Source: Chitinophaga pinensis (GTDB taxonomy: Bacteria; Bacteroidota; Bacteroidia; Chitinophagales; Chitinophagaceae). Taken from it: 64,000 nt of DNA. The position numbers were made by a program, and so were the translations under genes. The notes beneath the pieces are model-generated. The model saw only the letters and a program-made list of their open reading frames with translations, made no database searches and had not been told where the DNA came from. Positions 1 to 64,000 of this stretch are shown here, in pieces. The stretch's first letter is position 1. The number at the start of each line of letters is the position of its first letter. The stretch covers positions 62,001 through 126,000 of the forward strand of contig CAMAXV010000003.1 of NCBI GenBank assembly GCA_945862385.1. The letters are read 5' to 3'.

Positions 1-200
1 AACGAAATGGGCAAAAAAGGTATCTTCAAAATATCACCAACTTCTTGTACATCAATGCCCAGGTGGGAGAGAAATTTCCTGTAAATGGGATTGTCAACCC
101 CCTGCCTTCTAAATAACGCCATAGCAGCATTCCTGAATTGCTCTTCCCCATGCAGGGTTAAAGGTTCATTAAAATGATGGGCAGCAAATAGGTTATTCAA
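1..200 (-). CDS. LuxE-like acyl-protein synthetase, 5' part only
   Basis: The reverse strand reads open for 66 codons from a TTG at 200 to the window edge. It contains a stretch ALFRRQGVDNPIYRKFL and ends in IPFLPIS. Both fit the N-terminus of the acyl-protein synthetase (LuxE-like) family that Bacteroidota carry apart from lux operons, in which an IPFLPI-FFK motif follows a helical lead. Known LuxE forms an acyl-enzyme thioester from an activated acyl group; the role here is unknown. No ATG lies in frame upstream; TTG codons further up (about 222-230) are alternatives. The gene runs divergently from the lipoprotein gene at 237. The catalytic part lies outside the window, so the family call rests on the N-terminus only. 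Confidence 0.6.
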   Translation of the reverse strand, partial: MNNLFAAHHFNEPLTLHGEEQFRNAAMALFRRQGVDNPIYRKFLSHLGIDVQEVGDILKIPFLPIS

Positions 201-211
201 AATGAATCGGT

Positions 212-219
212 TAATTTTG
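212..219 (+). promoter_or_regulatory. Bacteroidota -7 box (TAATTTTG)
   Basis: TAATTTTG matches the TAnnTTTG -7 element and lies 17 bases before the ATG at 237. No good TTTG -33 element is seen at the expected distance. Confidence 0.35.
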
Positions 220-236
220 AAAGACAACAAAGGTAC

Positions 237-665
237 ATGACAAAACAGTTCATTCCCCTTTTATTGATTCTTGCAGCTTTCAGCTGCGCCAAAGAATCGT
301 TTCAGTCAAAGCCAACTTTATCTATTAAAAGTGTAAGTGGAACCCAGGTTCCTGCAGGTAGTGAACTGCAAATAACCATGCGTTTAACCGATAAGGAAGG
401 AGATTTTGTAGATACAATCTGGGTTCAGAAAAAAACCACAAGATGCGTTCAGAGTAACTTCATAGACTCATTCCTCTATCAGATTCCAGCTGAAACACCC
501 AGAATAAAAAACTTCAGCGCTGATGTCATCATTACATTTGACGTTGTTGCATTACAACCCAAATGTCCGAGAAATGATACGGCTACTTTCAGCTTCTGGA
601 TGAAGGATGAAAAAGGCAATATCAGCGACACAGCAAAAACACAACAAATCATCATCGCCAGATGA
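237..665 (+). CDS. putative lipoprotein of unknown function
   Basis: A 142-residue protein starting MTKQFIPLLLILAAFSC. A short positive N-terminus, a hydrophobic core and a Cys at residue 17 look like a lipoprotein signal peptide, though the F before S-C makes the lipobox loose. The mature part is rich in beta-forming residues with two further cysteines (near residues 60 and 100) and resembles an immunoglobulin-like fold, but no family is recognised. It lies 23 bases before the M42 aminopeptidase gene on the same strand, so the two may be cotranscribed. It is probably anchored in the outer membrane or the periplasm. Confidence 0.75.
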   Translation: MTKQFIPLLLILAAFSCAKESFQSKPTLSIKSVSGTQVPAGSELQITMRLTDKEGDFVDTIWVQKKTTRCVQSNFIDSFLYQIPAETPRIKNFSADVIITFDVVALQPKCPRNDTATFSFWMKDEKGNISDTAKTQQIIIAR

Positions 666-688
666 TCTGACCAAACCAAGCTTATATC

Positions 689-1801
689 ATGGCAAAAGGA
701 ACCAAAAACCAGTCCAAACTATCTATCAGCAAACCAGCCCTGGCCTTTTTAAAGGAATACATCAATACCCCATCTCCAACAGGTTTTGAATCAGGCGGAC
801 AAAAACTCTGGATGAATTATATCAAGCCTCATGTGGATGAAGTTTTTACTGATCCATATGGAACTGTTGTGGGCGTAATCAATCCCAATGCCAAGTTCAA
901 GGTTGTAATTGAAGCCCATGCAGATGAAATTAGCTGGTTTGTAAATTACATTGCGGATAGCGGATTAATCTACCTGAAAAGGAATGGTGGTGTCGATCAT
1001 CAGATAGCACCCGGAAAAAGGGTTCTGATACATGGTAAAAAGGGAGCCGTAAAAGCCGTATTTGGATGGCCCGCAATCCATACAAGGTTTGGTGGAGGTG
1101 AAAGAAAAGACCCTCAGCCAAGCGTTGAAAACCTTTTTCTCGATTGCGGAGCCAAAAATAAAAAGGAAGTAGAAGCACTGGGTATTCATATTGGTTCAGT
1201 AGCTACCTATGAAGAAGGTTTTGACGAACTGGCCTATGATTATTTCATTGGCAGGGCCATGGACAACCGGATTGGCGGGTTTATGATAGCAGAGGTAGCC
1301 CGTTTAATCAAGGAAAATAAAAAGAAATTACCCTATGCTTTGTATGTAGTCAATGCAGTACAGGAAGAAATTGGACTCAGAGGTGCAGAAATGATTGCCC
1401 GCAGGATTAAACCTGATGTTGCGATCATTACTGATGTTACACATGATACAACAACACCCATGGTTAATAAAATCATTGAAGGTGATGTTGCGTGCGGAAA
1501 GGGGCCTTCACTTGCTTTTGGTCCTGCTGTCCACAACAAATTATTGAGTTTGGTTGAAAACGTTGCAGAAAAGAAAAAAATACCAGTCCAAATGAGGACT
1601 GTCAGCAGGAGCACTGGAACCGATACAGATTCTTTTGCCTATGCAAATGATGGTTGTCCTTCAGTTTTGATTTCGATTCCACTCAGGTATATGCATACCA
1701 CAGTAGAAATGCTGCACAAGGATGATATAACGAGCACCATTCAATTAATGTATGAGACCCTGTTTGAACTTGGTCCGGATACCAACCTCAGTTATTTTTG
1801 A
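689..1801 (+). CDS. M42 family metallo-aminopeptidase
   Basis: A 370-residue protein with the co-catalytic metal site of the M42 (glutamyl aminopeptidase/deblocking aminopeptidase) family: His77 in AHADE, Asp192 in MDNRIGG, the pair Glu226-Glu227 in QEEIGLRG, Asp249 in TDVTHD and His336 near YMHTTVE. All five ligand positions and the general-base Glu are present, so it should be active. Family members are cytoplasmic, form large tetrahedral dodecamers and trim N-terminal residues from peptides; no signal peptide is seen here. The substrate specificity cannot be read from sequence. Its last 10 bases overlap the 3' end of the convergent porQ gene. Confidence 0.9.
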   Translation: MAKGTKNQSKLSISKPALAFLKEYINTPSPTGFESGGQKLWMNYIKPHVDEVFTDPYGTVVGVINPNAKFKVVIEAHADEISWFVNYIADSGLIYLKRNGGVDHQIAPGKRVLIHGKKGAVKAVFGWPAIHTRFGGGERKDPQPSVENLFLDCGAKNKKEVEALGIHIGSVATYEEGFDELAYDYFIGRAMDNRIGGFMIAEVARLIKENKKKLPYALYVVNAVQEEIGLRGAEMIARRIKPDVAIITDVTHDTTTPMVNKIIEGDVACGKGPSLAFGPAVHNKLLSLVENVAEKKKIPVQMRTVSRSTGTDTDSFAYANDGCPSVLISIPLRYMHTTVEMLHKDDITSTIQLMYETLFELGPDTNLSYF

Positions 1802-2823
1802 CTTGTACCAGAAAGACCAATTGCAAATGACAATTGTTGCTGTGTGATAGAACGCTGATTATGTGATCTTGAATACTGAAACGAGAGTTTTTTGTGTTTC
1901 ATGGCAATTCCGTAACTAAAACCTGTCAACCCACTTGAAATATTCCGGATGGCAAGTTCATTTCTTCTGAGCAGGTTAAACCCACCTGATAAAATAACTT
2001 TTTCACCCAGGTGAATATTGGTTCCGATTATCAAATGACTAAGTAACTGTTTACCCCAGCCAGGTTTCCCTGATACCCCAAAATTTTCAATGTTGAATAC
2101 TGTATCAGTGTACAAAATATCAAAATCATGCATTCTTTGTGCAGTAAGAGAAATGCTGAAAGGGGCTTTATCCATTTTCTGGGTAATACCCATAACCAGG
2201 TCAAATGGCAGGTCCTCTTGTTCCCCATTGAAGGTTTTTAGCTGGAAGCCCATATTTTTAGCTGCAATCCCCCATTGGAATCCCGACTCTTCCACAAAGT
2301 AATTCAGTCCGAAATCCAAAGCAACACCTGAACTCTTCCAGGGTCCATAGGCAGCATGAATAAATTTCAGGCTTGCACCATAGAACCAGCGCTTATCATA
2401 TTTTCCGGAAGCAGAAAATGCAACCATTTGATCAAACGCCCTGAAAGTGCCGGAAATATTTCCTGCGGGGTCCGTAAGTGGTTCTTCACTGTATCCAAAA
2501 TGTGTCAATAAAAGCCCAAAAGTAGCACCAATTTTATCCGTATGCCAAACACCAGAGGCGTGCAAACCAGTTACCACAGGTGCAAGAAAGGTAAAATTTG
2601 AAAAAAATGTTTGATGGTCTGATGCTCTTAACAGTGCGGGGTTTTCGACAAAACTACCAGTCACACCCCCTATTTGTGAAACGTTTCTGCCTCCCAAGGC
2701 AGCGGTCTGTGCATGCATGGTAATACCAAGGAAGTTATAAATTGAGTTCCCATCAAGGGTTTGTCCGTTTACAATACCTGTAAAAAAACAAATCACAGCT
2801 ACCCTGATTCCCTTTATAAACAT
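1792..2823 (-). CDS. porQ: type IX secretion system protein PorQ
   Basis: A 343-residue protein with a signal peptide ending in VNGQ and a mature start that reads YNFLGITMHAQTAALGG, followed by NPALL. This is the pattern of the PorQ/PorV-like outer-membrane barrel family. PorQ is a component of the type IX secretion machinery, found in the attachment complex that handles cargo released from the translocon. The rest is alternating hydrophobic and polar strands typical of a 14-stranded barrel. It is transcribed convergently to the aminopeptidase gene with a 10-base overlap. TAACTTCG, a near-match to the -7 box, lies only 3 bases before its ATG, so a very short leader is possible. No other T9SS gene is in the window. 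Confidence 0.8.
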   Translation of the reverse strand: MFIKGIRVAVICFFTGIVNGQTLDGNSIYNFLGITMHAQTAALGGRNVSQIGGVTGSFVENPALLRASDHQTFFSNFTFLAPVVTGLHASGVWHTDKIGATFGLLLTHFGYSEEPLTDPAGNISGTFRAFDQMVAFSASGKYDKRWFYGASLKFIHAAYGPWKSSGVALDFGLNYFVEESGFQWGIAAKNMGFQLKTFNGEQEDLPFDLVMGITQKMDKAPFSISLTAQRMHDFDILYTDTVFNIENFGVSGKPGWGKQLLSHLIIGTNIHLGEKVILSGGFNLLRRNELAIRNISSGLTGFSYGIAMKHKKLSFQYSRSHNQRSITQQQLSFAIGLSGTSQK

Positions 2824-2847
2824 ACCCGAAGTTAGTCAGATGAATGG

Positions 2848-2879
2848 TAAAAATGAAAATCCCCCATGAAAATGGGGGA
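2848..2879 (-). terminator. Rho-independent terminator behind lon
   Basis: An 8-bp perfect stem (TCCCCCAT/ATGGGGGA, tetraloop) at 2860-2879 is followed on the minus strand by TTTCATTTTT. It lies 100 bases past the lon stop and 25 bases before porQ, so it separates the two genes or sits in a porQ leader. Confidence 0.7.
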
Positions 2880-2979
2880 GATTCTTTAACCCTTAAAACA
2901 ACCAACATTAGAGAATTACTCTCTTTGCTGTGTAATAACAATGCATTATTTAAAAAAGTTTAATAAATACTAAAAAAAA

Positions 2980-5379
2980 TTACACAAGTGCAATATCTAT
3001 TACCTGGTTCATGGTTTTGACATAGTGAAAATTCACGCCCTTAATGAATTCCTGGTTAATCTCCTGCACATCCTTTTCATTCTGCCAACAAAGGATAATA
3101 TCTCGAAGTCCAGCCCGCTTTGCAGCAAGCACTTTCTCTTTGATACCTCCCACAGGCAATACCTGCCCCCTCAATGTGATTTCACCCGTCATGGCCAGGT
3201 AAGGTTTCACCTTTCTGCCAGTAAATGCTGAAGTGAGGGCAGTAAGCATGGTAATACCTGCACTTGGACCATCCTTTGGCACAGCTCCTTCGGGAACATG
3301 TATATGGATATTTCTTTTTTTGAACAATTCAGCATCTATACCCAGTTTTTTGGCATTGGCGTGTAAATAAGTGAGTGCAGTACTGGCACTTTCCTTCATG
3401 ACTTGTCCCAGATTGCCTGTAAGCTGCAAGTCGCCTTTTCCATCAGACAAGGTAGTTTCTATGAACAGTATATCACCACCAACATAGGTCCAGGCTAACC
3501 CAACTGCAACTCCGGGCATGTTGGCAGTTTTATAAAGGTCATTGCTGTAACGTGGCTTGCCAAGTATCCTGATTACATCTTTCTCTGTTAATGTTGATTT
3601 TAGTTTGCCCTTCATCACAACATCCTTAGCCAGACTGCGCATGATACTGGCCAGTTGTCTGTCCAATTCCCTTACACCGCTTTCTCGGGTATAATTTTCA
3701 ATGATATACTTCATCACCCGGGTTCCCACCTTAACAACATATGACTTCAAACCATGCAACTCCATTTGCCTGGGTAACAGGTATTGCTGCGCAATTTTCT
3801 CCTTTTCCTCCACTGCGTAACCAGTGACATCAATGATTTCAAGACGATCTCTCAGCGCTGGCTGAATCCCCTGCAAATCATTGGCAGTGGCTATGAACAG
3901 TACTTTACTGAGGTCGTATTCCAGTTCAAGGTAATTATCATAAAAGCTATTATTCTGCTCAGGGTCCAGTACTTCAAGTAACGCTGAAGATGGATCACCT
4001 CTGTGATCCCTGCCAACCTTATCAATTTCATCCAGAATCATTACCGGATTTGATGATTTGACCTTCCTGATGGATTGAAGGATTCTGCCCGGCATAGCCC
4101 CAATATACGTTTTACGGTGACCCCTGATTTCACTTTCATCATGTAAACCACCTAAACTAAATCGCACGTATTTTCTTCCAATAGCACTGGCTATGCTTTT
4201 ACCCAAAGATGTTTTTCCTATTCCGGGAGGCCCTACAAAACAGAGAATAGGACTTTTCATATCTCCCTTGAGCTTCAAAACTGCCAGATATTCAAGTATT
4301 CGTTCTTTGATTTTATCCATACCAAAATGGTCTTTATCAAGAACCTTTCTGGCTTTTTTTAAATCATAGCTATCCGCAGTATATGTTTCCCAGGGAAGGT
4401 CCAGCATCAGATCTACGTGATTATAAACAGTTGAATAATCAGGTGTGCTGGGATGCATTCTTTCCAGTTTCTCAATTTCTTTCTGGAATAGTTCCTTAGC
4501 CGGCTTTGACCATTTTTTCAATTCCCCCTTCTTCTTCATTTCCTGTATTTCCCTGTCATTGGTATCCCCACCAAGCTCCTCTTTGATACTCTTTAACTGT
4601 TGCTGAAGGAAATATTCTTTTTGTTGTTTATCGAGTTCAGTTTTTGTTTTGGAAGTAACCTTGTTCTTTAACTCAACAAATTGAAGTTCATTCTGAAGAA
4701 GCTTCAACAACATTTCAGCGCGCTGGCGCATATCGTTCATTTCCAGTAACTGTTGCTTCTCCTGTAATTCACAATTGAGGTTACTTCCCACAAAATGAAT
4801 CAGGAATGAAGGATTCTCAATATTCCTTAGGATTATGGAGGCCTCTGTTGGAATGTTGGGAGAAAGTTGAATTATTTGGGATGCAAGGTCTTTGATGGAT
4901 GCCACTGATGCATCAAACGATTGATCGCCTTTGATCAATTCTTCGTCCAAGACATTGATTTCACCTTTGAAATACGGATCTTCTGCAGTAATCCTTAACA
5001 GTGAAAATCTTTTTTTTCCCTGCAATATTGCGGTTGTTCCGCCATCTGGCATTTTTATCAACTTAATAATCTTGGCAACAGTACCAATTGAAACAAGGTC
5101 TGCAATACCAGGATCTTCAACTGAACTGTCTCGCTGTGATAAAACTGCTACCAGTTTGTCAGCCTTATATGCATCAGATATTGCCTTTATAGATTTATCC
5201 CTTCCAACTGTAATAGGAATAACTACTCCAGGAAATAAAACAGTATTCCTCAATGGTAATAGTGGCAGTTCAGTAGGAATAACTGTATCATCCGCCCCAT
5301 CTTCATTTTCATTCAGTGGGATTATCGGCATGAAGTCCAGTTCATCCTCCTGAGGCATAAAGTTCATTTTCAATTCCAT
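2980..5379 (-). CDS. lon: ATP-dependent protease Lon
   Basis: A 799-residue LonA-type protease. The N-terminal substrate-binding domain spans about residues 38-235 and a charged helical linker runs to about 330. The AAA+ domain follows, with Walker A GPPGIGKT at 383-390 and Walker B VMILDEID at 446-453. The C-terminal Ser-Lys protease domain has Ser706 in PKDGPSAG and Lys749 in GGIKEK, 43 residues apart as in E. coli Lon. It degrades misfolded and regulatory proteins in the cytoplasm. Length and motifs are complete. The N-terminus offers several Met codons (1, 5, 8); the acidic lead of about 35 residues is not part of the conserved domain. It is a single-gene unit with a terminator behind it. 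Confidence 0.97.
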
Positions 5380-5465
5380 ATATATTCAATTACGACAAAA
5401 TGACATAAAGCCATCTTGGATTACTTAAAATCGGGTCTGCAGGTATATAGGGCAAGTTTGATGCC

Positions 5466-5496
5466 ATAAAAAAAGTCCCGGTAATGCCGGGACTTT
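5466..5496 (-). terminator. Rho-independent terminator
   Basis: A 10-bp stem (AAAGTCCCGG/CCGGGACTTT, loop of 5) at 5472-5496 followed by a run of seven T on the minus strand. It starts 20 bases behind the stop of the porin-like gene at 5517 and also separates it from lon. Confidence 0.85.
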
Positions 5497-5516
5497 CTAT
5501 CACAGAAGACAAGTTT

Positions 5517-6098
5517 TTAAAGAGCCAGTCCCAACCCTAGCTGGAGTGTTTGGGACCTCCATTTATCATTTGTTGGCAAGTCATTGATACTGCTTAAACC
5601 AATTGCATATCTGCCATAAACACGGAAACTCAATACTTTCAATTGAATACCTGCAACCATTGCAAAATCTCCTGATTTGAAAGCACTCTGCGCATTAGAG
5701 GTAAACGATTTTGTTTTATCAACCAGTATGCTGTATTGAGGCCCTGCCTGTATGGTAATTAATTTTACAGGTCTGATATTCAACATCAATGGAATTGATA
5801 GATAAGAGAGTTTTATATCCTGCAGATCACCCAATGAAGGCGAATAAATCTGACTTAAGTTATTTGCGCTCTTAAGGTTTACCTGGCTCCATAAGACCTC
5901 TGGCTGGATGCCCAGTTTATCAGTGAGCATAATTTCTGAAAAAAATCCGGCATGGTAACCAAAATTAAATCCTTTCTCAAACTGTAGGCCTGTATTTCCA
6001 CTAATATTGGCTCCAAGTTTGGGTCCAATCTTGAATCCCTGTGCCATCAGGTTTGTAGTAATAAAAACAACTGCCAACAATACATACAACTTTTTCAT
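5517..6098 (-). CDS. outer-membrane beta-barrel protein, porin family
   Basis: A 193-residue protein with a clear signal peptide ending at LMAQG and a mature part starting KIGPKLGANISG. Alternating strands run to a final LQLGLGLAL that ends in an aliphatic residue. The opening and the ELMLTDKLGIQPEVLWSQ-like strand pattern fit the small outer-membrane barrel family PF13568 (OmpX/OmpA-barrel type) common in Bacteroidota. Function unknown. It is a single-gene unit: a terminator follows directly and 77 bases separate it from the next upstream gene. Confidence 0.8.
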   Translation of the reverse strand: MKKLYVLLAVVFITTNLMAQGFKIGPKLGANISGNTGLQFEKGFNFGYHAGFFSEIMLTDKLGIQPEVLWSQVNLKSANNLSQIYSPSLGDLQDIKLSYLSIPLMLNIRPVKLITIQAGPQYSILVDKTKSFTSNAQSAFKSGDFAMVAGIQLKVLSFRVYGRYAIGLSSINDLPTNDKWRSQTLQLGLGLAL

Positions 6099-6175
6099 AC
6101 AAGAATTTTTAAAGATGATGAAAATTAAAACGCTGTTCAGACCCTAAAAGTATATGTTGATATGTAATTGCAATG

Positions 6176-7195
6176 TTAAAAGGTGAAACCTAATCCTGTA
6201 TTGAAGATATGAGAGAACCTACGGTCTGAAGCTGCATTAAAATAGTATCCCAGAAAATATCCGGAATTAATGGAAAATGCCCCCTTAAACAAGGATAAAT
6301 TCAAAGAAAATGCTGCAGACTCCAACGAGATATTTGTAGATGAACTTGACGTTTTATATCGTTTCCGAATCCGCGCCAACTCTGATTCCTTAAACCTTTC
6401 TCCAAAAAACCTGCGGGAAATTGTACTGCTTTGATATTGCTGCATGCCGCCAATCAGACTCAACTGCGGACTAACAGTCAAAATATCCTCTTTGGAAATG
6501 AGATCTTTAAAATTAAAATTATGGGATACAGATGCAATAAGAGAATAGTCATTAAGCGTTACCCTTGCTGTATCTACTATGAGAATTTCATTTCCACTAA
6601 TTTTTACAGGGATAATTGAAACATCCTTATAGTTGCCTCCCCCCCATCCTGCAGCGATTGATGGCCTTAACCAGGTTTTCCTCAATTGAACATACCCATA
6701 AACCTCTTGAGAATAAGGAGTAGTTGTCACTGCAGGGTCAGTGCTCCTTAGATAATAAGAATAGGAAACTCCGAACAATATTTTCTTCCCAAAATGATCA
6801 AAGGAAGGTGTAATTGCTGTTTGATACAATACCGGGGATTTCCCGAATGAGCGCATGTATCCAGTTGCACCGATGCCAAATCCTGACTTATGAAAATAGG
6901 AGACTGAGGGGATAAATGCGGTTGCGGCTGTATTGGACTGATTAGCATTAAAAGCATTATTTCTTGCACTAAACAAACTGTTGCTCATTCCGGCAGTAAC
7001 AGATACAAAACTTCCAGGTTTACCCATGGAATCCATCATTGCCCTGAGTTCTGCAATGATATCACCTGTATCCATCGCTTCCAATTCCTTTTTAAGTGCC
7101 GCTGTATCCAGCTTAAACTCCTGTGCATGGAGGGAATTATAGCATAAGAGACTAAAGCCAAAAGTAAAAATGATGGTTAACCGATTTAAACGCAT
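6176..7195 (-). CDS. secreted, probably outer-membrane, protein of unknown function
   Basis: A 339-residue protein with a signal peptide cleaved near SLHAQE. A charged helical stretch (about residues 28-58, LKKELEAMDTG and following) comes first, then strand-like segments such as GFGIGATGYMRSFG and a terminal FNTGLGFTF. The last residue is Phe, as in many outer-membrane barrels. I do not recognise a family; a 10-14-stranded barrel with a periplasmic helical N-terminus is the simplest reading. It shares its orientation with the neighbouring barrel gene but has its own 73-base upstream gap. Confidence 0.7.
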   Translation of the reverse strand: MRLNRLTIIFTFGFSLLCYNSLHAQEFKLDTAALKKELEAMDTGDIIAELRAMMDSMGKPGSFVSVTAGMSNSLFSARNNAFNANQSNTAATAFIPSVSYFHKSGFGIGATGYMRSFGKSPVLYQTAITPSFDHFGKKILFGVSYSYYLRSTDPAVTTTPYSQEVYGYVQLRKTWLRPSIAAGWGGGNYKDVSIIPVKISGNEILIVDTARVTLNDYSLIASVSHNFNFKDLISKEDILTVSPQLSLIGGMQQYQSSTISRRFFGERFKESELARIRKRYKTSSSSTNISLESAAFSLNLSLFKGAFSINSGYFLGYYFNAASDRRFSHIFNTGLGFTF

Positions 7196-7268
7196 TCCAC
7201 AAAAGTTGGATAAATGTTTTGAATTGCAAGAAGAAAATTAACATGATTTAATGATACTAAATGTTAAA

Positions 7269-8519
7269 TCATGAAGTCAATTCTATTAGAGTGATTTCCG
7301 GGAGAATACCCACTCTTCCTGGATAACCAAGGAATCCAAAACCCCTGTTGACATATAACTTTTGCTCCGTTTTGGAATAAACACCAGCCCATTGCCGGTA
7401 CATGTATTGAACCGGACTCCATCTGAATCCGGGAATCTCAACACCAAACTGCATACCGTGGGTGTGTCCTGATAACATGAGGTCAATATCACCATAATGT
7501 TTGCAAACCTCAGCTTCCCAGTGACTGGGATCATGACTCATGAGGATTTTAAAAGGATGATTTTCTGTGCCGGCATATGCTTTACCCAAGTCGCCATAAC
7601 GGCTGAAATTACCTTTAGCCCCCCAGTTTTCAATACCAATCAATGCTATCTGATGACCATCTTTTTCCAGGATTTGATGCTCATTCAAAAGTAATCTCCA
7701 CCCCATATCCCGATGGACCCCTTTCAGATTATTCAGATTCTGTTCTTTCTCCTGTTCTGAATTCCATCTCACATAATCTCCATAATCATGGTTGCCCAAC
7801 ACACTGAAAACGCCCATAGGTGCCTGAATACCTGAAAAAACAGATTTGAGTTCGTCCATTTCTGTGGCTACATTATTGACCAGGTCTCCAGTAAAAAGAA
7901 CCAAATCCGGCTTTTGGGCCATAATCAATTCCACCCCTTTTTTTACAGCTTCCTTATCTTCGAGACTCCCTGCATGAATATCCGATATGTGCACTAGTTT
8001 CATGCCCCTGAAAGGAGCTGGCAGTTTATCGAACTTCAGCTTTACTTTCTCAACCCTGTATCTGTATTTATTGCTGAAACCGTATAATAGCGTGCCAAAA
8101 AGTCCTCCGCCAACACCAATACCAAGCCAGGATAAAAAAACTGACCTTGTAATTGAACTATCTGCAATGGGATTATTTGAATTGACAAGGTTTAAAGCCT
8201 TTCCGCCACCCCATTGCACAAATCGGCGCAGGTCATCCACCAAAAAGAACAAGGCAGCAACTAACTTGGCGATAAAAAAACCGGTTACTATAGCAAAAAG
8301 ATAGGTTCTCACAAACCTGGGTAGGGTTTCAAGACTGAAATATGGAAGTAAAAGAAATAAGAGTACTGCAATAACTGTAAATGACCAGTAAACACCATGA
8401 ATAATGAGTCTTGGTCTGACTGAAAGTGAAGCTGTAACCAGTTTCAGCGACTGAAAAACATAAATATCCAGTACGAGCATAAGCACTATAAAAATCCAGG
8501 AGCCAAAAAGTCTTTTCAT
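7269..8519 (-). CDS. membrane-anchored metallophosphoesterase
   Basis: A 416-residue protein. The first 150 residues hold four or five hydrophobic segments (for example 8-27, 41-62, 72-95 and 127-148). The C-terminal calcineurin-like phosphoesterase domain follows, with all metal motifs: D180 and H182 in HISDIHAG, GD at 211-212, GNHD at 242-245, an SHDP motif and SGHTHG near the C-terminus. This layout matches the YaeI/YkuE-like group, some of which act on lipid phosphates, but the substrate here is not known. The gene is divergent from parA with 111 bases between them. Confidence 0.88.
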   Translation of the reverse strand: MKRLFGSWIFIVLMLVLDIYVFQSLKLVTASLSVRPRLIIHGVYWSFTVIAVLLFLLLPYFSLETLPRFVRTYLFAIVTGFFIAKLVAALFFLVDDLRRFVQWGGGKALNLVNSNNPIADSSITRSVFLSWLGIGVGGGLFGTLLYGFSNKYRYRVEKVKLKFDKLPAPFRGMKLVHISDIHAGSLEDKEAVKKGVELIMAQKPDLVLFTGDLVNNVATEMDELKSVFSGIQAPMGVFSVLGNHDYGDYVRWNSEQEKEQNLNNLKGVHRDMGWRLLLNEHQILEKDGHQIALIGIENWGAKGNFSRYGDLGKAYAGTENHPFKILMSHDPSHWEAEVCKHYGDIDLMLSGHTHGMQFGVEIPGFRWSPVQYMYRQWAGVYSKTEQKLYVNRGFGFLGYPGRVGILPEITLIELTS

Positions 8520-8590
8520 GAAATTCCTACATTGTTTATCAAACTAACATAAATTTATACCTAATGTTCCCGAAAATGGTGCCGAAAGTG

Positions 8591-8598
8591 TAATTTTG
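8591..8598 (+). promoter_or_regulatory. -7 box upstream of parA
   Basis: TAATTTTG lies 32 bases before the parA ATG. A weak -33 candidate (GTTC) sits near 8566. This is the most likely promoter of the parA-parB-DUF5683 unit. Confidence 0.45.
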
Positions 8599-8630
8599 CC
8601 ATCCTGTCATTAAAGAAAACAAGAAAAACC

Positions 8631-9446
8631 ATGGCTCGTATCATAGGTGTTGCAAATCAAAAAGGTGGTGTGGGAAAGACCACCACAGCAATCAATTTAG
8701 CGGCCAGTCTGGCAGTTTTGGAGTACCGGACGCTACTTGTTGATGCTGATCCACAGGCAAACAGTACTTCAGGAGTTGGATTTGATCTGCAGAACATCCA
8801 GCAGAGCATATACGACTGCATGATTGGGGACACCCAGGCGGCAGACACTATACTTAAGACAGAAATTCCCAATCTCGACCTTATCCCATCTCATATTGAT
8901 CTGGTAGGTGCAGAGTTGGAAATGATTAATTACCCCAACCGTGAGAATGTTATAAAAAATCTCTTACAAACTGTAAGGGATGAATATGATTTTATCATTA
9001 TTGATTGTTCACCATCACTCGGACTCATAACGGTCAATGCACTTGTAGCATCAGACTCAGTTGTAGTCCCGGTACAGGCTGAATTTTTTGCCCTTGAAGG
9101 TCTGGGTAAATTACTCAACACCATCAAAATAGTCCAGAGCAGACTCAATACAGATATGGTCATTGAAGGCATCCTGATGACCATGTATGACTCGAGATTA
9201 AGACTTTGTAATCAGATTGTCAATGAAGTAAGAAGACATTTTGATGCCCTTGTTTTCGATACGCTCATTCATAGAAATGCACGCTTAAGTGAAGCACCCA
9301 GTGTAGGCAAACCAGCTATTCTCTATGATGCAGAAAGTAAAGGTTCTATGAATTACCTAGACCTTGCTAAGGAAGTCCTTCAGAAAAATAACATGACCAA
9401 GATCAAAGAGTCAGAAAGAACCCTAAACACAGACCATGAGCAATAA
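8631..9446 (+). CDS. parA: chromosome partitioning ATPase ParA (Soj)
   Basis: A 271-residue ParA/Soj-type ATPase with the deviant Walker A motif KGGVGKTT at residues 11-18 right after the N-terminus, the second lysine signature expected of this family. A DADPQ motif follows around 39-43 and IIIDCSPSLG around 121-130. It dimerises with ATP, binds DNA non-specifically and moves ParB-parS complexes during chromosome segregation. The short N-terminus without a DNA-binding domain marks the chromosomal (type Ib/Soj) class. It overlaps parB by 11 bases, so the two are translationally coupled. Confidence 0.95.
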   Translation: MARIIGVANQKGGVGKTTTAINLAASLAVLEYRTLLVDADPQANSTSGVGFDLQNIQQSIYDCMIGDTQAADTILKTEIPNLDLIPSHIDLVGAELEMINYPNRENVIKNLLQTVRDEYDFIIIDCSPSLGLITVNALVASDSVVVPVQAEFFALEGLGKLLNTIKIVQSRLNTDMVIEGILMTMYDSRLRLCNQIVNEVRRHFDALVFDTLIHRNARLSEAPSVGKPAILYDAESKGSMNYLDLAKEVLQKNNMTKIKESERTLNTDHEQ

Positions 9447-10356
9447 CGCAAATCCCAAGAAAGAAGCCCTCAACAGAGGAATTCGATCCCTCCTGGGAAG
9501 CATAGATTCAGATTTAAAAGGACCAGCAGGCACACTTAAACCTGAAGTTGTTACCAAAACAACATCCGTATCGAGAATTCCACTTGATAATATCATTCCG
9601 AACCCTCAACAACCAAGGCAGGATTTCGATCAACAGGCAATTACCGAGTTGTCTGAATCGATTAAACTGCACGACATCATTCAGCCACTAACGGTAAAAC
9701 AACTCCCATCAGGAAAGTTCAAACTGATTGCAGGTGAAAGAAGGTGGAGAGCTGCAAAACTGGCAGGTATAACAGATGTGCCCGTCTATATCAGAGAGGC
9801 TGACGACAAACAGGTTTTGGAACTGGCGTTATTGGAAAACCTGCAGCGTGAGAATCTGAATGCCATTGAAATAGGTTTGAGCTACCAGCGTTTAATGGAT
9901 GAATGCTCCATGACACAGGAAGAAGTGGCTACAAGGATGGGGATGGATAGAAGTACAGTTTCAAACTATATCAGGATGTTGAAACTGCCTCCAGACATAG
10001 TTGTTGGCGTAAGAAATGGCAGCTTATCAATGGGCCACGCAAGGGCTTTAATCAATGCAGGCGATGTTGATAAACAGTTGTATGTCTACAATGCAATTCT
10101 GACTAAGAAACTTTCTGTCAGGCAAACAGAAGAGCTGGTTAAACAACTTTATAAGCCAGGGAAAAAATCCGCACCAGCCCAACCTAAACCACAGAGCAAT
10201 AACTTCACTAAGATTCAGGATCAGCTGAGTAACCATTTTGGAACAAAAGTTAACCTCGATCATAAAAGTACGGGTAGAGGTAAAATCACCCTGGAATATT
10301 ATTCAGTGGAGGAACTAAATGGCTTACTTGAAAAAATGAAAGTGAATATACACTGA
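9436..10356 (+). CDS. parB: chromosome partitioning protein ParB
   Basis: A 306-residue ParB/Spo0J. The N-terminal ParB/sulfiredoxin domain (about 45-135) carries the CTP-binding box GERRWRA at 100-106 and ENLQREN at 134-140. A helix-turn-helix for parS recognition lies around 159-183 (MTQEEVATRMG...STVSNYIRML). The C-terminal dimerisation part ends at KVNIH. It loads onto parS sites and slides as a CTP-dependent clamp. Its start overlaps parA by 11 bases and its stop overlaps the start of the next gene (ATGTG context at 10356). I saw no parS-like 16-mer in the window. Confidence 0.95.
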   Translation: MSNNANPKKEALNRGIRSLLGSIDSDLKGPAGTLKPEVVTKTTSVSRIPLDNIIPNPQQPRQDFDQQAITELSESIKLHDIIQPLTVKQLPSGKFKLIAGERRWRAAKLAGITDVPVYIREADDKQVLELALLENLQRENLNAIEIGLSYQRLMDECSMTQEEVATRMGMDRSTVSNYIRMLKLPPDIVVGVRNGSLSMGHARALINAGDVDKQLYVYNAILTKKLSVRQTEELVKQLYKPGKKSAPAQPKPQSNNFTKIQDQLSNHFGTKVNLDHKSTGRGKITLEYYSVEELNGLLEKMKVNIH

Positions 10357-10970
10357 TGTGTAAACAGCTATTCAAAGGACTATTCATACTCAGTTTACTG
10401 TTTTTGACAGTTTCGCATGTCAATGCTCAACGGCTCAAAGACACGACAATACAAAAGCTTGTATCAGACACCACTAAAAAGAAGAAATCGCCTGCATCAC
10501 GGGCTGCATTGATGTCTGCAATACTTCCCGGCTTGGGACAGGTCTACAATAAAAAATACTGGAAAGTACCGCTTGTTTATGGAGTGATTGCAATTCCTGT
10601 AAGCACTTTTAAGTATAACAGGGAATGGTATCAAAAAACCAGGTTCGCTTTTTCTGCAAAACTTGATACCATCCAGGCAAATGATGCACTCATAGTAAGG
10701 GAATTACAACCCTTGTCAACAGAATCACTCAAACTTTACCGGAATCAATTCAGGAAAAATATGGATTTTTCAATCTTGGGAATACTGGTTGCATGGGGGC
10801 TGAATGTGGTTGATGCAACAGTTGACGGGCACCTGAAAAACTTTGACATAAACAGTGGACTGACGATGAGTATTAAACCGAAGATTTCTTCTCCACAGAC
10901 ACCACTTGGATTAGCCATTTCCATTTCTCCAAATTACAAAAAGCCTCTTCCAAGGGTAAATATCAACTGA
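10356..10970 (+). CDS. DUF5683 domain membrane protein
   Basis: A 204-residue protein with an N-terminal signal or membrane segment ending near VNAQ. The DUF5683 core starts at about residue 48 (RAALMSAILPGLGQVYNKKYWKVP) and contains the LPGLGQ-YN--YWK signature, a second membrane segment (LVYGVIAIPVS) and a third near FSILGILVAWGLNVVDA. Function unknown. Its position directly behind parB, with a one-base overlap, recurs in Bacteroidota and suggests a link with segregation or simply a conserved housekeeping unit. Confidence 0.85.
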   Translation: MCKQLFKGLFILSLLFLTVSHVNAQRLKDTTIQKLVSDTTKKKKSPASRAALMSAILPGLGQVYNKKYWKVPLVYGVIAIPVSTFKYNREWYQKTRFAFSAKLDTIQANDALIVRELQPLSTESLKLYRNQFRKNMDFSILGILVAWGLNVVDATVDGHLKNFDINSGLTMSIKPKISSPQTPLGLAISISPNYKKPLPRVNIN

Positions 10971-10998
10971 TTTAACTTTTTATCTTCAATTTCAAGGC

Positions 10999-11721
10999 AT
11001 GAATATAGCAATTGTTGGATACGGCAAAATGGGCAGAATCATTGAAGAAGTCGCACTCTCAAGAGGACATGCTGTTGATGTGAAAATTGACCTGAATAAC
11101 TTACATGACTTCAATAAAGATGTCTTTGCTGCAATAGACGTAACCATAGAATTTACTGGTCCGCATACTGCATTCGATAATGTGATGAAATGCCTTGACA
11201 TGAAAATGCCGGTAGTATGTGGGTCAACTGGATGGCTCGAAAGATTACCTGAGATTGAAAATCAATGTGCAAAAAACAATGGTGCCTTTTTATATGCAAG
11301 TAATTTCAGTGTAGGTGTGAATATTTTTTTTGAAATCAATAAACACCTTGCGCGTCTGATGTCTGGACAGCCACAGTATGAAATGGACATAAAAGAAATA
11401 CATCATACCCAAAAGAAAGATGCACCAAGCGGCACAGCCATCACATTGGCAGAGCAGGTAATTGAAAATATGCCCCGAAAAGATACCTGGGTTAATGAAC
11501 AAACAATTACACCAAACGAAATAGCAATTGTGAGCGAACGAACGGACCCCTATCCGGGATGGCATGAGGTTAACTATCATTCAGACATAGATGAAATCAA
11601 GATCGTCCACAATGCTTTTAACCGGAATGGATTTGCACTTGGCGCCGTTCTGGCTGCTGAGTTTATTCATGGAAAAAATGGTATTTTCACAATGAAAGAT
11701 GTACTCGGTTTTGGAAATTGA
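10999..11721 (+). CDS. dapB: 4-hydroxy-tetrahydrodipicolinate reductase
   Basis: A 240-residue DapB, the short Bacteroidota form (E. coli has 273). The N-terminal Rossmann motif is VGYGKMGRIIEE at residues 5-16, CGSTGW lies around 75-80, and the catalytic signature is EIHHTQKKDAPSGTA around 133-147 (His-His and Lys for substrate, SGTA loop). It reduces hydroxy-tetrahydrodipicolinate with NAD(P)H in the diaminopimelate/lysine pathway, which feeds peptidoglycan. It lies 28 bases behind DUF5683 and is probably read from the same transcript or from a weak TATCTTCA box just ahead of it. Confidence 0.95.
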   Translation: MNIAIVGYGKMGRIIEEVALSRGHAVDVKIDLNNLHDFNKDVFAAIDVTIEFTGPHTAFDNVMKCLDMKMPVVCGSTGWLERLPEIENQCAKNNGAFLYASNFSVGVNIFFEINKHLARLMSGQPQYEMDIKEIHHTQKKDAPSGTAITLAEQVIENMPRKDTWVNEQTITPNEIAIVSERTDPYPGWHEVNYHSDIDEIKIVHNAFNRNGFALGAVLAAEFIHGKNGIFTMKDVLGFGN

Positions 11722-11727
11722 TGAAAA

Positions 11728-12138
11728 ATGCTGAATAAAAAAACACAATATGCCTTTCAGGCACTGATGTACCTCGCCGAAAACCAAGATAAAGGTCCGG
11801 TCTTAATTGCAGAAATTGCAGCTACTAAAAGAATTCCCCTAAAATTCCTGGAAAACATTTTACTTGAGCTTAGAAAAGCAGGAATCCTTGAAAGTAAAAA
11901 AGGTAAAGGCGGGGGTTATTTCCTAAACCTTCCTCCATCAAAAATCAGACTGGCTGATATCATACGAAAAATTGATGGCCCAATAGCCATGTTACCCTGT
12001 GCCAGCCTTTACTTTTATGAAAGATGCAGCAATTGTGATGAAAAAAACTGCGGTCTGCATGACACCATGATTGAAGTAAGGGATGCTACATTGAAAATTC
12101 TGGAAGGTAAAACAGTAGCAGATCTTGTTAAAAAATAA
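11728..12138 (+). CDS. Rrf2 family transcriptional regulator with cysteine cluster
   Basis: A 136-residue Rrf2 regulator. A winged helix-turn-helix occupies residues 1-70 (YAFQALMYLAE, IPLKFLENILLELRKAGIL, GKGGGYFL wing). The C-terminal part holds Cys91, Cys100, Cys103 and Cys108. Four cysteines here fit an Fe-S or metal-sensing member (IscR/RirA/NsrR-like) or the CymR-like group of sulfur metabolism; which one cannot be decided from sequence. It lies 6 bases behind dapB and 32 bases before the methionine-sulfoxide reductase gene, so a redox or sulfur signal is plausible but inferred. Confidence 0.88.
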   Translation: MLNKKTQYAFQALMYLAENQDKGPVLIAEIAATKRIPLKFLENILLELRKAGILESKKGKGGGYFLNLPPSKIRLADIIRKIDGPIAMLPCASLYFYERCSNCDEKNCGLHDTMIEVRDATLKILEGKTVADLVKK

Positions 12139-12170
12139 CCTGAAAGAAACACTTTATTTATCAAACTAGT

Positions 12171-12650
12171 ATGGCTGAAGATCTGACAATTGTTAAAGGG
12201 AGCAAGAAAGAACAATATGAAATGCTCTTCCCACAAATCAAGGCATTGCTGGAAGGGGAACCCGATCTGATTGCCAATCTTGCAAATATAGCAGCCGCTT
12301 TGAAAGAACAGTTCAACTTCCATTGGGTTGGATTTTATATTGTCAGGGGGAATGAACTGGTGCTCGGTCCTTTCCAGGGTCCCGTAGCCTGCACACGGAT
12401 AAAGCTGGGCAAAGGGGTTTGCGGAACTGCATGGGAACAAAATTCTATCCAGGTAGTACCAGATGTTAATCAATTCCCCGGACATATTGCCTGCAGCAGT
12501 TTGTCTAAAAGTGAAATTGTTTTACCACTTTCAAATCTAACCGTTGTGTGGGGTGTTTTGGATATTGACAGCAGTGAATACGCTTCCTTTGACGATGAAG
12601 ATGTGATTCAACTAAAGAGAATAGTTTCATTAATTACCTTCGAGCAATAA
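12171..12650 (+). CDS. msrC: free methionine-(R)-sulfoxide reductase (GAF domain)
   Basis: A 159-residue single GAF-domain protein. The three cysteines that define free-Met-(R)-sulfoxide reductase are present at 74 (ACTRI), 84 (GVCGTAW) and 108 (HIACSS), with the same spacing as Cys84/94/118 of the E. coli enzyme. This argues strongly for catalytic activity rather than a sensory GAF domain. It repairs oxidised free methionine in the cytoplasm with thioredoxin as reductant. It is the last gene of the plus-strand run from parA, and its last 21 bases overlap the convergent TlpA-like gene. Confidence 0.9.
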   Translation: MAEDLTIVKGSKKEQYEMLFPQIKALLEGEPDLIANLANIAAALKEQFNFHWVGFYIVRGNELVLGPFQGPVACTRIKLGKGVCGTAWEQNSIQVVPDVNQFPGHIACSSLSKSEIVLPLSNLTVVWGVLDIDSSEYASFDDEDVIQLKRIVSLITFEQ

Positions 12651-13850
12651 TTTGATTTCTGCTTCAAATTCTTTCTTAAATATTTCATGGTGAACGCCTG
12701 TTGCTGGTCCGGAATAGCCAGCATGTGTTTTTTTCACTGTTCCATCCTTTCCAATAAAAATCATTGATGGGAATGCTTTTATAGGAGTCATCTGAGGCAG
12801 GGTTTTTTCTGTCCTTAGCGTATCCGAAGATAAAACTCCTGTTATCAGCATGGGATACTCAACATTAAACTTGTCTTTAAATCTCCTTAAATTTCGGCTG
12901 GCCTTCGCAAAATCCAGCGTATACTCATATGCCAGTCCGATTACTTCAACACCTCTTTGCTTGTTCTGGCGGTAATACTGGCTCAGGAAGGCTGTTTCAT
13001 CCATGCAATTAGGACACCAGGATCCCATAATCTGAATAACAACCACTTTACCTTTATACCGGTCGTCATGGATACTTACCAGATTACTGTCAAGATCCGG
13101 AAATGCAAAATCAAGATTACGCACATCACCCCGCAACTGCATGGCAGCAGTGGACTCATCAATAGTCATCTTACTATCTTTTATTGCAGTCCAGGTTTCA
13201 AGATATTCCGGTCCGCTTGCAAATACTCCCCTATCTATTGTTCCATTTTCATTTAGGTGTGCACCAAAGAAAAAAGCATGGGTTCCGTCAAAAGTTGATA
13301 GAACCATGGAATCACCGGCAACAGTTCCTTCCAGGAACCTGTAGTCCCCTGTTGGTGTAAGAAATGTTCCGGAAATATTTTTGCCATTTTGCCTGAACTC
13401 TGCAAGAATTTGAGATTGCCTTCCATCAGGCTTATGAAATGTTGCTCTCCATCGGCCATTGAAATCCTTATTCTTTCCAGGTAGATTTAATACATTTCTA
13501 CTTCTACCTTTTTCCAAAACCACTGGCATATACTGATCTCCTGTGGCCGTTTTTTTGTACCATTCACCCTGATAACCTGCTTGGCTCATCTTCAGTTTCA
13601 GCTGTGCTTCAAAAAATGGTAAATCAACCAACAAAGAATCACCTAATTGTTGGATTTGATTGATGAGTATACGCTCAGTATCATTGATGATTGTCCATTG
13701 TAATTTCCCAGCAGACCTTTTCTCTTCTACGCTAAATACGATATGATAACCATCTTTTCGCTTCACTTCAGCCCGATAATATTGTTGTGCAAATAGGCTT
13801 CCATTCAGCATAACGAATAAAAAAATCAACTGATAGTTCTTTAACCGCAT
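12630..13850 (-). CDS. secreted TlpA-like thiol-disulfide oxidoreductase
   Basis: A 406-residue protein with a signal peptide cleaved near LFAQQ. An N-terminal, strand-rich domain (about 24-235) resembles the lipocalin-like extensions seen in Bacteroidota TlpA proteins. A thioredoxin-fold TlpA/AhpC-TSA domain follows from about 245, with the active site WCPNC (Cys279, Cys282). It probably reduces or isomerises disulfides in the periplasm, or supports cytochrome c maturation. The window contains several secreted haem-motif proteins, but no genetic link is shown. It lies 9 bases downstream of the threonine dehydrogenase gene on the same strand, so the two may be cotranscribed. Confidence 0.88.
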   Translation of the reverse strand: MRLKNYQLIFLFVMLNGSLFAQQYYRAEVKRKDGYHIVFSVEEKRSAGKLQWTIINDTERILINQIQQLGDSLLVDLPFFEAQLKLKMSQAGYQGEWYKKTATGDQYMPVVLEKGRSRNVLNLPGKNKDFNGRWRATFHKPDGRQSQILAEFRQNGKNISGTFLTPTGDYRFLEGTVAGDSMVLSTFDGTHAFFFGAHLNENGTIDRGVFASGPEYLETWTAIKDSKMTIDESTAAMQLRGDVRNLDFAFPDLDSNLVSIHDDRYKGKVVVIQIMGSWCPNCMDETAFLSQYYRQNKQRGVEVIGLAYEYTLDFAKASRNLRRFKDKFNVEYPMLITGVLSSDTLRTEKTLPQMTPIKAFPSMIFIGKDGTVKKTHAGYSGPATGVHHEIFKKEFEAEIKLLLEGN

Positions 13851-13859
13851 ATCAAAAAT

Positions 13860-14801
13860 TTATTGGAGATTTAAAAACATATCTGAAGTCATGCGAGCAA
13901 GGTCATATTCAGGTATCCAGCCCCAATCTGCCCGGGCACTGGAGTCATCAATACTTTGGGGCCAGCTGTTGGCAATCTGTTGCCTGTAATCAGGCGCATA
14001 TGTAATTTCAAATCCTGGAATATGTCCGGTTATTGCTGCTGCAATTTCTGAAGGAGAAAAACTCATGCCAGCCACATTATAAGAAGTTCTGACTTTTATT
14101 TTGGAAGCCGGTGCTTCCATCAGTTCAATTGTGGCCCTAATCGCATCAGGCATATACATCATAGGCAATCGCGTTTCCGCTTCCAGAAAACAGGTGTATC
14201 GGCTTTTTTCCCTGGCAGCATGAAATATTTCAACGGCATAATCTGTAGTACCTCCACCTGGTGAAGATTTATAACTGATTAGACCGGGATACCTCAGACT
14301 CCTTACATCAACACCATAACGGTGATGAAAATAATTACACCAGAACTCCCCTGCATATTTGCTTATGCCATATACAGTGGATGGTTCAATAATCGTTTGC
14401 TGCGGGCAATCCAATTTTGGCGAGGTGGGTCCGAATACAGCGATACTGCTTGGCCAGTATACTTTATCCAACTTCTCTTCTTTTGCAATATCAAGTACAT
14501 GCAAGAGTGACTGCATATTCAGATTCCAGGCCAAAGGCGGATTTTTTTCACCAGTAGCCGAAAGAATTGCGGCCAGCAGGTAAACCTGTGTAATATTTTG
14601 ACGGATAATCTGTACATGAAGCATCTCTTTGTTCATAACATCCAGGCTTACATATGGACCAGTTCCACGCAACAAATCATTCTCTTCCCGCAGATCTGAA
14701 GCTACAACATTTGCCCCTCCATATATCTTCCTGAGTGCTAGTGTTAGTTCAACACCAATTTGTCCACTTGCTCCAATGACCAGGATTCTGTCTTTTCTCA
14801 T
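13860..14801 (-). CDS. L-threonine 3-dehydrogenase, short-chain (epimerase-like) type
   Basis: A 313-residue extended short-chain dehydrogenase. NAD binding is by GASGQIG at 10-16, the catalytic Ser is at 118/119 (WPSSIAVFG) and the Tyr144-x3-Lys148 pair is in YGISK. The combination AVFGP, a GGGTTDYA loop and LPMMYMPDA matches the NAD-dependent threonine dehydrogenases of the UDP-galactose-4-epimerase-like type (as in Flavobacterium and animals) rather than sugar epimerases. The reaction is L-threonine to 2-amino-3-ketobutyrate. The partner ligase (kbl) is not in the window. Confidence 0.85.
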   Translation of the reverse strand: MRKDRILVIGASGQIGVELTLALRKIYGGANVVASDLREENDLLRGTGPYVSLDVMNKEMLHVQIIRQNITQVYLLAAILSATGEKNPPLAWNLNMQSLLHVLDIAKEEKLDKVYWPSSIAVFGPTSPKLDCPQQTIIEPSTVYGISKYAGEFWCNYFHHRYGVDVRSLRYPGLISYKSSPGGGTTDYAVEIFHAAREKSRYTCFLEAETRLPMMYMPDAIRATIELMEAPASKIKVRTSYNVAGMSFSPSEIAAAITGHIPGFEITYAPDYRQQIANSWPQSIDDSSARADWGWIPEYDLARMTSDMFLNLQ

Positions 14802-14869
14802 CAGGCTTGAGTTTTATTTACAAATATCGATATTAAAACCGAACCGGGAATAGTTAAAACCCAGTTGAT

Positions 14870-14877
14870 TATCTTTG
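14870..14877 (+). promoter_or_regulatory. -7 box immediately before kdsA
   Basis: TATCTTTG ends only 4 bases before the kdsA ATG at 14882. If it is the true -7 element, transcription would start at or within the first codons. No TTTG -33 element is seen. Confidence 0.4.
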
Positions 14878-14881
14878 CACA

Positions 14882-15706
14882 ATGGAGAAATTTCTGAAAG
14901 AAAAATTTGAGCATCAGGTTTATGACGAAAGCAGCTTTTTCCTTATTGCCGGCCCTTGCGTAGTTGAAAGCCAGTCCCTTTTAAATGAAATAGCGGAAAG
15001 GGTTTCCAGCATATGCCGCAATCTGGGTATTCCCTATATTTTTAAAGCCTCATACAGAAAAGCCAACAGAACAAGTGCTGCATCTTTCAGCGGGTTGGGT
15101 GATGAAACCGGATTGGATCTGTTGCAGTCAACCGGTAAAAAATTTAATCTCCCAACAACAACAGATATCCACGCTGCTGCAGAAGCCTCAATGGCGGCAG
15201 CATATGCTGACATTTTACAGATACCAGCATTTCTATGCAGACAAACTGACCTCCTTATGGCTGCAGGTGAAACCGGCAAGATCATCAACATTAAAAAAGG
15301 TCAGTTTATAAGTGGGGAAGCCATGAAATTTGCAGTGGATAAAGTTAAAAATACAGGCAATAACAACATCATGCTAACCGAAAGAGGAACAACTTTCGGG
15401 TACCAGGATCTGGTAGTTGACTACCGAAATATACCCATCATGCAATCCATAGGAGTTCCCGTAATCATGGATTGTACACATGCGCTCCAACAACCCAATC
15501 AAACCTCAGGCGTTACAGGTGGGAATCCTCAACTGATTGGAACCATTGCGAAAGCCGCGATTGCAGCGGGAGCAGATGGGCTATTCATTGAAACTCATCC
15601 TGAACCTCACAAGGCGTTAAGTGATGGTGCCAATATGCTTAAGCTTGAATTACTTGAACCCCTCCTGGAAAAATTAATCAAAATCAGAAAAGCTGTAGTT
15701 CAATGA
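14882..15706 (+). CDS. kdsA: 3-deoxy-8-phosphooctulonate synthase
   Basis: A 274-residue KdsA. The family signatures are AGPCVVES at 23-30, FKASYRKANRTSA around 54-66, QIPAFLCRQTDLL around 116-128, an ERGTTFGY loop and the C-terminal HPEPHKALSDGANML stretch. It condenses phosphoenolpyruvate with arabinose 5-phosphate to Kdo 8-phosphate, the first committed step to the inner core of lipopolysaccharide, in the cytoplasm. The start is fixed by the ATG at 14882, 80 bases from the divergent dehydrogenase gene. Its 3' end overlaps the convergent PspC-like gene by 7 bases. Confidence 0.96.
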   Translation: MEKFLKEKFEHQVYDESSFFLIAGPCVVESQSLLNEIAERVSSICRNLGIPYIFKASYRKANRTSAASFSGLGDETGLDLLQSTGKKFNLPTTTDIHAAAEASMAAAYADILQIPAFLCRQTDLLMAAGETGKIINIKKGQFISGEAMKFAVDKVKNTGNNNIMLTERGTTFGYQDLVVDYRNIPIMQSIGVPVIMDCTHALQQPNQTSGVTGGNPQLIGTIAKAAIAAGADGLFIETHPEPHKALSDGANMLKLELLEPLLEKLIKIRKAVVQ

Positions 15707-15921
15707 TATCGCAATGGGTTTCTGCGACCCATCCCGATATATCGTTTGACATTCATCCAGAATGCAAGAAAAAAATAAAAAATTACTGGAGATCCAAGGG
15801 TTAAACAGGATATGTAAATAAAGTATTTTCTAATCGTGAATGTAGGGACACCCATCTTCTCTCCAATAAGGGTACACACACCCAAAACCTGCCATTCTAT
15901 GAAATTTCTAAACTTATCCAT
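15700..15921 (-). CDS. PspC domain small membrane protein
   Basis: A 73-residue protein of PspC layout. A short N-terminus (MDKFRNFIEWQVLGVCTLIGEKMG) is followed by one hydrophobic segment (about 34-54, YISCLTLGSPVIFYFFLAFW) and a basic tail. The VLGVCTLIGEKMGVP-like stretch corresponds to the GVCAGLAEYFGI motif of PspC. PspC proteins sit in the inner membrane and take part in envelope stress responses; no other psp gene is nearby. The gene overlaps the kdsA 3' end by 7 bases. It is short, but its composition is typical of a real membrane protein. Confidence 0.75.
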   Translation of the reverse strand: MDKFRNFIEWQVLGVCTLIGEKMGVPTFTIRKYFIYISCLTLGSPVIFYFFLAFWMNVKRYIGMGRRNPLRYH

Positions 15922-15981
15922 ACCATAAAGATAATTAATCCTATTATTTAATCAACAGTTGGTAAGGGCCTTTGAATTGAC

Positions 15982-15989
15982 TAATTTTG
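15982..15989 (+). promoter_or_regulatory. -7 box upstream of aconitase
   Basis: TAATTTTG, 26 bases before the ATG at 16016. A weak -33 (TTGG) lies 19 bases upstream of it. Confidence 0.45.
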
Positions 15990-16015
15990 CACTGCAAAAG
16001 TAAAAATAATAAACC

Positions 16016-18280
16016 ATGGTATTCGATTTAGACCTCATTCGGAAAACCTACCAGGAAATGCCTGCTAAGGTTGATGCCGCCAGGGCTGCTCTCGGCAGAC
16101 CATTAACACTGGCTGAAAAAATGTTGTATGCCCATCTTTGGAAAGGTTCTGAAGTCAAGGATTTTGAAAGGGGTAAAGCCTATGTGGATTTTGCACCAGA
16201 CAGAGTTGCGATGCAAGATGCAACAGCACAAATGGCTCTGTTACAATTTGACACAACCGGGCGCAAAAAAGTTGCCGTTCCTTCTACCGTGCATTGTGAT
16301 CACCTCATTGTTGCAAAGGAAGAAAGTACAACGGACCTTAAAAAGGCAGTAACAGAAAACGAAGAAGTGTATAATTTCCTTTCTTCAATCTCCAATAAAT
16401 ATGGCATTGGATTCTGGAAACCCGGAGCAGGTATCATACATCAGGTTGTACTTGAAAATTATGCATTCCCAGGTGGCATGATGATCGGAACGGATTCACA
16501 TACCGTGAACGCTGGAGGCTTAGGTATGATAGCCATAGGTGTTGGTGGGGCTGATGCATGTGACGTTATGGCTGGCTTGAGCTGGGAATTACTTATGCCA
16601 AAACTAATTGGTGTTAAACTCACAGGAAAATTGAATGGCTGGGCATCCCCCAAGGATGTTATCCTAAAAGTAGCAGGCATACTTACTGTTAAGGGTGGAA
16701 CCAATGCCATTGTGGAATATTTCGGAGAAGGCGCTACCAGCATGAGCTGTACAGGTAAAGGCACAATCTGTAATATGGGAGCAGAAGTGGGTGCTACTAC
16801 CTCTACTTTTGGATATGATGAAAGCATGTCTCGCTACCTCAAGTCTACCGGAAGAGCTGAAGTTGCAGAAGCAGCTGATACAATAAAATCTTACCTGACC
16901 GGTGATCAGGAGGTGTACGAAAACCCTGAAAAATACTTTGACAGGGTAATTGAGATCAACCTCAGCGAGCTTGAACCACATTTGAATGGTCCGTTTACAC
17001 CCGACTTGGCTACCCCTATTTCAAAAATGAAAGAAGAGGCTGCCAAAAACAACTGGCCTACAAAAGTGGAAGTTGGATTGATTGGTTCCTGTACCAACTC
17101 TTCCTACGAAGATATCAGCAGAGCTGTTAGCCTTGCAAAACAAGTAGCTGAAAAGGGACTTAAAACCAAAGCTGAATTCACCATCACACCTGGTAGTGAG
17201 CTGGTAAGATATACTATTGAAAGAGATGGTTACCTTGATACCTTCGCACAGATTGGGGCTACGGTTTTTGCCAATGCCTGTGGTCCTTGTATAGGCATGT
17301 GGGACAGGATGGGTTCAGAAAAGCAAGAGCGTAACACTATCGTACACTCCTTTAACAGAAATTTTGCCAAGCGCGCAGATGGCAATCCGAATACGCTGGC
17401 TTTTGTAGCCAGTCCTGAAATCGTTACCGCTCTCGCAATTGCAGGCGATCTAACCTTTAACCCCCTTACAGATACCTTAATTAACGAACAGGGAGAAGCG
17501 GTTAAACTTGATCCTCCAAGCGGTGATGAGCTACCAACAAGAGGTTTTGCAGTTGAAGATGCAGGTTATCAGGCTCCAGCTGAAGATGGCAGTGGTATTG
17601 TTATTGACGTAAAATCAGATAGCAAAAGGCTTCAACTTCTTTATCCATTCCCAGCTTGGGGAGGCACTGACCTGAAAGGACTTAAACTGCTGATCAAAGC
17701 AAAGGGTAAATGTACTACTGATCACATTTCCATGGCCGGCCCATGGTTGAAATTCAGAGGCCACCTGGATAATATCAGTAACAACATGCTGATTGGTGCA
17801 GTTAACTTCTTCAATGAAAAGACTGATAATGTAAAAAATCAGTTAACAGGAGAATATGGTCCCGTTCCAGCCACTCAAAGGGCATACAAAGCTGCGGGTA
17901 TCGGCAGTATCGTAATTGGTGATGAAAACTATGGTGAGGGTTCTTCAAGAGAACATGCTGCCATGGAACCTCGACACCTCGGCGTTCAAGTGGTTATGGT
18001 TAAGTCATTTGCCCGCATACACGAAACAAACCTGAAAAAACAAGGTATGCTGGCACTCACTTTTGCCCGTAAAGAAGATTATGACCTGATTCGTGAAAAT
18101 GACGTTATTGATGTTACCGGTTTAACCGAATTTTTACCGGGTCAAGCACTTCAAGTTGTATTGAATCATGAAGATGGAAGTAAGGATACCATTGAAGCTA
18201 ATCACAGCTACAATGAACAACAAATCGAATGGTTTAAGTCTGGAGGTGCACTTAACGTTATCCGTGCGAATTCTAAATAA
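16016..18280 (+). CDS. aconitate hydratase
   Basis: A 754-residue aconitase of the mitochondrial/AcnA-like type. The [4Fe-4S] ligands are Cys359 (GSCTNSS), Cys422 and Cys425 (ACGPCIG). Substrate and active-site segments include [12 protein letters not shown] around 159-170 and, in the C-terminal swivel domain, [15 protein letters not shown] with the catalytic Ser in the SSREHA loop. It isomerises citrate to isocitrate in the TCA cycle. Length matches the mitochondrial form (about 750-780) rather than AcnB. It is a single-gene unit with its own promoter and a strong terminator. No citrate synthase or isocitrate dehydrogenase gene is adjacent. Confidence 0.95.
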
Positions 18281-18302
18281 AAATTGAATCTAATGCATAA
18301 TG

Positions 18303-18341
18303 AAGGGGAGGGATTTGATTATCCTTTCCCTTTCTTTTTTT
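18303..18341 (+). terminator. Rho-independent terminator of aconitase gene
   Basis: A 12-bp stem with two G-U pairs (18303-18314 with 18321-18332, 6-base loop) is followed by TTCTTTTTTT. It lies 23 bases behind the aconitase stop and overlaps the 3' end of the convergent gene. Confidence 0.8.
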
Positions 18342-18963
18342 GTTCATATTCCTGAATTTCCTTGGGAACTGGCTTAAGTGGAGTAACAGGTTTGGGGGAC
18401 TTTTGACCAGATGCTTCCTTTTCTGGCTGACCAAATATGAAACGTTCCGTTTTGATTATTGTCCCCATGTTGGGATCATAATGGTTCCAGACACCATGTT
18501 TTACCTCTGCCGATTCATGCTTGATGATTTTGATTAATGTACGTGTAGGATTGTCCAAATCAGGAACTTCAATTGTATCATAGGGGTTGGCAGGATCAAT
18601 AGATTTCCAGCTTTCTTCCCTCAGCAGGTCACCTAATCGGGTATAATAAAACTGTTTCCCTTCCCTGAATCCTCCTTTATAATTTTCTCTGGCAATCAAA
18701 TCACCCATCAGGCTGTATCGTCGCCACTGTCCCTCTTTCCTGTTATACCAGTAATACCCTTCTTCTTCATAACCTGGCTCTCCCCTAACCTCTTCCAACC
18801 GGATTACCCAAGGACCTTGCCTGAGTTTTTGCTGATCAATCCTGTTTATCGTATCTCCGTTGGCTGTCAACTGATAATCTGACCAGATTTGTGTTTTTCC
18901 GACTGCAGCAAAACAAAAAAGAATAATAAGCAGTGTTAAAAATCGAAGACCTGATTTCACCAT
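18319..18963 (-). CDS. secreted MORN/YwqK-like repeat protein
   Basis: I take the ATG at 18963, because it puts a proper signal peptide at the N-terminus (MVKSGLRFLTLLIILFCF, cleaved near GKTQ). An ATG at 18981 would add six residues. The 214-residue product has W/Y-rich segments of the form GYYWYNRKEGQWRRYS-GDLIARENYKGGFREGKQFYY, and GVWNHYDP near the C-terminus. This is the MORN-like repeat pattern of YwqK-type proteins. The C-terminus is rich in Lys and Pro and low in complexity. Function unknown, location probably periplasm or surface. It is divergent from the propeller protein gene. Confidence 0.75.
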   Translation of the reverse strand: MVKSGLRFLTLLIILFCFAAVGKTQIWSDYQLTANGDTINRIDQQKLRQGPWVIRLEEVRGEPGYEEEGYYWYNRKEGQWRRYSLMGDLIARENYKGGFREGKQFYYTRLGDLLREESWKSIDPANPYDTIEVPDLDNPTRTLIKIIKHESAEVKHGVWNHYDPNMGTIIKTERFIFGQPEKEASGQKSPKPVTPLKPVPKEIQEYEQKKKGKG

Positions 18964-19040
18964 AGAATTTTTATATTGCATACTCCTTAAATTTATTAAA
19001 AAGGATTCATATCATGTTTAAAGAAAAGTATAAATACGCA

Positions 19041-21545
19041 ATGAAGCGCATAATTTTAACAGCAACCGGACTTTTAAGTATCCTGTTAGTTTCGGCCCAG
19101 TTCAAATTTACACGCGGCGAAACCAGACTGAAAAGTCTGCTGGAAAAAAACACCAAGGCCGAGGCCAGTCTCCTTAAAGATATCAGTTTTCGCAATATCG
19201 GACCAACTATCATGAGTGGTCGGGTGGATGATATTGAAGTTAACCCGGCCGACCCCACTGAATTTTATGTTGCATACGCAACCGGGGGACTTTGGCATAC
19301 TACCAATAACGGACAAAGTTTTAGTCCCATCTTTGATCAGGAGGCAGTTGTAGGTATTGGAGATATTGCAGTAAACTGGAATACAAGAACAATATGGGTT
19401 GGAACAGGTGAAGTAAACAGCAGCCGTTCTTCCTATGCTGGAATTGGTGTTTATAAGAGTAATGACAACGGAAAATCCTGGCAATACCTTGGGTTGCCGG
19501 AATCTCATCACATTGGCAAAATTGTATTACATCCTGCAAACCCTGATATCGCCCTGGTTGCTGTGCTCGGTCATCTCTACTCACCCAACCGTGAACGTGG
19601 CGTATTCAAGACTACGGATGGCGGTAAATCCTGGAAACAGACACTCTACATAGATGAAAATACTGGAAGTGTGGAAATGGAACTGAACCCGGCTAATCCA
19701 AATGAAATATATGCTTCTGCCTGGCACAGAATAAGGAAGTCATGGAACTTTACAGAAGGCGGTAATACATCAGGGATATACAAGAGTATAAATGGAGGCG
19801 ACACGTGGCAGCTGATTTCAGGAGCCACATCAGGTTTTCCGCAAGGGGAAGGCATTGGTAGGATCGGTTTGGCTGTTTACCCAAAAGATCCCACAATCCT
19901 TTATGCGGTTGTAGACAACTATAATCTTAAACCTGATACCACCAAAACAGACACCGGAAGAATTGCCGTAAAGGATCTGAAAATGATGGACGAAAAACAA
20001 CTTGCAGGATACAGTGATGTTGCTATAGACCGTTTTTTAAGGATGAACGGGCTGAATGGAATGTATCCCAATGCCAAAAATTTAAAAGAAGCACTTAACG
20101 CCGGAACGGTAAAAGTAACTGCGCTTTACAATTATCTTTTTGATGAAGGTGCTGGGCCATCTGTCAATCAGATAAGCGGCTGTGAAGTTTATAAAAGCAC
20201 TGATGCCGGTAAGACCTGGCAAAAAACACATCAGCAACCTATCAGCATTTACAACACTTTTGGATACTATTTTGGTAAAATCTATGTGTCTCCAGTAAAT
20301 CCCGGTAAAATTGTAATCCTGGGCATCAATGCCAATATCTCTGTAGATGGCGGAAAAACATTCAGCTCTATGGATAAGGGAAATACACATTCTGACTGGC
20401 ATGCCCTTTGGATTAATCCAAACCGTGATAATCACATGATTGCTGGAAATGATGGGGGATGCAATATCACCTATGATGCAGGCAAAAACTGGTTTAAGGC
20501 CAATTCACCGGCTGTTGGACAATTCTATGCCATTAACGTGGACAATGAAAAGCCCTACAATGTTTACGGAGGATTACAAGACAATGGATCCTGGTATGGC
20601 CCTTCTAACAACAGAGAGTCTATTGACTGGACGGACGACGGACAATATGCATTTAAAAGGCTGAATGGTGGTGACGGTATGCAAGTACAAATTGATCCAA
20701 GAGACCATAATATTGTGTATTCAGGATCTCAGTTTGGTGCCTATATGCGTATCAACAAGCAACAACCTACGCCAAGGTTTTTAAGACCTCCAGGTGGAAA
20801 TTTAAGTGAACAGAAGAACAGATTTAACTGGCAAACTCCAATTCTGTTGTCAAAACACAACCCTGATATTCTATACATGGGAGGAAATGCCCTCTACAGA
20901 AGCATGAACAAAGGTGATCAATTTGAAAAAATCAGCCAGGATCTGTCTAATGGCAAAAAATCGGGTGATGTGCCATTTGGTACACTGACTTCAATAAGTG
21001 AATCACCGCTTAAATTTGGATTGATTTATACTGGATCTGACGATGGCGTTATTACAGTAACTAAAGACGGAGGATACAGCTGGCAAAAATTGGGAATGCC
21101 CGATAAAAAAGGAATCGGAGGCCTCCCCCAGGGGTTATACGTAAGCAGGGTTCAGGCATCAAAATATAAAGAAAGCAGGGTTTATGTTACCCTAAACGGG
21201 TACAGAGAAAATCATTTTGATGCATATGTATATTGCAGCGATGACTATGGTCAAAGTTGGAGAAGAATTGGTACAGATCTTCCTCTGGAGTCAGTAAATG
21301 TAATCAAGGAAGATCCAAAATCTGCAGATATTTTATATGTTGGGACAGATGGTGGAATATATGCCAGTGTAAACGGAGGAGTCAATTTCATGCAATTCAC
21401 CAATGGACTTCCCAAAGGACTTCCAATTCATGATGTTGCCATTCAGGAAAGGGAAAACGAAATCATCCTTGGCACACATGGCAGGAGTATATTTATAGGC
21501 AAGCTGGACCTGGTTCAGAAAATGGCAGGCAAAGAAAAAAACTAA
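19041..21545 (+). CDS. secreted VPS10/BNR-repeat beta-propeller protein
   Basis: The ATG at 19041 is preferred because it starts a good signal peptide (MKRIILTATGLLSILLVSAQ); an ATG at 19014 would add nine residues. The roughly 834-residue product has many Asp-box/BNR motifs, for example S-N-D-NGKSW, TTDGGKSW, SINGGDTW, STDAGKTW, TKDGGYSW and SDDYGQSW. They are spread over the full length, as in the two ten-bladed propellers of sortilin/VPS10-like bacterial proteins. Such proteins are often annotated as glycosyl hydrolases without evidence; no sialidase arginine triad can be recognised. Probably exported to the periplasm or surface. No type IX C-terminal sorting domain is apparent. Confidence 0.85.
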   Translation: MKRIILTATGLLSILLVSAQFKFTRGETRLKSLLEKNTKAEASLLKDISFRNIGPTIMSGRVDDIEVNPADPTEFYVAYATGGLWHTTNNGQSFSPIFDQEAVVGIGDIAVNWNTRTIWVGTGEVNSSRSSYAGIGVYKSNDNGKSWQYLGLPESHHIGKIVLHPANPDIALVAVLGHLYSPNRERGVFKTTDGGKSWKQTLYIDENTGSVEMELNPANPNEIYASAWHRIRKSWNFTEGGNTSGIYKSINGGDTWQLISGATSGFPQGEGIGRIGLAVYPKDPTILYAVVDNYNLKPDTTKTDTGRIAVKDLKMMDEKQLAGYSDVAIDRFLRMNGLNGMYPNAKNLKEALNAGTVKVTALYNYLFDEGAGPSVNQISGCEVYKSTDAGKTWQKTHQQPISIYNTFGYYFGKIYVSPVNPGKIVILGINANISVDGGKTFSSMDKGNTHSDWHALWINPNRDNHMIAGNDGGCNITYDAGKNWFKANSPAVGQFYAINVDNEKPYNVYGGLQDNGSWYGPSNNRESIDWTDDGQYAFKRLNGGDGMQVQIDPRDHNIVYSGSQFGAYMRINKQQPTPRFLRPPGGNLSEQKNRFNWQTPILLSKHNPDILYMGGNALYRSMNKGDQFEKISQDLSNGKKSGDVPFGTLTSISESPLKFGLIYTGSDDGVITVTKDGGYSWQKLGMPDKKGIGGLPQGLYVSRVQASKYKESRVYVTLNGYRENHFDAYVYCSDDYGQSWRRIGTDLPLESVNVIKEDPKSADILYVGTDGGIYASVNGGVNFMQFTNGLPKGLPIHDVAIQERENEIILGTHGRSIFIGKLDLVQKMAGKEKN

Positions 21546-21970
21546 CCTTTGTGATTGAGGAAAAACTGGATGGCTAAATCATAGCCATCCAGTCCCAGTC
21601 CGCATATTGTTCCTCTGGCTTTTGCCGAAACATGTGATAATTTTCTGAATTCTTCTCTTGCATGTACATTAGAGATATGTACCTCTATTACAGGTGTCTT
21701 GATGGCAGCAATGGCGTCGCCAATGGCAACTGAGGTGTGCGTATAACCACCAGGATTAAGTATTATTCCATCAGCACTAAAACCATGCTCCTGTATCGCA
21801 TTAATAAGCTCCCCTTCAACATTGCTTTGATAATATAGAATGGTAATATCAGGGTATTTAGACCTCAGATTGACAAGAAAAGATTCGAAATCTGAAGACC
21901 CGTAAATACCAGGCTCACGCTTTCCCAATAAATTGAGGTTGGGACCGTTAATAATGGTTATTTTAATCAT
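21542..21970 (-). CDS. aroQ: type II 3-dehydroquinate dehydratase
   Basis: A 142-residue AroQ. It has the N-terminal signature INGPNLNLLGKREPGIYG (residues 6-23) with the catalytic Arg and Tyr of the lid, LNPGGYTHTSVAIGDA around 71-86, and EVHISNVHARE around 96-106 with the active-site His. It converts 3-dehydroquinate to 3-dehydroshikimate in the shikimate pathway. Its ATG overlaps the carA stop by four bases (ATGA arrangement), so translation is coupled to carA. Its 3' end touches the convergent propeller gene. Confidence 0.96.
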   Translation of the reverse strand: MIKITIINGPNLNLLGKREPGIYGSSDFESFLVNLRSKYPDITILYYQSNVEGELINAIQEHGFSADGIILNPGGYTHTSVAIGDAIAAIKTPVIEVHISNVHAREEFRKLSHVSAKARGTICGLGLDGYDLAIQFFLNHKG

Positions 21971-23091
21971 ACCAACTCAGTCAGGGACTCCCTGATCATG
22001 TTTATAAAATCATCAAAAAGATAACGGCTGTCGTGCGGACCTGGAGTAGCTTCCGGATGGTATTGAACAGAGAAAGCAGGACGATCTACAATCCTTATTC
22101 CCTCAATTGAATCATCATTGAGATTGATATGTGTTATTTCAAGCTTCTCAGACTTTCTGACTGCCTCAGCATCAACAGCAAAGCCATGATTCTGCGTAGT
22201 AATCTCACATACACCAGTAAGCATATTCTTAACTGGGTGATTCAATCCCCTGTGGCCATGATGCATTTTGAAGGTTTGGATTCCATTGGCCAGTGCAAGT
22301 AACTGATGTCCTAAGCATATTCCAAATACTGGTTTCCTGGTATCAAGAATTTTCTTTACCGTATCAATAGCATAATCCATTGATGAGGGATCACCGGGAC
22401 CATTAGATATAAAAAATCCATGAGGCTCAAATTGAAGTAATTCTTCAAAACTCGTTTTCGCCGGATGAACGCGAACATAGGCCCCGCGATCAGACATACA
22501 TTTGATGATATTACGCTTAACACCGAAATCGAGAACAGCTATTCGTATATCGGCGGTAGCGTCACCCATATGGTAAACTTCAGTTGTTGTTACCAGTGAA
22601 GCCAATTCCAAACCATCCATTGAAGGAATCTTTTTCACTGCAGCTTTTAAAGCTTCAACATCTGTTGAATCTGATGAAATGATACAATTCATAGCACCCT
22701 TTTCCCTAATATGTGTAACAAGAGCCCGGGTATCCACATCTTCTATCGCTACAACCTTTTGATCTATGAGGTATTGCTGCAATGAATCAGTTGCCATTAA
22801 CCTGCTGTATTTTTCTTCCAGGTTACGACCAATAAGCCCCTTTATCTTAACGGTTTCACTTTCAACATCATCAGGTTTTACACCATAATTTCCAGTATGC
22901 ACATTATTCATGATGAGCACCTGACCATAATAACTTGGATCAGTAAATACTTCCTGATAACCTGTCATTCCGGTATTGAAACACAATTCACCTGATGTGG
23001 TTCCTATCATGCCAAAAGATTGACCATAAAAAACCATACCATCTTCTAACACCAAAACTGCGGGGATTGACTTTTTCTCTTGTGTAGGCAT
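21967..23091 (-). CDS. carA: carbamoyl phosphate synthase small subunit
   Basis: A 374-residue CarA. The N-terminal domain (ALVLEDG-like, then FNTGMTGYQEVFTDPSY) is followed by a class I glutamine amidotransferase with nucleophile Cys259 in FGICLGHQL and the His-x-Glu pair in QYHPEATPGP near residue 349. It supplies ammonia from glutamine to the large subunit (carB, not in the window) for arginine and pyrimidine synthesis. It lies 82 bases behind rplQ with a terminator between, so it is probably partly separated from the ribosomal operon. It is coupled to aroQ. Confidence 0.97.
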   Translation of the reverse strand: MPTQEKKSIPAVLVLEDGMVFYGQSFGMIGTTSGELCFNTGMTGYQEVFTDPSYYGQVLIMNNVHTGNYGVKPDDVESETVKIKGLIGRNLEEKYSRLMATDSLQQYLIDQKVVAIEDVDTRALVTHIREKGAMNCIISSDSTDVEALKAAVKKIPSMDGLELASLVTTTEVYHMGDATADIRIAVLDFGVKRNIIKCMSDRGAYVRVHPAKTSFEELLQFEPHGFFISNGPGDPSSMDYAIDTVKKILDTRKPVFGICLGHQLLALANGIQTFKMHHGHRGLNHPVKNMLTGVCEITTQNHGFAVDAEAVRKSEKLEITHINLNDDSIEGIRIVDRPAFSVQYHPEATPGPHDSRYLFDDFINMIRESLTELV

Positions 23092-23114
23092 TTGAAATTC
23101 AATTTGGATGTAAA

Positions 23115-23145
23115 ATAAAAAAGGCAGGACTAAAAGACCTGCCTT
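23115..23145 (-). terminator. Rho-independent terminator behind rplQ
   Basis: An 8-bp stem (AAGGCAGG/CCTGCCTT at 23121-23128 and 23138-23145) is followed on the minus strand by TTTATTTTA. It lies 29 bases behind the rplQ stop and should end the ribosomal transcript before carA. Confidence 0.75.
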
Positions 23146-23173
23146 ATTAAGGATAAATTTATCAACATTTTAA

Positions 23174-23680
23174 TTATTCAGATGCAGTTGATTCTTCAGC
23201 AGCAGGAGTTTCAGCTACAGGAGATTCCGAAGCCTTTTTCCTTGCACCACTCCTTCTTGTTTTCTTGGCAGGTGCTGAAGTTTCACCAATACCCTTACCA
23301 TAGATTTCGTTGAAATCAACGAATTCAATCATTGCTCGTTCTGCATTGTCACCAACGCGAATACCAAGCTTTATAATCCTTGTATAACCTCCAGGTCTTG
23401 TTGCAACTTTAGGACCAACTACTGTGAAAAGCTCTTTAACAGCACTTTTGTCTTGCAGGTATGAGAAAACTATACGGTGGTTGTGCATAATTTGCTCCTT
23501 GCTGTCAGCTTTTTTGGTTTTTGTTACCAGCGGCTCAATGTAAGTACGGAGAGCCTTTGCTTTTGCAAGTGTGGTTACAATACGTTTGTGTGTAATCAGC
23601 TGACTTGCCATATTAGACAAGAGGGCTTCTCTGTGTGCCTTTTTACGGCCTAGATTGTTGATTTTGTCTCCGTGACGCAT
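23174..23680 (-). CDS. rplQ: 50S ribosomal protein L17
   Basis: A 168-residue L17. The conserved domain fills residues 1-118 ([61 protein letters not shown]). A Bacteroidota-style tail follows: a basic [11 protein letters not shown] patch and a final acidic, Ala-rich stretch. The start is fixed by the invariant MRHG. Last gene of the alpha-type operon, directly behind rpoA. Confidence 0.97.
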
Positions 23681-23736
23681 GACATTTGTTTTTAAAGCTG
23701 TACCGTGTCAGGAATTACAGCCTGTTTAGAAAAAAA

Positions 23737-24738
23737 TTAAAACTCATCTACATCGATACCCAGCTTAGCAAGGTCCATTCCAAAATGGAGACCCCTTTCC
23801 TGAAGTACCTGTTCGATTTCTGAAAGCGATTTTTGTCCAAAATTCCTGAACTTCATCAAATCCTCTTGCTCATATTGTACCAGCTGACTTAAGCTGTTGA
23901 TTTTGGCAGCTTTGAGACAATTGAAAGCCCTTACAGAAAGATCAAGATCTTCTAAAGGTGTTTTGAGAACTTTTCTAAGTTGCAGTGTTTGCTCATCTAC
24001 AAGGTCTTCTTTCTTTTCTTCCTTGTTATCAAAGGTGATGTTCTCATCTGTGATAATCATCAGGTGTTGAATAAGAATTCTTGATGCCTGCTTCACTGCT
24101 TCTTCAGGGTGAATGGTTCCATCAGTATTCACATCAAGTAACAACTTTTCGAAATCTGTACGCTGTTCAACACGCGTGTTTTCAATTGCGTATTTTACAT
24201 TCTTGATAGGCGTGTGAATAGAATCGATGGGAATATATCCGAAAGGCATTTCTTTCAGGCGGTTATCCTCTGAGGGGATATAACCACGACCTTTCGAAAT
24301 ATGAAGTTCAATGTTCAATTTAGCTGAAGGATCCATTGTACAGATCAGCAATTCAGGATTCATAACCTGAAAAGTTCCTGTTACTTCATCGATCATACCA
24401 GCGGTGAATTCAGACTTTCCTTTAATTGACAGTGTCAATTTTTCAGTCTGTACATCATGATCCAAAATCTTTTTGAACCTGATTTGTTTCAGGTTAAGAA
24501 TGATTTCAGTTACATCTTCAACCACACCTTTGAGTGTTGCAAATTCGTGGTCTGCTCCTTCGATAACTATCCCAGTAATGGCATAACCTTCGAGAGAATT
24601 AAGAAGTACCCTGCGTAAAGCATTACCAATGGTAACACCATAACCTGGTTCAAGCGGACGAAACTCAAACTGAGCTTCGAAATCTGTCGCTTTCTGAAGG
24701 ACTATCTTGTCCGGCTGCTGGAAATTTAAAATGGCCAT
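23737..24738 (-). CDS. rpoA: DNA-directed RNA polymerase subunit alpha
   Basis: A 333-residue RpoA. The N-terminal dimerisation domain (about 1-235) includes LEPGYGVTIGNALRRVLL and GRGYIPSEDN. The C-terminal domain (about 255-325) has the helix-hairpin-helix LSVRAFNCLKAAKINSL followed by LVQYEQEDLMKFRNFGQKSL, used for promoter UP elements and activators. Length and domain order are normal. Between rpsD and rplQ, as in most bacteria. Confidence 0.98.
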   Translation of the reverse strand: MAILNFQQPDKIVLQKATDFEAQFEFRPLEPGYGVTIGNALRRVLLNSLEGYAITGIVIEGADHEFATLKGVVEDVTEIILNLKQIRFKKILDHDVQTEKLTLSIKGKSEFTAGMIDEVTGTFQVMNPELLICTMDPSAKLNIELHISKGRGYIPSEDNRLKEMPFGYIPIDSIHTPIKNVKYAIENTRVEQRTDFEKLLLDVNTDGTIHPEEAVKQASRILIQHLMIITDENITFDNKEEKKEDLVDEQTLQLRKVLKTPLEDLDLSVRAFNCLKAAKINSLSQLVQYEQEDLMKFRNFGQKSLSEIEQVLQERGLHFGMDLAKLGIDVDEF

Positions 24739-24830
24739 ATTTAAATTTCTAATTTACGTGTTGACTTAAACTTAATTAAGTAACGGGTGAATATATATAC
24801 CAGAAAACCGTTTGCACGGTTTCAGGCAGA

Positions 24831-25436
24831 TTACTTAGAATACAATTCTACAATCAATTGCTCTCTGATATTCTCTGGTACATTCTCCCTTTCAGGATAT
24901 GCTACGAAAGTACCGGAAAGAGATCCTTCATTGAAATCAACCCATCCTATTTTGGGGTTACGTGGTCTCATGAAAGATTTAATGTTTGCACTTTCCCTGC
25001 TTTTGTCAGCTATTGATACAACATCACCCGGCTTCAACTGAAACGAAGGGATGTTAACCACTACATCGTTAACCATGATGTGCTTGTGAGATACAAGTTG
25101 ACGAGCAGCAGGACGTGAAGGAGAAATACCCATGCGGAATACTGTGTTATCAAGTCTTGCTTCGAGCAATTTAATCAGGTTCTCACCTGTTACGCCTTTC
25201 AACCTTGCAGCTTCTTCAAATGTTTTGCGGAACTGACGCTCCAAAACACCATAGGTATATTTTGCTTTCTGCTTTTCCTTTAGCTGAACAGCATATTCAC
25301 CCAACTGCTTGCGCTTACGCAAAGCACCATGTTGTCCTGGAGGGTTGCTGTTTTTATCCAGATATTTTCCGTTTCCGAGAATTGGTTCTCCAAATATTCT
25401 GGAGATTTTTGTTTTTGGACCAGTGTAACGTGCCAT
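24831..25436 (-). CDS. rpsD: 30S ribosomal protein S4
   Basis: A 201-residue S4 starting MARYTGPKTKISRIFGEPI. The S4 RNA-binding domain lies around 93-155 (LEARLDNTVFRMG, ARQLVSHKHIMVNDVVVNIPS). It binds 16S rRNA early in assembly and in many bacteria represses its own operon. The N-terminal region lacks the four-cysteine zinc motif found in some S4 proteins. Normal length. Confidence 0.98.
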   Translation of the reverse strand: MARYTGPKTKISRIFGEPILGNGKYLDKNSNPPGQHGALRKRKQLGEYAVQLKEKQKAKYTYGVLERQFRKTFEEAARLKGVTGENLIKLLEARLDNTVFRMGISPSRPAARQLVSHKHIMVNDVVVNIPSFQLKPGDVVSIADKSRESANIKSFMRPRNPKIGWVDFNEGSLSGTFVAYPERENVPENIREQLIVELYSK

Positions 25437-25529
25437 GAAATTTGTTGTTTGTTGATTTTTTAGTTTGAATAACTGATTATTAAAAAATCATAAAACTGAA
25501 TCAGCTACCCTTTTAAATATGATCAAGAA

Positions 25530-25934
25530 TTAAACACGACGCTTTTTAGGAGGACGACAGCCGTTATGGGGCATAGGAGTAATGTCCTTGATCATAACTA
25601 CTTCGATGCCTGAATTAGCCAATGCACGGATAGCACCTTCACGTCCGGCACCTGGACCCTTAACATAGACATCAACACGCTTGAGACCTGCTTCCAGAGC
25701 TACCCTTGCACAATCCTGAGCGGCCATTTGTGCTGCGTAAGGCGTGTTCTTCTTAGATCCCCTGAAACCCATTTTACCAGCACTGCTCCAGGAGATAACC
25801 TGGCCTGCCTTGTTGGTTAAGCTGATGATGATGTTGTTGAAAGATGCGTTGATGTGCGCATCACCGAAACTGTCGACTTTTACGATTCGTTTTTTCGCAG
25901 CAGCTTTTGCGCTGTTTTGTTGTGCTTTTGCCAT
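25530..25934 (-). CDS. rpsK: 30S ribosomal protein S11
   Basis: A 134-residue S11 with an Ala/Lys-rich N-terminal lead (1-20), the core [29 protein letters not shown], the [10 protein letters not shown] loop and the C-terminal [14 protein letters not shown]. Normal for the family. It is separated from rpsM by an unusually long, structured gap of 144 bases. Confidence 0.98.
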
Positions 25935-25976
25935 ACATTAATTATAGGTACTCAAAAAATATAGCCTTTTCAGGCC

Positions 25977-26066
25977 CTGTTCAACCCTAACCTGCACCCG
26001 GTTTCCGGCATTGAACAGCAAATTACTGGTGCAATATATTGACAATCGGGCTGTGGCATAAACCAC
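25977..26066 (-). other. structured gap between rpsM and rpsK
   Basis: The 144-base gap holds two inverted repeats: CTGTTCAA (25977-25984) with TTGAACAG (26011-26018), enclosing a small CCGG/CCGG stem, and TGTGG-CATAAA-CCACA near 26055-26070. Neither is followed by a T run, so they do not look like terminators. A regulatory RNA element for the operon (for example S4 feedback) is possible; this is inference. Confidence 0.35.
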
Positions 26067-26078
26067 AACCCAACTATT

Positions 26079-26459
26079 TTACTTCTTAGGAGCCTTCTTC
26101 TTACCTGCAACTGTTTTGCGCTTGCCTTTCCTTGTACGGGAATTGGTTTTTGTACGTTGGCCACGCAAAGGAAGACCCTTACGGTGACGAAGACCACGGT
26201 AACAGGCGATGTCAAGCAGGCGCTTGATAGACATTTGCACTTCAGAACGCAGCTGACCTTCAACTTTAAACTCATTGGTAATGATATTTCTGATGGCATT
26301 CAGCTCATCATCATTCCACTGGTTTACTTTCTTGCTGAAATCAATCCCTGCCTTAGACAAAATGTACTGGGCTGTGGATTGTCCGATGCCATAGATATAA
26401 GTGAGACCAATCTCACCCCTTTTATTCTTCGGCAAATCAATACCTGCAATACGAGCCAT
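26079..26459 (-). CDS. rpsM: 30S ribosomal protein S13
   Basis: A 126-residue S13 beginning [26 protein letters not shown]. The helix-two-turn-helix core follows and the C-terminal signature [22 protein letters not shown] is complete, with a basic tail. It contacts S19 and the tRNA in the head of the 30S subunit. Normal length. Confidence 0.98.
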
Positions 26460-26498
26460 AATCTTTTATTGTATTTAATCGTTTAATGGAGAATTAGA

Positions 26499-26615
26499 TC
26501 AACCCTGACGTTGCTTGTAACGCGGATTCTTTTTGTTGATCACATACAGCTTGCCCTTGCGGCGAACAATCTTGCAGTCTGCACTGCGCTTTTTGATGGA
26601 TGCTCTTACTTTCAT
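26499..26615 (-). CDS. rpmJ: 50S ribosomal protein L36
   Basis: A 38-residue protein starting [15 protein letters not shown] and ending NPRYKQRQG. This is L36, with the zinc-type residues partly kept (Cys14) and the usual [11 protein letters not shown] core. It sits between infA (30 bases upstream) and rpsM (39 bases downstream), the standard position. Confidence 0.96.
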
Positions 26616-26645
26616 ATACCTGTTTTATGCTCCTGAGAGCAGTTT

Positions 26646-26864
26646 TTATTTATACCTGAAAATTATCCTTCCTCTTGTAAGGTCATAAGGACTCATTTCG
26701 ACCCCAACCCTGTCACCGGGTAAAATACGGATGTAGTGCATCCTCATTTTTCCGGAAATAGTAGCCAGTATCTCATGCCCGTTTTCCAGCTTTACTTTGA
26801 ACATGGCATTGCTTAATGCTTCTACGATGTTTCCGTCCTGTTTGATGAGCGCTTGTTTGGCCAT
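26646..26864 (-). CDS. infA: translation initiation factor IF-1
   Basis: A 72-residue IF-1, a single S1/OB-fold domain: [61 protein letters not shown]. It blocks the ribosomal A site during initiation. It heads the visible alpha-type operon; the upstream secY/map part is not present, and 153 bases separate it from the next gene. The operon is therefore split from the S10/spc block here. Confidence 0.97.
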
Positions 26865-26966
26865 AGTTTTTGGGAGCGCAAAGATAACAAAATCAATACA
26901 ATTGATAAAATTTTCTTTGAGGTTATTTTACCCTTTTTTTAATTGCTCCTTTTATAAAGATATGTC

Positions 26967-26996
26967 AAAAAAAAGAGGCAGTAAAAAACTGCCTCT
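26967..26996 (-). terminator. Rho-independent terminator
   Basis: A 9-bp perfect stem (AGAGGCAGT/ACTGCCTCT, loop AAAAA) at 26974-26996 is followed by eight T on the minus strand. It ends the 27018 gene before the ribosomal operon. Confidence 0.88.
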
Positions 26997-27017
26997 AATA
27001 AACTGTAAATCAATTAA

Positions 27018-27485
27018 TTACATTCCCGGAAACAAGGGTCTTGCCACTTCGCGGAAGGGCCAGGGCACTCCAGCGAGTATCAGGATAAGCGCAATCAGAA
27101 AGTACCTGAACGCTTTTTTATACTTTGTTTCATCATCTACAGATTTTTTTGCCATCCCGTGTCCTAATGTGATCATTACAATAGCCAAAATCATTGTAAT
27201 CGGGTGTTCAACAAGAAAAAATCTGGAAACTTTGTCTTTCATGACTGAACCAAATGAAGTATAATCGGTACTCAAAAACCCTATTCTACCTAAGGCCCAT
27301 TGGTACAACCCCAATAACAAAGTAATATGTGAAGCGATCATGGTAAACAACCAGATCTTTTTGTCGCCTGCTGCAAATTGTTTTCCGCTTTTCCAGCCTG
27401 AATAACTTTTGTAGATTGAGACCAGCAGTAAAATCAGAATAACCCATCTCAGGAGGTTATGCAAGTGTACTAAACCTGTTTGCAT
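27018..27485 (-). CDS. small four-helix membrane protein, cytochrome-b-like
   Basis: A 155-residue protein with four hydrophobic segments at about 12-27, 45-66, 92-112 and 127-142. It has His residues inside or next to helices (His7 and His9 near the N-terminus, His53, His94, His109). The start GLVHLHNLLRWVILILLL resembles small Bacteroidota membrane proteins often labelled cytochrome B. Haem binding is suggested by the paired histidines but not shown. Single-gene unit with its own terminator. Confidence 0.65.
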   Translation of the reverse strand: MQTGLVHLHNLLRWVILILLLVSIYKSYSGWKSGKQFAAGDKKIWLFTMIASHITLLLGLYQWALGRIGFLSTDYTSFGSVMKDKVSRFFLVEHPITMILAIVMITLGHGMAKKSVDDETKYKKAFRYFLIALILILAGVPWPFREVARPLFPGM

Positions 27486-27585
27486 AAATTTTAGTTTTAT
27501 TTTTTCAAAAGTAATGTATGCTTACCAATTCTGTAAATAAAACAAGCAATATAAATTGAACAGATCATTCTGATTATCTTGCAGC

Positions 27586-28725
27586 ATGGCTGCGCTTCAA
27601 TTCAACGTAGAAAAAACTGATATCCAATCTAAGGCACGTGCCGGTAACATTATTACAGATCACGGCATCATCAAAACCCCCATATTCATGCCTGTAGGCA
27701 CCGCGGGAACGGTTAAAGCGGTTTCCCAGCAACAATTGAAAGAGGATGTGGGTGCTCAGATTATTTTAGGAAACACCTACCACTTATACCTCCGTCCAGG
27801 CCTTGAAGTACTTCGTTCAGCCGGCGGATTGCATGCCTTCAATGGCTGGGACAGACCGATATTGACTGATAGCGGCGGATACCAGGTTTTCTCACTTGCC
27901 GCCAACAGAAAAATAAGCGAAGACGGCGTAATGTTTCAAAGTCACATTGATGGCTCCAAACACCTGTTTACCCCGGAAAAAGCCATTGATATACAAAGAA
28001 CAATAGGTGCAGATATCATCATGGCATTTGATGAATGTCCACCCTACCCGAGCGACTATAAATATGTAAAATCATCCATGGAGCTAACCCATCGCTGGCT
28101 CGATAGGTGTTTCAGGCAGATGGAACAAACTGAACCTCATTATGGCTATACCCAAAACTTATTCCCGATAGTACAGGGAGGGACTGAAAAGGACCTGCGT
28201 AAGGCTTCCTGTGAATATATTGCTTCAAAAAATGCTGTGGGCAATGCCATTGGTGGATTGAGTGTGGGTGAACCAACAGCCATGATTCATGAGTACTGTG
28301 CCTTGTCATGTGAACACCTTCCCGAATCCAAACCACGGTATTTAATGGGCGTTGGCACGCCTGCAGACCTGTTGGAATGCATCGCAGCCGGAGTTGACAT
28401 GTTTGATTGCGTGATGCCCACCAGAAATGGCCGTAATGCCATGCTTTTCACAACAGAGGGAATCATAAATATTGATAACAAAAAATGGGAGACAGATAAC
28501 AGTGTACTCGATCCCGGACTAAACAATAACATTTCCGGCTACTACTCAAAAGCATACCTCAGGCATCTTACAAAAAGCAAAGAAATACTTGGATTAACCA
28601 TCGCCAGTATTCAAAATCTGGCTTTTTACCTGTGGCTTGTAACCGAAGCAAGAGAAAAAATCATTTCAGGTGAATTTTACTGCTGGAAAGAATCAATGCT
28701 CCCCCGGATTATGAAGCGACTTTAG
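27586..28725 (+). CDS. tgt: queuine tRNA-ribosyltransferase
   Basis: A 379-residue Tgt. The active-site segments are present: LTDSGGYQVFSL around 91-102 (substrate Asp), MAFDECPP with the Asp that opens the base exchange, GGLSVGEP, and MFDCVMPTRNGRNA with the nucleophile Asp. It swaps guanine 34 for preQ1 in tRNAs with GUN anticodons. Odd point: the usual zinc motif Cys-x-Cys-x2-Cys...His near the C-terminus is not there. At residues 313-321 the sequence reads NNNISGYYS and the distal His is Gln343. The surrounding YSKAYLRHL helix is intact, so the fold is probably kept. The TATCTTG box lies 4 bases before the ATG. Confidence 0.94.
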   Translation: MAALQFNVEKTDIQSKARAGNIITDHGIIKTPIFMPVGTAGTVKAVSQQQLKEDVGAQIILGNTYHLYLRPGLEVLRSAGGLHAFNGWDRPILTDSGGYQVFSLAANRKISEDGVMFQSHIDGSKHLFTPEKAIDIQRTIGADIIMAFDECPPYPSDYKYVKSSMELTHRWLDRCFRQMEQTEPHYGYTQNLFPIVQGGTEKDLRKASCEYIASKNAVGNAIGGLSVGEPTAMIHEYCALSCEHLPESKPRYLMGVGTPADLLECIAAGVDMFDCVMPTRNGRNAMLFTTEGIINIDNKKWETDNSVLDPGLNNNISGYYSKAYLRHLTKSKEILGLTIASIQNLAFYLWLVTEAREKIISGEFYCWKESMLPRIMKRL

Positions 28726-28764
28726 TGGTGAAGACAATCATAATAACGGCTGATTCAGGTTCGC

Positions 28765-30831
28765 TCACAATGAAAGAACACAACCTAGCTGCATATTTCT
28801 TTCAGGAGATGGATTATAATACCTGCCTCCGAACGCATTGAGGTCGTTACCCAGACTGTAATTGATGTTTCCAATGTTATCCAATAACAAGAATACCGAT
28901 GTTCTGACCTTTTTGAGTTTTCCATTCCAGCTCAGCTTTCCAGCCCATAGCCTGTATAGATCAGCATAAACAGTATTGGCATCTGTAAGAGGAATTCGGC
29001 CTGCGTAACTGAAATTCACATTAAGTTCAAGCCTTTTCAAAAAACCAATCTGAGCTGTAAGACCATATAACTCATCTGGAATTCCAGCTATTCTTTTGCC
29101 AGAAAAATCTGTTCCGGCTGAAACATATTGTCCAAAGCTAAAGTCATTGAGCGTGAGTGATTGTGTGCACTGAATCCTTTGAAAAAAGCTTCCTGTTGGC
29201 CTGTTCAGGAGTAAAATCGACAATTCACCTTCAAACCCTTTTTGAATTGTACTGCCCGCATTGACAAAAAATTCAGCACCTGCAGAATTGGTTTGCCTGA
29301 CTATGGCATCTTTCAGGTTGAATTGAAAAAATGCTGCAGTTAGCTGTATTTTCCCCTGATTCGTTAACCACTTCATCCCAACTTCTTTATTCCACCCGTA
29401 TTCTGCTTGCAATCCGCTGTAGAGTCCGCCCGCACTTGGTCTTATTTCAGCAATACCCGGAGCAGAATACCCTTTTGATACTTGTCCATAAAAACCTAAC
29501 CCATTCCAAGGTTCAAACATCAGTGCAACCCTGGGTAATAACTGCTGTTTAAAATTAACGGGCACTTTCCCATTTGCAGGTAATCCTGTTGTGCGTTCGA
29601 TACTGTAGGTAAAATTATTCAAGCTAAGCCCTGTTTGCAGTTGGATCATCTTTAAGGGCGACCAGTTAAGTTGTGTAAACAAAAACTGTTGGCGGGCAAT
29701 AACCTCATCTCTAACCAGGCTACCGGTTGCAACTCCTTGTTTATTGCCTGTACTGTCTATCCGGTATCCACCGCGTTGTATTTCAAAACCACTGACCCAT
29801 TGTAAAGGCATGGCTCCTTTTTGCTCATAAACAACCTTCGTTCTCAGTCCAACATTAGATTCATTTCTTTTCTCATAGTTGCTGATAAACGGATTTTTAA
29901 AGCTGGTAAATCCGGATGTAATGGAAGAAACCATTTGCCATTTTTCCCCCATCTTATAGCTATTGGTAAAGCCTAAAAGTGCAGTTTGATTGAAGATGGC
30001 CGTTTTTTGCGCCTCGGCGGAAGGAAATATACCGGCTGCGGGTCTTGCCTGTCTGGGGTTGGCATTTCGCTGACTTAGGTTCAATCCGCCGGGTGTTTCA
30101 TATTCAAGATCTGTCAGTAAAACCATCAACTCAGAACTCATCTTAGAAGCAGTCTGGGTTTTGAGTCTTAATAAGACATTATCTTTTCGCAAAGCGCTTT
30201 GATCCCGGAAACCTTTTGCCTGGGAATGTCCCTGAGCAATGGAGAAGGTTATACTTTTCTTATTCAGCTGATATTGAACAGATTCATTCAGGGTACCAAA
30301 TCTTCCTCCGCTGATCATTCCTCTGAAAGCTGAAGTGTCTGTTGAAAAAGCAGGCAATAAATCACTTCCGCCAAGCAAAACTGCACCACCTGTTCCTGCT
30401 CCGTACATACTACCTGCAGGTCCTTTTATCACTTCGGCCTGCCCGATCATGTTGGCGTCAAGCAAATTGATGTATGTGTTCCCACCGGCATCTGTTAAGA
30501 GGAAATCATCCAGATACACCTTGATATTCCTTACACCAAACGGCGAACGCAAGAGGCTGCCCCGAATGGATAGTCGGTAACTCCCAGGGGAACGCTCCTC
30601 CATCCTAACCCCTGCAATCTGATTGAGTGCAGGCAAGAGGCTGTAGGTTGAAACGGCTTGAAGTGATTTACGATTCAGGTAACTGACTGCCGCAGGAATT
30701 TTTAAGGTACCTGCATTGGTTTCATAGCCTTTCAGAACTATACCTTGCATTGAAAGAACTGAGTCGGCAGTTTCCTGAGCTGTCACAGATTTGCAAAGCA
30801 ACAATAAAACAAATAGTTTACGCCTCACCAT
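28765..30831 (-). CDS. TonB-dependent outer-membrane receptor
   Basis: I take the ATG at 30831 because it begins a signal peptide (MVRRKLFVLLLLCKSVTAQ). A longer frame from 30882 would run through the terminator of pdhB. The 688-residue protein has a TonB-box-like start, a plug domain (about 40-150, with GVRMEERSPGSYRLSIRGSLLRSPFG and a GPAGSMYGAGTGGAVLL motif) and a 22-strand barrel ending in QLGCVLSL. No carboxypeptidase-like N-terminal extension and no SusD partner gene are present, so it is more likely a siderophore/metal/vitamin-type receptor than a glycan receptor. The substrate is unknown. Confidence 0.9.
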   Translation of the reverse strand: MVRRKLFVLLLLCKSVTAQETADSVLSMQGIVLKGYETNAGTLKIPAAVSYLNRKSLQAVSTYSLLPALNQIAGVRMEERSPGSYRLSIRGSLLRSPFGVRNIKVYLDDFLLTDAGGNTYINLLDANMIGQAEVIKGPAGSMYGAGTGGAVLLGGSDLLPAFSTDTSAFRGMISGGRFGTLNESVQYQLNKKSITFSIAQGHSQAKGFRDQSALRKDNVLLRLKTQTASKMSSELMVLLTDLEYETPGGLNLSQRNANPRQARPAAGIFPSAEAQKTAIFNQTALLGFTNSYKMGEKWQMVSSITSGFTSFKNPFISNYEKRNESNVGLRTKVVYEQKGAMPLQWVSGFEIQRGGYRIDSTGNKQGVATGSLVRDEVIARQQFLFTQLNWSPLKMIQLQTGLSLNNFTYSIERTTGLPANGKVPVNFKQQLLPRVALMFEPWNGLGFYGQVSKGYSAPGIAEIRPSAGGLYSGLQAEYGWNKEVGMKWLTNQGKIQLTAAFFQFNLKDAIVRQTNSAGAEFFVNAGSTIQKGFEGELSILLLNRPTGSFFQRIQCTQSLTLNDFSFGQYVSAGTDFSGKRIAGIPDELYGLTAQIGFLKRLELNVNFSYAGRIPLTDANTVYADLYRLWAGKLSWNGKLKKVRTSVFLLLDNIGNINYSLGNDLNAFGGRYYNPSPERNMQLGCVLSL

Positions 30832-30846
30832 AACAGCATTTGTAGA

Positions 30847-30873
30847 CAAAAAAAAGCCCGGATAAACCGGGCT
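30847..30873 (-). terminator. Rho-independent terminator behind pdhB
   Basis: A 7-bp G+C-rich stem (AGCCCGG/CCGGGCT, loop ATAAA) at 30855-30873 is followed by eight T on the minus strand, 16 bases behind the pdhB stop. Confidence 0.88.
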
Positions 30874-30888
30874 ATTAATCAAATTTCA

Positions 30889-31875
30889 TTATCTAACAAG
30901 GTACATGACTTCTTTAACCAGTCTGACAGTTCTGGCTACGTCAGGCAGGTATGCTGCTACCAGATTGGGTGCGTAATGCATAGGTGCATCAGCAGCTGTT
31001 ATCCTGCGGATAGGGGCATCAAGAAAATCAAATCCTTCTTTCTGAATCCTGTAAGTAATTTCTGATGACACTGAAGCAAAAGGCCATTGTTCTTCTACAA
31101 TAACAAGCCTGTTGGTCTTCTTGACACTTTCGAGAATAGTCATCCAGTCTAGCGGACGTATTGTTCTCAGGTCAATTACCTCAGCACTTATCCCCTCTTT
31201 TTCAAGTTCTTCGGCCGCACCTAAAGCCACTTTCATCATTTTGTTGAAAGAGACAATGGTTACATCGCGACCGGCACGTTTCACATCAGCCTTTCCTATT
31301 GGAATGAGATACTCTCCTTCAGGAACTTCACCTTTGTCGCCATACATAACCTCACTCTCCATGAAAACTACAGGATCATCATCACGGATTGCGCTTTTCA
31401 GCAATCCCTTGGCATCATATGGATTTGATACTGAGATGACTTTCAAGCCTGGGATGTTGGCATACATACTCTCAAAAGCGGTTGAGTGCTGTGCCCCTAA
31501 TTGACCGGCTGAACCATTGGCACCCCTGAAAACAATCGGGCAGCCTACCTGTCCACCACTCATAGCCAGCATTTTGGATGCTGTATTGAGAATCTGATCC
31601 AGCGGCAATACTGCGAAGTTCCAGGTCATGTATTCAACAATTGGCCTGAGTCCGTTTTGCGCAGCTCCAACAGCAACTGCAGTAAAACCAAGCTCTGCGA
31701 TGGGGGTATCTATAATACGCTTTGGACCGAATTCATCCAGCATACCCTGGCTTACCTTATAGGCTCCATTGTATTCAGCGACTTCTTCCCCTAGCAGAAA
31801 TACCCTCTCATCTCTTCTCATTTCTTCCTGCATCGCCTCTCTGAGGGCTTCACGAAAAGCAACAATTCTTGCCAT
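30889..31875 (-). CDS. pdhB: pyruvate dehydrogenase E1 component, beta subunit
   Basis: A 328-residue E1-beta of the alpha2beta2 2-oxo acid dehydrogenase type: FLLGEEVAEYNGAYKVSQGM, the thiamine-diphosphate contact GFTAVAVGAAQNGLRPI with the conserved Glu ahead of it, GGQVGCPIVFRG, the DLRTIRPLDW segment and VEEQWPFASV. It decarboxylates pyruvate with the alpha subunit (not in the window) and feeds acetyl-CoA into the TCA cycle. The length is normal. It is read alone between two terminator hairpins, so its partner genes lie elsewhere. Confidence 0.93.
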   Translation of the reverse strand: MARIVAFREALREAMQEEMRRDERVFLLGEEVAEYNGAYKVSQGMLDEFGPKRIIDTPIAELGFTAVAVGAAQNGLRPIVEYMTWNFAVLPLDQILNTASKMLAMSGGQVGCPIVFRGANGSAGQLGAQHSTAFESMYANIPGLKVISVSNPYDAKGLLKSAIRDDDPVVFMESEVMYGDKGEVPEGEYLIPIGKADVKRAGRDVTIVSFNKMMKVALGAAEELEKEGISAEVIDLRTIRPLDWMTILESVKKTNRLVIVEEQWPFASVSSEITYRIQKEGFDFLDAPIRRITAADAPMHYAPNLVAAYLPDVARTVRLVKEVMYLVR

Positions 31876-31923
31876 AGATTCGATTTAAAAGTGATGCAAA
31901 AGTATTGCAAGAAGCGGATTCAA

Positions 31924-31952
31924 ACAAATAAAAACCCCGCACCTGCGGGGTT
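31924..31952 (-). terminator. hairpin, probable terminator
   Basis: An 8-bp stem (AACCCCGC/GCGGGGTT, loop ACCT) at 31933-31952 with TTTTATTTG behind it on the minus strand. It is 219 bases past the pullulanase stop and 57 bases ahead of pdhB, so it ends a transcript that covers the whole gap. Confidence 0.65.
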
Positions 31953-32102
31953 GATATTTTTGGCGTTATATTCCACGTTGTCATGGTTTCATAGATTGGA
32001 CGCCATTGGTTTTTCCAGGATTGGAATTGGTTTTTGGTTTGGGATAATGGATATTGCTCTGTGATGTAAATATAAAAAGTGTTTATAATTTGATTCGGCA
32101 TC

Positions 32103-32119
32103 TGCGAAAACGTTTTCAG
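32103..32119. promoter_or_regulatory. palindromic operator-like site (LacI/CcpA style)
   Basis: GAAAACGTTTTC at 32106-32117 is a perfect 12-base palindrome. With its flanks it reads TGCGAAAACGTTTTCAG and resembles LacI-family operators. It lies in the 295-base gap between the pullulanase stop and pdhB. Apart from this site and the hairpin at 31933, I see no gene in the gap. Confidence 0.4.
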
Positions 32120-32170
32120 GAATTACGTATTTACACTTAAATTAATTAACGGTGTGCACGGACAAAACAG

Positions 32171-34198
32171 TTAATTCCTGAAGAGGATGGTTGCGCTGAG
32201 CGGACTGACACTGATGGTTTCCTGAACTTTACTGAACCCGAAATCAGGTGTAACCAATGCATTATCATGCGCAAAAATCTGCCAGCTGCCCGCTTGTAGC
32301 GGAATTTTAACAGGTTCAGTCCGGCTGTTATAGATAACCCTGATTTTCTTCCAGTCATCGCCAACAGATTCTCCATTGATGGTAAAGGATACCAAACCGT
32401 CTCCAACCTGTTCAAATGAAATATTGGATGCGATCTGGTCTGCAGTAACCATTCTGAAGGCAGGATGATTTCTTCGCATTGCAATGAGACCCCTTACAAA
32501 TTGAAACACATCTGAATTATCTGCCTTATCAAACCAGTTGATAGCATTGATGCTGTCTCCTGCATTGAAAGAATTTTCAACTCCTTTTTTTGATCTCAGG
32601 AACTCTGTACCGGCGTGCAGAAAAGAAATACCCTGTGATGTCAGCACAATTGAGAGTGCCAGCATATGCATTTTTCGCCTGAGTTCAGGAGAATCCCCGC
32701 TGTTTGAAATAGCAAGTTTATCCCACAAAACGTGGTTATCGTGACACTCACAATAACTCACCACCTGTCCGGGTTCCTTGGCATATGGCGCTTTGGAATA
32801 ATTCACTTTGGTATAGTCTACCTGAGGATGCTTACAGGCTGCAACAACACCAAACTTGATACTTTCCTCCATACCCGGCTTCCCCGATACAAAACCCTTG
32901 TCTTTGTGCTCGAATACGCTTCCTTTGATTCCATCCCTCAAATCATCACTGAATACGGCTATTTTATCTAGCTGATACGCATTTTTTTTCAGCGCCCTGA
33001 GTGAATCCGGAATAGGTGAACTTCCTGCTGTCCACCCCTCCCCGTACAGTAAAATATCAGGTTTAAGCTGGTGCAGCTCCTTTGAAATCAGGTTCATTGT
33101 TTCAATGTCATGTATACCCATGAGGTCAAACCTAAAGCCATCAATATGGTATTCTTCAACCCAGAATTTCAGGGACTCCAGCATGAATTTACGCATCATA
33201 GGCCGCTCACTTGCTGTTTCATTCCCACAGGCTGAAGCATTTGAGAATGAGCCATCAGCAGTTTGCCTGTAATAATAACCGGGAACAAGTTGGTTGAAAT
33301 AGGAATTCTCGGTTAGCATAGTATGGTTGTAAACAACATCCATGACAACCCTGAGACCTTTTTTGTGCATGGCCTGAATCATCTCTTTAAACTCCTTGAT
33401 ACGTGTAATGCCATCATCCGGATTTGATGAATAAGAGCCTTCCGGCGTATTGTAATTCAATGGGTCGTAACCCCAGTTATACTGAAGGCTATCTCGTTTA
33501 CTTTCATCAATACTGTAAAAATCGTAGGATGGCAGCAGGTGAATGTGCGTGACGCCCAGTTCCTGCAAGTGATCCAATCCGGTCTGAACTGCACCAATAT
33601 TCATGACGGCCACTTCGGTTAGTCCACTGAACTTCCCTTTGGCACCAACGGCTGAGGAAGCATCAATAGTTGCATCCCTCACGTGCAATTCATAGATAAC
33701 AGCATCTACCGGCAAACCACCTTTTCCTTCTGGCATTCCCTTTCTTGAGCTAAAAACAGGTGATTTATCAGCATCCCAACCAAACGGCCGGGTATCATTC
33801 ATATCGATAACAACAGCACGTTTCCCATTTGTTCCCACGGCTTTGGCATATGGATCTGGCACCTCTGCCAGCCATTTACCGTGCGTAAATATGCGGAAAA
33901 CATAATAACTGCCTTTCAGGTTTCCGCTTACAAATGCCTTCCAAGTGCCATTTTCAGACTTGGAAAGCGGAACAACTGACTTTCTGTCGCTGCCAAGTGA
34001 AGAACCATAAAAAATCAGTTCCGCTTTTTCAGCTGACGGGCTCCAGATTTTAAAATGGGAACCCTTGGGAGTATAGATCAATCCAAGATCATTTCCCCTG
34101 TACTCGGGGTACAATTCATTGTTAAAAAACTGTCCGAATCCTAAACCACTTGTAAGCATAAATAAAACTATGCACAGCATTTTTGGCAGAGATGACAT
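32171..34198 (-). CDS. pulA: type I pullulanase (glycoside hydrolase family 13)
   Basis: A 675-residue secreted GH13 enzyme with a signal peptide cleaved near GFGQF. A CBM48-like N-terminal domain (about 35-135, FKIWSPSAEKAELIFYG) comes first. The catalytic barrel has the pullulanase signature YNWGYDP at 240-246, region I DVVYNH at 287-292, the nucleophile Asp358 in GFRFDLM and the acid Glu387 in GEGW. A C-terminal beta domain follows. It hydrolyses alpha-1,6 branches of pullulan, glycogen or starch, probably in the periplasm. No susCD genes are adjacent. It starts 16 bases after the pckG stop, so cotranscription with pckG is likely. Confidence 0.93.
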   Translation of the reverse strand: MSSLPKMLCIVLFMLTSGLGFGQFFNNELYPEYRGNDLGLIYTPKGSHFKIWSPSAEKAELIFYGSSLGSDRKSVVPLSKSENGTWKAFVSGNLKGSYYVFRIFTHGKWLAEVPDPYAKAVGTNGKRAVVIDMNDTRPFGWDADKSPVFSSRKGMPEGKGGLPVDAVIYELHVRDATIDASSAVGAKGKFSGLTEVAVMNIGAVQTGLDHLQELGVTHIHLLPSYDFYSIDESKRDSLQYNWGYDPLNYNTPEGSYSSNPDDGITRIKEFKEMIQAMHKKGLRVVMDVVYNHTMLTENSYFNQLVPGYYYRQTADGSFSNASACGNETASERPMMRKFMLESLKFWVEEYHIDGFRFDLMGIHDIETMNLISKELHQLKPDILLYGEGWTAGSSPIPDSLRALKKNAYQLDKIAVFSDDLRDGIKGSVFEHKDKGFVSGKPGMEESIKFGVVAACKHPQVDYTKVNYSKAPYAKEPGQVVSYCECHDNHVLWDKLAISNSGDSPELRRKMHMLALSIVLTSQGISFLHAGTEFLRSKKGVENSFNAGDSINAINWFDKADNSDVFQFVRGLIAMRRNHPAFRMVTADQIASNISFEQVGDGLVSFTINGESVGDDWKKIRVIYNSRTEPVKIPLQAGSWQIFAHDNALVTPDFGFSKVQETISVSPLSATILFRN

Positions 34199-34213
34199 AT
34201 AAAATAGCTTGTT

Positions 34214-36058
34214 TTAATGTGTTTCCGGAGCGAGCGACCAGTGTTCGGGAGATCTCCACAATCCTGAAAGTAAAAGCTCTCGCATAAAGAAAAACTCTTT
34301 CGGTAGCCTGTCATACATCCTGGAAAATAGTTCTTCATGCGCAAGAATTTCCGTTTTCCATGCCTCCCTGTCAACTTCCATAACTGCGTCATACTGATCT
34401 GCTGTGAAGTTAAGGCTTCCCCAGTCAATATCCTCATATTTGGGAACCCAGCCAATGGGACTTTCTATGGAGACTACTTCACCATATACTCGTTCAACAA
34501 CCCATTTCAACATCCGCATGTTATCGCCAAAACCTGGCCAGATGAACTGCCCTTCTTTATTTTTCCTGAACCAGTTTACACCAAAAATCCTTGGGGGATT
34601 GGGGATATTTCTGCCCAGCTGAAGCCAATGATTAAAATAATCCGCCATATGATATCCGCAGAATGGAAGCATGGCAAAGGGATCCCTCCGAACTTTTCCT
34701 ACTTCCCCAAAAGCTGCGGCAGTTGTTTCTGAACCCATAGTAGCAGCCAGATAAACGCCAAAGTTCCAGTTAAAGGCCTGGTAAAGCAATGGTATGGTGG
34801 AGCTTCTCCTGCCACCAAAAATAAAGGCACTGATGGGAACGCCATTCGGATTTTCCCATTCAGCATCGATACTCGGACATTGATGTGCTGGAGCAGTAAA
34901 CCTGGCATTGGGATGCGCTACTGGCTTGCCCGATAAAGGATCATGCAGCTCTCCTTTCCAGTTATAAACTACAGGAGGTGTTTCTTTGGTTAACCCTTCC
35001 CACCACACATCTCCATCAGGCGTAATTCCTACATTCGTAAAAATGCTGTTTTTTGAAAGGGCAGCAATCGCGTTGGGGTTAGTCTTTTCATTGGTACCCG
35101 GTGCTACTCCAAAATACCCATATTCGGGGTTTATGGCATATAGTTTCCCATCCTTTCCAGGTTTTATCCAGGCAATATCGTCACCTACAGTCGTTACCTT
35201 CCATCCTTTCATCTCTTCAGGCGGAATCAACATAGCGAAATTGGTTTTTCCGCAGGCACTGGGAAAAGCAGCTGCAACATAGGTTTTCCTGCCCTTTGGA
35301 TCTTCCACACCAAGGATCAGCATGTGTTCAGCCAGCCAGCCTTCTTCTTTTGCCATGACTGATGCAATGCGCAGGGCAAAACATTTCTTACCCAAAAGCG
35401 CATTCCCACCATAACCCGAACCATAGGAAACAATGGCCCTGTCTTCAGGATAATGTACGATGTATTTCACCTCAGGATTGCAGGGCCAGGGAACATCTTT
35501 TTGTTCGGGTTGCAAGGGTGCCCCCAGGGAGTGCAGGCACTTGATATATTCCCCATCTTTTCCGAGTTGTTTTAAAACAGGCTCACCTACCCTTGTCATA
35601 ATATGCATGTTAACCACAACATAAGGGGAATCGGTAACCTGTATGCCAATCTTAGATAACGGTGAGCCAATTGGTCCCATACAAAAGGGAATAACATACA
35701 TGGTTCGCCCCTGCATGGCGCCCCTGAAAAGTTCTTTCATTTTAACTTTCATTTCACGGGGATCCACCCAGTTGTTGGTAGGACCAGCATCTTCTTTCCG
35801 CCTGCTGCAGATGAAAGTTTTGTCTTCTACCCTGGCCACATCACTTGGATCAGAATTACAGGCATAGCTGTTTGGCCATCTTTCCGCATTCAGCCTTTTG
35901 AATGTTCCATTGTTTACAAGCAATTCACAAAGTTCATCGTATTCCTGATTACTTCCGTTACACCAGTAAACTGAGTCAGGCAAACAAACCGCTGCCATTT
36001 CCGCTACAAATTTGTTCAGGTCTTCGTTTTGCGTCTTCACATTTTCAACTGTAATCAT
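34214..36058 (-). CDS. pckG: phosphoenolpyruvate carboxykinase (GTP)
   Basis: A 614-residue GTP-type PEPCK. The P-loop-like kinase motif is [12 protein letters not shown] at 265-276, with the reactive Cys269. [16 protein letters not shown], the lid and GTP segments ([23 protein letters not shown]) and the metal-binding VGDDIAW are present. It converts oxaloacetate to PEP in gluconeogenesis. Most Bacteroidota I know of carry the ATP-type enzyme, so the GTP-type is worth noting, though it is not rare. The -7-like TATTTTTG lies 17 bases upstream. The pullulanase gene follows at 16 bases. Confidence 0.95.
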
Positions 36059-36075
36059 GGTTAGAATTTAAAAAA

Positions 36076-36083
36076 CAAAAATA
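36076..36083 (-). promoter_or_regulatory. -7 box upstream of pckG
   Basis: TATTTTTG on the minus strand, 17 bases before the pckG ATG. No clear TTTG at -33. Confidence 0.35.
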
Positions 36084-36139
36084 CCACAATTTCAAACCGG
36101 GGCTGATTTAGGGTAATAAATAATCAGAATAGTTACCAT

Positions 36140-36170
36140 AAGTTTACTAAATCATTTTTTTTAGTAACTT
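36140..36170. promoter_or_regulatory. inverted repeat between pckG and the cytochrome cluster
   Basis: AAGTTTACTAAA and TTTAGTAACTT form an 11-bp inverted repeat with a one-base bulge around a T-rich loop. It lies 24 bases before the ATG at 36194 in a 135-base divergent gap. It could be an operator or an RNA hairpin in the leader. Confidence 0.35.
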
Positions 36171-36193
36171 CAGAACTCAAACGATGCATTATT

Positions 36194-38536
36194 ATGAATT
36201 TTTTCAGTGAAAAAAAAATTGCCATCCGTAAAGCATATTGGGTAATTGCCATCATAGTTGTAGTGGCAGCTGGTATAACGCTGGTCATGCGGGATGAATC
36301 AGGAACAGAACAGGAAGTACCCGATATCGTTGACTATAATTTTCATATCAGGCCCATATTATCAGACAGGTGTTTCAAGTGTCATGGTCCTGATGCTAAC
36401 AAGCGTGAGGCAGGACTCAGACTGGATACAGAAGAAGGTGCATTTGCAGCATTAAAGGACAATCCCGGCAAGCACGTTATTATACCCGGAGACCCACTCA
36501 ATTCAGCACTTTATGCCAGACTGGTTTCAAGCGATACGTCTGAACTTATGCCTCCCCCTTCATCTAACCTGGCATTGACCAAAACAGAAATTGAGATCAT
36601 CAGAAAATGGATCGAGCAGGGAGCCAAATACAAGAAACACTGGTCGTTCATAGCGCCTCAGAGACCTGCAGTACCGAAGGTGGATAAAGACCTGAACCCA
36701 AGGAATCCCATTGACAATTTTGTCTTTGCTAAATTGGAAGAAGTTGGCTTAGATCCCAATCCTGAAACTTCAAGGGAAGCCCTTTTGAAAAGGGTATCCA
36801 TGGATATTACGGGTTTGCCCCCTACGCTCGAACAACAGGAGAAATTTCTGCAAGATAAATCTGCCGATGCCTATGAAAAAATAGTGGATGAATTATTATC
36901 CAGTAAACATTATGGTGAAAAAATGGCTATCCAGTGGATGGATGTGGCGAGGTATGCTGACAGCCATGGCTATCAGGATGATGGATACCGCACAATGTGG
37001 CCCTGGAGAGATTGGGTGATTCATGCTTTTAACAGCAATTATTCATTTGCACAGTTCCTCACCTGGCAGCTTGCGGGAGACCTTTTACCTAACCCCACAA
37101 AAGAACAGATGCTTGCCACGGGGTTCAACAGGAACCATAAGATTACCCAGGAAGGAGGTGTAATTGATGAGGAATACAGAATTGAATACGTAACAGACAG
37201 AACCAACACGGTAGGAAAAGCATTCATGGCCATAACACTCGAATGCTCCAAATGCCACGACCACAAATATGACCCGGTTTCACAGAAAGAATATTACAAT
37301 ATGTTTGCTTTCTTTGATAAGGTTCCTGAAAAAGGACTTGTGGGAGATATTGGACTCGCCTCACCAGGTGATCCGCCCAATATGCGTATCAGTTCTGCAG
37401 ACATCAGCTCCATGATGCATTACATCAACAAAAAAGATACGGCTGATGTAGTTGTAATGATCATGAAAGACAGTGCAGATATTCGTCCCACCCGTTTACT
37501 GAGAAGAGGCAATTATGATCAGCCCGCAGATACAGTTGAGATGGCTACACCTGCAGCTATCCTTCCCTTCAGTACGTCCAAATACGCAAAAAACAGATTA
37601 GGACTGGCACAATGGATGCTGGACCCGGCCAATCCACTTACGGCAAGGGTATTTGTAAACAGAATATGGAATGAGATTTTTGGCAGAGGGCTGGTTAAAA
37701 CAGTGGGAGATTTTGGTATGCAGGGAGAACTGCCTTCACATCCGGAGTTGCTTGACTGGTTATCAGTTGAATTCCGTGAAAGTGGCTGGGATATAAAGAA
37801 GTTAATCCGGATGATTGTCACTTCAACAACCTACAGACAATCCATTACAAGAAGTGAAAAGAAATTGCAACAAGACCCGGATAATAAATACTACAGTTAT
37901 TTCCCAAGAATGCGCCTGACAGCAGAACTGCAAAGAGACCTGCTGCTCAGTGCTTCAGGAATTCTTAATCCGGAAATTGGTGGTCCGAGTGTAAAGCCTT
38001 ACCTGCCTAAAGGTGTATGGGAATCTACCACCTCTGGCAGGGGTGAACTTGCCAGGTATATTCAGGATAAAGGTGATAAACTTTACCGCCGCGGGTTGTA
38101 TAATTTTATCAAAAGAACAGCACCACCACCTGCACTGCTTATCATGGATGCCAGCACAAGAGACCAGTGTGAAGTTACACGTTCAAGAACCAACACACCA
38201 CTTCAGGCACTTGTGCTTATGAATGATCCTCAATTGCTTGAAGCAGCAAGGGTGCTTGCACAACGCAGCATGAATATGAATCTACCGGAGAATACAATCC
38301 TGGAAAGAGTATTCAGACTGGTAGTTTGCAGAAAGCCTACTGACAAGGAACTAAAAATGTTAGGTCAGTATTATCAACAGCAAAAGGCAAGGTTTGAAAA
38401 GGAAAAAGGTAAGGCCTCGGCATTTCTGAAGTCCGGTGAATATGAACAAATAAGTACAAAAGATATAGCCGGCACAGCAGCATTGATGCAGGTGAATCAA
38501 ATGTTATTTAATCTTGATGAAACAACTGTAAAATAA
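36194..38536 (+). CDS. PSCyt1-DUF1549-DUF1553 protein (planctomycete-type cytochrome)
   Basis: A 780-residue membrane-anchored protein with one N-terminal transmembrane helix (about 15-33). A planctomycete-type c-type haem motif follows, CFKCH (Cys60, Cys63, His64), with the IIPGDP and MPPP segments of that family. Then comes DUF1549 (about 165-365), which holds a second CxxCH, CSKCHDHKYDP (351-355). The C-terminal DUF1553 domain (about 470-740) has RVFVNRIWNEIFGRGLV and TTYRQS. The exported part would lie in the periplasm. The interdomain region is short compared with the thousand-residue members. Function unknown; the haem motifs imply electron transfer. First gene of a three-gene run. Confidence 0.88.
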   Translation: MNFFSEKKIAIRKAYWVIAIIVVVAAGITLVMRDESGTEQEVPDIVDYNFHIRPILSDRCFKCHGPDANKREAGLRLDTEEGAFAALKDNPGKHVIIPGDPLNSALYARLVSSDTSELMPPPSSNLALTKTEIEIIRKWIEQGAKYKKHWSFIAPQRPAVPKVDKDLNPRNPIDNFVFAKLEEVGLDPNPETSREALLKRVSMDITGLPPTLEQQEKFLQDKSADAYEKIVDELLSSKHYGEKMAIQWMDVARYADSHGYQDDGYRTMWPWRDWVIHAFNSNYSFAQFLTWQLAGDLLPNPTKEQMLATGFNRNHKITQEGGVIDEEYRIEYVTDRTNTVGKAFMAITLECSKCHDHKYDPVSQKEYYNMFAFFDKVPEKGLVGDIGLASPGDPPNMRISSADISSMMHYINKKDTADVVVMIMKDSADIRPTRLLRRGNYDQPADTVEMATPAAILPFSTSKYAKNRLGLAQWMLDPANPLTARVFVNRIWNEIFGRGLVKTVGDFGMQGELPSHPELLDWLSVEFRESGWDIKKLIRMIVTSTTYRQSITRSEKKLQQDPDNKYYSYFPRMRLTAELQRDLLLSASGILNPEIGGPSVKPYLPKGVWESTTSGRGELARYIQDKGDKLYRRGLYNFIKRTAPPPALLIMDASTRDQCEVTRSRTNTPLQALVLMNDPQLLEAARVLAQRSMNMNLPENTILERVFRLVVCRKPTDKELKMLGQYYQQQKARFEKEKGKASAFLKSGEYEQISTKDIAGTAALMQVNQMLFNLDETTVK

Positions 38537-38540
38537 CGTC

Positions 38541-39992
38541 ATGGAAAATCAGGAAAAAGAATTCAGGCTGAATGTAACCCGCAGACATTTCTTAACCAGT
38601 GCGGGTTTGGGTATTGGAAGTGCAGCCCTCGGAACAATGCTTTTCAAAGACCAGTTATTTGGCTCTGACCAGCAGTCTGCCATACCACTTGGTTTAGCTC
38701 AATTTGCGCCAAAAGCCAAACGAATCATATATCTCTTTCAAAACGGAGCCCCCTCCCAACTGGAAACTTTTGATTACAAACCCTTGCTGAACAAAATGCA
38801 TGGTGAAGAACTGCCGGCTTCCATCCGAAAGGGACAACGACTTACCGGCATGACAGCCAACCAGGAAAAATTTCCATTGGTTGGATCTTCATTTGGTTTT
38901 TCACAACACGGACAATCCGGTGCATGGGTTTCTGAATTGTTTCCCAATATGGCTTCTGTTGTTGATGATCTTTGCATCATCAAAACCATGAATACGGAGG
39001 CTATCAATCATGATCCGGCCTTAACCTTTTTCCAAACAGGTGCCCAACAGGGTAACAGACCCAGTATGGGAGCCTGGATGAGTTACGGACTCGGCAGCGA
39101 AAATGCCAACCTTCCATCATACACGGTTTTATTGTCAAGAGGAAGAGGAAATGGACAGGGTGTATATTCCAAATTATGGACAAATGGATTCCTGGATAGT
39201 CTACATCAGGGAGTGGTATTCAGCAGTGGTGAAGACCCAGTCTTGTACCTGAATAATCCAGAAGGACATGACAGACAAAGCAGGAGGGATATGCTCGATC
39301 AGCTCGCCCAATTCAATGCTGAAGCGTTTGAAAATGTGGGTGATCCTGAAATCAATGCCCGCATCCAGCAATACGAAATGTCTTACAGGATGCAAAGTGC
39401 TGTTCCAGAGCTTACTGACCTGAGCAAGGAATCAGACAATACCATAAAGTTGTACGGCCCGGATTGCCTTGTTCCCGGAACCTATGCAGCCAACTGTCTG
39501 CTTGCCAGAAAACTTTCTGAATCGGGCGTTAGGTTTGTTCAGCTCTATCACCAGGGCTGGGACACCCATGGTAATCTTGCGAATGATATGCGGATGCAAG
39601 CTGAGGATGTGGATCGTGCTTCAGCAGGATTGATCAAGGACCTGAAACAGCGTGGGTTACTGGATGAAACACTGGTTATTTGGGGTGGAGAGTTTGGCAG
39701 AACAAATTATTGTCAGGGAAAAATTGATCCGGTTAACTACGGCCGCGACCATCATCCTAAATGTTTCAGTATCTGGATGGCAGGTGGTGGCGTAAAGCCA
39801 GGAATCGTTTATGGTGAAACAGATGAATTTGGATACAACATTGTCAAAGATCCCGTAAGTGTACATGATTTTCATGCCACAGTACTAAACCTTATGGGAA
39901 TAAACCATGAACAACTCACTTACAGACACCTCGGCCGAAGGTACAGGCTTACAGATATTGCTGGTGAAGTTGTTAACGGAATCATAGCCTAG
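38541..39992 (+). CDS. DUF1501 protein, Tat-exported
   Basis: A 483-residue protein with a twin-arginine signal (TRRHFLTSAGLGIGSAALG, Arg14-Arg15). The DUF1501 domain follows: RIIYLFQNGAPSQLETFDYKP, NHDPALTFFQTGAQQGNRPSMGAWMSYGLGSE, QLYHQGWDTHGN, VIWGGEFGRT and GRDHHPKCFSIWMAGGGVKPG. The fold belongs to the alkaline phosphatase/sulfatase superfamily and the His/Asp metal-type residues (WDTHGN, GRDHHP) are present. Which reaction it performs is not known. It starts 4 bases after the previous stop. DUF1501 and DUF1549/1553 genes are habitually paired, so the two proteins probably work together outside the cytoplasm. Confidence 0.9.
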   Translation: MENQEKEFRLNVTRRHFLTSAGLGIGSAALGTMLFKDQLFGSDQQSAIPLGLAQFAPKAKRIIYLFQNGAPSQLETFDYKPLLNKMHGEELPASIRKGQRLTGMTANQEKFPLVGSSFGFSQHGQSGAWVSELFPNMASVVDDLCIIKTMNTEAINHDPALTFFQTGAQQGNRPSMGAWMSYGLGSENANLPSYTVLLSRGRGNGQGVYSKLWTNGFLDSLHQGVVFSSGEDPVLYLNNPEGHDRQSRRDMLDQLAQFNAEAFENVGDPEINARIQQYEMSYRMQSAVPELTDLSKESDNTIKLYGPDCLVPGTYAANCLLARKLSESGVRFVQLYHQGWDTHGNLANDMRMQAEDVDRASAGLIKDLKQRGLLDETLVIWGGEFGRTNYCQGKIDPVNYGRDHHPKCFSIWMAGGGVKPGIVYGETDEFGYNIVKDPVSVHDFHATVLNLMGINHEQLTYRHLGRRYRLTDIAGEVVNGIIA

Positions 39993-40009
39993 ATTATATA
40001 TTCAATTTT

Positions 40010-42172
40010 ATGTCTAAACACTTCAGGTTCGTATCCAACAGCATCATTGTACTCCAGGTATTTATGCTGATTTTTGCTTTTGCTGACCTGTCTCAGCTTC
40101 CAGCTTGGATGCTGTTTACCGGTAAATTCCATCCCCTTGTGCTGCATTTGCCTGTAACCCTGGTATTGTGTCTTATTCCACTTTCCTTCTTTGCCAATAA
40201 ACAAAATGAGTATAGCATACTGCAAACCATTTTGAGATATGTTATCCTTTATACAACTTTATTTACAACACTTGCTGCTATTTTTGGACTTCTGCTTGCA
40301 GCAGAAAGCGAGTATGCAAAAGATACTTTGCAATGGCACAAATGGCTTGGTGTTAGTCTGGCACTGGTAACACATTTTCTGCTTTATGCCAATCAATGGA
40401 TACTTTCTCATAAAACTGCAGGGCAAATAGCTCTCATTTCAACAGCGGGCATCATGCTTGCAGGCAGCCACCTTGGAGGCAGTCTGACGCATGGCGAAGA
40501 TTTTTTCAGTTTAAATATTGCGGAAACTGCAACTGGAAGCTTCCCGGAGATAACAGATTCAACACATGTTTTTGAAGGCGCCATTGAACCTGTTATTGCT
40601 GCCAAATGTGCCTCCTGTCATAACGACCAAAAAATGAAGGGCGGTCTCAATATGGCCAGTTTTGCATCTCTAGCTAAAGGAGGTAAAACTGGGCCCAGCT
40701 GGGTTTCTGGTGATCCAGACATGAGCCTGCTAACTGAAAGGCTGGCATTGGATCCGGAAGATAAAAAACACATGCCTCCCAAAGGGAAGGCACAACTGAC
40801 AGCAACAGAGATACTGCTATTCAGAGAATGGATTAAATCCGGAGCTACAGCAAATACGCGTGTTGGTGAATTAAAGGAGACGGACACCTTGAAAGCATTG
40901 GTTTATCAGGTAGTAGAAGCAGGCAAAAAACCAAAATCAGCCAAAAGTTATACTTTTTCAGCGGCATCCTCAGCTACAATAGCTTCTTTGAATACCCCAT
41001 TCAGAAGAATTCTTCCACTTGCCTATCAATCACCAGCCTTAAGTGTGAAGTTTTTTCTGAAAGAACAATTTAATCCTGAAATGCTGAAAGAATGTTCTTC
41101 AATCAAAGAACAGGTTGTTGAAGTAAACCTTTCCGGAATGCCGGCGGATGATGAATTGCTAAAATCCCTGTCGCAATTCCCTAACCTGGAAAAATTGAAC
41201 CTGAATGGAACATGCATTACCGGAAAAAACTTAAACGTCCTTACTGCTTGCAAACAGCTGGAACAGATTTCACTCGCAAGCACAGCACTAAAGATAGAAG
41301 CACTGAAGGCACTTGCTGTTATACCGTCTCTAAAGAAAGTGTTTTTATGGAATACACAGGTTACAGAAAAAGATATAGCCAGGCTGACTTCTCAATATCC
41401 GGGTATTAAATGGGATATGGGTTATATTCCTGATAAAAACGAGTTGCTAAAACTTACACCACCATATCCTGCCAACCGTGACAAAGCCATCCTCGAACAG
41501 GGAGAAGTAATTTTCCTGAAACACCCACTACCAGGTGTTAAAATAAGGTATACTCTAGATGGATCAGTACCAGATACCAGTGCAGGAACAATTTTTGAAA
41601 CAGCAATCCCAATGAAAGGTTTGCTAAGAATAAGAGCTGTTGCTACAGCCTCAGGTTGGATCAGCAGCAATGTATCAGAACAAACCTTTTTTATGAAGGG
41701 AATAAAAACTGATTCAGTCAAATTAATCAACGAACCTGACCCTAAATACAGAAAATTTGGCGCCAAAGCGTTAACAGATGAAATTAAAGGGGAAGCAGGG
41801 AATTTTGGTATGAACTGGCTCGGATTTAAGGATTTACCATTCAAAGCAGGATTTTATACCAGTACCTCCAAAATGATTTCTCAGGTTGTATTAAGCCTGG
41901 CAGACAATACTGGTTCATACATATTCCCACCCACCCAAATTATCATTAAAGCAGGAGATAATCCTGCTCAGATGCAGGTTGTGGGTAAACTAAAGCCGGA
42001 AATGCCAGGAGAAAACAGATCAAATGCCGTAATCCCCTATACTGTTTTAATAACGCCGGGTAATTACCGCTACATCGAGATCGAGGCTGTAAATATTCAG
42101 AAACTTCCAGGCTGGCATAGAGGAAAAGGAGAAAAAGGATGGGTTTTTGTGGATGAGGTATTCTTTTATTAA
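40010..42172 (+). CDS. membrane protein with DUF2231-like module, c-type haem motif, repeat and CHB_HEX-like domains
   Basis: A 720-residue mosaic. Residues 1-165 hold four or five helices with HPLVLHLPV near 41 and SHLGGSLTHGEDF at 153-165, the pattern of the DUF2231-like membrane module. A planctomycete-type haem motif CASCH (200-204) follows, with MPPKGK and an EWIKSGA end. Residues about 365-470 look like irregular leucine-rich repeats (LSGMPADDELLKSLSQFPNLEKL-NLNGTCIT and following units). At about 505-560 there is a chitobiase/hexosaminidase C-terminal-type (CHB_HEX/FN3-associated) domain with IRYTLDGSVPDTS, and the end is a discoidin-like fold. Probably a periplasmic electron-transfer partner with a binding region. 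Third gene of the cluster, 17 bases behind DUF1501. Confidence 0.82.
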   Translation: MSKHFRFVSNSIIVLQVFMLIFAFADLSQLPAWMLFTGKFHPLVLHLPVTLVLCLIPLSFFANKQNEYSILQTILRYVILYTTLFTTLAAIFGLLLAAESEYAKDTLQWHKWLGVSLALVTHFLLYANQWILSHKTAGQIALISTAGIMLAGSHLGGSLTHGEDFFSLNIAETATGSFPEITDSTHVFEGAIEPVIAAKCASCHNDQKMKGGLNMASFASLAKGGKTGPSWVSGDPDMSLLTERLALDPEDKKHMPPKGKAQLTATEILLFREWIKSGATANTRVGELKETDTLKALVYQVVEAGKKPKSAKSYTFSAASSATIASLNTPFRRILPLAYQSPALSVKFFLKEQFNPEMLKECSSIKEQVVEVNLSGMPADDELLKSLSQFPNLEKLNLNGTCITGKNLNVLTACKQLEQISLASTALKIEALKALAVIPSLKKVFLWNTQVTEKDIARLTSQYPGIKWDMGYIPDKNELLKLTPPYPANRDKAILEQGEVIFLKHPLPGVKIRYTLDGSVPDTSAGTIFETAIPMKGLLRIRAVATASGWISSNVSEQTFFMKGIKTDSVKLINEPDPKYRKFGAKALTDEIKGEAGNFGMNWLGFKDLPFKAGFYTSTSKMISQVVLSLADNTGSYIFPPTQIIIKAGDNPAQMQVVGKLKPEMPGENRSNAVIPYTVLITPGNYRYIEIEAVNIQKLPGWHRGKGEKGWVFVDEVFFY

Positions 42173-42196
42173 TTTCACCTGCCTAACAGGCAGTAA

Positions 42197-44134
42197 TTGA
42201 TATCCCAGCAAACCATACAGGAAATCCAGAACAGAATCGATATCATTGATATCGTAGGTTCTTTTGTTAAGCTCAAAAGAAGGGGTACTAATTTAATTGG
42301 GAACTGTCCGTTTCACCACGAAAAAACACCCTCTTTTACTGTTTCACCTTCAAAAGAGATTTACAAATGTTTCGGATGTGGCAAGAGTGGCAATGCCATA
42401 GGCTTTGTCATGGAGCACGAAAAGTATACCTATGTGGAGGCCCTGAAATGGCTGGCTCAACGGTATAATGTAGAGATTGAAGAAACTGAAACCAGTCCTG
42501 AATACAAAGAGCAACAGCAGCTGGCAGACAGCCTGCATATTGTCAATCAGTTTGCTGTAAAATATTTTCAGAATCAACTTCTTGAAAATGATGAAGGAAT
42601 TGCAAATGCCTTGTCCTACCTGAGGGAAAGAGGGTTTAATGACGAGACAATCAGGAAATTTCAGATCGGCTACTGCCTGAACCAACGCGATGCATTTGCA
42701 AAGGAGGCTATAAAAAATCAATACAGTCCGGATATCCTCAAAAAAAGCGGACTCTGTATAGAACGGGACGGTCAGTTGGTAGACAACTACAGAGGCCGAA
42801 TCATTTTTCCGATCCATAATCAGAGTGGGAAAGTAATTGGTTTTGGGGCAAGGGTAATAGGAAGCAGTGATCGTGGCCCCAAATACATCAATACACCTGA
42901 GAATGAATTGTATGTCAAAAGTAAAATCCTGTATGGATCGTATTTTGCCAGGCAAACCATAGACAGGCTTGATGAATGTTTTCTGGTTGAGGGGTATACA
43001 GATGTCACCGCCATGCACCAGGCGGGTATTGACAATGTAGTTGCGTCTGGAGGTACATCTCTAACGGTAGATCAACTCCGCCTAATCAGAAAATACACCA
43101 ATAATCTAACCATCATTTACGATGGCGATGCAGCTGGCATAAAAGCTGCATTGAGAGGTCTTGATCTTGCCATAGAAGAAGGCCTTAACGTTCAGCTCGT
43201 TCTTGTTCCTGACAAAGAAGATCCAGACAGTTATGTTAAAAAAGTAGGTGCAGAGGCTTTCAGGGATTTGGTTCAGGCAAACAAACAGGATTTTATTTTA
43301 TTTCAACTGGAGGTTGCCCTCAAAGATGCCGGCTCAGACAGCTCCCGAAAAGCTGCCGTTGTCAATCAAATCGCGGAATCAATTTCTAAACTGAACAGAA
43401 CTGAAGATTTTACCAGGCAGCAGGATTATATCAAGCGGTGTTCATCTATATTAAAGGTGGATGAACAAGGTATGACTGCACTTGTGAATAAATTCAACAA
43501 GGATAAGCAGGATAAGGAAGAAAAGAAAATCCAGCGGGAGCTAAATCAACCTGAACAAGTCACCTCAGATCAGGAAAATGAACAAGATGGCCTTGCACTT
43601 TTTTTTAAAGATGAATTAAATGAACAGGCTGTCATCAGGTCACTGATAGAATTTGGCACGCTTGCATGGGACGATAACCTTACTGTTGCAGAATTTATAT
43701 TTCAGGAAGTTGACAATGACGGACTCGAAGAATTATTTGATAATAAGCTTTTGATAAGGATTTTAAATGACTACAGGTTGCAATTCAACAACGGAGAAAA
43801 TCCAACAGAAAAAAGTTTCCTCTACCATAGTGATCAGCAAATCAGTCAATTAGCAGTTTCCCTTTTAACTGAAAAACACCAGATCAGTCCGAACTGGACA
43901 AAAGTTTACAAGGGTGATATCCTCAATCGGAATGATTTATATAAAGAAGAAGTCTTATCCTGTATGACCTACCTGAAGCTTAAGAAAATTAAAAAACTGA
44001 TACTTGAAAATCAGTTGGATCTTGAGAAGGAGAATTCAACTGAAGATATCATCATACTACTTCAGACCCATCAACATTTGAAACAGGTAGAGATGGAACT
44101 GATGAAAAAAACGGGTACTGTAATCTTCAGGTGA
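42197..44134 (+). CDS. dnaG: DNA primase
   Basis: A 645-residue DnaG that starts with TTG. A stop codon lies directly upstream in frame and the next residues (ISQQTIQEIQNRIDIIDIV) align with the normal DnaG start. The zinc-binding domain has Cys37, His40, Cys58 and Cys61. The catalytic core includes the RNAP-basic motif region with GRIIFPI and the TOPRIM domain EGYTDVTAMHQAG near 264-276 and IIYDGDAAG. The C-terminal part (from about 430) is helical and less conserved, as expected for the helicase-binding domain. It makes RNA primers for replication. It starts 24 bases after the cytochrome cluster. Confidence 0.96.
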   Translation: MISQQTIQEIQNRIDIIDIVGSFVKLKRRGTNLIGNCPFHHEKTPSFTVSPSKEIYKCFGCGKSGNAIGFVMEHEKYTYVEALKWLAQRYNVEIEETETSPEYKEQQQLADSLHIVNQFAVKYFQNQLLENDEGIANALSYLRERGFNDETIRKFQIGYCLNQRDAFAKEAIKNQYSPDILKKSGLCIERDGQLVDNYRGRIIFPIHNQSGKVIGFGARVIGSSDRGPKYINTPENELYVKSKILYGSYFARQTIDRLDECFLVEGYTDVTAMHQAGIDNVVASGGTSLTVDQLRLIRKYTNNLTIIYDGDAAGIKAALRGLDLAIEEGLNVQLVLVPDKEDPDSYVKKVGAEAFRDLVQANKQDFILFQLEVALKDAGSDSSRKAAVVNQIAESISKLNRTEDFTRQQDYIKRCSSILKVDEQGMTALVNKFNKDKQDKEEKKIQRELNQPEQVTSDQENEQDGLALFFKDELNEQAVIRSLIEFGTLAWDDNLTVAEFIFQEVDNDGLEELFDNKLLIRILNDYRLQFNNGENPTEKSFLYHSDQQISQLAVSLLTEKHQISPNWTKVYKGDILNRNDLYKEEVLSCMTYLKLKKIKKLILENQLDLEKENSTEDIIILLQTHQHLKQVEMELMKKTGTVIFR

Positions 44135-44137
44135 TAT

Positions 44138-46585
44138 TTATTGCGGATCAACATTTACCATGATGTGGACAGCTTTAAAGGTTGGATCATTTTGCATGAT
44201 TGCCATAACCTGCTGTACGTGATTTCTGGCCAGCGCATGCCTGGAGCCATCTCTGGGCAGTTTAAGCATGATCTCATAAATATATTTATTACGTACCCTG
44301 TTCACTACTGGTTCTGCTGGTCCTATCAGATAATCTCCAAAAACCGGAAGCATTCGGGCAGCAAAAAAATCTGCAGCCTGTAAAGCCCTCCCTTTGTCAA
44401 CATGTCTGAAAAAAAACTGGATTAGTCTTGTATAAGGCGGGTAATGAAATATTTTCCTGGATTCAATTTCTTCCGTGTAAAAGCCTTTGAAATCATGACC
44501 GGTTACCCTTGCTATTATTGGATGAGATGGATTTGAAGTTTGTATGATTACAGTTCCCTGCTTCCCTCTCCTTCCAGCCCTGCCACTGACCTGTTCCATG
44601 AGTTGAAATGCACGCTCATTAACCCTGAAATCTGTAAAGCTTAATAATCCGTCAGCATCAAGAATACCTACAAGAGAAACATGTTCAAAATCCAGTCCCT
44701 TTACAACCATCTGGGTGCCGACTAAAATATCCATGCGGCGCAATTCAAAATTGCGAATCATTTCATCATGATCCGTTTTGCCTTTGACGGTATCTATATC
44801 CATCCGTGCAATCTTATAATCTGGGAAAAACGCTATCAATTCCTCTTCAACCTTCTCTGTACCAAAATTACGCTCAATCCAGTTGGTGCTGCCACAAGCT
44901 GTGCAACTCAGCAATACAGGATAGGATGTGCCACAATAATGACATTGCAGGCGATGGTGCAATTTATGGTAAGTCAGCGTTACATCACAATGCTCACAAT
45001 GTGGAATAAAACCACAGGTTCCACAAATCTTATAGGGAGCATAGCCACGCCTGTTCTGAAACAGAATAACCTGTTGCTGGTTATCCACTGAATTTTTAAT
45101 CGCTTCTTTCAATTCCGGGGTAATCATTTGCTTAACCACCTTGTTGTTGATCATGGTGCGCATATCTGCCGGATGTATAACAGGCAACTCAACACCTCCG
45201 AACCTTTCAAAGAGCTCAACAAGTCCGTATTTCCCTGAAACTGCCTGTGCATAAGTTTCCAGACTAGGCGTAGCACTACCCAGTACCACTTTAGCACCCC
45301 ACAAACGGGCATAATACAGCGCAGCATCCCTTGCATTGTACCGGGGAGCAGGCTCCTGCTGTTTGAAGGAAGCATCCTGTTCCTCATCCACGATAATCAT
45401 GGAAAGCTTTACAAATGGCATAAAAAGAGCTGAACGGGCTCCCAAAATAACCCGTATTTCTCCCTTTTTTACCTTATTCCATAGTTCTACCCTTTCATTT
45501 GGATTAAATCTGGAATGATAGATGGCGATATATCCCCCAAAATGCTTTTGCAACCGCCTGATAATTTGTGCGGTCAGGGCTATTTCGGGAAGCAGGTACA
45601 GAACCTGATTACCCTTTTTAACCTGCTCCTCAATCAATTTGATGTATATCTGTGTTTTGCCACTTGAAGTAACACCATGCAACAAACAAACTTCCTGATG
45701 CCCCAAGCTAGCCTGAATTTGACTTAATGCAGTTTGCTGTGCGGCAGAAAGCTCAAAGTTGATATCTACCTGCTTTGCCTGCATGGGTATCCGGTCAACT
45801 GACTGTTTTGATATGGTAAGAATTCTCTTTTCCACCAGTGCTGTAAGTTGTGCAGAACTTGCTCCTGATTTTTTGAGTAACTCAGGTTGTTTCACTTCCC
45901 CCTCTGTTTTCTGCAGGTGTAAAAAAGCCAACAAAAGTTCAAGTTGTTTAGGAGCCTTGTTATTCCAGTTATTCAAAAGACCGGCTACTGCTTCCTCAGC
46001 ATAATAATCAGGATGGAGATAAACAAAGTTTTCACTTTTAGGAGTATACTTCTCTTTGAGTGATTCCCAGGCCATGCATACCTTTTTATCCAGTAACCGC
46101 TTTACTACGGGATAAACATGCACAAGATCAAGGATCTCGTGTACTTCATCCATTTTCAATTCCTTTTTGACCTGAAGACCCTCAGCAACCAGGTACTCCT
46201 GATCATCAAGATCAGAGAAGTCCTCACCATATTCCTCATTGAGTACAAGTATGGTCTCACTGCTGAGCTTCAGCTGTGTGGGAAGGGCAGCGGCCATTAC
46301 CTCCCCTTCTGTGCACATATAGTATTGTGCTATCCAACTCCATAAAGACAGCTGCATGGGATAAACTACAGGTTCCGGATCAAGAATCTGTTCAATGGGT
46401 TTGGGATCGAACCCTTCAGGCTTTTCTCTGGAAAGGGATTTAATAATTCCGGAATATCTTTTTTGCTTGCCGAAACTCACCTCAACACGCACACCTTGTA
46501 TGGCATGCTCCTGCATAGTTTCAGGAACCGCATAGGTAAATGTCTTAGGTAATGCAAGTGGTATAATAATTTCAGCAAACAACAT
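44138..46585 (-). CDS. priA: primosomal protein N' (replication restart helicase)
   Basis: About 815 residues if started at MLFAEIIIPLALPKTFTY (46585), which matches the usual PriA N-terminus. ATG codons at 46594 and 46621 are alternatives; the one at 46594 overlaps the upstream stop by 8 bases. The helicase core has GVTSSGKTQIYIKLIEE (Walker A) and IVDEEQDASFKQQ (Walker B). Two zinc-binding clusters follow, CGTCGFIPHCEHCDVTLTYH and CHYCG-CTACGS. Motifs V/VI are in VGTQMVVKGLDF and VSGRAGR. It restarts stalled forks. It is convergent with dnaG with only 3 bases between stops, so the two replication genes sit tail to tail. Confidence 0.95.
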   Translation of the reverse strand: MLFAEIIIPLALPKTFTYAVPETMQEHAIQGVRVEVSFGKQKRYSGIIKSLSREKPEGFDPKPIEQILDPEPVVYPMQLSLWSWIAQYYMCTEGEVMAAALPTQLKLSSETILVLNEEYGEDFSDLDDQEYLVAEGLQVKKELKMDEVHEILDLVHVYPVVKRLLDKKVCMAWESLKEKYTPKSENFVYLHPDYYAEEAVAGLLNNWNNKAPKQLELLLAFLHLQKTEGEVKQPELLKKSGASSAQLTALVEKRILTISKQSVDRIPMQAKQVDINFELSAAQQTALSQIQASLGHQEVCLLHGVTSSGKTQIYIKLIEEQVKKGNQVLYLLPEIALTAQIIRRLQKHFGGYIAIYHSRFNPNERVELWNKVKKGEIRVILGARSALFMPFVKLSMIIVDEEQDASFKQQEPAPRYNARDAALYYARLWGAKVVLGSATPSLETYAQAVSGKYGLVELFERFGGVELPVIHPADMRTMINNKVVKQMITPELKEAIKNSVDNQQQVILFQNRRGYAPYKICGTCGFIPHCEHCDVTLTYHKLHHRLQCHYCGTSYPVLLSCTACGSTNWIERNFGTEKVEEELIAFFPDYKIARMDIDTVKGKTDHDEMIRNFELRRMDILVGTQMVVKGLDFEHVSLVGILDADGLLSFTDFRVNERAFQLMEQVSGRAGRRGKQGTVIIQTSNPSHPIIARVTGHDFKGFYTEEIESRKIFHYPPYTRLIQFFFRHVDKGRALQAADFFAARMLPVFGDYLIGPAEPVVNRVRNKYIYEIMLKLPRDGSRHALARNHVQQVMAIMQNDPTFKAVHIMVNVDPQ

Positions 46586-46586
46586 G

Positions 46587-47387
46587 CTACCCATGATTAT
46601 TATTTTCCAGGTAAAATTCACTGATCCAGGTAGCTTTGTATGTAATCAGAGCAGAAGCCATTTTTTCTGCTGTAATCCTTTTTAATTCGCGTGGATCAGC
46701 CTCCGGATAGGCCGAAGGATTTATTGGATCCAGGAATACTGCCCTGGAGCGACCAGGACGCAAAGAAAAAATACTGTCGTAATGTAACCTGTCATAGGTG
46801 TCCAGAAACAAAATCGGCTGAATACGTTTACCTGTTTCAACTGCCAGTTTGAATGCGCCATCATACATCTCCTTCAGGGGAGCATCAGCCATATTAAATG
46901 TCCCTTCCGGGAAAACAGCAATAGAAATATTTTTAGCAAGAATCTTTCTAAGGTCAGCCAGACTCCTTGCCCGGTCTTCTGCACTCGACCGGTTAACGGT
47001 TACTACACAAAAACGGTATAAAAAACCAAAAATAGGCACTTTAAGCAGCTCGTACTTTCCAATGGCCCGGAAATGGTGTTTGATAGATAGTATGATGGTC
47101 ACTGCATCCAGGTAAGAGATGTGATTTACCACAAAAATGAACTGCTCGTCAGCACCAGGACTGGATTTGTATATATTGGTATGTCTGATGCCAATGAGCA
47201 AAAACCAGATCTTACCCAGCAACCGGTACAGGTCAAACATGATATTTCCTCCTCTGATACGGCCCAATGGCAGACAAATAAGCAGACAAGGAAACAGCAC
47301 TACTGTTATCACAACAGCAAAAAGGCTGTATGCATACAGGCAATAAATAATCTGAAAAAAACGGAGTAAGGATCTGAGCAAAATCAT
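46587..47387 (-). CDS. lysophospholipid (1-acyl-glycerol-3-phosphate) acyltransferase
   Basis: I take the ATG at 47387, which gives a 266-residue protein with an N-terminal membrane helix (IIYCLYAYSLFAVVITVVLF). The longer frame from 47438 would run past the divergent mtaB promoter. The PlsC-type acyltransferase motifs are NHISYLDAVT (HX4D motif), FPEGTF, and KLAVETGKRIQPILF. It acylates lysophosphatidic acid or a related lipid at the inner membrane. Its stop overlaps possible priA starts, so the two genes are probably read together. Confidence 0.9.
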   Translation of the reverse strand: MILLRSLLRFFQIIYCLYAYSLFAVVITVVLFPCLLICLPLGRIRGGNIMFDLYRLLGKIWFLLIGIRHTNIYKSSPGADEQFIFVVNHISYLDAVTIILSIKHHFRAIGKYELLKVPIFGFLYRFCVVTVNRSSAEDRARSLADLRKILAKNISIAVFPEGTFNMADAPLKEMYDGAFKLAVETGKRIQPILFLDTYDRLHYDSIFSLRPGRSRAVFLDPINPSAYPEADPRELKRITAEKMASALITYKATWISEFYLENNNHG

Positions 47388-47418
47388 AGAACAACTCAAA
47401 TATACACTTTCCCGTTTG

Positions 47419-47426
47419 TATCTTTG
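47419..47426 (+). promoter_or_regulatory. -7 box immediately before mtaB
   Basis: TATCTTTG ends 6 bases before the mtaB ATG at 47433. No good -33 element is seen. A start site at or next to the ATG is implied. Confidence 0.4.
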
Positions 47427-47432
47427 CCGTTC

Positions 47433-48701
47433 ATGCAATCAGAAAAATCAATAGCACTCCACACATTGGGCTGTAAGCTGAATTTCTCAGAGACTTCCAC
47501 GCTCGGGAGGATGATTGAAAAGGATGGTTTTGTAAGGAAAGATTTTGACGAGTCTGCGGACATCTATGTGATCAATACCTGCTCCGTTACTGAAAATGCG
47601 GATAAGGAATGCAGACAGCTGGTAAGAAGGATTCAAAAACAAAATTCCGACGCTGTCATTGTCATTACGGGATGTTATGCCCAGCTAAAACCAAGAGAAA
47701 TTGCTGAAATACCCGGTGTAGACCTGGTTTTAGGGGCAGCAGAGAAGTTTAACCTCTCCAACCACCTAAAGGACTTCAGCAAAGGGGATGCTACAAAAAT
47801 CTGCAGTTGTGACATTGCTGAAGTAACGGATTTCAACAGTTCTTTTTCGGTTACAGACAGAACCAGGACTTTCCTGAAGGTACAGGATGGATGTGATTAC
47901 AGTTGTTCATTTTGTACCATACCCATGGCAAGGGGTAAAAGCCGGAGTAACACGATAGAAAATGTTGTTAAACAGGCTACGCATATTGCAGAACAGGGTG
48001 TCAAAGAAATTGTATTGACTGGCGTTAACCTTGGAGACTTCGGCATTATTGATGGCCAAAGAACTACAGATTTTCATGCTTTATGCAAAAAGCTGGATAA
48101 AGTGGAGGGAATAAGTCGGTTCAGGATCTCTTCAATTGAACCAAACCTGCTTACAGATGATATTATTAAGCTGGTGGCTGAGAGTAACAAATTCATGCCT
48201 CATTTTCATATCCCCTTACAAAGTGGAAGTAATACGATTCTGGGATTGATGCGCAGGCGATATAAAAGAGAGCTTTATGCAGAAAAAATTGCTACGATAA
48301 AGCAATTAATACCTGATTGTGCAATAGGAGTTGATGTTATCGTTGGCTTTCCCGCTGAAAGTGATCAGGAATTTCAGGAAACATTTGAATTCCTCCATAA
48401 CCTGGATATTTCATACTTACATGTTTTCACCTATTCAGAAAGGAACAATACCAAGGCTATTGATATCAAACCAGTAATTCCTGTTCATATCCGGAATGAA
48501 AGGAATAAAATCCTACGAAACCTGTCATACCAAAAAATGCAGTATTTCAGGGCTAGTCAATGTGGCAGGCAACGTACTGTGTTGTTTGAACAGGAAGATA
48601 GAAACGGGATGATGGAGGGTTACACAGACAACTATATCCGCATTACTACACCATTTCGAGCTGAGTGGGTCAACCAGGAGGTAAGCTGGTTAATCCAGTA
48701 A
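47433..48701 (+). CDS. mtaB: tRNA t6A37 methylthiotransferase MtaB
   Basis: A 422-residue MiaB-like radical SAM protein from the ATG at 47433; a TTG at 47424 in frame is inside the promoter box and unlikely. The N-terminal UPF0004 domain has its three cluster cysteines (HTLGCKLN, NTCSVTENADKEC, VITGCYAQ). The radical SAM motif is CDYSCSFCTIP. The SAM-binding region includes GVNLGDFG, and a short TRAM-like end is present. The HTLGCKLN/N-TCSVT form and length point to the MtaB/YqeV group that makes ms2t6A at position 37, rather than MiaB or RimO. Confidence 0.92.
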   Translation: MQSEKSIALHTLGCKLNFSETSTLGRMIEKDGFVRKDFDESADIYVINTCSVTENADKECRQLVRRIQKQNSDAVIVITGCYAQLKPREIAEIPGVDLVLGAAEKFNLSNHLKDFSKGDATKICSCDIAEVTDFNSSFSVTDRTRTFLKVQDGCDYSCSFCTIPMARGKSRSNTIENVVKQATHIAEQGVKEIVLTGVNLGDFGIIDGQRTTDFHALCKKLDKVEGISRFRISSIEPNLLTDDIIKLVAESNKFMPHFHIPLQSGSNTILGLMRRRYKRELYAEKIATIKQLIPDCAIGVDVIVGFPAESDQEFQETFEFLHNLDISYLHVFTYSERNNTKAIDIKPVIPVHIRNERNKILRNLSYQKMQYFRASQCGRQRTVLFEQEDRNGMMEGYTDNYIRITTPFRAEWVNQEVSWLIQ

Positions 48702-48712
48702 TTTGATTTTAT

Positions 48713-50146
48713 TTACTTTCTGTAATCAAGCGGTGGCTTCCTGTCACCCGCAAGAGATTTATACTGGAAGTTGCTTCCTCTAGCTTTAACCAATTCTGAC
48801 TGGGCTATTGGAATAAGCTCAGGCTTCAGGAAGATATCAACCGCAGAGAGTGCCATAGTTTTGGCCGCAACCATCATCCCCTTAAAGCCAATAGACATGC
48901 CGTCACAGGCTACAGCTTGCCAACTGTGTCCCGGAATACCAGGAACCCAGGTTGCAGTTGAGAGTCCTGTAGTAGGAACAACCCAACTCACGTCACCTAC
49001 ATCAGTAGATGCCGAAGTCAATCCGTTTAACTGATACGGCTTTACTTCCGCCGCACTTTCAACAGGAGGCAGTGAGGATGAACTTACCGTTTTTCTGATG
49101 GCTTCGGCAAATGCTTTTTCTTCCTCAGAATAAATAATACCACCTACTTTTTCAAGATTCCTTTGCATCACCTTAGCGAGCGTTTCATTGGGCAGCAGGT
49201 TGTACAAACCAGTCATGATTTCATGAGAGACTGAAGTTCCCGTTCCCATTGCAGCAGCATCGGCAACTTTTATAAGTCTATCCCAGATATCATTCAATCC
49301 ACTTACAGAGGGATGTCTGATGGTAAATTCAACTTCTGCAAAATCTGGAACAATATTTGAAGTCAATCCACCTTTCTTAATAACATAGTGAATTCTGGTT
49401 TCCTGCGATACGTGTTCACGCATCAGGTTCACCATAAAATTCATGGCTTCAACACCATCCAGGGCACTTCTGCCTTTTTCAGGGGCGGCAGCAGCATGTG
49501 CTGCTATACCTTTAAACCTAAATAGTGCTACTTTGTATGCCAGTGTTGAAGAGGGACTGGCACTGTTGTTATCCCCAGGATGCCATTGCAAAACAGCATC
49601 AACATCATTGAAAGCCCCTGCCCTTACAAGGTAGGTCTTCCCGCCACCTGCGCCTTCTTCCGCAGGTGTACCAAATAGTTTAATAGTTCCTTTTATGCCA
49701 TTAGCCTCCATCCATTTTTTTGTTGCAATGGCGGCGGCTACGGAACCTGTTCCAAAAAGATTATGTCCACATGCATGTCCAAATCCTCCCTCCTCACGTG
49801 CAAGTTTATCGGGTGTTGCCTGTTGAGACAAGCCTGGCAAGGCATCCATCTCAGCAAGAAAACCAATAACCGGTTTTCCAGTGCCGAAGCTTGCTACAAA
49901 AGCGGTTGGTATATCTGCAATACCCTGTTCCATTTTGAATCCCTCTCCCCTGAGTTCATCTTGCAGTAAAGCGGTTGTTTTATGCTCCAAGTAGCCTGGT
50001 TCAGCCCATTTCCAAATGGTTTCTGCCATGCCCTCATAATGTTTCTGTTTGTCGTTCAGGTGTTTTAAAACAGCTTTAGATGCATCCTGAGCTACTGTGC
50101 ATGTGACTGACAAAATCAGAATTAAAGTGTTTATGAATGTACGCAT
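48713..50146 (-). CDS. secreted M20 family amidohydrolase (AbgB-like)
   Basis: A 477-residue protein with a signal peptide cleaved near CTVAQD. The M20D/AbgB-like peptidase domain has metal motifs GFLAEMDALPG, GFGHACGHNLFG, FGTPAEEGAGGG with the catalytic Glu pair, and VLQWHPGD. A dimerisation domain is inserted at about 215-330 (FKGIAAHAAAAPEKGRSALDG) and the final His lies in PGIPGHSWQAVA. It is close to p-aminobenzoyl-glutamate hydrolase subunit B but exported, so it may cleave N-acyl amino acids or peptides in the periplasm. The next minus-strand gene upstream starts 52 bases away. Confidence 0.88.
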   Translation of the reverse strand: MRTFINTLILILSVTCTVAQDASKAVLKHLNDKQKHYEGMAETIWKWAEPGYLEHKTTALLQDELRGEGFKMEQGIADIPTAFVASFGTGKPVIGFLAEMDALPGLSQQATPDKLAREEGGFGHACGHNLFGTGSVAAAIATKKWMEANGIKGTIKLFGTPAEEGAGGGKTYLVRAGAFNDVDAVLQWHPGDNNSASPSSTLAYKVALFRFKGIAAHAAAAPEKGRSALDGVEAMNFMVNLMREHVSQETRIHYVIKKGGLTSNIVPDFAEVEFTIRHPSVSGLNDIWDRLIKVADAAAMGTGTSVSHEIMTGLYNLLPNETLAKVMQRNLEKVGGIIYSEEEKAFAEAIRKTVSSSSLPPVESAAEVKPYQLNGLTSASTDVGDVSWVVPTTGLSTATWVPGIPGHSWQAVACDGMSIGFKGMMVAAKTMALSAVDIFLKPELIPIAQSELVKARGSNFQYKSLAGDRKPPLDYRK

Positions 50147-50198
50147 AAATGAATTGTTGATACTAAAAACAGGGATTAACCTGAAGTTAAAGGATTAA

Positions 50199-50660
50199 CT
50201 AATTTACTGCAATTCTGATATCCGGGGCCAACTGAAATTTTCCGGCTTTATTCCTGAAAAGAATTTTATTGATCAGGATGGTGTCTCCGGCTTTAACGTT
50301 GTCTTTGATACTGTCAATCCAAACCTTACTCAGTTGTGCTGTGTCGGTGAACTCTCCCACGCGCAGGTCACTCCTGTATTTGAGTTGTTCCGTTTCGTCA
50401 TCTTTGTATGCACTTTTGAATTTATAATTCAAACGGAATGATTTTACCGGATAGGATTCCCCTGCATTGTCTTTGACAAATATGGCAGCAGGTGCAATTG
50501 ATGCAATCTGTGCAGCCGGAGCATTGCCCGATTTAACAGGTCCCCAGGTTGATGTAAAAGTGATGGCAGCATTTGAGCTGACTGATGGTTTTATTTTACC
50601 ACCCTGTGCATACGCTTGTGTAACCATAACTAGCTGGAGAAGCATCAAAATTCTTAACAT
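50199..50660 (-). CDS. secreted protein of unknown function
   Basis: A 153-residue protein with a signal peptide ending at AYAQGG. The mature part (about 125 residues) reads as one immunoglobulin-like beta domain. Its end, VKAGDTILINKILFRNKAGKF, recalls the last domain of the gliding-motility protein GldM (K-GD-I-F--I---G--G), but the similarity is only by eye. It lies 12 bases behind valS on the same strand and may be read with it. Confidence 0.6.
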   Translation of the reverse strand: MLRILMLLQLVMVTQAYAQGGKIKPSVSSNAAITFTSTWGPVKSGNAPAAQIASIAPAAIFVKDNAGESYPVKSFRLNYKFKSAYKDDETEQLKYRSDLRVGEFTDTAQLSKVWIDSIKDNVKAGDTILINKILFRNKAGKFQLAPDIRIAVN

Positions 50661-50671
50661 GAAAATTGATT

Positions 50672-53332
50672 TTAGAGATTCTTGAGACTTTCTTCAAGAA
50701 GGCTGATCTTTGCAATGGCATCAGCCTGTTTTTTTCTTTCCAGATCCACAACTTCCCCTTTAGCATTGGCAACAAACTTTTCGTTGGATAATTTCTTTTC
50801 TACAGACGCGAGGAAACCTTTGTAATAGGTTAATTCCTCTTCAAGTGACTTACGCTGTACAGAAGTATCCAAGATCTGGTCTGTTTTAATATATAACCTG
50901 TCTGCCCCAAGAACAAGCTGAATTGTGTCGGCAACAGCATCATCTGTGAAATTAAATGCTTCTGCATTGATTTGCTTACACAATATTTCCTGAATGCCAT
51001 TCCAGGTTCCCTTTTCAGTGACGGTTGCATAGAGGGAAACAGCATCTTTATTTTTGATCTGAGCCTTCAGTCTGGCATCCCGGATTGCAGTAATAGCCGC
51101 TTTGAGCAGTTCAGCCTCCAGCAAAATTTCTCTGCCTGACTCCCTGAAAACAAAGGATGAATCGAGTTGCCTTATACAAAGATCTGACGATTGGTTTTCA
51201 TTCAGCAAATGATAGATTTCTTCAGTCACAAAAGGCATAAATGGATGTAACCTTTCCATCAATATTTCAAAGTTTGCAATGGCCCTATCCAGGTGTTGCT
51301 GATCCATTGGCTTTTCAAATCCGGGTTTGATCCACTCCAGATACCAGCTGCAATAATCATCCCAAATCAATGTATATAGCGTTTTCAGGGCTTCACTCAG
51401 TTTAAATTGTGCCATTAATTGGTCAACTTCGCTACACACCTGTCTCAGTCTTGCCTCAAACCACCTATGTGGCCAATCGCTTGTAAGTGTTATTTCTTCC
51501 GGAAGCAAATTCTCCTTGACCCTTCCCTTCCAAAGCTGAATCAGCTTGAGGGCATTCCAGATTTTATTGATGAAATTCCGGCCCTGTTCATTGGATGCCT
51601 TATCCCATAGGAGGTCATTACCCGCAGGAGAAGCAATCAGGATACCAAACCTAACTGCATCAGCACCAATTTCATCAATCATATTGAGCAAGTCAGGAGA
51701 GTTGCCCAATTGTTTACTCATTTTCCTACCGAGGTTGTCTCTGACTATCCCCGTAAAATATACATCATTAAAAGGCTTTTTACCCATGTATTCATACCCA
51801 GCCATAATCATTCTGGCCACCCAGAAAAAGATGATTTCGGGAGCAGTAACCAAAGACTGCGTTGGGTAATAATAACTGACTTCAGGATTGCCCGGATTTG
51901 AAATTCCCTTAAAAACTTCAAAGGGCCAAAGCCAGGAGGAGAACCAGGTATCCAGACAGTCTTCATCCTGCTTCAGCACAGGATCTGAAACATTGTATTG
52001 TGCTGAAAACTTTTTCTTTGCTTCTTCCTCATCCATCGCAACCACAAACTGACCCTGATCATCATACCAGGCAGGTATCCTGTGGCCCCACCAAAGTTGC
52101 CTGGAAATACACCAGTCTTTGATGTTTTCCATCCAGTGCCTGTAAAGGTTTTTGAATTTAGCAGGATGGAAGTTGATTTCACCATCGTTGACAGCGGACA
52201 GTGCGGGACCAGCAATTTTCTTCATGTCAACCCACCACTGCAAAGACAATCGTGGCTCCACAACCACATCTGTACGCTCTGAAAACCCTACCTGGTGAAC
52301 GTATTCCTCAATTTTAACAACATGGCCAGCGGCTTTCAGTTCTTCTACGATATCTTTTCTGGCCTCAAACCGATCTTTGCCTACATGAAGAACAGCATCT
52401 GCACTAAGTGTACCATCTTCATTCAGGATATCTATCACTTCCAGACCGTGTTTAATACCAATCTGGTTATCATTCATATCATGTGCAGGTGTGATTTTCA
52501 GGGCACCTGATCCAAAATCGATAGCTACATAATCATCTCCAATGATTGGAATTTTTCTATTAATAAGTGGAACGAGTGCAAATGTTCCGATCAGGTGATT
52601 GAAGCGCTCATCTTTGGGATTGACAGCAATAGCTGCATCACCCAGAATTGTTTCAGGACGCACGGTAGCAATTGTAATCCCCCCTTTGTCCAGGGAAACA
52701 GGTAATCCGCTTTGGTCAACAAGCTGATACTGCAAAAAATATAATTTACCCTGCACTTCCTTGAAGATTACCTCTTCATCACTGAGTGCAGTTTTAGCAC
52801 GGGGGTCCCAGTTGATCATCCGCTTACCACGGTAGATGTACCCTTTTTTGTATAAGTCGTTGAAAACATGGATTACGGATCTGTAGTAGTCCGGATCCAT
52901 GGTAAAACTCGTGCGGTTCCAATCGAGTGAGCAACCGAGCTTCTTCAGCTGTTGAAGGATTATTCCTCCATATTTCTCTTTCCACTCCCAGGCATACGTC
53001 AGAAATTCATCTCTGGTAAGTGTGGCTTTCTGAATACCCCTCTCACGGAGCATCTGTACAACTTTAGCTTCAGTGGCAATGGAAGCATGATCTGTACCCG
53101 GCACCCAACAGGCATTTTTACCCATCATGCGTGCTCTTCTTACCAGTATATCCTGAATGGTATTGTTGAGGCAATGCCCCATGTGCAAGATACCTGTAAC
53201 ATTGGGCGGTGGGATAACTACAGTATAAGATTCCCTGTCATCAGGTTTGCTTTCAAAATGACGCTTTTCCAACCACTGCTGATACCACTTGCTTTCAGCA
53301 GATTTAAAATCAAAGTTCTTGGAGATCTCCAT
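50672..53332 (-). CDS. valS: valyl-tRNA synthetase
   Basis: An 886-residue class Ia synthetase. The HIGH-type motif is HMGH (in PPPNVTGILHMGHCLN, about residues 39-54) and the KMSKS-type motif is RKMSKQLGNSPD. The editing domain lies between them (for example TIATVRPETILGDAAIAVNP). There is an anticodon-binding domain and a C-terminal coiled-coil arm (SLEEELTYYKGFLASVEKKL and following). It charges tRNA-Val; two tRNA-Val genes lie in this window. TACCTTTG, a -7 box, is at 53355-53362 on the minus strand, 22 bases before the ATG. Confidence 0.97.
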   Translation of the reverse strand: MEISKNFDFKSAESKWYQQWLEKRHFESKPDDRESYTVVIPPPNVTGILHMGHCLNNTIQDILVRRARMMGKNACWVPGTDHASIATEAKVVQMLRERGIQKATLTRDEFLTYAWEWKEKYGGIILQQLKKLGCSLDWNRTSFTMDPDYYRSVIHVFNDLYKKGYIYRGKRMINWDPRAKTALSDEEVIFKEVQGKLYFLQYQLVDQSGLPVSLDKGGITIATVRPETILGDAAIAVNPKDERFNHLIGTFALVPLINRKIPIIGDDYVAIDFGSGALKITPAHDMNDNQIGIKHGLEVIDILNEDGTLSADAVLHVGKDRFEARKDIVEELKAAGHVVKIEEYVHQVGFSERTDVVVEPRLSLQWWVDMKKIAGPALSAVNDGEINFHPAKFKNLYRHWMENIKDWCISRQLWWGHRIPAWYDDQGQFVVAMDEEEAKKKFSAQYNVSDPVLKQDEDCLDTWFSSWLWPFEVFKGISNPGNPEVSYYYPTQSLVTAPEIIFFWVARMIMAGYEYMGKKPFNDVYFTGIVRDNLGRKMSKQLGNSPDLLNMIDEIGADAVRFGILIASPAGNDLLWDKASNEQGRNFINKIWNALKLIQLWKGRVKENLLPEEITLTSDWPHRWFEARLRQVCSEVDQLMAQFKLSEALKTLYTLIWDDYCSWYLEWIKPGFEKPMDQQHLDRAIANFEILMERLHPFMPFVTEEIYHLLNENQSSDLCIRQLDSSFVFRESGREILLEAELLKAAITAIRDARLKAQIKNKDAVSLYATVTEKGTWNGIQEILCKQINAEAFNFTDDAVADTIQLVLGADRLYIKTDQILDTSVQRKSLEEELTYYKGFLASVEKKLSNEKFVANAKGEVVDLERKKQADAIAKISLLEESLKNL

Positions 53333-53354
53333 GTATCGCTACTATTTTGGTATA

Positions 53355-53362
53355 CAAAGGTA
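53355..53362 (-). promoter_or_regulatory. -7 box upstream of valS
   Basis: TACCTTTG on the minus strand matches TAnnTTTG, 22 bases before the valS ATG. It lies just downstream of the small ORF at 53386. Confidence 0.4.
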
Positions 53363-53385
53363 GCGATTAAAAGTCCTCCAAGCAA

Positions 53386-53505
53386 TTACCAAACGAGATA
53401 GGTAATCAAAGCTATTGTTCCATAAACGGCAATAACTATCAGACCAATCTTAACAGTTTGGGAGACATTGAGCGATGAAAGTGCTTTCATAAAAAATGTT
53501 TTCAT
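53386..53505 (-). CDS. possible 39-residue single-helix membrane protein
   Basis: An ATG-started reading frame of 39 residues. A short amphipathic N-terminus (MKTFFMKALSSLNVSQTVK) is followed by a single hydrophobic helix (IGLIVIAVYGTIALITYLVW). The stop TAA lies 53 bases before valS on the same strand. The composition is what a real small membrane protein would show. No family is known to me and no promoter was identified, so this is a candidate only. Confidence 0.4.
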   Translation of the reverse strand: MKTFFMKALSSLNVSQTVKIGLIVIAVYGTIALITYLVW

Positions 53506-53619
53506 TGTTACATGAATTTACGAAGGTCTTTCAAGAGGGACGGCTTGTTAGTACTTAACAATTAGACGCAAAAGCCTTAGGATTTGTTACTAGACAATGT
53601 AAAGATAATGTTAAAGTTA

Positions 53620-53660
53620 AAAACTTGCAAGTTTTGGGTGACCTTTTTATCAAAGTGACC
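53620..53660. promoter_or_regulatory. palindrome and direct repeats upstream of the eRF1-like gene
   Basis: AAAACTTGCAAGTTTT at 53620-53635 is a perfect 16-base palindrome. GTGACC occurs at 53638-53643 and again at 53655-53660. These lie in the 243-base gap before the gene at 53749; otherwise the gap shows no gene. They may be regulator binding sites. Confidence 0.35.
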
Positions 53661-53748
53661 AAAACTACTTAGTGGCATGAAGCTAATCATGCGCTAACCC
53701 GAAAAGGTCATTTATCATTGCTGAAACATCTCATCAAACTATTTAATT

Positions 53749-54183
53749 ATGAAGACATCGGCAAATTCTTACAGGTATGGGGTTTGGATTGACAGAAAGC
53801 ATGCCATGATTATCAAGATAGACGCTGAAGGCAACCCCGAATATTCAGAAATCATATCAGGCCTGGGAACCAGAACGAGGTTTCAGGGTGAAACAACAAC
53901 CAAGACCGGGATGTTGGGGACAGTTATCTCGTGGCAGAAAAAATCTCAGGAAAAAGAAAATAATTACATGAAGAAATTTGTTACCAAGGTAGTAGACAGC
54001 CTGCAAAATGCCAATGCAGTGCTCATCCTTGGTTCTGCTGATACGCGCTTTGAACTTCAGAATGCCATTGAAAAGAGCAAAACAATGCATGATACCTGGA
54101 TAGAAAACAGGCCTGAGGAGAAACTTGACCGGCGAGGACTGGAACTGGAAATGGAAAAACATTTTAACCTGCATTTCAGCTAA
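53749..54183 (+). CDS. eRF1/Dom34-like domain protein (translational machinery type)
   Basis: A 144-residue protein. The N-terminus YGVWIDRKHAMIIKID and the later VLILGSADTRFELQNAIEKSK, with a final REL-MEKHF-like helix, match the small bacterial proteins that resemble domain 2 of eRF1/Dom34 (pattern GIWIDH--A-I...ILI-GPGEAK-EL---IE). These lack the GGQ domain. Their function is unknown; a link with ribosomes or stress is inferred from the fold only. The product is cytoplasmic. It has a long upstream gap with repeats, and its codon use looks like its neighbours. Confidence 0.65.
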   Translation: MKTSANSYRYGVWIDRKHAMIIKIDAEGNPEYSEIISGLGTRTRFQGETTTKTGMLGTVISWQKKSQEKENNYMKKFVTKVVDSLQNANAVLILGSADTRFELQNAIEKSKTMHDTWIENRPEEKLDRRGLELEMEKHFNLHFS

Positions 54184-54188
54184 GTGAA

Positions 54189-54220
54189 TTTGTAACAACA
54201 ACGATATCCCATTAACTTTG
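54189..54220 (+). promoter_or_regulatory. Bacteroidota promoter of the exonuclease fusion gene
   Basis: TTTG at 54189-54192, a 20-base spacer, then TAACTTTG at 54213-54220, a full match to the TTTG/TAnnTTTG consensus. The ATG is only 7 bases past the box, so the leader would be at most a few bases. Confidence 0.65.
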
Positions 54221-54227
54221 GGGTTGA

Positions 54228-55598
54228 ATGTTTGCAGTAGTAGATATAGAAACAACAGGAGGTAATGCCGGAACCGGAAGTATAACTGAAATAGCCATTT
54301 TGATTACAGATGGCCAGCAGGTTCTTGACAGGTATACCACGCTCGTAAATCCTTTGCGCCCGATTCCACTTTTTGTAGAAAAACTGACAGGAATCAATGA
54401 CGCCATGGTAAGCAAAGCCCCTGTTTTTGCTGATGTGGCACGTGAAGTTTATGATTTACTCCAAGGTAAAATTTTTGTTGCCCACAATGTAAATTTTGAT
54501 TTCTCATTCATTGCACATCAGTTGCAGCAACATGGATACCAGCTTCAGTCTCGAAAACTATGCACAGTCAGGCTTAGCCGGAAAATATTTCAGAATTTGC
54601 CGAGTTATAGCCTTGGAAACCTTTGTCGCTCGCTGGAAATACAACTCACAAACAGACACAGGGCTTTGGGTGATGCGGAGGCAACAACATTGTTATTTCA
54701 TAAATTGCTGAACAATGACACCGGAAAGCATATTGACAGTATGCTTAAGAAAGGCAGCAAGGAAGCCTACCTGCCTATGCATTTATCAGGTAAAGATTTA
54801 GACAAGATTCCCAATGTTCCCGGCATTTACTATTTTCATGACAACAAGGGTAAAATCATCTATGTTGGCAAAGCCAAACAATTGAAAAAAAGGGTAATCA
54901 GTCATTTTTCCAATAATGATGTGAGCAAACGTAAGCAGGACCTAATCAGGCTTGTTCACAAAATAAGTTATAAAGAATGTGGTAATGAACTGATGATGAG
55001 TGTTCAGGAAAGTGTCGAAATCAAAAGAATATGGCCACAATTTAACCGATCGCAAAAAAAGTTTGAAAACAGATTTGGCATCTGCAGTTATGAAGATCAG
55101 AAAGGCATTTTAAGGCTTGGTGTTGTTAAAAAGAAGAAACACATCAAAACACATACCACATTTGCCATGCAACTTGACGGCATCAGGTTGTTGAATAAGC
55201 TCGCAAGAGAACATGGATTATGCCCAAAGATGTGCTTTTTACAACTGGAACATGTAGATTGCCAGGGACAAGTGGAGTCATTTTGTTCAGGCATTTGCGA
55301 CGACAAAGAGCATACTACTTCCTACAACAACAAAGTCTTATCAGCCATTAATGCTATGGTGAGTGATTCTCCAAATCTTGCTGTATTCGGACCAGGTAGA
55401 AAGCTTACAGAACTTAGCTGTATCATGATTGGGAGAAATGATTTCCTGGCTTTAGGATTTGTTTCCCATCATGCCTTAAAAATGAAAAAAGATAAACTGG
55501 AAAAACAACTCTCAGCTGCTGCCTCTAACGAATTTATCAGGTCAATGGTTTTAGCTTATGCAGATAAAAATCCTGCACTGACAGTTGTCTTTAATTGA
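54228..55598 (+). CDS. DnaQ-like 3'-5' exonuclease fused to UvrC-type GIY-YIG nuclease
   Basis: A 456-residue fusion. Residues 1-165 are a DEDDh exonuclease with Asp6 and Glu8 (VDIETTGG), Asp91 (NFDFSFI), His144 and Asp149 (HRALGDAEA). Residues about 195-275 are a GIY-YIG nuclease of the UvrC/Cho type (GIYYFHDNKGKIIYVGKAKQLKKRV). The remainder resembles the middle region of UvrC-like proteins and has a Cys-rich segment (CPKMCFLQLE...CSGIC). The same fusion is known in other bacteria, including mycobacteria; the role is presumed DNA repair. Both active sites look complete. It is 44 bases behind the eRF1-like gene but has its own promoter. Confidence 0.9.
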   Translation: MFAVVDIETTGGNAGTGSITEIAILITDGQQVLDRYTTLVNPLRPIPLFVEKLTGINDAMVSKAPVFADVAREVYDLLQGKIFVAHNVNFDFSFIAHQLQQHGYQLQSRKLCTVRLSRKIFQNLPSYSLGNLCRSLEIQLTNRHRALGDAEATTLLFHKLLNNDTGKHIDSMLKKGSKEAYLPMHLSGKDLDKIPNVPGIYYFHDNKGKIIYVGKAKQLKKRVISHFSNNDVSKRKQDLIRLVHKISYKECGNELMMSVQESVEIKRIWPQFNRSQKKFENRFGICSYEDQKGILRLGVVKKKKHIKTHTTFAMQLDGIRLLNKLAREHGLCPKMCFLQLEHVDCQGQVESFCSGICDDKEHTTSYNNKVLSAINAMVSDSPNLAVFGPGRKLTELSCIMIGRNDFLALGFVSHHALKMKKDKLEKQLSAAASNEFIRSMVLAYADKNPALTVVFN

Positions 55599-55602
55599 AA
55601 AT

Positions 55603-55890
55603 TTATTTGATTTCCTCTACGGTAGCACCAATACCGCGGTCAACTATAGCCTCACACATTGTTTTCAGCTCTTCGTAAGTGCCTTTTTTAACATCACACT
55701 TGCCCTTGTAGTGAATTATCATGGCACATTGCTCTGCCTGTTCCGGCTCATGCTTGCAAATGTCTATAAGTGTTTTAATAACCCAGTCAAAAGTATTGAT
55801 ATCATCATTCCAGACAATTAAAACGTAGCCAGTACTTTCCAGTACTTCTACTTCATATTCCTCGAAAACAATGGGTTTAATCTGAGACAT
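55603..55890 (-). CDS. clpS: ATP-dependent Clp protease adaptor ClpS
   Basis: A 95-residue ClpS. The pocket signature is VIVWNDDINTFDWVIKTLIDI (around 24-44, N-degron binding Asn-Asp), then CKHEPEQAEQCAMIIHYKGK with the conserved His, and YEELKTMCEAIVDRG at the end. It hands proteins with destabilising N-terminal residues to ClpAP/ClpCP. Cytoplasmic. Convergent with the exonuclease gene, 4 bases apart. Confidence 0.93.
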   Translation of the reverse strand: MSQIKPIVFEEYEVEVLESTGYVLIVWNDDINTFDWVIKTLIDICKHEPEQAEQCAMIIHYKGKCDVKKGTYEELKTMCEAIVDRGIGATVEEIK

Positions 55891-55917
55891 GGTGTTTTAA
55901 ACACTTGAATAGTTATG

Positions 55918-55992
55918 TGGAACATACTGGGCTCGAACCAGTGACCCCTACTCTGTCAAAGTAATGCTCTAAACCAACTGAGCTAATGTTCC
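55918..55992 (-). tRNA. tRNA-Val (GAC)
   Basis: A 75-base cloverleaf on the minus strand. The 7-bp acceptor stem GGAACAT/ATGTTCC is perfect, the D arm has GCTCAGTTGGTTTAGAGC, the anticodon stem is TTACT/AGTAG with loop TTGACAG (anticodon GAC), and the T arm has TTCGAGC. The discriminator is A and CCA is not encoded. It reads Val codons GUC/GUU. Confidence 0.92.
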
Positions 55993-56043
55993 CACTGGCC
56001 GCAAATTTACTAAAAAAACCTCAATTTACAAATGGCATGTGCT

Positions 56044-57213
56044 TTAAACAACCGGCCATTTGAAGGTTGAAACCAGTGGAATCCGCATTCCGCTGGCTGA
56101 AGATTTCCTTGCAGCTTCTATGATCTCCAGCACATGTAAAGCATGTTCAACATTGATCAATGGCTCGGTCTTATTCACTATTGATTCAGCAACCTTTGTT
56201 GCACCTTCCTGCCATACATATCCGCCTGTTTCTTTTTCATGTAGCTGACCTGGTTTTTCCCATGAATCGTCCAGGATAACTCCGTTGGTTTCCCAGTCGT
56301 AACCTATCATCCGCATATTTCCCTTGTCCCCATAGATCTGGATAGAATGCAGCTGCTGCCCCTTGGCCTCATGCCCGTGTGGATCAAAAAAATTAAAGCC
56401 ACACATTACATGACTTATGATACCACTGTCATGATCCATGAGTATATGTGCATTATCTTCCTCTTCTACCTTGATTTTACCTTTCTCATCAATCATACGT
56501 TCCGGATTAACAATGCTAAGCATGGCCATTACTGATTTAGCCGGACCGAGTAATCCGGTTAAAGTTGCCATGTTGTATACACCCAGATCAGGCATACTGC
56601 CCCCGTTTTTTTCATAGAAAAACGATGACCATCCCGGTCCTGTGTGTCCATATTGACCGTGAGCACTTGCAACACGGCCTAATTTACCTTCTTGTATACA
56701 GCGGCTCATAAAGGCAAACTGTGGACTATTCACAACTGCAGGGGCTCCCCAAAGCTTCAGATTTTTACTTTTGGCGAGCTCAAGTAGCGCTTTACCTTCT
56801 GCATAGGTATTGGCCATGGGCTTTTCACTCCACACATGCTTTCCTGACAGTAGGGCTTTTTTGTTCAGTTCACCATGCTTTTGCATGTCTGTAAGGGTTA
56901 CCATCATATCAAATGGCACTCCTTTCAACAAGGAGTCTATATCAGCATAAGTTGCAGCCTTAACATTATATTGTTCATTCTGAGCAACTGCCCTTTCATG
57001 TCTGATATCACATAAGCTTACAATTTCAATTGAAGGGGATGATTGTAAATGAGGGATATACCTGTTGCTGACACTGCCACAACCTATAATGGCTACCCGT
57101 ATCTTTTTTATGTCATTGACCGCAACCATTGACTCCAGAGATGTGAGGAGGGATGCAGCACCTGCAGAAGCTGCGAAAGTTAAAAACTGCGAACGAGACA
57201 TGTTCTGATTCAT
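56044..57213 (-). CDS. Gfo/Idh/MocA family oxidoreductase, exported
   Basis: A 389-residue protein with an N-terminal export signal (SRSQFLTFAASAGAASLLTS), similar to a Tat signal but without the twin arginines. The NAD(P)-binding domain follows with VAIIGCGSVSNRYIP (about 36-50), SEKPMANTYAEG with the EKP motif, and a C-terminal alpha/beta domain. Such exported members act on sugars or inositols and often carry a tightly bound cofactor. It lies 45 bases behind the DUF1501 gene and is the last member of the second redox cluster, with which it probably shares a pathway. The substrate is unknown. Confidence 0.85.
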   Translation of the reverse strand: MNQNMSRSQFLTFAASAGAASLLTSLESMVAVNDIKKIRVAIIGCGSVSNRYIPHLQSSPSIEIVSLCDIRHERAVAQNEQYNVKAATYADIDSLLKGVPFDMMVTLTDMQKHGELNKKALLSGKHVWSEKPMANTYAEGKALLELAKSKNLKLWGAPAVVNSPQFAFMSRCIQEGKLGRVASAHGQYGHTGPGWSSFFYEKNGGSMPDLGVYNMATLTGLLGPAKSVMAMLSIVNPERMIDEKGKIKVEEEDNAHILMDHDSGIISHVMCGFNFFDPHGHEAKGQQLHSIQIYGDKGNMRMIGYDWETNGVILDDSWEKPGQLHEKETGGYVWQEGATKVAESIVNKTEPLINVEHALHVLEIIEAARKSSASGMRIPLVSTFKWPVV

Positions 57214-57258
57214 AAACGTGTATTAATTTTTTTAATGGAGCATGATAATTTCCGGGAA

Positions 57259-58689
57259 TCAAGCCTGTTTTGCCAATAAATCCATGACAGCTTTGCCTGA
57301 TCCATCAGGTGTAGTATAAAATGGTCTTTCCTCTATGATATAATTTGTTTCTGGATCAATACCAAGTGCATGATAAATTGTCTGATGCACCTGTTCAATA
57401 TAAATGGGATTTTCAATGGTTTTACATGGCCTTTCATCAGCAGTTTTACCGTATACAAAACCTTTTTTAATGCCTCCGCCAAACATCAGCATAGAACAAC
57501 CATCTGTAAAATGCCTGTGCATGCCATAATGCTTCAATTCTTCTATAACATCAGGCTGATTGACCTGTTCCTTTACTTTCAAATCAGGTCGACCTTCAAC
57601 CATCATATCCCTGCTGAACTCACTGGCCAATATGACCAATGTACGATCGAGATGTCCTGATTCATCCAAATCTTTAATCAGCTGCGCAATAGGTGCATCA
57701 ATTACTTTTTTCATATCGGTCAATCGGGTATGCCCGTTTTCATGGGTATCCCAGTTCATGAATGGTTCATACTCTGTGGTAACACTGATAAACCTTGCAC
57801 CCTTTTCAACCAGGCGTTTTGCCATCAGACAACCCAATCCAAACCTGCCGGTATTATAAATATCATACGACTCTTTTTTCTCCCTGCTGAGATCAAATGC
57901 TTCTGCTTCAGGGGATCTGAGCAGCATATATGCCTGCTCCATGGAACGTTTCAGGGATTCTTTCTGATATTCAGACCCCAATTCACCCACAGCACTTTGA
58001 GCGATTAAGTCATTATATAATTTATTTCTGCTTTCGAAACGACTGAGAGACATACCTGCAGGAGGTTTCACGCTAGACAGTCCTTCAAGCGGATCAGGAA
58101 TCATAAAAGGACCATATTCATTACCCAGAAAACCAGCGCTATGAAAAGCTTTCAGTTCTTCACCCTCTCCTACCGAAAACCTTTGTCCAATATCAATAAA
58201 TGCTGGAATCACCTTGTTTTTTTGTCCGAGTTCCCGTGCAATCCACGATCCCAGGTGAGGCACAGCAACAGTCTGTGGTGGTCTGTAACAGGTATGCCAG
58301 TGATACTGGTGCCGGGTATGGAGAATATGACCAAGATCGGCTGCCACATAAGAACGGATCAACGTTCCCTTATCCATCACACTACCGATTTTTTCTAGCC
58401 CCTCTGAAAAATAAACATCATCCAGCACAGTGGGTACTTTATTAAAAGTACTGAGTACTGAGTTGGCCTCCATTCCTTTTGAAAAAGGAGTAAATTTTTT
58501 CGGATCAAAAGTCTCAGTATGTGCCATCCCCCCTCCCATCCAAAGTAAAATGACACTATCTGCAGTTGATTTCATCTTACCTGCATTGCAACTCATGGAG
58601 CCGAGGAACGGAGCGCCTGCAGCCATCGCGGCCAATGCGGCGGAGCTGGTGGACTGCAGAAAACTCCTTCTGGATATTGACCTTTTCAT
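57259..58689 (-). CDS. DUF1501 protein, Tat-exported
   Basis: A 476-residue paralogue of the 38541 gene. The Tat signal is ISRRSFLQSTSSAALAAMAAGA. The DUF1501 domain holds SVILLWMGGGMAHTETFDPKKF, YVAADLGHILHTRHQYH, NWDTHENGHTRLTD, VILASEFSRD and MHRHFTDGCSMLMFGGGIKKGF. As in the other copy, metal-type residues of the alkaline phosphatase superfamily are visible. It sits between the Gfo/Idh/MocA gene and the large DUF1549/DUF1553 protein, 21 bases from the latter, all on one strand. Confidence 0.9.
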   Translation of the reverse strand: MKRSISRRSFLQSTSSAALAAMAAGAPFLGSMSCNAGKMKSTADSVILLWMGGGMAHTETFDPKKFTPFSKGMEANSVLSTFNKVPTVLDDVYFSEGLEKIGSVMDKGTLIRSYVAADLGHILHTRHQYHWHTCYRPPQTVAVPHLGSWIARELGQKNKVIPAFIDIGQRFSVGEGEELKAFHSAGFLGNEYGPFMIPDPLEGLSSVKPPAGMSLSRFESRNKLYNDLIAQSAVGELGSEYQKESLKRSMEQAYMLLRSPEAEAFDLSREKKESYDIYNTGRFGLGCLMAKRLVEKGARFISVTTEYEPFMNWDTHENGHTRLTDMKKVIDAPIAQLIKDLDESGHLDRTLVILASEFSRDMMVEGRPDLKVKEQVNQPDVIEELKHYGMHRHFTDGCSMLMFGGGIKKGFVYGKTADERPCKTIENPIYIEQVHQTIYHALGIDPETNYIIEERPFYTTPDGSGKAVMDLLAKQA

Positions 58690-58710
58690 ATGAACATTTG
58701 AACTTAATTG

Positions 58711-61200
58711 TTAATTGATGAGTTGAAATTCAGGATGCAAAAGCATTGCCCAGTAAAAATCTTCGATTCCTGATGCACCCGCTGGTTGTCCGATTGTACC
58801 CAAAGCCACTTTGATTTCAGCTGCCGTTGGTGGTCTACCGATTGCCCTGTTGTAGAAAATGGTAACAAGATTCTTACCCGAGTGACCAGACTGCAGCCAT
58901 TTTTGGGCACCCAGTTTGAGGGTTTGGTGCAACCTTTGTCCATTAGTCATTTCCATAGCCTGCAACAAGTTAGCATGAGATTCCCTGGAAGTTGTTACGG
59001 TCTCTCTTGTGGGTCGACCCAGTGCAAGCAGCAATGGATTATTGGCAACCAAAGCAGCCCTGACCACTACTGCACCCGATGGTAATGCTGTGAATGCAGC
59101 TGGCAGATATTTCAGCTCTTTGTAACCAAAAACTGAATCAACCAGCATGGATGCAGCATCAGTAAACTGTTCTGCTGTCATTCGTTTTACCAGTACGCCC
59201 CTAAAGCGAAAATCATTGGCAAACAAATCCTCAGGCTGTTTTAATCCGTCTGCAGGAAGCCTGTAAGTTCTGGAACTGGCAATCATACGGATTAGCCATT
59301 TCAAGTCCGAGCCATTTTGCTGAAAATTGAATGCGAGCCAGTCTATCAGATCACGACTCCATGGTGTATTATCCATCTGGTCTACGGGTTCAATAATTCC
59401 CCTGCCCATCAATTGCTTCCAGACCCTGTTTACGATTGTTCTGTACAACCTGCCATTCTCAGGTTTTGTCATGATCTTCGCCAGTTGCGCCATTTTCCTT
59501 GCGCGTGTGGCCATGCTGTCTATGGATCCGAGCTCTTCCCATAGCATTTTGGGACGAACATACTTTCCTGTGGGTTGGTCGCATCGGTGGATTTCCAGGG
59601 AACTATCTGCGAATACGTTGGCCATTCCATAGGCATCGGTCAGCTGCCAGTTGTTGATAAAACTGTTGTGACATGAAGCACATTTCAGATTCAGTCCGAG
59701 GAAAACCTGTGCCACATTCTGGGCAGCCTGCATTTCTGTAGTCTGACTGGCATTGACTACACCCCTCCACCTGATACCTGATACAAAGCCTTTAGATTCA
59801 TCAGCCGGACTTATCAGCTCCTCCACAATTTTTTCATAAGATTTATTGTCTCTGACAGACTTGTAAAGCCAATCTGTAATGCTATATCTGCCGCGTGTAA
59901 TGTACCCGGTTCCGGTATAATCATTACGCAGCAAATCATTCCAGAAAGTCAGCCAGTGTATGGCATAATCATCCTGACGTGAAAGCAACTCTTCAACCAA
60001 TTTTTCTACTTTATCAGCTGCAGTATCCCTGACAAACCGTGTCTGTTCCTCAGGTGTTGGCAACAGTCCGATCAGGTCAAGGTACAATCTCCTCACGAAC
60101 ACCTGTTCATCAGCTACTGCTGGCCAGGACAATTTATTTTCGCTGAAATATTGATCAACCCATTGATCCACAGGATTAGAGAAATTTGAGGTATTGACAG
60201 GCAAAGCAGGGTTACGCGGAGCCAGAGGTGCAACCTTAAATGTAGATTGTGCATCTCCGTCTGGCCAGGGAGCGCCTTTATCAATCCATAAGGAAAGGAT
60301 TTTTACTTCCTTTTCAGACAAACGTTTTCCTTTTGTGGGCATGGCATCCTCATCACCAGCAGGCAGTTTAACCCTTCTGATTAGCTCACTTTCCAGGGAA
60401 TTACCAGGGATGATAACCGGTCCGCCTTCGCCCCCCTTCAGCAACATGTCTTTGATATCCAGCCTCAGATCACCTTTAACTTTATCAGAACCATGGCACT
60501 TGTAGCAATTATGAGCCAATATGGCCCTGGCTTCCACGCTTAAAATTCTCTCCTGATCTGGAGTCAGACCTATCGCGGAATCTCCTGTTTTTTCAGCTAT
60601 AGCTGAAAGATTCAGCTGCTCACTTTTACTGGTGAAGAGTTTATCAAGATAACCTTCCCCATGCGTAAGCGAAGCTCCTGCGTGACCTGTATACAGCGCG
60701 GCAAACATGCCCACAAAAAAAGAAATCCTGTAAAAATCAATAACTAGTTTTTTTGAGGAAGCTAAAGCCTTCGCATGTAAATACAGACTGACCCATGAAA
60801 GCAGAGATGAAATGATTGCACCCTGAAAATGGATATCAAGCAAGTTGCTGCCATAATCTCCATTACTGCCCAAGAGCGCACCGAAAGCGACTGATAAGAC
60901 CAGTGAAAAAATAAGCACATAAAGGAGGAGTAGCATCGCCAGTCTATATCCGGAATGGAAATTTTTCCATGAGGCTACTTCCAGAACAACTCCGAATAAC
61001 ACCAGCCCTATAGGTAAGTGAACCATCACGGGATGCAGTACTCCCCAGTTTTGAAGCCAGGTTAACCTGACTGCCTCACCTAATCCCAGCCAGTTTTGAT
61101 GTACAAAAATGGCAAAAAGCAGTGCTGCAGTTACCAGTAAAGTAGTCAGGATAAACAGAGTTTTACCTGTCAGGATTTTTTCAATACGGCTGTTCGTCAA
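58711..61200 (-). CDS. membrane-module/PSCyt1/DUF1549/DUF1553 fusion protein
   Basis: An 829-residue protein that joins, in one chain, modules which the first cluster keeps in separate genes. A membrane module of the DUF2231 type (about 1-185) has HPVMVHLPIG at 56-65 and GHAGASLTHGEGY at 172-184. The haem motif CYKCH (232-236) is followed by IIPGNS and MPTKGK. DUF1549 (about 340-520) has a second CASCH (507-511). DUF1553 follows, with RTIVNRVWKQLMGRGII and SRTYRLP. The soluble part should be periplasmic. It heads the second cluster; 94 bases upstream are free of genes. Electron transfer between membrane and periplasm is inferred from the motifs. Confidence 0.87.
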   Translation of the reverse strand: MTNSRIEKILTGKTLFILTTLLVTAALLFAIFVHQNWLGLGEAVRLTWLQNWGVLHPVMVHLPIGLVLFGVVLEVASWKNFHSGYRLAMLLLLYVLIFSLVLSVAFGALLGSNGDYGSNLLDIHFQGAIISSLLSWVSLYLHAKALASSKKLVIDFYRISFFVGMFAALYTGHAGASLTHGEGYLDKLFTSKSEQLNLSAIAEKTGDSAIGLTPDQERILSVEARAILAHNCYKCHGSDKVKGDLRLDIKDMLLKGGEGGPVIIPGNSLESELIRRVKLPAGDEDAMPTKGKRLSEKEVKILSLWIDKGAPWPDGDAQSTFKVAPLAPRNPALPVNTSNFSNPVDQWVDQYFSENKLSWPAVADEQVFVRRLYLDLIGLLPTPEEQTRFVRDTAADKVEKLVEELLSRQDDYAIHWLTFWNDLLRNDYTGTGYITRGRYSITDWLYKSVRDNKSYEKIVEELISPADESKGFVSGIRWRGVVNASQTTEMQAAQNVAQVFLGLNLKCASCHNSFINNWQLTDAYGMANVFADSSLEIHRCDQPTGKYVRPKMLWEELGSIDSMATRARKMAQLAKIMTKPENGRLYRTIVNRVWKQLMGRGIIEPVDQMDNTPWSRDLIDWLAFNFQQNGSDLKWLIRMIASSRTYRLPADGLKQPEDLFANDFRFRGVLVKRMTAEQFTDAASMLVDSVFGYKELKYLPAAFTALPSGAVVVRAALVANNPLLLALGRPTRETVTTSRESHANLLQAMEMTNGQRLHQTLKLGAQKWLQSGHSGKNLVTIFYNRAIGRPPTAAEIKVALGTIGQPAGASGIEDFYWAMLLHPEFQLIN

Positions 61201-61294
61201 ACTTTGGGAATTAGAACAATGAATTTACTAAATTCAAAGGAAATTCAACAAAAATTATACTGCGTTGCACATTGCCTAAGCTATTAAACTTTTG

Positions 61295-61540
61295 CTAATC
61301 CAAGCTAAAAGTTACTGCAACATCTCCCGAACCCAGTGCTTCCTTTAATCCAGCTGTATGCTCAATCCTGCCGATTCTGGTATAGGCATAGCGGGTATTG
61401 AATGTTTCATAAAAAATAACCAGCGTAGACGTACCGTAAAGCATAATATCTCCAACTTTTATTATTCCAGGATTGGAAGCCTTTGCTGGAAGACTTACAG
61501 GCAGGTCAGCATACTTTTCATTTGCATTGAGCTCAATCAT
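61295..61540 (-). pseudogene. 5'-truncated cyclophilin-like domain gene
   Basis: The 81-residue frame reads IELNANEKYADLPVSLP, GDIMLYGTSTLVIFYETF, YTRIGRIEHTAGL and GSGDVAVTFSLD. This is the last two thirds of the small bacterial cyclophilin-like domain (Cyclophil_like type). Full-length members carry about 35 more residues before the LNGNEKYGDLP-like motif. Here a stop lies four codons upstream, and no other frame within 150 bases resembles the missing part. It is either a remnant or a real short protein started at the ATG at 61540. Confidence 0.55.
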
Positions 61541-61718
61541 GTCAAGCTTTAGTTAATTGTTTTTTATCGAAATTTATATTTCGCATTTGATATCTGCCAC
61601 TTGTAGGAAAACCAGTTAAAATACGCAACTGAAAAAAAGGAATAATAAAAATATTCCCCCTTATTCTTACCATAAACCATTGTAATGATAGAACTTACTG
61701 GTGTAAAACTGAACAACC

Positions 61719-62458
61719 ATGTCTTCCGACTACAACAAAATTGCAGATGAATACAAGTATTCCAAGTCGTTGCCGTGGCGAAAATATCTGGAAGCACATA
61801 CACTATATAAAATAGCAGGTGACATTTACGGCAAATCTGTGCTGGACCTTGCCTGTGGGGAGGGGTTTTATACCCGCCTTTATAAATTAAAAGGCGCATC
61901 GGAAGTAGTGGGAATTGACCTTTCAGAGCAAATGATTACATTGGCTATGGAAGCAGAAAAAGTGGATCCCTTATACATAACCTATTTTGTAGGGAATGCG
62001 TTGGACCTTGATCTGGGTAGACAATTCGATTTGATTTCAGCATCATATTTGTTGAATTATGCTGAAAATGAATCCCAGCTGCAAACCATGTGTAATATAA
62101 TTTCCCAACATTTGAAACCCGGAGGGAGATTTGTCACCATCAACAACAATCCCGAATGCAAACACCCGGAAATATCCATGCGGAAATATGGTTTTGAACG
62201 GGTCCAAAAGGGATTTGATGATGGAGATGAAGTGATTTATAAACTTTACTCTCCAGACCAAAGCTATGTGGAACTTACCAATTACCACCTTTCCGGCAAA
62301 TGCATGAAAGATGTATCAAGGCAGCCGGATTAACCAACACAAATTGGCACAGCATGGAAATATCACCAAATGGCGCTTCACTTTTTGAAGAAACGCATTG
62401 GCAAGACTTGCTAAAGTGCGAACCCGTGATTGGTATCTCTTGCGCCAAAAAAGATTAA
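61719..62458 (+). pseudogene. SAM-dependent methyltransferase interrupted by a frameshift
   Basis: Residues 1-190 from the ATG at 61719 are a class I methyltransferase: SVLDLACGEGFYTRLY (motif I), VVGIDLSEQMI, and FDLISASYLLNYA. The frame then ends at 62333 after a short non-matching tail. In another frame, from about 62300 to the stop at 62456-62458, the sequence continues as MHERCIKAAGLTNTNWHSM and then GIS-CAKKD. This is the expected C-terminal end of the family (an ER--KAAGF-like helix, then W, then IIGI-C-K). Adding one base in the AAA run near 62298-62300 would restore one chain of about 247 residues. It is a recent mutation or a sequencing error; the substrate is unknown. Confidence 0.7.
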
Positions 62459-62620
62459 AAAGTCTGCACTTGGGGTTTATCAATACCTTGTTCACAAGGA
62501 ATCCAACTGCTAAATAAAGAAAACTAAACTTTATGCCTGAAATAAAATCCCCCAAGTTTTGAGGTTAATCCCGATTTTTCCGACTTTAAAATATAAACGT
62601 AAAACATATACAGATTAAAA

Positions 62621-62646
62621 TAAAAAAGGTCACTTTTCAGTGACCT
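62621..62646 (-). terminator. terminator hairpin within repeat copy 1
   Basis: An 8-bp stem (AGGTCACT/AGTGACCT, loop TTTC) at 62627-62646 followed by a T run on the minus strand. Duplicate of the tRNA-Val terminator at 63007-63026. Confidence 0.7.
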
Positions 62647-62651
62647 CTCAG

Positions 62652-62671
62652 TGGGAGTTGACGGGATCGAA
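62652..62671 (-). pseudogene. tRNA-Val 3' end fragment
   Basis: Twenty bases identical to the 3' end of the tRNA-Val gene at 63032-63106, starting in the T loop (TTCGATCC). The rest of the tRNA is missing, so it is a remnant of duplication or integration. Confidence 0.85.
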
Positions 62672-62724
62672 TGCAGACGCTTCGGTCTGCACCCAGACAT
62701 CCCGCCATGTCGGGATCGTCTGGG
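62672..62724. repeat. double hairpin behind the GIY-YIG gene
   Basis: Two adjacent strong inverted repeats. One is TGCAGAC/GTCTGCA with a 6-base loop (62672-62691). The other is a 13-bp stem with a one-base bulge (CCCAGAC-ATCCCG with CGGGAT-C-GTCTGGG, 62692-62724). They start 9 bases past the GIY-YIG stop and end exactly at the tRNA fragment. G+C content is far above the surroundings. Confidence 0.85.
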
Positions 62725-62732
62725 CCGCCCTA

Positions 62733-62987
62733 TTAATTTGTTGAATGTCGATTGATAAAATCCTCTATTCGCTTCACGCCTGTTATGTTCTTTAATTTTT
62801 GCTCTAATACCAGCGCCTCTGATCTGCTCTCAACTGTTGTATGCCAAACCAAAACCCATGGCACATACCTTGATGTAGATTTCTCTTCTCCATTATTATG
62901 CTCTTTGATCCTACGCGCAAGATCAGACGTCTGGCCCTTGTAATACAAACCCGATTTTTCCGACTTTAAAATATAAACGTAAAACAT
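62733..62987 (-). CDS. GIY-YIG nuclease family protein
   Basis: An 84-residue single-domain GIY-YIG protein (YhbQ/UPF0213-like). MFYVYILKSEKSGLYYKGQT holds the first two motifs, RRIKEH has the catalytic Arg around 25-26, and SEALVLEQKLK has the metal Glu62. The start is the ATG at 62987, inside the 102-bp repeat and 45 bases past the tRNA-Val 3' end. The frame is open further upstream, but that extension would be read through the tRNA. Such small genes recur next to tRNA and rRNA genes in Bacteroidota; host function unknown. It is probably part of a mobile or recombining unit. Confidence 0.85.
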   Translation of the reverse strand: MFYVYILKSEKSGLYYKGQTSDLARRIKEHNNGEEKSTSRYVPWVLVWHTTVESRSEALVLEQKLKNITGVKRIEDFINRHSTN

Positions 62988-63051
62988 ATACAGATTAAAA
63001 TAAAAAAGGTCACTTTTCAGTGACCTCTCAGTGGGAGTTGACGGGATCGAA
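62950..63051. repeat. 102-bp direct repeat, copy 2
   Basis: Perfect copy of 62570-62671 at a distance of 380 bases. This copy is continuous with the intact tRNA-Val gene and the intact GIY-YIG gene. Confidence 0.95.
63001..63026 (-). terminator. Rho-independent terminator of tRNA-Val
   Basis: An 8-bp stem (AGGTCACT/AGTGACCT, loop TTTC) at 63007-63026 followed by TTTTTTA on the minus strand, 6 bases after the tRNA. Confidence 0.85.
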
Positions 63052-63106
63052 CCGCCGACCCTCTGCTTGTAAGGCAGATGCTCTAAACCAGCTGAGCTAA
63101 ACTCCC
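63032..63106 (-). tRNA. tRNA-Val (TAC)
   Basis: A 75-base cloverleaf on the minus strand. The acceptor is GGGAGTT/AACTCCC, the D arm GCTCAGCTGGTTTAGAGC, the anticodon stem TCTGC/GCAGA with loop CTTACAA (anticodon TAC), and the T loop TTCGATC. The discriminator is A and CCA is not encoded. It reads Val GUA/GUG. Confidence 0.93.
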
Positions 63107-63325
63107 AAACGGGTTGCAAATATAGGAACTGAAATTAATATGACAAAATAAATTGAAATTGAATTTATAATTATTTTCTCAACCAAATTAATATAGTGAC
63201 GTGCATGCTATCAAAGTATTTCATCCAATTATCAATTAAAAAATTGCTGAACGAATCATAAGGATTAATGTTATATCTCTCTAAGATAGATAAAATCTAT
63301 TCCGGCAACACATTTAGGGAATGAA

Positions 63326-63357
63326 TTTGGAAGATGATTTAAAATTTTGTAATTTTG
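63326..63357 (+). promoter_or_regulatory. Bacteroidota promoter of the nitroreductase gene
   Basis: TTTG at 63326-63329, a 20-base spacer and TAATTTTG at 63350-63357 match the consensus fully. The ATG is at 63381, giving a leader of roughly 15 bases. The rest of the gap from 63107 shows no gene. Confidence 0.65.
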
Positions 63358-63380
63358 ATGTTTAAACATTGACACAAGAC

Positions 63381-64000
63381 ATGAACAACAACTTTTTAGA
63401 AGCTTTTGAATGGCGTTATGCTACCAAAAAAATGAACGGACAGGAAATTCCGGAGGAAAAGCTGAATGATATTCTGGATGCTATCAGGCTGAGTCCGAGC
63501 TCACTGGGCTTCACACCCTACACCATCCTGGTAATTAAAGACAAGGAGACAAGAGAAAAACTGCTTCCACATTGTTACAATCAGTCTCAGATTACAGCAT
63601 CCTCAGCGGTGATTGTTTTTGCTGCCTGGAAAAACTTCAACACAGAACAGGTTGATAAATTTATGAAAGAAATTGCGGAGACGCGCAACGTTCCGCTCGA
63701 ATCCCTGGATGGATTTGCCGCCAACATCAAAGGAAAAATCAATAATTCAACACCAACAGATTTGGAAATATGGGCAGCGAAACAAACCTATATCGCGCTC
63801 GGGTTCGGAATAGCTGCCGCCGCTTTAAGCGCTGTTGACGCCACACCCATGGAAGGCTTTAATCCTGCTGGTGTAAGTGAAATACTTGGCCTGGAAGAAA
63901 AAGGTATGACTGCTGCCTGTATTCTTGCACTCGGCTATCGGGATGCGGCAGCTGACTTTCTTGCCAATGCAAAAAAAGTCAGGAGAAAAAAAGAAGAACT
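63381..64000 (+). CDS. NAD(P)H-dependent nitroreductase family protein, 3' end missing
   Basis: 206 codons are open to the window edge. The sequence starts MNNNFLEAFEWRYATKKMNG and contains RLSPSSLGFTPYTILVI (FMN contact region), WAAKQTYIALGFGIAAAA and MEGFNPAGVSEILGL. This is the NfsB-like nitroreductase/dihydropteridine reductase group, about 210 residues long, so only a few residues should be missing. It is a flavoenzyme that reduces quinones or nitro compounds with NAD(P)H in the cytoplasm; the physiological substrate is unknown. Confidence 0.9.
   Translation, partial: MNNNFLEAFEWRYATKKMNGQEIPEEKLNDILDAIRLSPSSLGFTPYTILVIKDKETREKLLPHCYNQSQITASSAVIVFAAWKNFNTEQVDKFMKEIAETRNVPLESLDGFAANIKGKINNSTPTDLEIWAAKQTYIALGFGIAAAALSAVDATPMEGFNPAGVSEILGLEEKGMTAACILALGYRDAAADFLANAKKVRRKKEE

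Follow-up and report, generated by a model that had tools for sequence, protein, structure and literature searches.

The tRNA-Val/GIY-YIG locus analyzed here is probably a member of a widespread family of minimal tRNA-gene insertion elements, homing-like and of the rescue type, with predicted cleavage and transfer. Comparative analysis at the sequence level demonstrates a small GIY-YIG gene lying between both parts of a split tRNA and in the orientation of that tRNA, in two mirror forms: either the gene follows the tRNA and the 3′ part is displaced, or the gene precedes the tRNA and the 5′ part is displaced. The same comparison documents the splitting and rebuilding of the tRNA genes, presence and absence of the unit, tandem arrays, a nuclease kept intact, and palindromes at the junction in most of the scored loci. 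Since a copy of the displaced tRNA part is present, one intact tRNA remains. The family is real, recurrent and, as far as the literature was searched, undescribed: no such units in bacterial chromosomes appeared in the titles or abstract openings among the matches listed (subscription papers and preprints fall outside this coverage).

The window, a stretch of 64,000 nt (G000:C3:62001-126000), belongs to a 3.07 Mb genome with 33 tRNA genes. Read on the minus strand, the locus comprises an intact tRNA-Val(TAC) (63031..63106), a terminator, a GIY-YIG gene (62733..62987), two hairpins, and a second repeat copy. The tRNA was assigned as the rebuilt host gene on the basis of ARAGORN, the repeat boundary, and empty orthologous sites in relatives. 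The insertion point falls between 63052 and 63051, which corresponds to tRNA positions 55|56 at the start of the T-loop. From here the left (functional) copy of a direct repeat (62947..63051) spans tRNA positions 56-76, the terminator, and the first GIY-YIG codons, and the right (displaced) copy (62567..62671) spans the same tRNA positions, the terminator, and ∼12-13 codons of a truncated second GIY-YIG gene. The two copies (105 nt, 99% identity) lie 380 nt apart from start to start and contain a single mismatch, at 62569, leaving a perfect 102-bp repeat at 62570-62671. The whole 380-bp unit (62672..63051) is delimited by this repeat spacing and by the empty sites. The tRNA bases directly before the insertion point, GGCGG, are repeated ahead of the hairpins as a short left arm (62725..62729), a feature found in 4/4 same-genus Val elements. 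Hairpin 1 (CCCAGAC..GTCTGGG with an inner ATCCCG..CGGGAT; 62692..62724) is followed by hairpin 2 (TGCAGACCGAAGCGTCTGCA; 62672..62691), the end of which is the exact start of the displaced T-loop; all of these features are on the minus strand. The DNA fold of both hairpins has a z-score of -2.81 over 96 nt, and that of the 68-nt hairpin stretch is -3.35, with 0/200 shuffles as good. The truncated second gene copy most plausibly represents the remnant of a shortened tandem array.

Each of these components (the 380-bp unit, its perfect 102-bp repeat, the intact tRNA-Val(TAC), the GIY-YIG gene, and the two hairpins) had been named in a first-pass annotation of this DNA and was recovered, as was its placement of the repeat boundary in the T loop; counted on the sequence, the repeat begins at tRNA position 56, the first T-loop base. 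Its statement that an integrase is absent also held, in that the ORF list of 60000-64000, from which only the GIY-YIG ORF was run against family libraries, places no integrase-sized ORF within the unit, which holds, and has room for, only the GIY-YIG gene. In our view, a 128-aa ORF (62733-63119) with its start inside the tRNA is a reading-frame artefact, and the protein starts at the Met at 62987. Two further observations concern the surroundings on the plus strand. At 61719-62458, a methyltransferase-like ORF (204 aa, by eye) overlaps a subsequent 52-aa ORF that is in a different frame, and this gene may be frameshifted. At 54819-54941, a GIY-YIG domain occurs in a 456-aa frame, presumably of the DnaQ-exonuclease type judging by its length, ∼1 kb from tRNA-Val(GAC) (55917-55992).

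The protein encoded by the unit has 84 aa with its catalytic residues intact, and matches PF01541 (E 3e-16), with a weak match to T5orf172 and none to a transposase family in Pfam. Residues Y5, Y16, G18, R26, H30, and E62 are invariant in 16 sequences from different lineages. Among the four Val-lineage genes dN is 0.12-0.33 while dS is saturated, indicating that the nuclease has been kept under purifying selection. Among solved structures, the closest in sequence are the UPF0213 proteins 1zg2 (E 1.1e-6) and 1ywl, which likewise consist of a single catalytic domain; in the material searched, no mention was found of UPF0213 linkage to tRNAs. Length and family suggest that the 84-aa protein is a lone catalytic domain, with hardly any room for a DNA-binding domain. 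In a tree of 89 proteins (74 columns, poorly resolved), at least 45 isotype changes are required, compared with 61 or more, and 67 on average, in 300 shuffles, and 17 changes between the 3′ and 5′ classes compared with 28.8 in shuffles; isotype fidelity is thus real but leaky. Relatives were sought in IMG/VR (none confirmed), in a plasmid collection (none), and in a phage collection (two weak matches of 36.5% identity, in two Listeria phage records), and a phage or plasmid vehicle is unsupported by these collections.

We searched for PF01541 in 40 genomes (that of the window and relatives) while disregarding tRNAs, and took 55 short-frame regions, leaving out long-frame matches (UvrC-type, DnaQ-type, and others >250 aa); 24 of the 40 genomes are same-genus relatives, so the resulting counts are not independent events. 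A second sample consisted of the best 80 of 469 loci from a collection of 84,980 species, and is centred on the Val lineage because a four-sequence Val alignment served as the query. After removal of duplicates (L136 and L137, of L055 and L060), of genes with a domain score <35 or an ORF >250 aa, and of L082 and L087, which gave no match to the profile, the final set comprised 151 short GIY-YIG genes in 128 loci. A tRNA lies within 250 nt of 94 of the 151 genes, and in all 94 cases on the same strand; when restricted to genes flanked on either side by 350 nt or more, the count is 83/117, and the chance expectation from tRNA number and genome size is ∼1%. The linked tRNAs represent 18 named isotypes and one unassigned, in taxa ranging from Bacteroidota to Patescibacteria. 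In the second sample, tRNA-linked loci occur in Bacteroidota isolates (Mangrovivirga, Marinigracilibium, Maribacter, Marivirga, and Aestuariivivens), in many groups of Patescibacteria, and in Chlorobiota, Margulisiibacteriota, Acidobacteria, Poribacteria, and Methylomirabilis, most of the loci being from metagenome bins. The gene follows the tRNA in 57 of the 94 cases and precedes it in 37; the first-pass annotation, which described a small element at tRNA 3′ ends, was therefore correct but too narrow, given this second class at tRNA 5′ ends.

In the class at tRNA 5′ ends, the GIY-YIG reading frame runs into the tRNA before it stops in 17/37 loci (e.g., L038, L065, L067, L069, L203, and L208), and in nine loci it ends exactly at tRNA position 10 (the TAG of U8-A9-G10). 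With the stop codon inside the tRNA, RNase P processing would strip it from the mRNA. For the remaining 57 of the 151 genes, the nearest tRNA, if any, is more than 250 nt away, and some of these genes are at contig ends or in later array units; no tRNA was present anywhere in the stretch for, e.g., L039, L052, L077, L142, L151, and L153. A separate GIY-YIG subfamily, with no tRNA in the stretch, is formed by L052 (G026:C7), L051, L050, and L039. The L052 gene lies midway in a REP-like array of paired hairpins (ATGCCGAA..TTCGGCAT / ATCCCGAA..TTCGGGAT, with GTCAT ends), and by eye short REP-like-looking stretches occur near the genes of L051, L050, and L039.

The rebuilding of the tRNA is evidenced by partial copies on the far side of the gene. 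This test omitted one of the 94 linked genes (tRNA type unassigned); the other 93 are spread over 88 loci, with a pair of GIY genes in five of them, and counts were taken from the 88 of these 93 genes for which the far side extends 250 nt or more. In the 3′ class, a copy of part of the neighbouring tRNA is present beyond the gene in 40/52 cases, 35 of which reach the tRNA 3′ end, and in the 5′ class in 28/36, 23 of which start at the 5′ end. Control tRNAs without a GIY gene gave a partial copy in 2/64 (3′ test) and 2/71 (5′ test), and the coordinates of all four positives identify them as real neighbouring tRNAs. When whole tRNAs are excluded, the counts become 38/52 and 27/36, and those of the controls 0/64 and 0/71; a whole second tRNA of the same kind lies beyond the gene in L140 (Asp), L143 (Asp), and L209 (Pro). 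Measured against the controls, each class thus duplicates precisely the part that the insertion would sever. For 20 of the 88 tested genes there is no second tRNA part, and 14 of these 20 are from Patescibacteria groups. A single tandem duplication followed by deletion, which the first-pass annotation considered the simpler alternative, can explain the truncated second gene of the window but not the 68/88 with a matching tRNA part, and as the whole story it is ruled out by recurrence (the 94/151 linkage along with these matching parts).

Further evidence comes from orthologous sites, compared using one genome per species. Whole tRNA-Val(TAC) genes occur in 25 of 41 genomes of the genus, with cut-off ones in two more (G018 and G041); the search gave 39 matches including other tRNAs, and the 25 were counted from the listed places. 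A GIY gene lies behind tRNA-Val(TAC) in four of these genomes. One Val locus lies between the same genes in all four genomes concerned; the unit is present there in G023 and G008 and missing from G021 and G024, and in the filled site the downstream ORF is 363-369 bp farther away. These are the empty sites in close relatives that the first-pass annotation had called for, and the variation it expected among relatives is borne out both by empty and filled orthologous sites and by arrays of differing length. The site sequence reads ...GGCGG|TTCGATCCC... and the junction GGCGG|TTCGATCC; the displaced copy continues into the downstream flank of the empty site, and the intact tRNA of the filled site is identical to that of the empty one. 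A second Val locus, next to a nitroreductase gene, is filled in G000 and G010, and in G042, G051, G015, and G047 it has no GIY gene. Among the Val sites, G017 and G048 are not scorable as empty, their contigs ending 55 and 14 nt past the tRNA. For Lys, after a shared set of upstream genes, G009 carries the unit twice and the site next to the tRNA is empty in G050 and G052; the G054 sequence stops at tRNA position 56. For Asp, again after common upstream genes, the unit is present in G009 and G045 and missing from G007, G018, and G005.

The sequence that follows the two tRNA copies bears on the origin of the rebuilt part. Compared together with their terminators, the left and right copies of the four Val elements are 0.93-1.00 alike within a host and 0.33-0.83 alike between hosts, whereas a donor-carried rescue predicts a foreign left copy and a native right copy. 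Over up to 30 nt after the tRNA in 34 loci of the 3′ class, 16 pairs are at least 0.9 alike, 15 are <0.45 alike (one of them, L141, differing only by a 2-nt shift), and three are between. The intergenic DNA of these species looked highly diverged, and this pattern may stem from gene conversion, from target duplication, or from parts brought in by a donor.

Hairpins were scored in 63 of the 68 loci with a matching tRNA part. On the broken copy, a palindrome on the junction side is significant against dinucleotide shuffles in 41/63 at p ≤ 0.05 and in 28/63 at p ≤ 0.01, and 22/63 junction regions have no significant hairpin; hairpins thus recur beside GIY-YIG genes at other tRNAs, a point on which the first-pass annotation had staked its reading in advance. 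Two palindrome cores, TCCCGA..TCGGGA and CCTGCCTGCCGGCAGGCAGG, recur in unrelated lineages, the second of them being shared by Bacteroidota and a Sungbacterium (L194). In the Val/Phe double hairpin the inner stem occurs as ATCCCGAC/GTCGGGAT, ATCCGCC/GGCGGAT, and TTCCGCC/GGCGGAA, such that both sides change and the pairing is kept (folds with z of -3.4 to -5.6). Among the loci read, palindromes lie in the T-loop (Val, Glu, Phe, and Leu), in place of or beside the anticodon arm (Pro, Arg, Lys, Asp, and Met), or in the D-loop (Arg and Leu of the 5′ class). The T-loop as the site, proposed in the first-pass annotation, therefore describes the window, but the D-, anticodon-, and T-arms are all used elsewhere. 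In several lineages, a short tRNA stretch from just upstream of the junction precedes the palindrome.

Across 41 genomes, two palindrome patterns occur at 0-5 and 0-8 sites per genome. Of 76 sites, 74 were examined (G055:C157 and G051:C112 were left out): 46 are within 400 nt of a tRNA, 23 are within 400 nt of a GIY gene, and 23 are near neither, including a distinct repeat of G043. In the window genome, all six TCCCGAC..GTCGGGA sites are beside tRNA-Phe, tRNA-Lys, or a second short GIY gene on contig C34, the product of which is similar to the Lys-linked protein of G009. No match was obtained in 395 genomes of the phylum with a long composite T-loop/palindrome pattern, which was too strict to inform.

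Units without a GIY gene are also present. Two occur after tRNA-Leu with an 89-bp period (L264), and in the window genome there are two before tRNA-Phe with a 42-bp period (L217) and two after tRNA-Lys (L216). Tandem pseudo-tRNAs of 93-94 bp, likewise GIY-less, lie behind a Ser tRNA (L290) and between Ser and Pro tRNAs (L294). In the window genome, 7/33 tRNAs have a nearby partial copy other than another tRNA, and hairpin-bearing pseudo-tRNAs precede the Met and Asp tRNAs. Arrays that contain GIY genes have periods of ∼334 (L075), 354 (L076), 396 (L079), 383 (L080), and 387 (L138). There is also a Poribacteria locus (L163, 1332-2476) in which 11 near-identical tRNA-Pro-like units with a 107-bp period, each with a hairpin in place of the anticodon arm, lie upstream of the GIY-YIG gene. 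Of 55 genes, 19 lie within 400 nt of a contig end compared with 3.5 expected, an excess that arrays would give. Individual contigs end at tRNA position 56 (Val in G018:C161 and Lys in G054:C15) or 45 (Lys in G001:C110), at or next to the start of the displaced copies in filled relatives.

For the proposed insertion element, we envisage the following cycle. The nuclease would break DNA at its own palindrome or at the tRNA loop, and the broken end, carrying tRNA sequence, would then recombine with an intact copy of the tRNA. Recombination with the sister chromosome would add units and thereby produce arrays, and recombination with incoming DNA or with another tRNA gene of the same isotype would insert the unit and rebuild the tRNA. 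The choice of target would come from the tRNA homology that the element carries, by which means an 84-aa nuclease lacking a DNA-binding domain could stay fairly isotype-faithful. That the nuclease moves the unit, as the first-pass annotation had supposed, is what we infer from these features. The element looks selfish, given that in the arrays read it is mostly broken tRNAs, rather than intact ones, that are multiplied.

Several other explanations account for part of these observations. In classical homing, the nuclease would cut the uninterrupted tRNA loop on an element-free chromosome and repair would copy the element in, with the carried tRNA part acting as the rescue. The empty and filled orthologous sites are consistent with this, as is an anatomy that is the same as that of fungal mitochondrial mobile ORFs with replacement C-termini, as described in the accessible part of PMC3630166, and so are the strongly different terminators in 15 of the 34 loci of the 3′ class (L141 included), as a donor-carried part would give. 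We nevertheless consider this explanation rather unlikely: the rebuilt Val tRNA is identical to the empty one, so that a nuclease cutting the plain tRNA would cut its own locus too, with nothing visible to protect the donor, a catalytic domain of this size on its own is small for a sequence-specific homing enzyme, and the hairpins and GIY-less satellites are left unexplained. An unlikelier origin is as a passive by-product, in which template switching at the palindromic arms of tRNAs makes truncated copies and a captured GIY-YIG gene hitch-hikes on the tRNA promoter. GIY-less pseudo-tRNA units do exist, and hairpins sometimes replace the anticodon arm of the tRNA itself; against this stand the linkage to GIY genes, which is invariably on the same strand, the purifying selection acting on the nuclease, identical palindrome cores in distant taxa, and the GIY-free control tRNAs, which lack partial copies apart from real neighbouring tRNAs.

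In type III toxin-antitoxin systems, repeats act as RNA decoys. By analogy, the pseudo-tRNA repeats could serve as decoys for a nuclease that attacks one particular tRNA, or the gene encoding it, and both the repeats ahead of the GIY-YIG gene (11 in L163) and the partial isotype fidelity would fit; such a pair is nonetheless very improbable, since neither promoter nor 5′ end is present in 3′-class fragments, few of the loci read have large repeat arrays, UPF0213 is the family of the nearest solved proteins, and empty sites exist for each isotype examined (Val, Lys, and Asp). We give still less credence to a host device for tRNA dosage, in which GIY-driven amplification would raise tRNA copy number as SegB does for phage tRNA. 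Whole second tRNA copies in L140, L143, and L209 are in keeping with such a device, as is the amplification of tRNA-Tyr by SegB reported in the available text of PMC13096335, but the other arrays read multiply broken tRNA copies while one intact tRNA stays.

A cut at the hairpin followed by homology-guided repair, as in the cycle proposed for the insertion element, would escape both objections to plain homing, namely self-cutting and the small size of the protein. A more general and more tentative version of this proposal is that these are bacteria-wide minimal mobile elements in which the nuclease need recognise only the junction hairpin, the carried tRNA sequence picks the target isotype and the D-, anticodon-, or T-arm, and the GIY-less hairpin/tRNA fragments are satellites. 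If the hairpin is what is recognised, tRNAs may be parasitised because they offer the best conserved homology between species.

Among known systems, the fungal mobile ORFs offer a close parallel. In the portion of PMC3630166 available to us, mitochondrial endonuclease ORFs supply the gene with a substitute C-terminus, the native one being left downstream, as in atp6 of Allomyces and atp6, atp9, cox2, and nad3 of Glomus, the atp9 ORF being a GIY-YIG. Common to both are an endonuclease ORF within a conserved gene, an end rebuilt by a carried copy, and a native end displaced downstream; those systems are mitochondrial and reside in protein genes, as opposed to bacterial tRNA genes with an 84-aa nuclease. 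As far as that source can be compared, only the bacterial units have a mirror 5′ form, junction palindromes, tandem arrays, and GIY-less satellites. A second comparison is with SegB, a larger protein than the 84-aa nuclease. According to the part of the source available, SegB is a free-standing GIY-YIG nuclease of T-even phages that causes break-driven tandem amplification at tRNAs (PMC13096335). Both nucleases are GIY-YIG and co-located with tRNA genes of many isotypes, microhomology between the tRNA and the 3′ end of the nuclease gene is another likeness, and the tandem arrays of the bacterial units may likewise arise by breaks and recombination. Unlike the bacterial units, which have no confirmed IMG/VR or plasmid relative, SegB is phage-borne, and its main text (PMC13096335), to the extent available, names no hairpin or inverted repeat and describes no displaced tRNA part.

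The first-pass annotation had drawn an analogy with REP/RAYT pairs, in which RAYT is an HUH tyrosine transposase. This analogy holds for the anatomy only, in that a nuclease gene lies beside palindromes and, as with REPINs, there are non-autonomous palindromic repeats; it fails in that the palindromes number 0-8 per genome and are concentrated at tRNAs, and the nuclease is a GIY-YIG with no HUH transposase. REP-type repeats are abundant and dispersed, with over 100 copies per genome in the available part of PMC2817692, and membership in RAYT/REP as outlined in the accessible text of PMC2817692 and PMC3116915 is ruled out by the few palindromes per genome and the family of the nuclease. The units also resemble integrative elements in having a restored tRNA 3′ end and a partial copy at the far side, but have no integrase, measure only 380 bp, and are also found at tRNA 5′ ends. 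Integrative elements that target tRNAs use a tyrosine recombinase, restore the tRNA 3′ end, and leave a partial copy at the far side.

tRNA genes are classic landing sites for mobile DNA, and an integrase would be expected in an element that inserts into them. In several bacterial phyla, an 84-aa nuclease seems to suffice when combined with a hairpin and a segment of the tRNA. Should this hold, it would explain many of the GIY-YIG genes found next to tRNAs, arrays of truncated tRNAs, and assembly breaks at tRNAs, and would extend the rescue-type homing logic of fungal mitochondria to bacterial chromosomes. At 380 bp, the system is small enough for self-copying to be tested directly.
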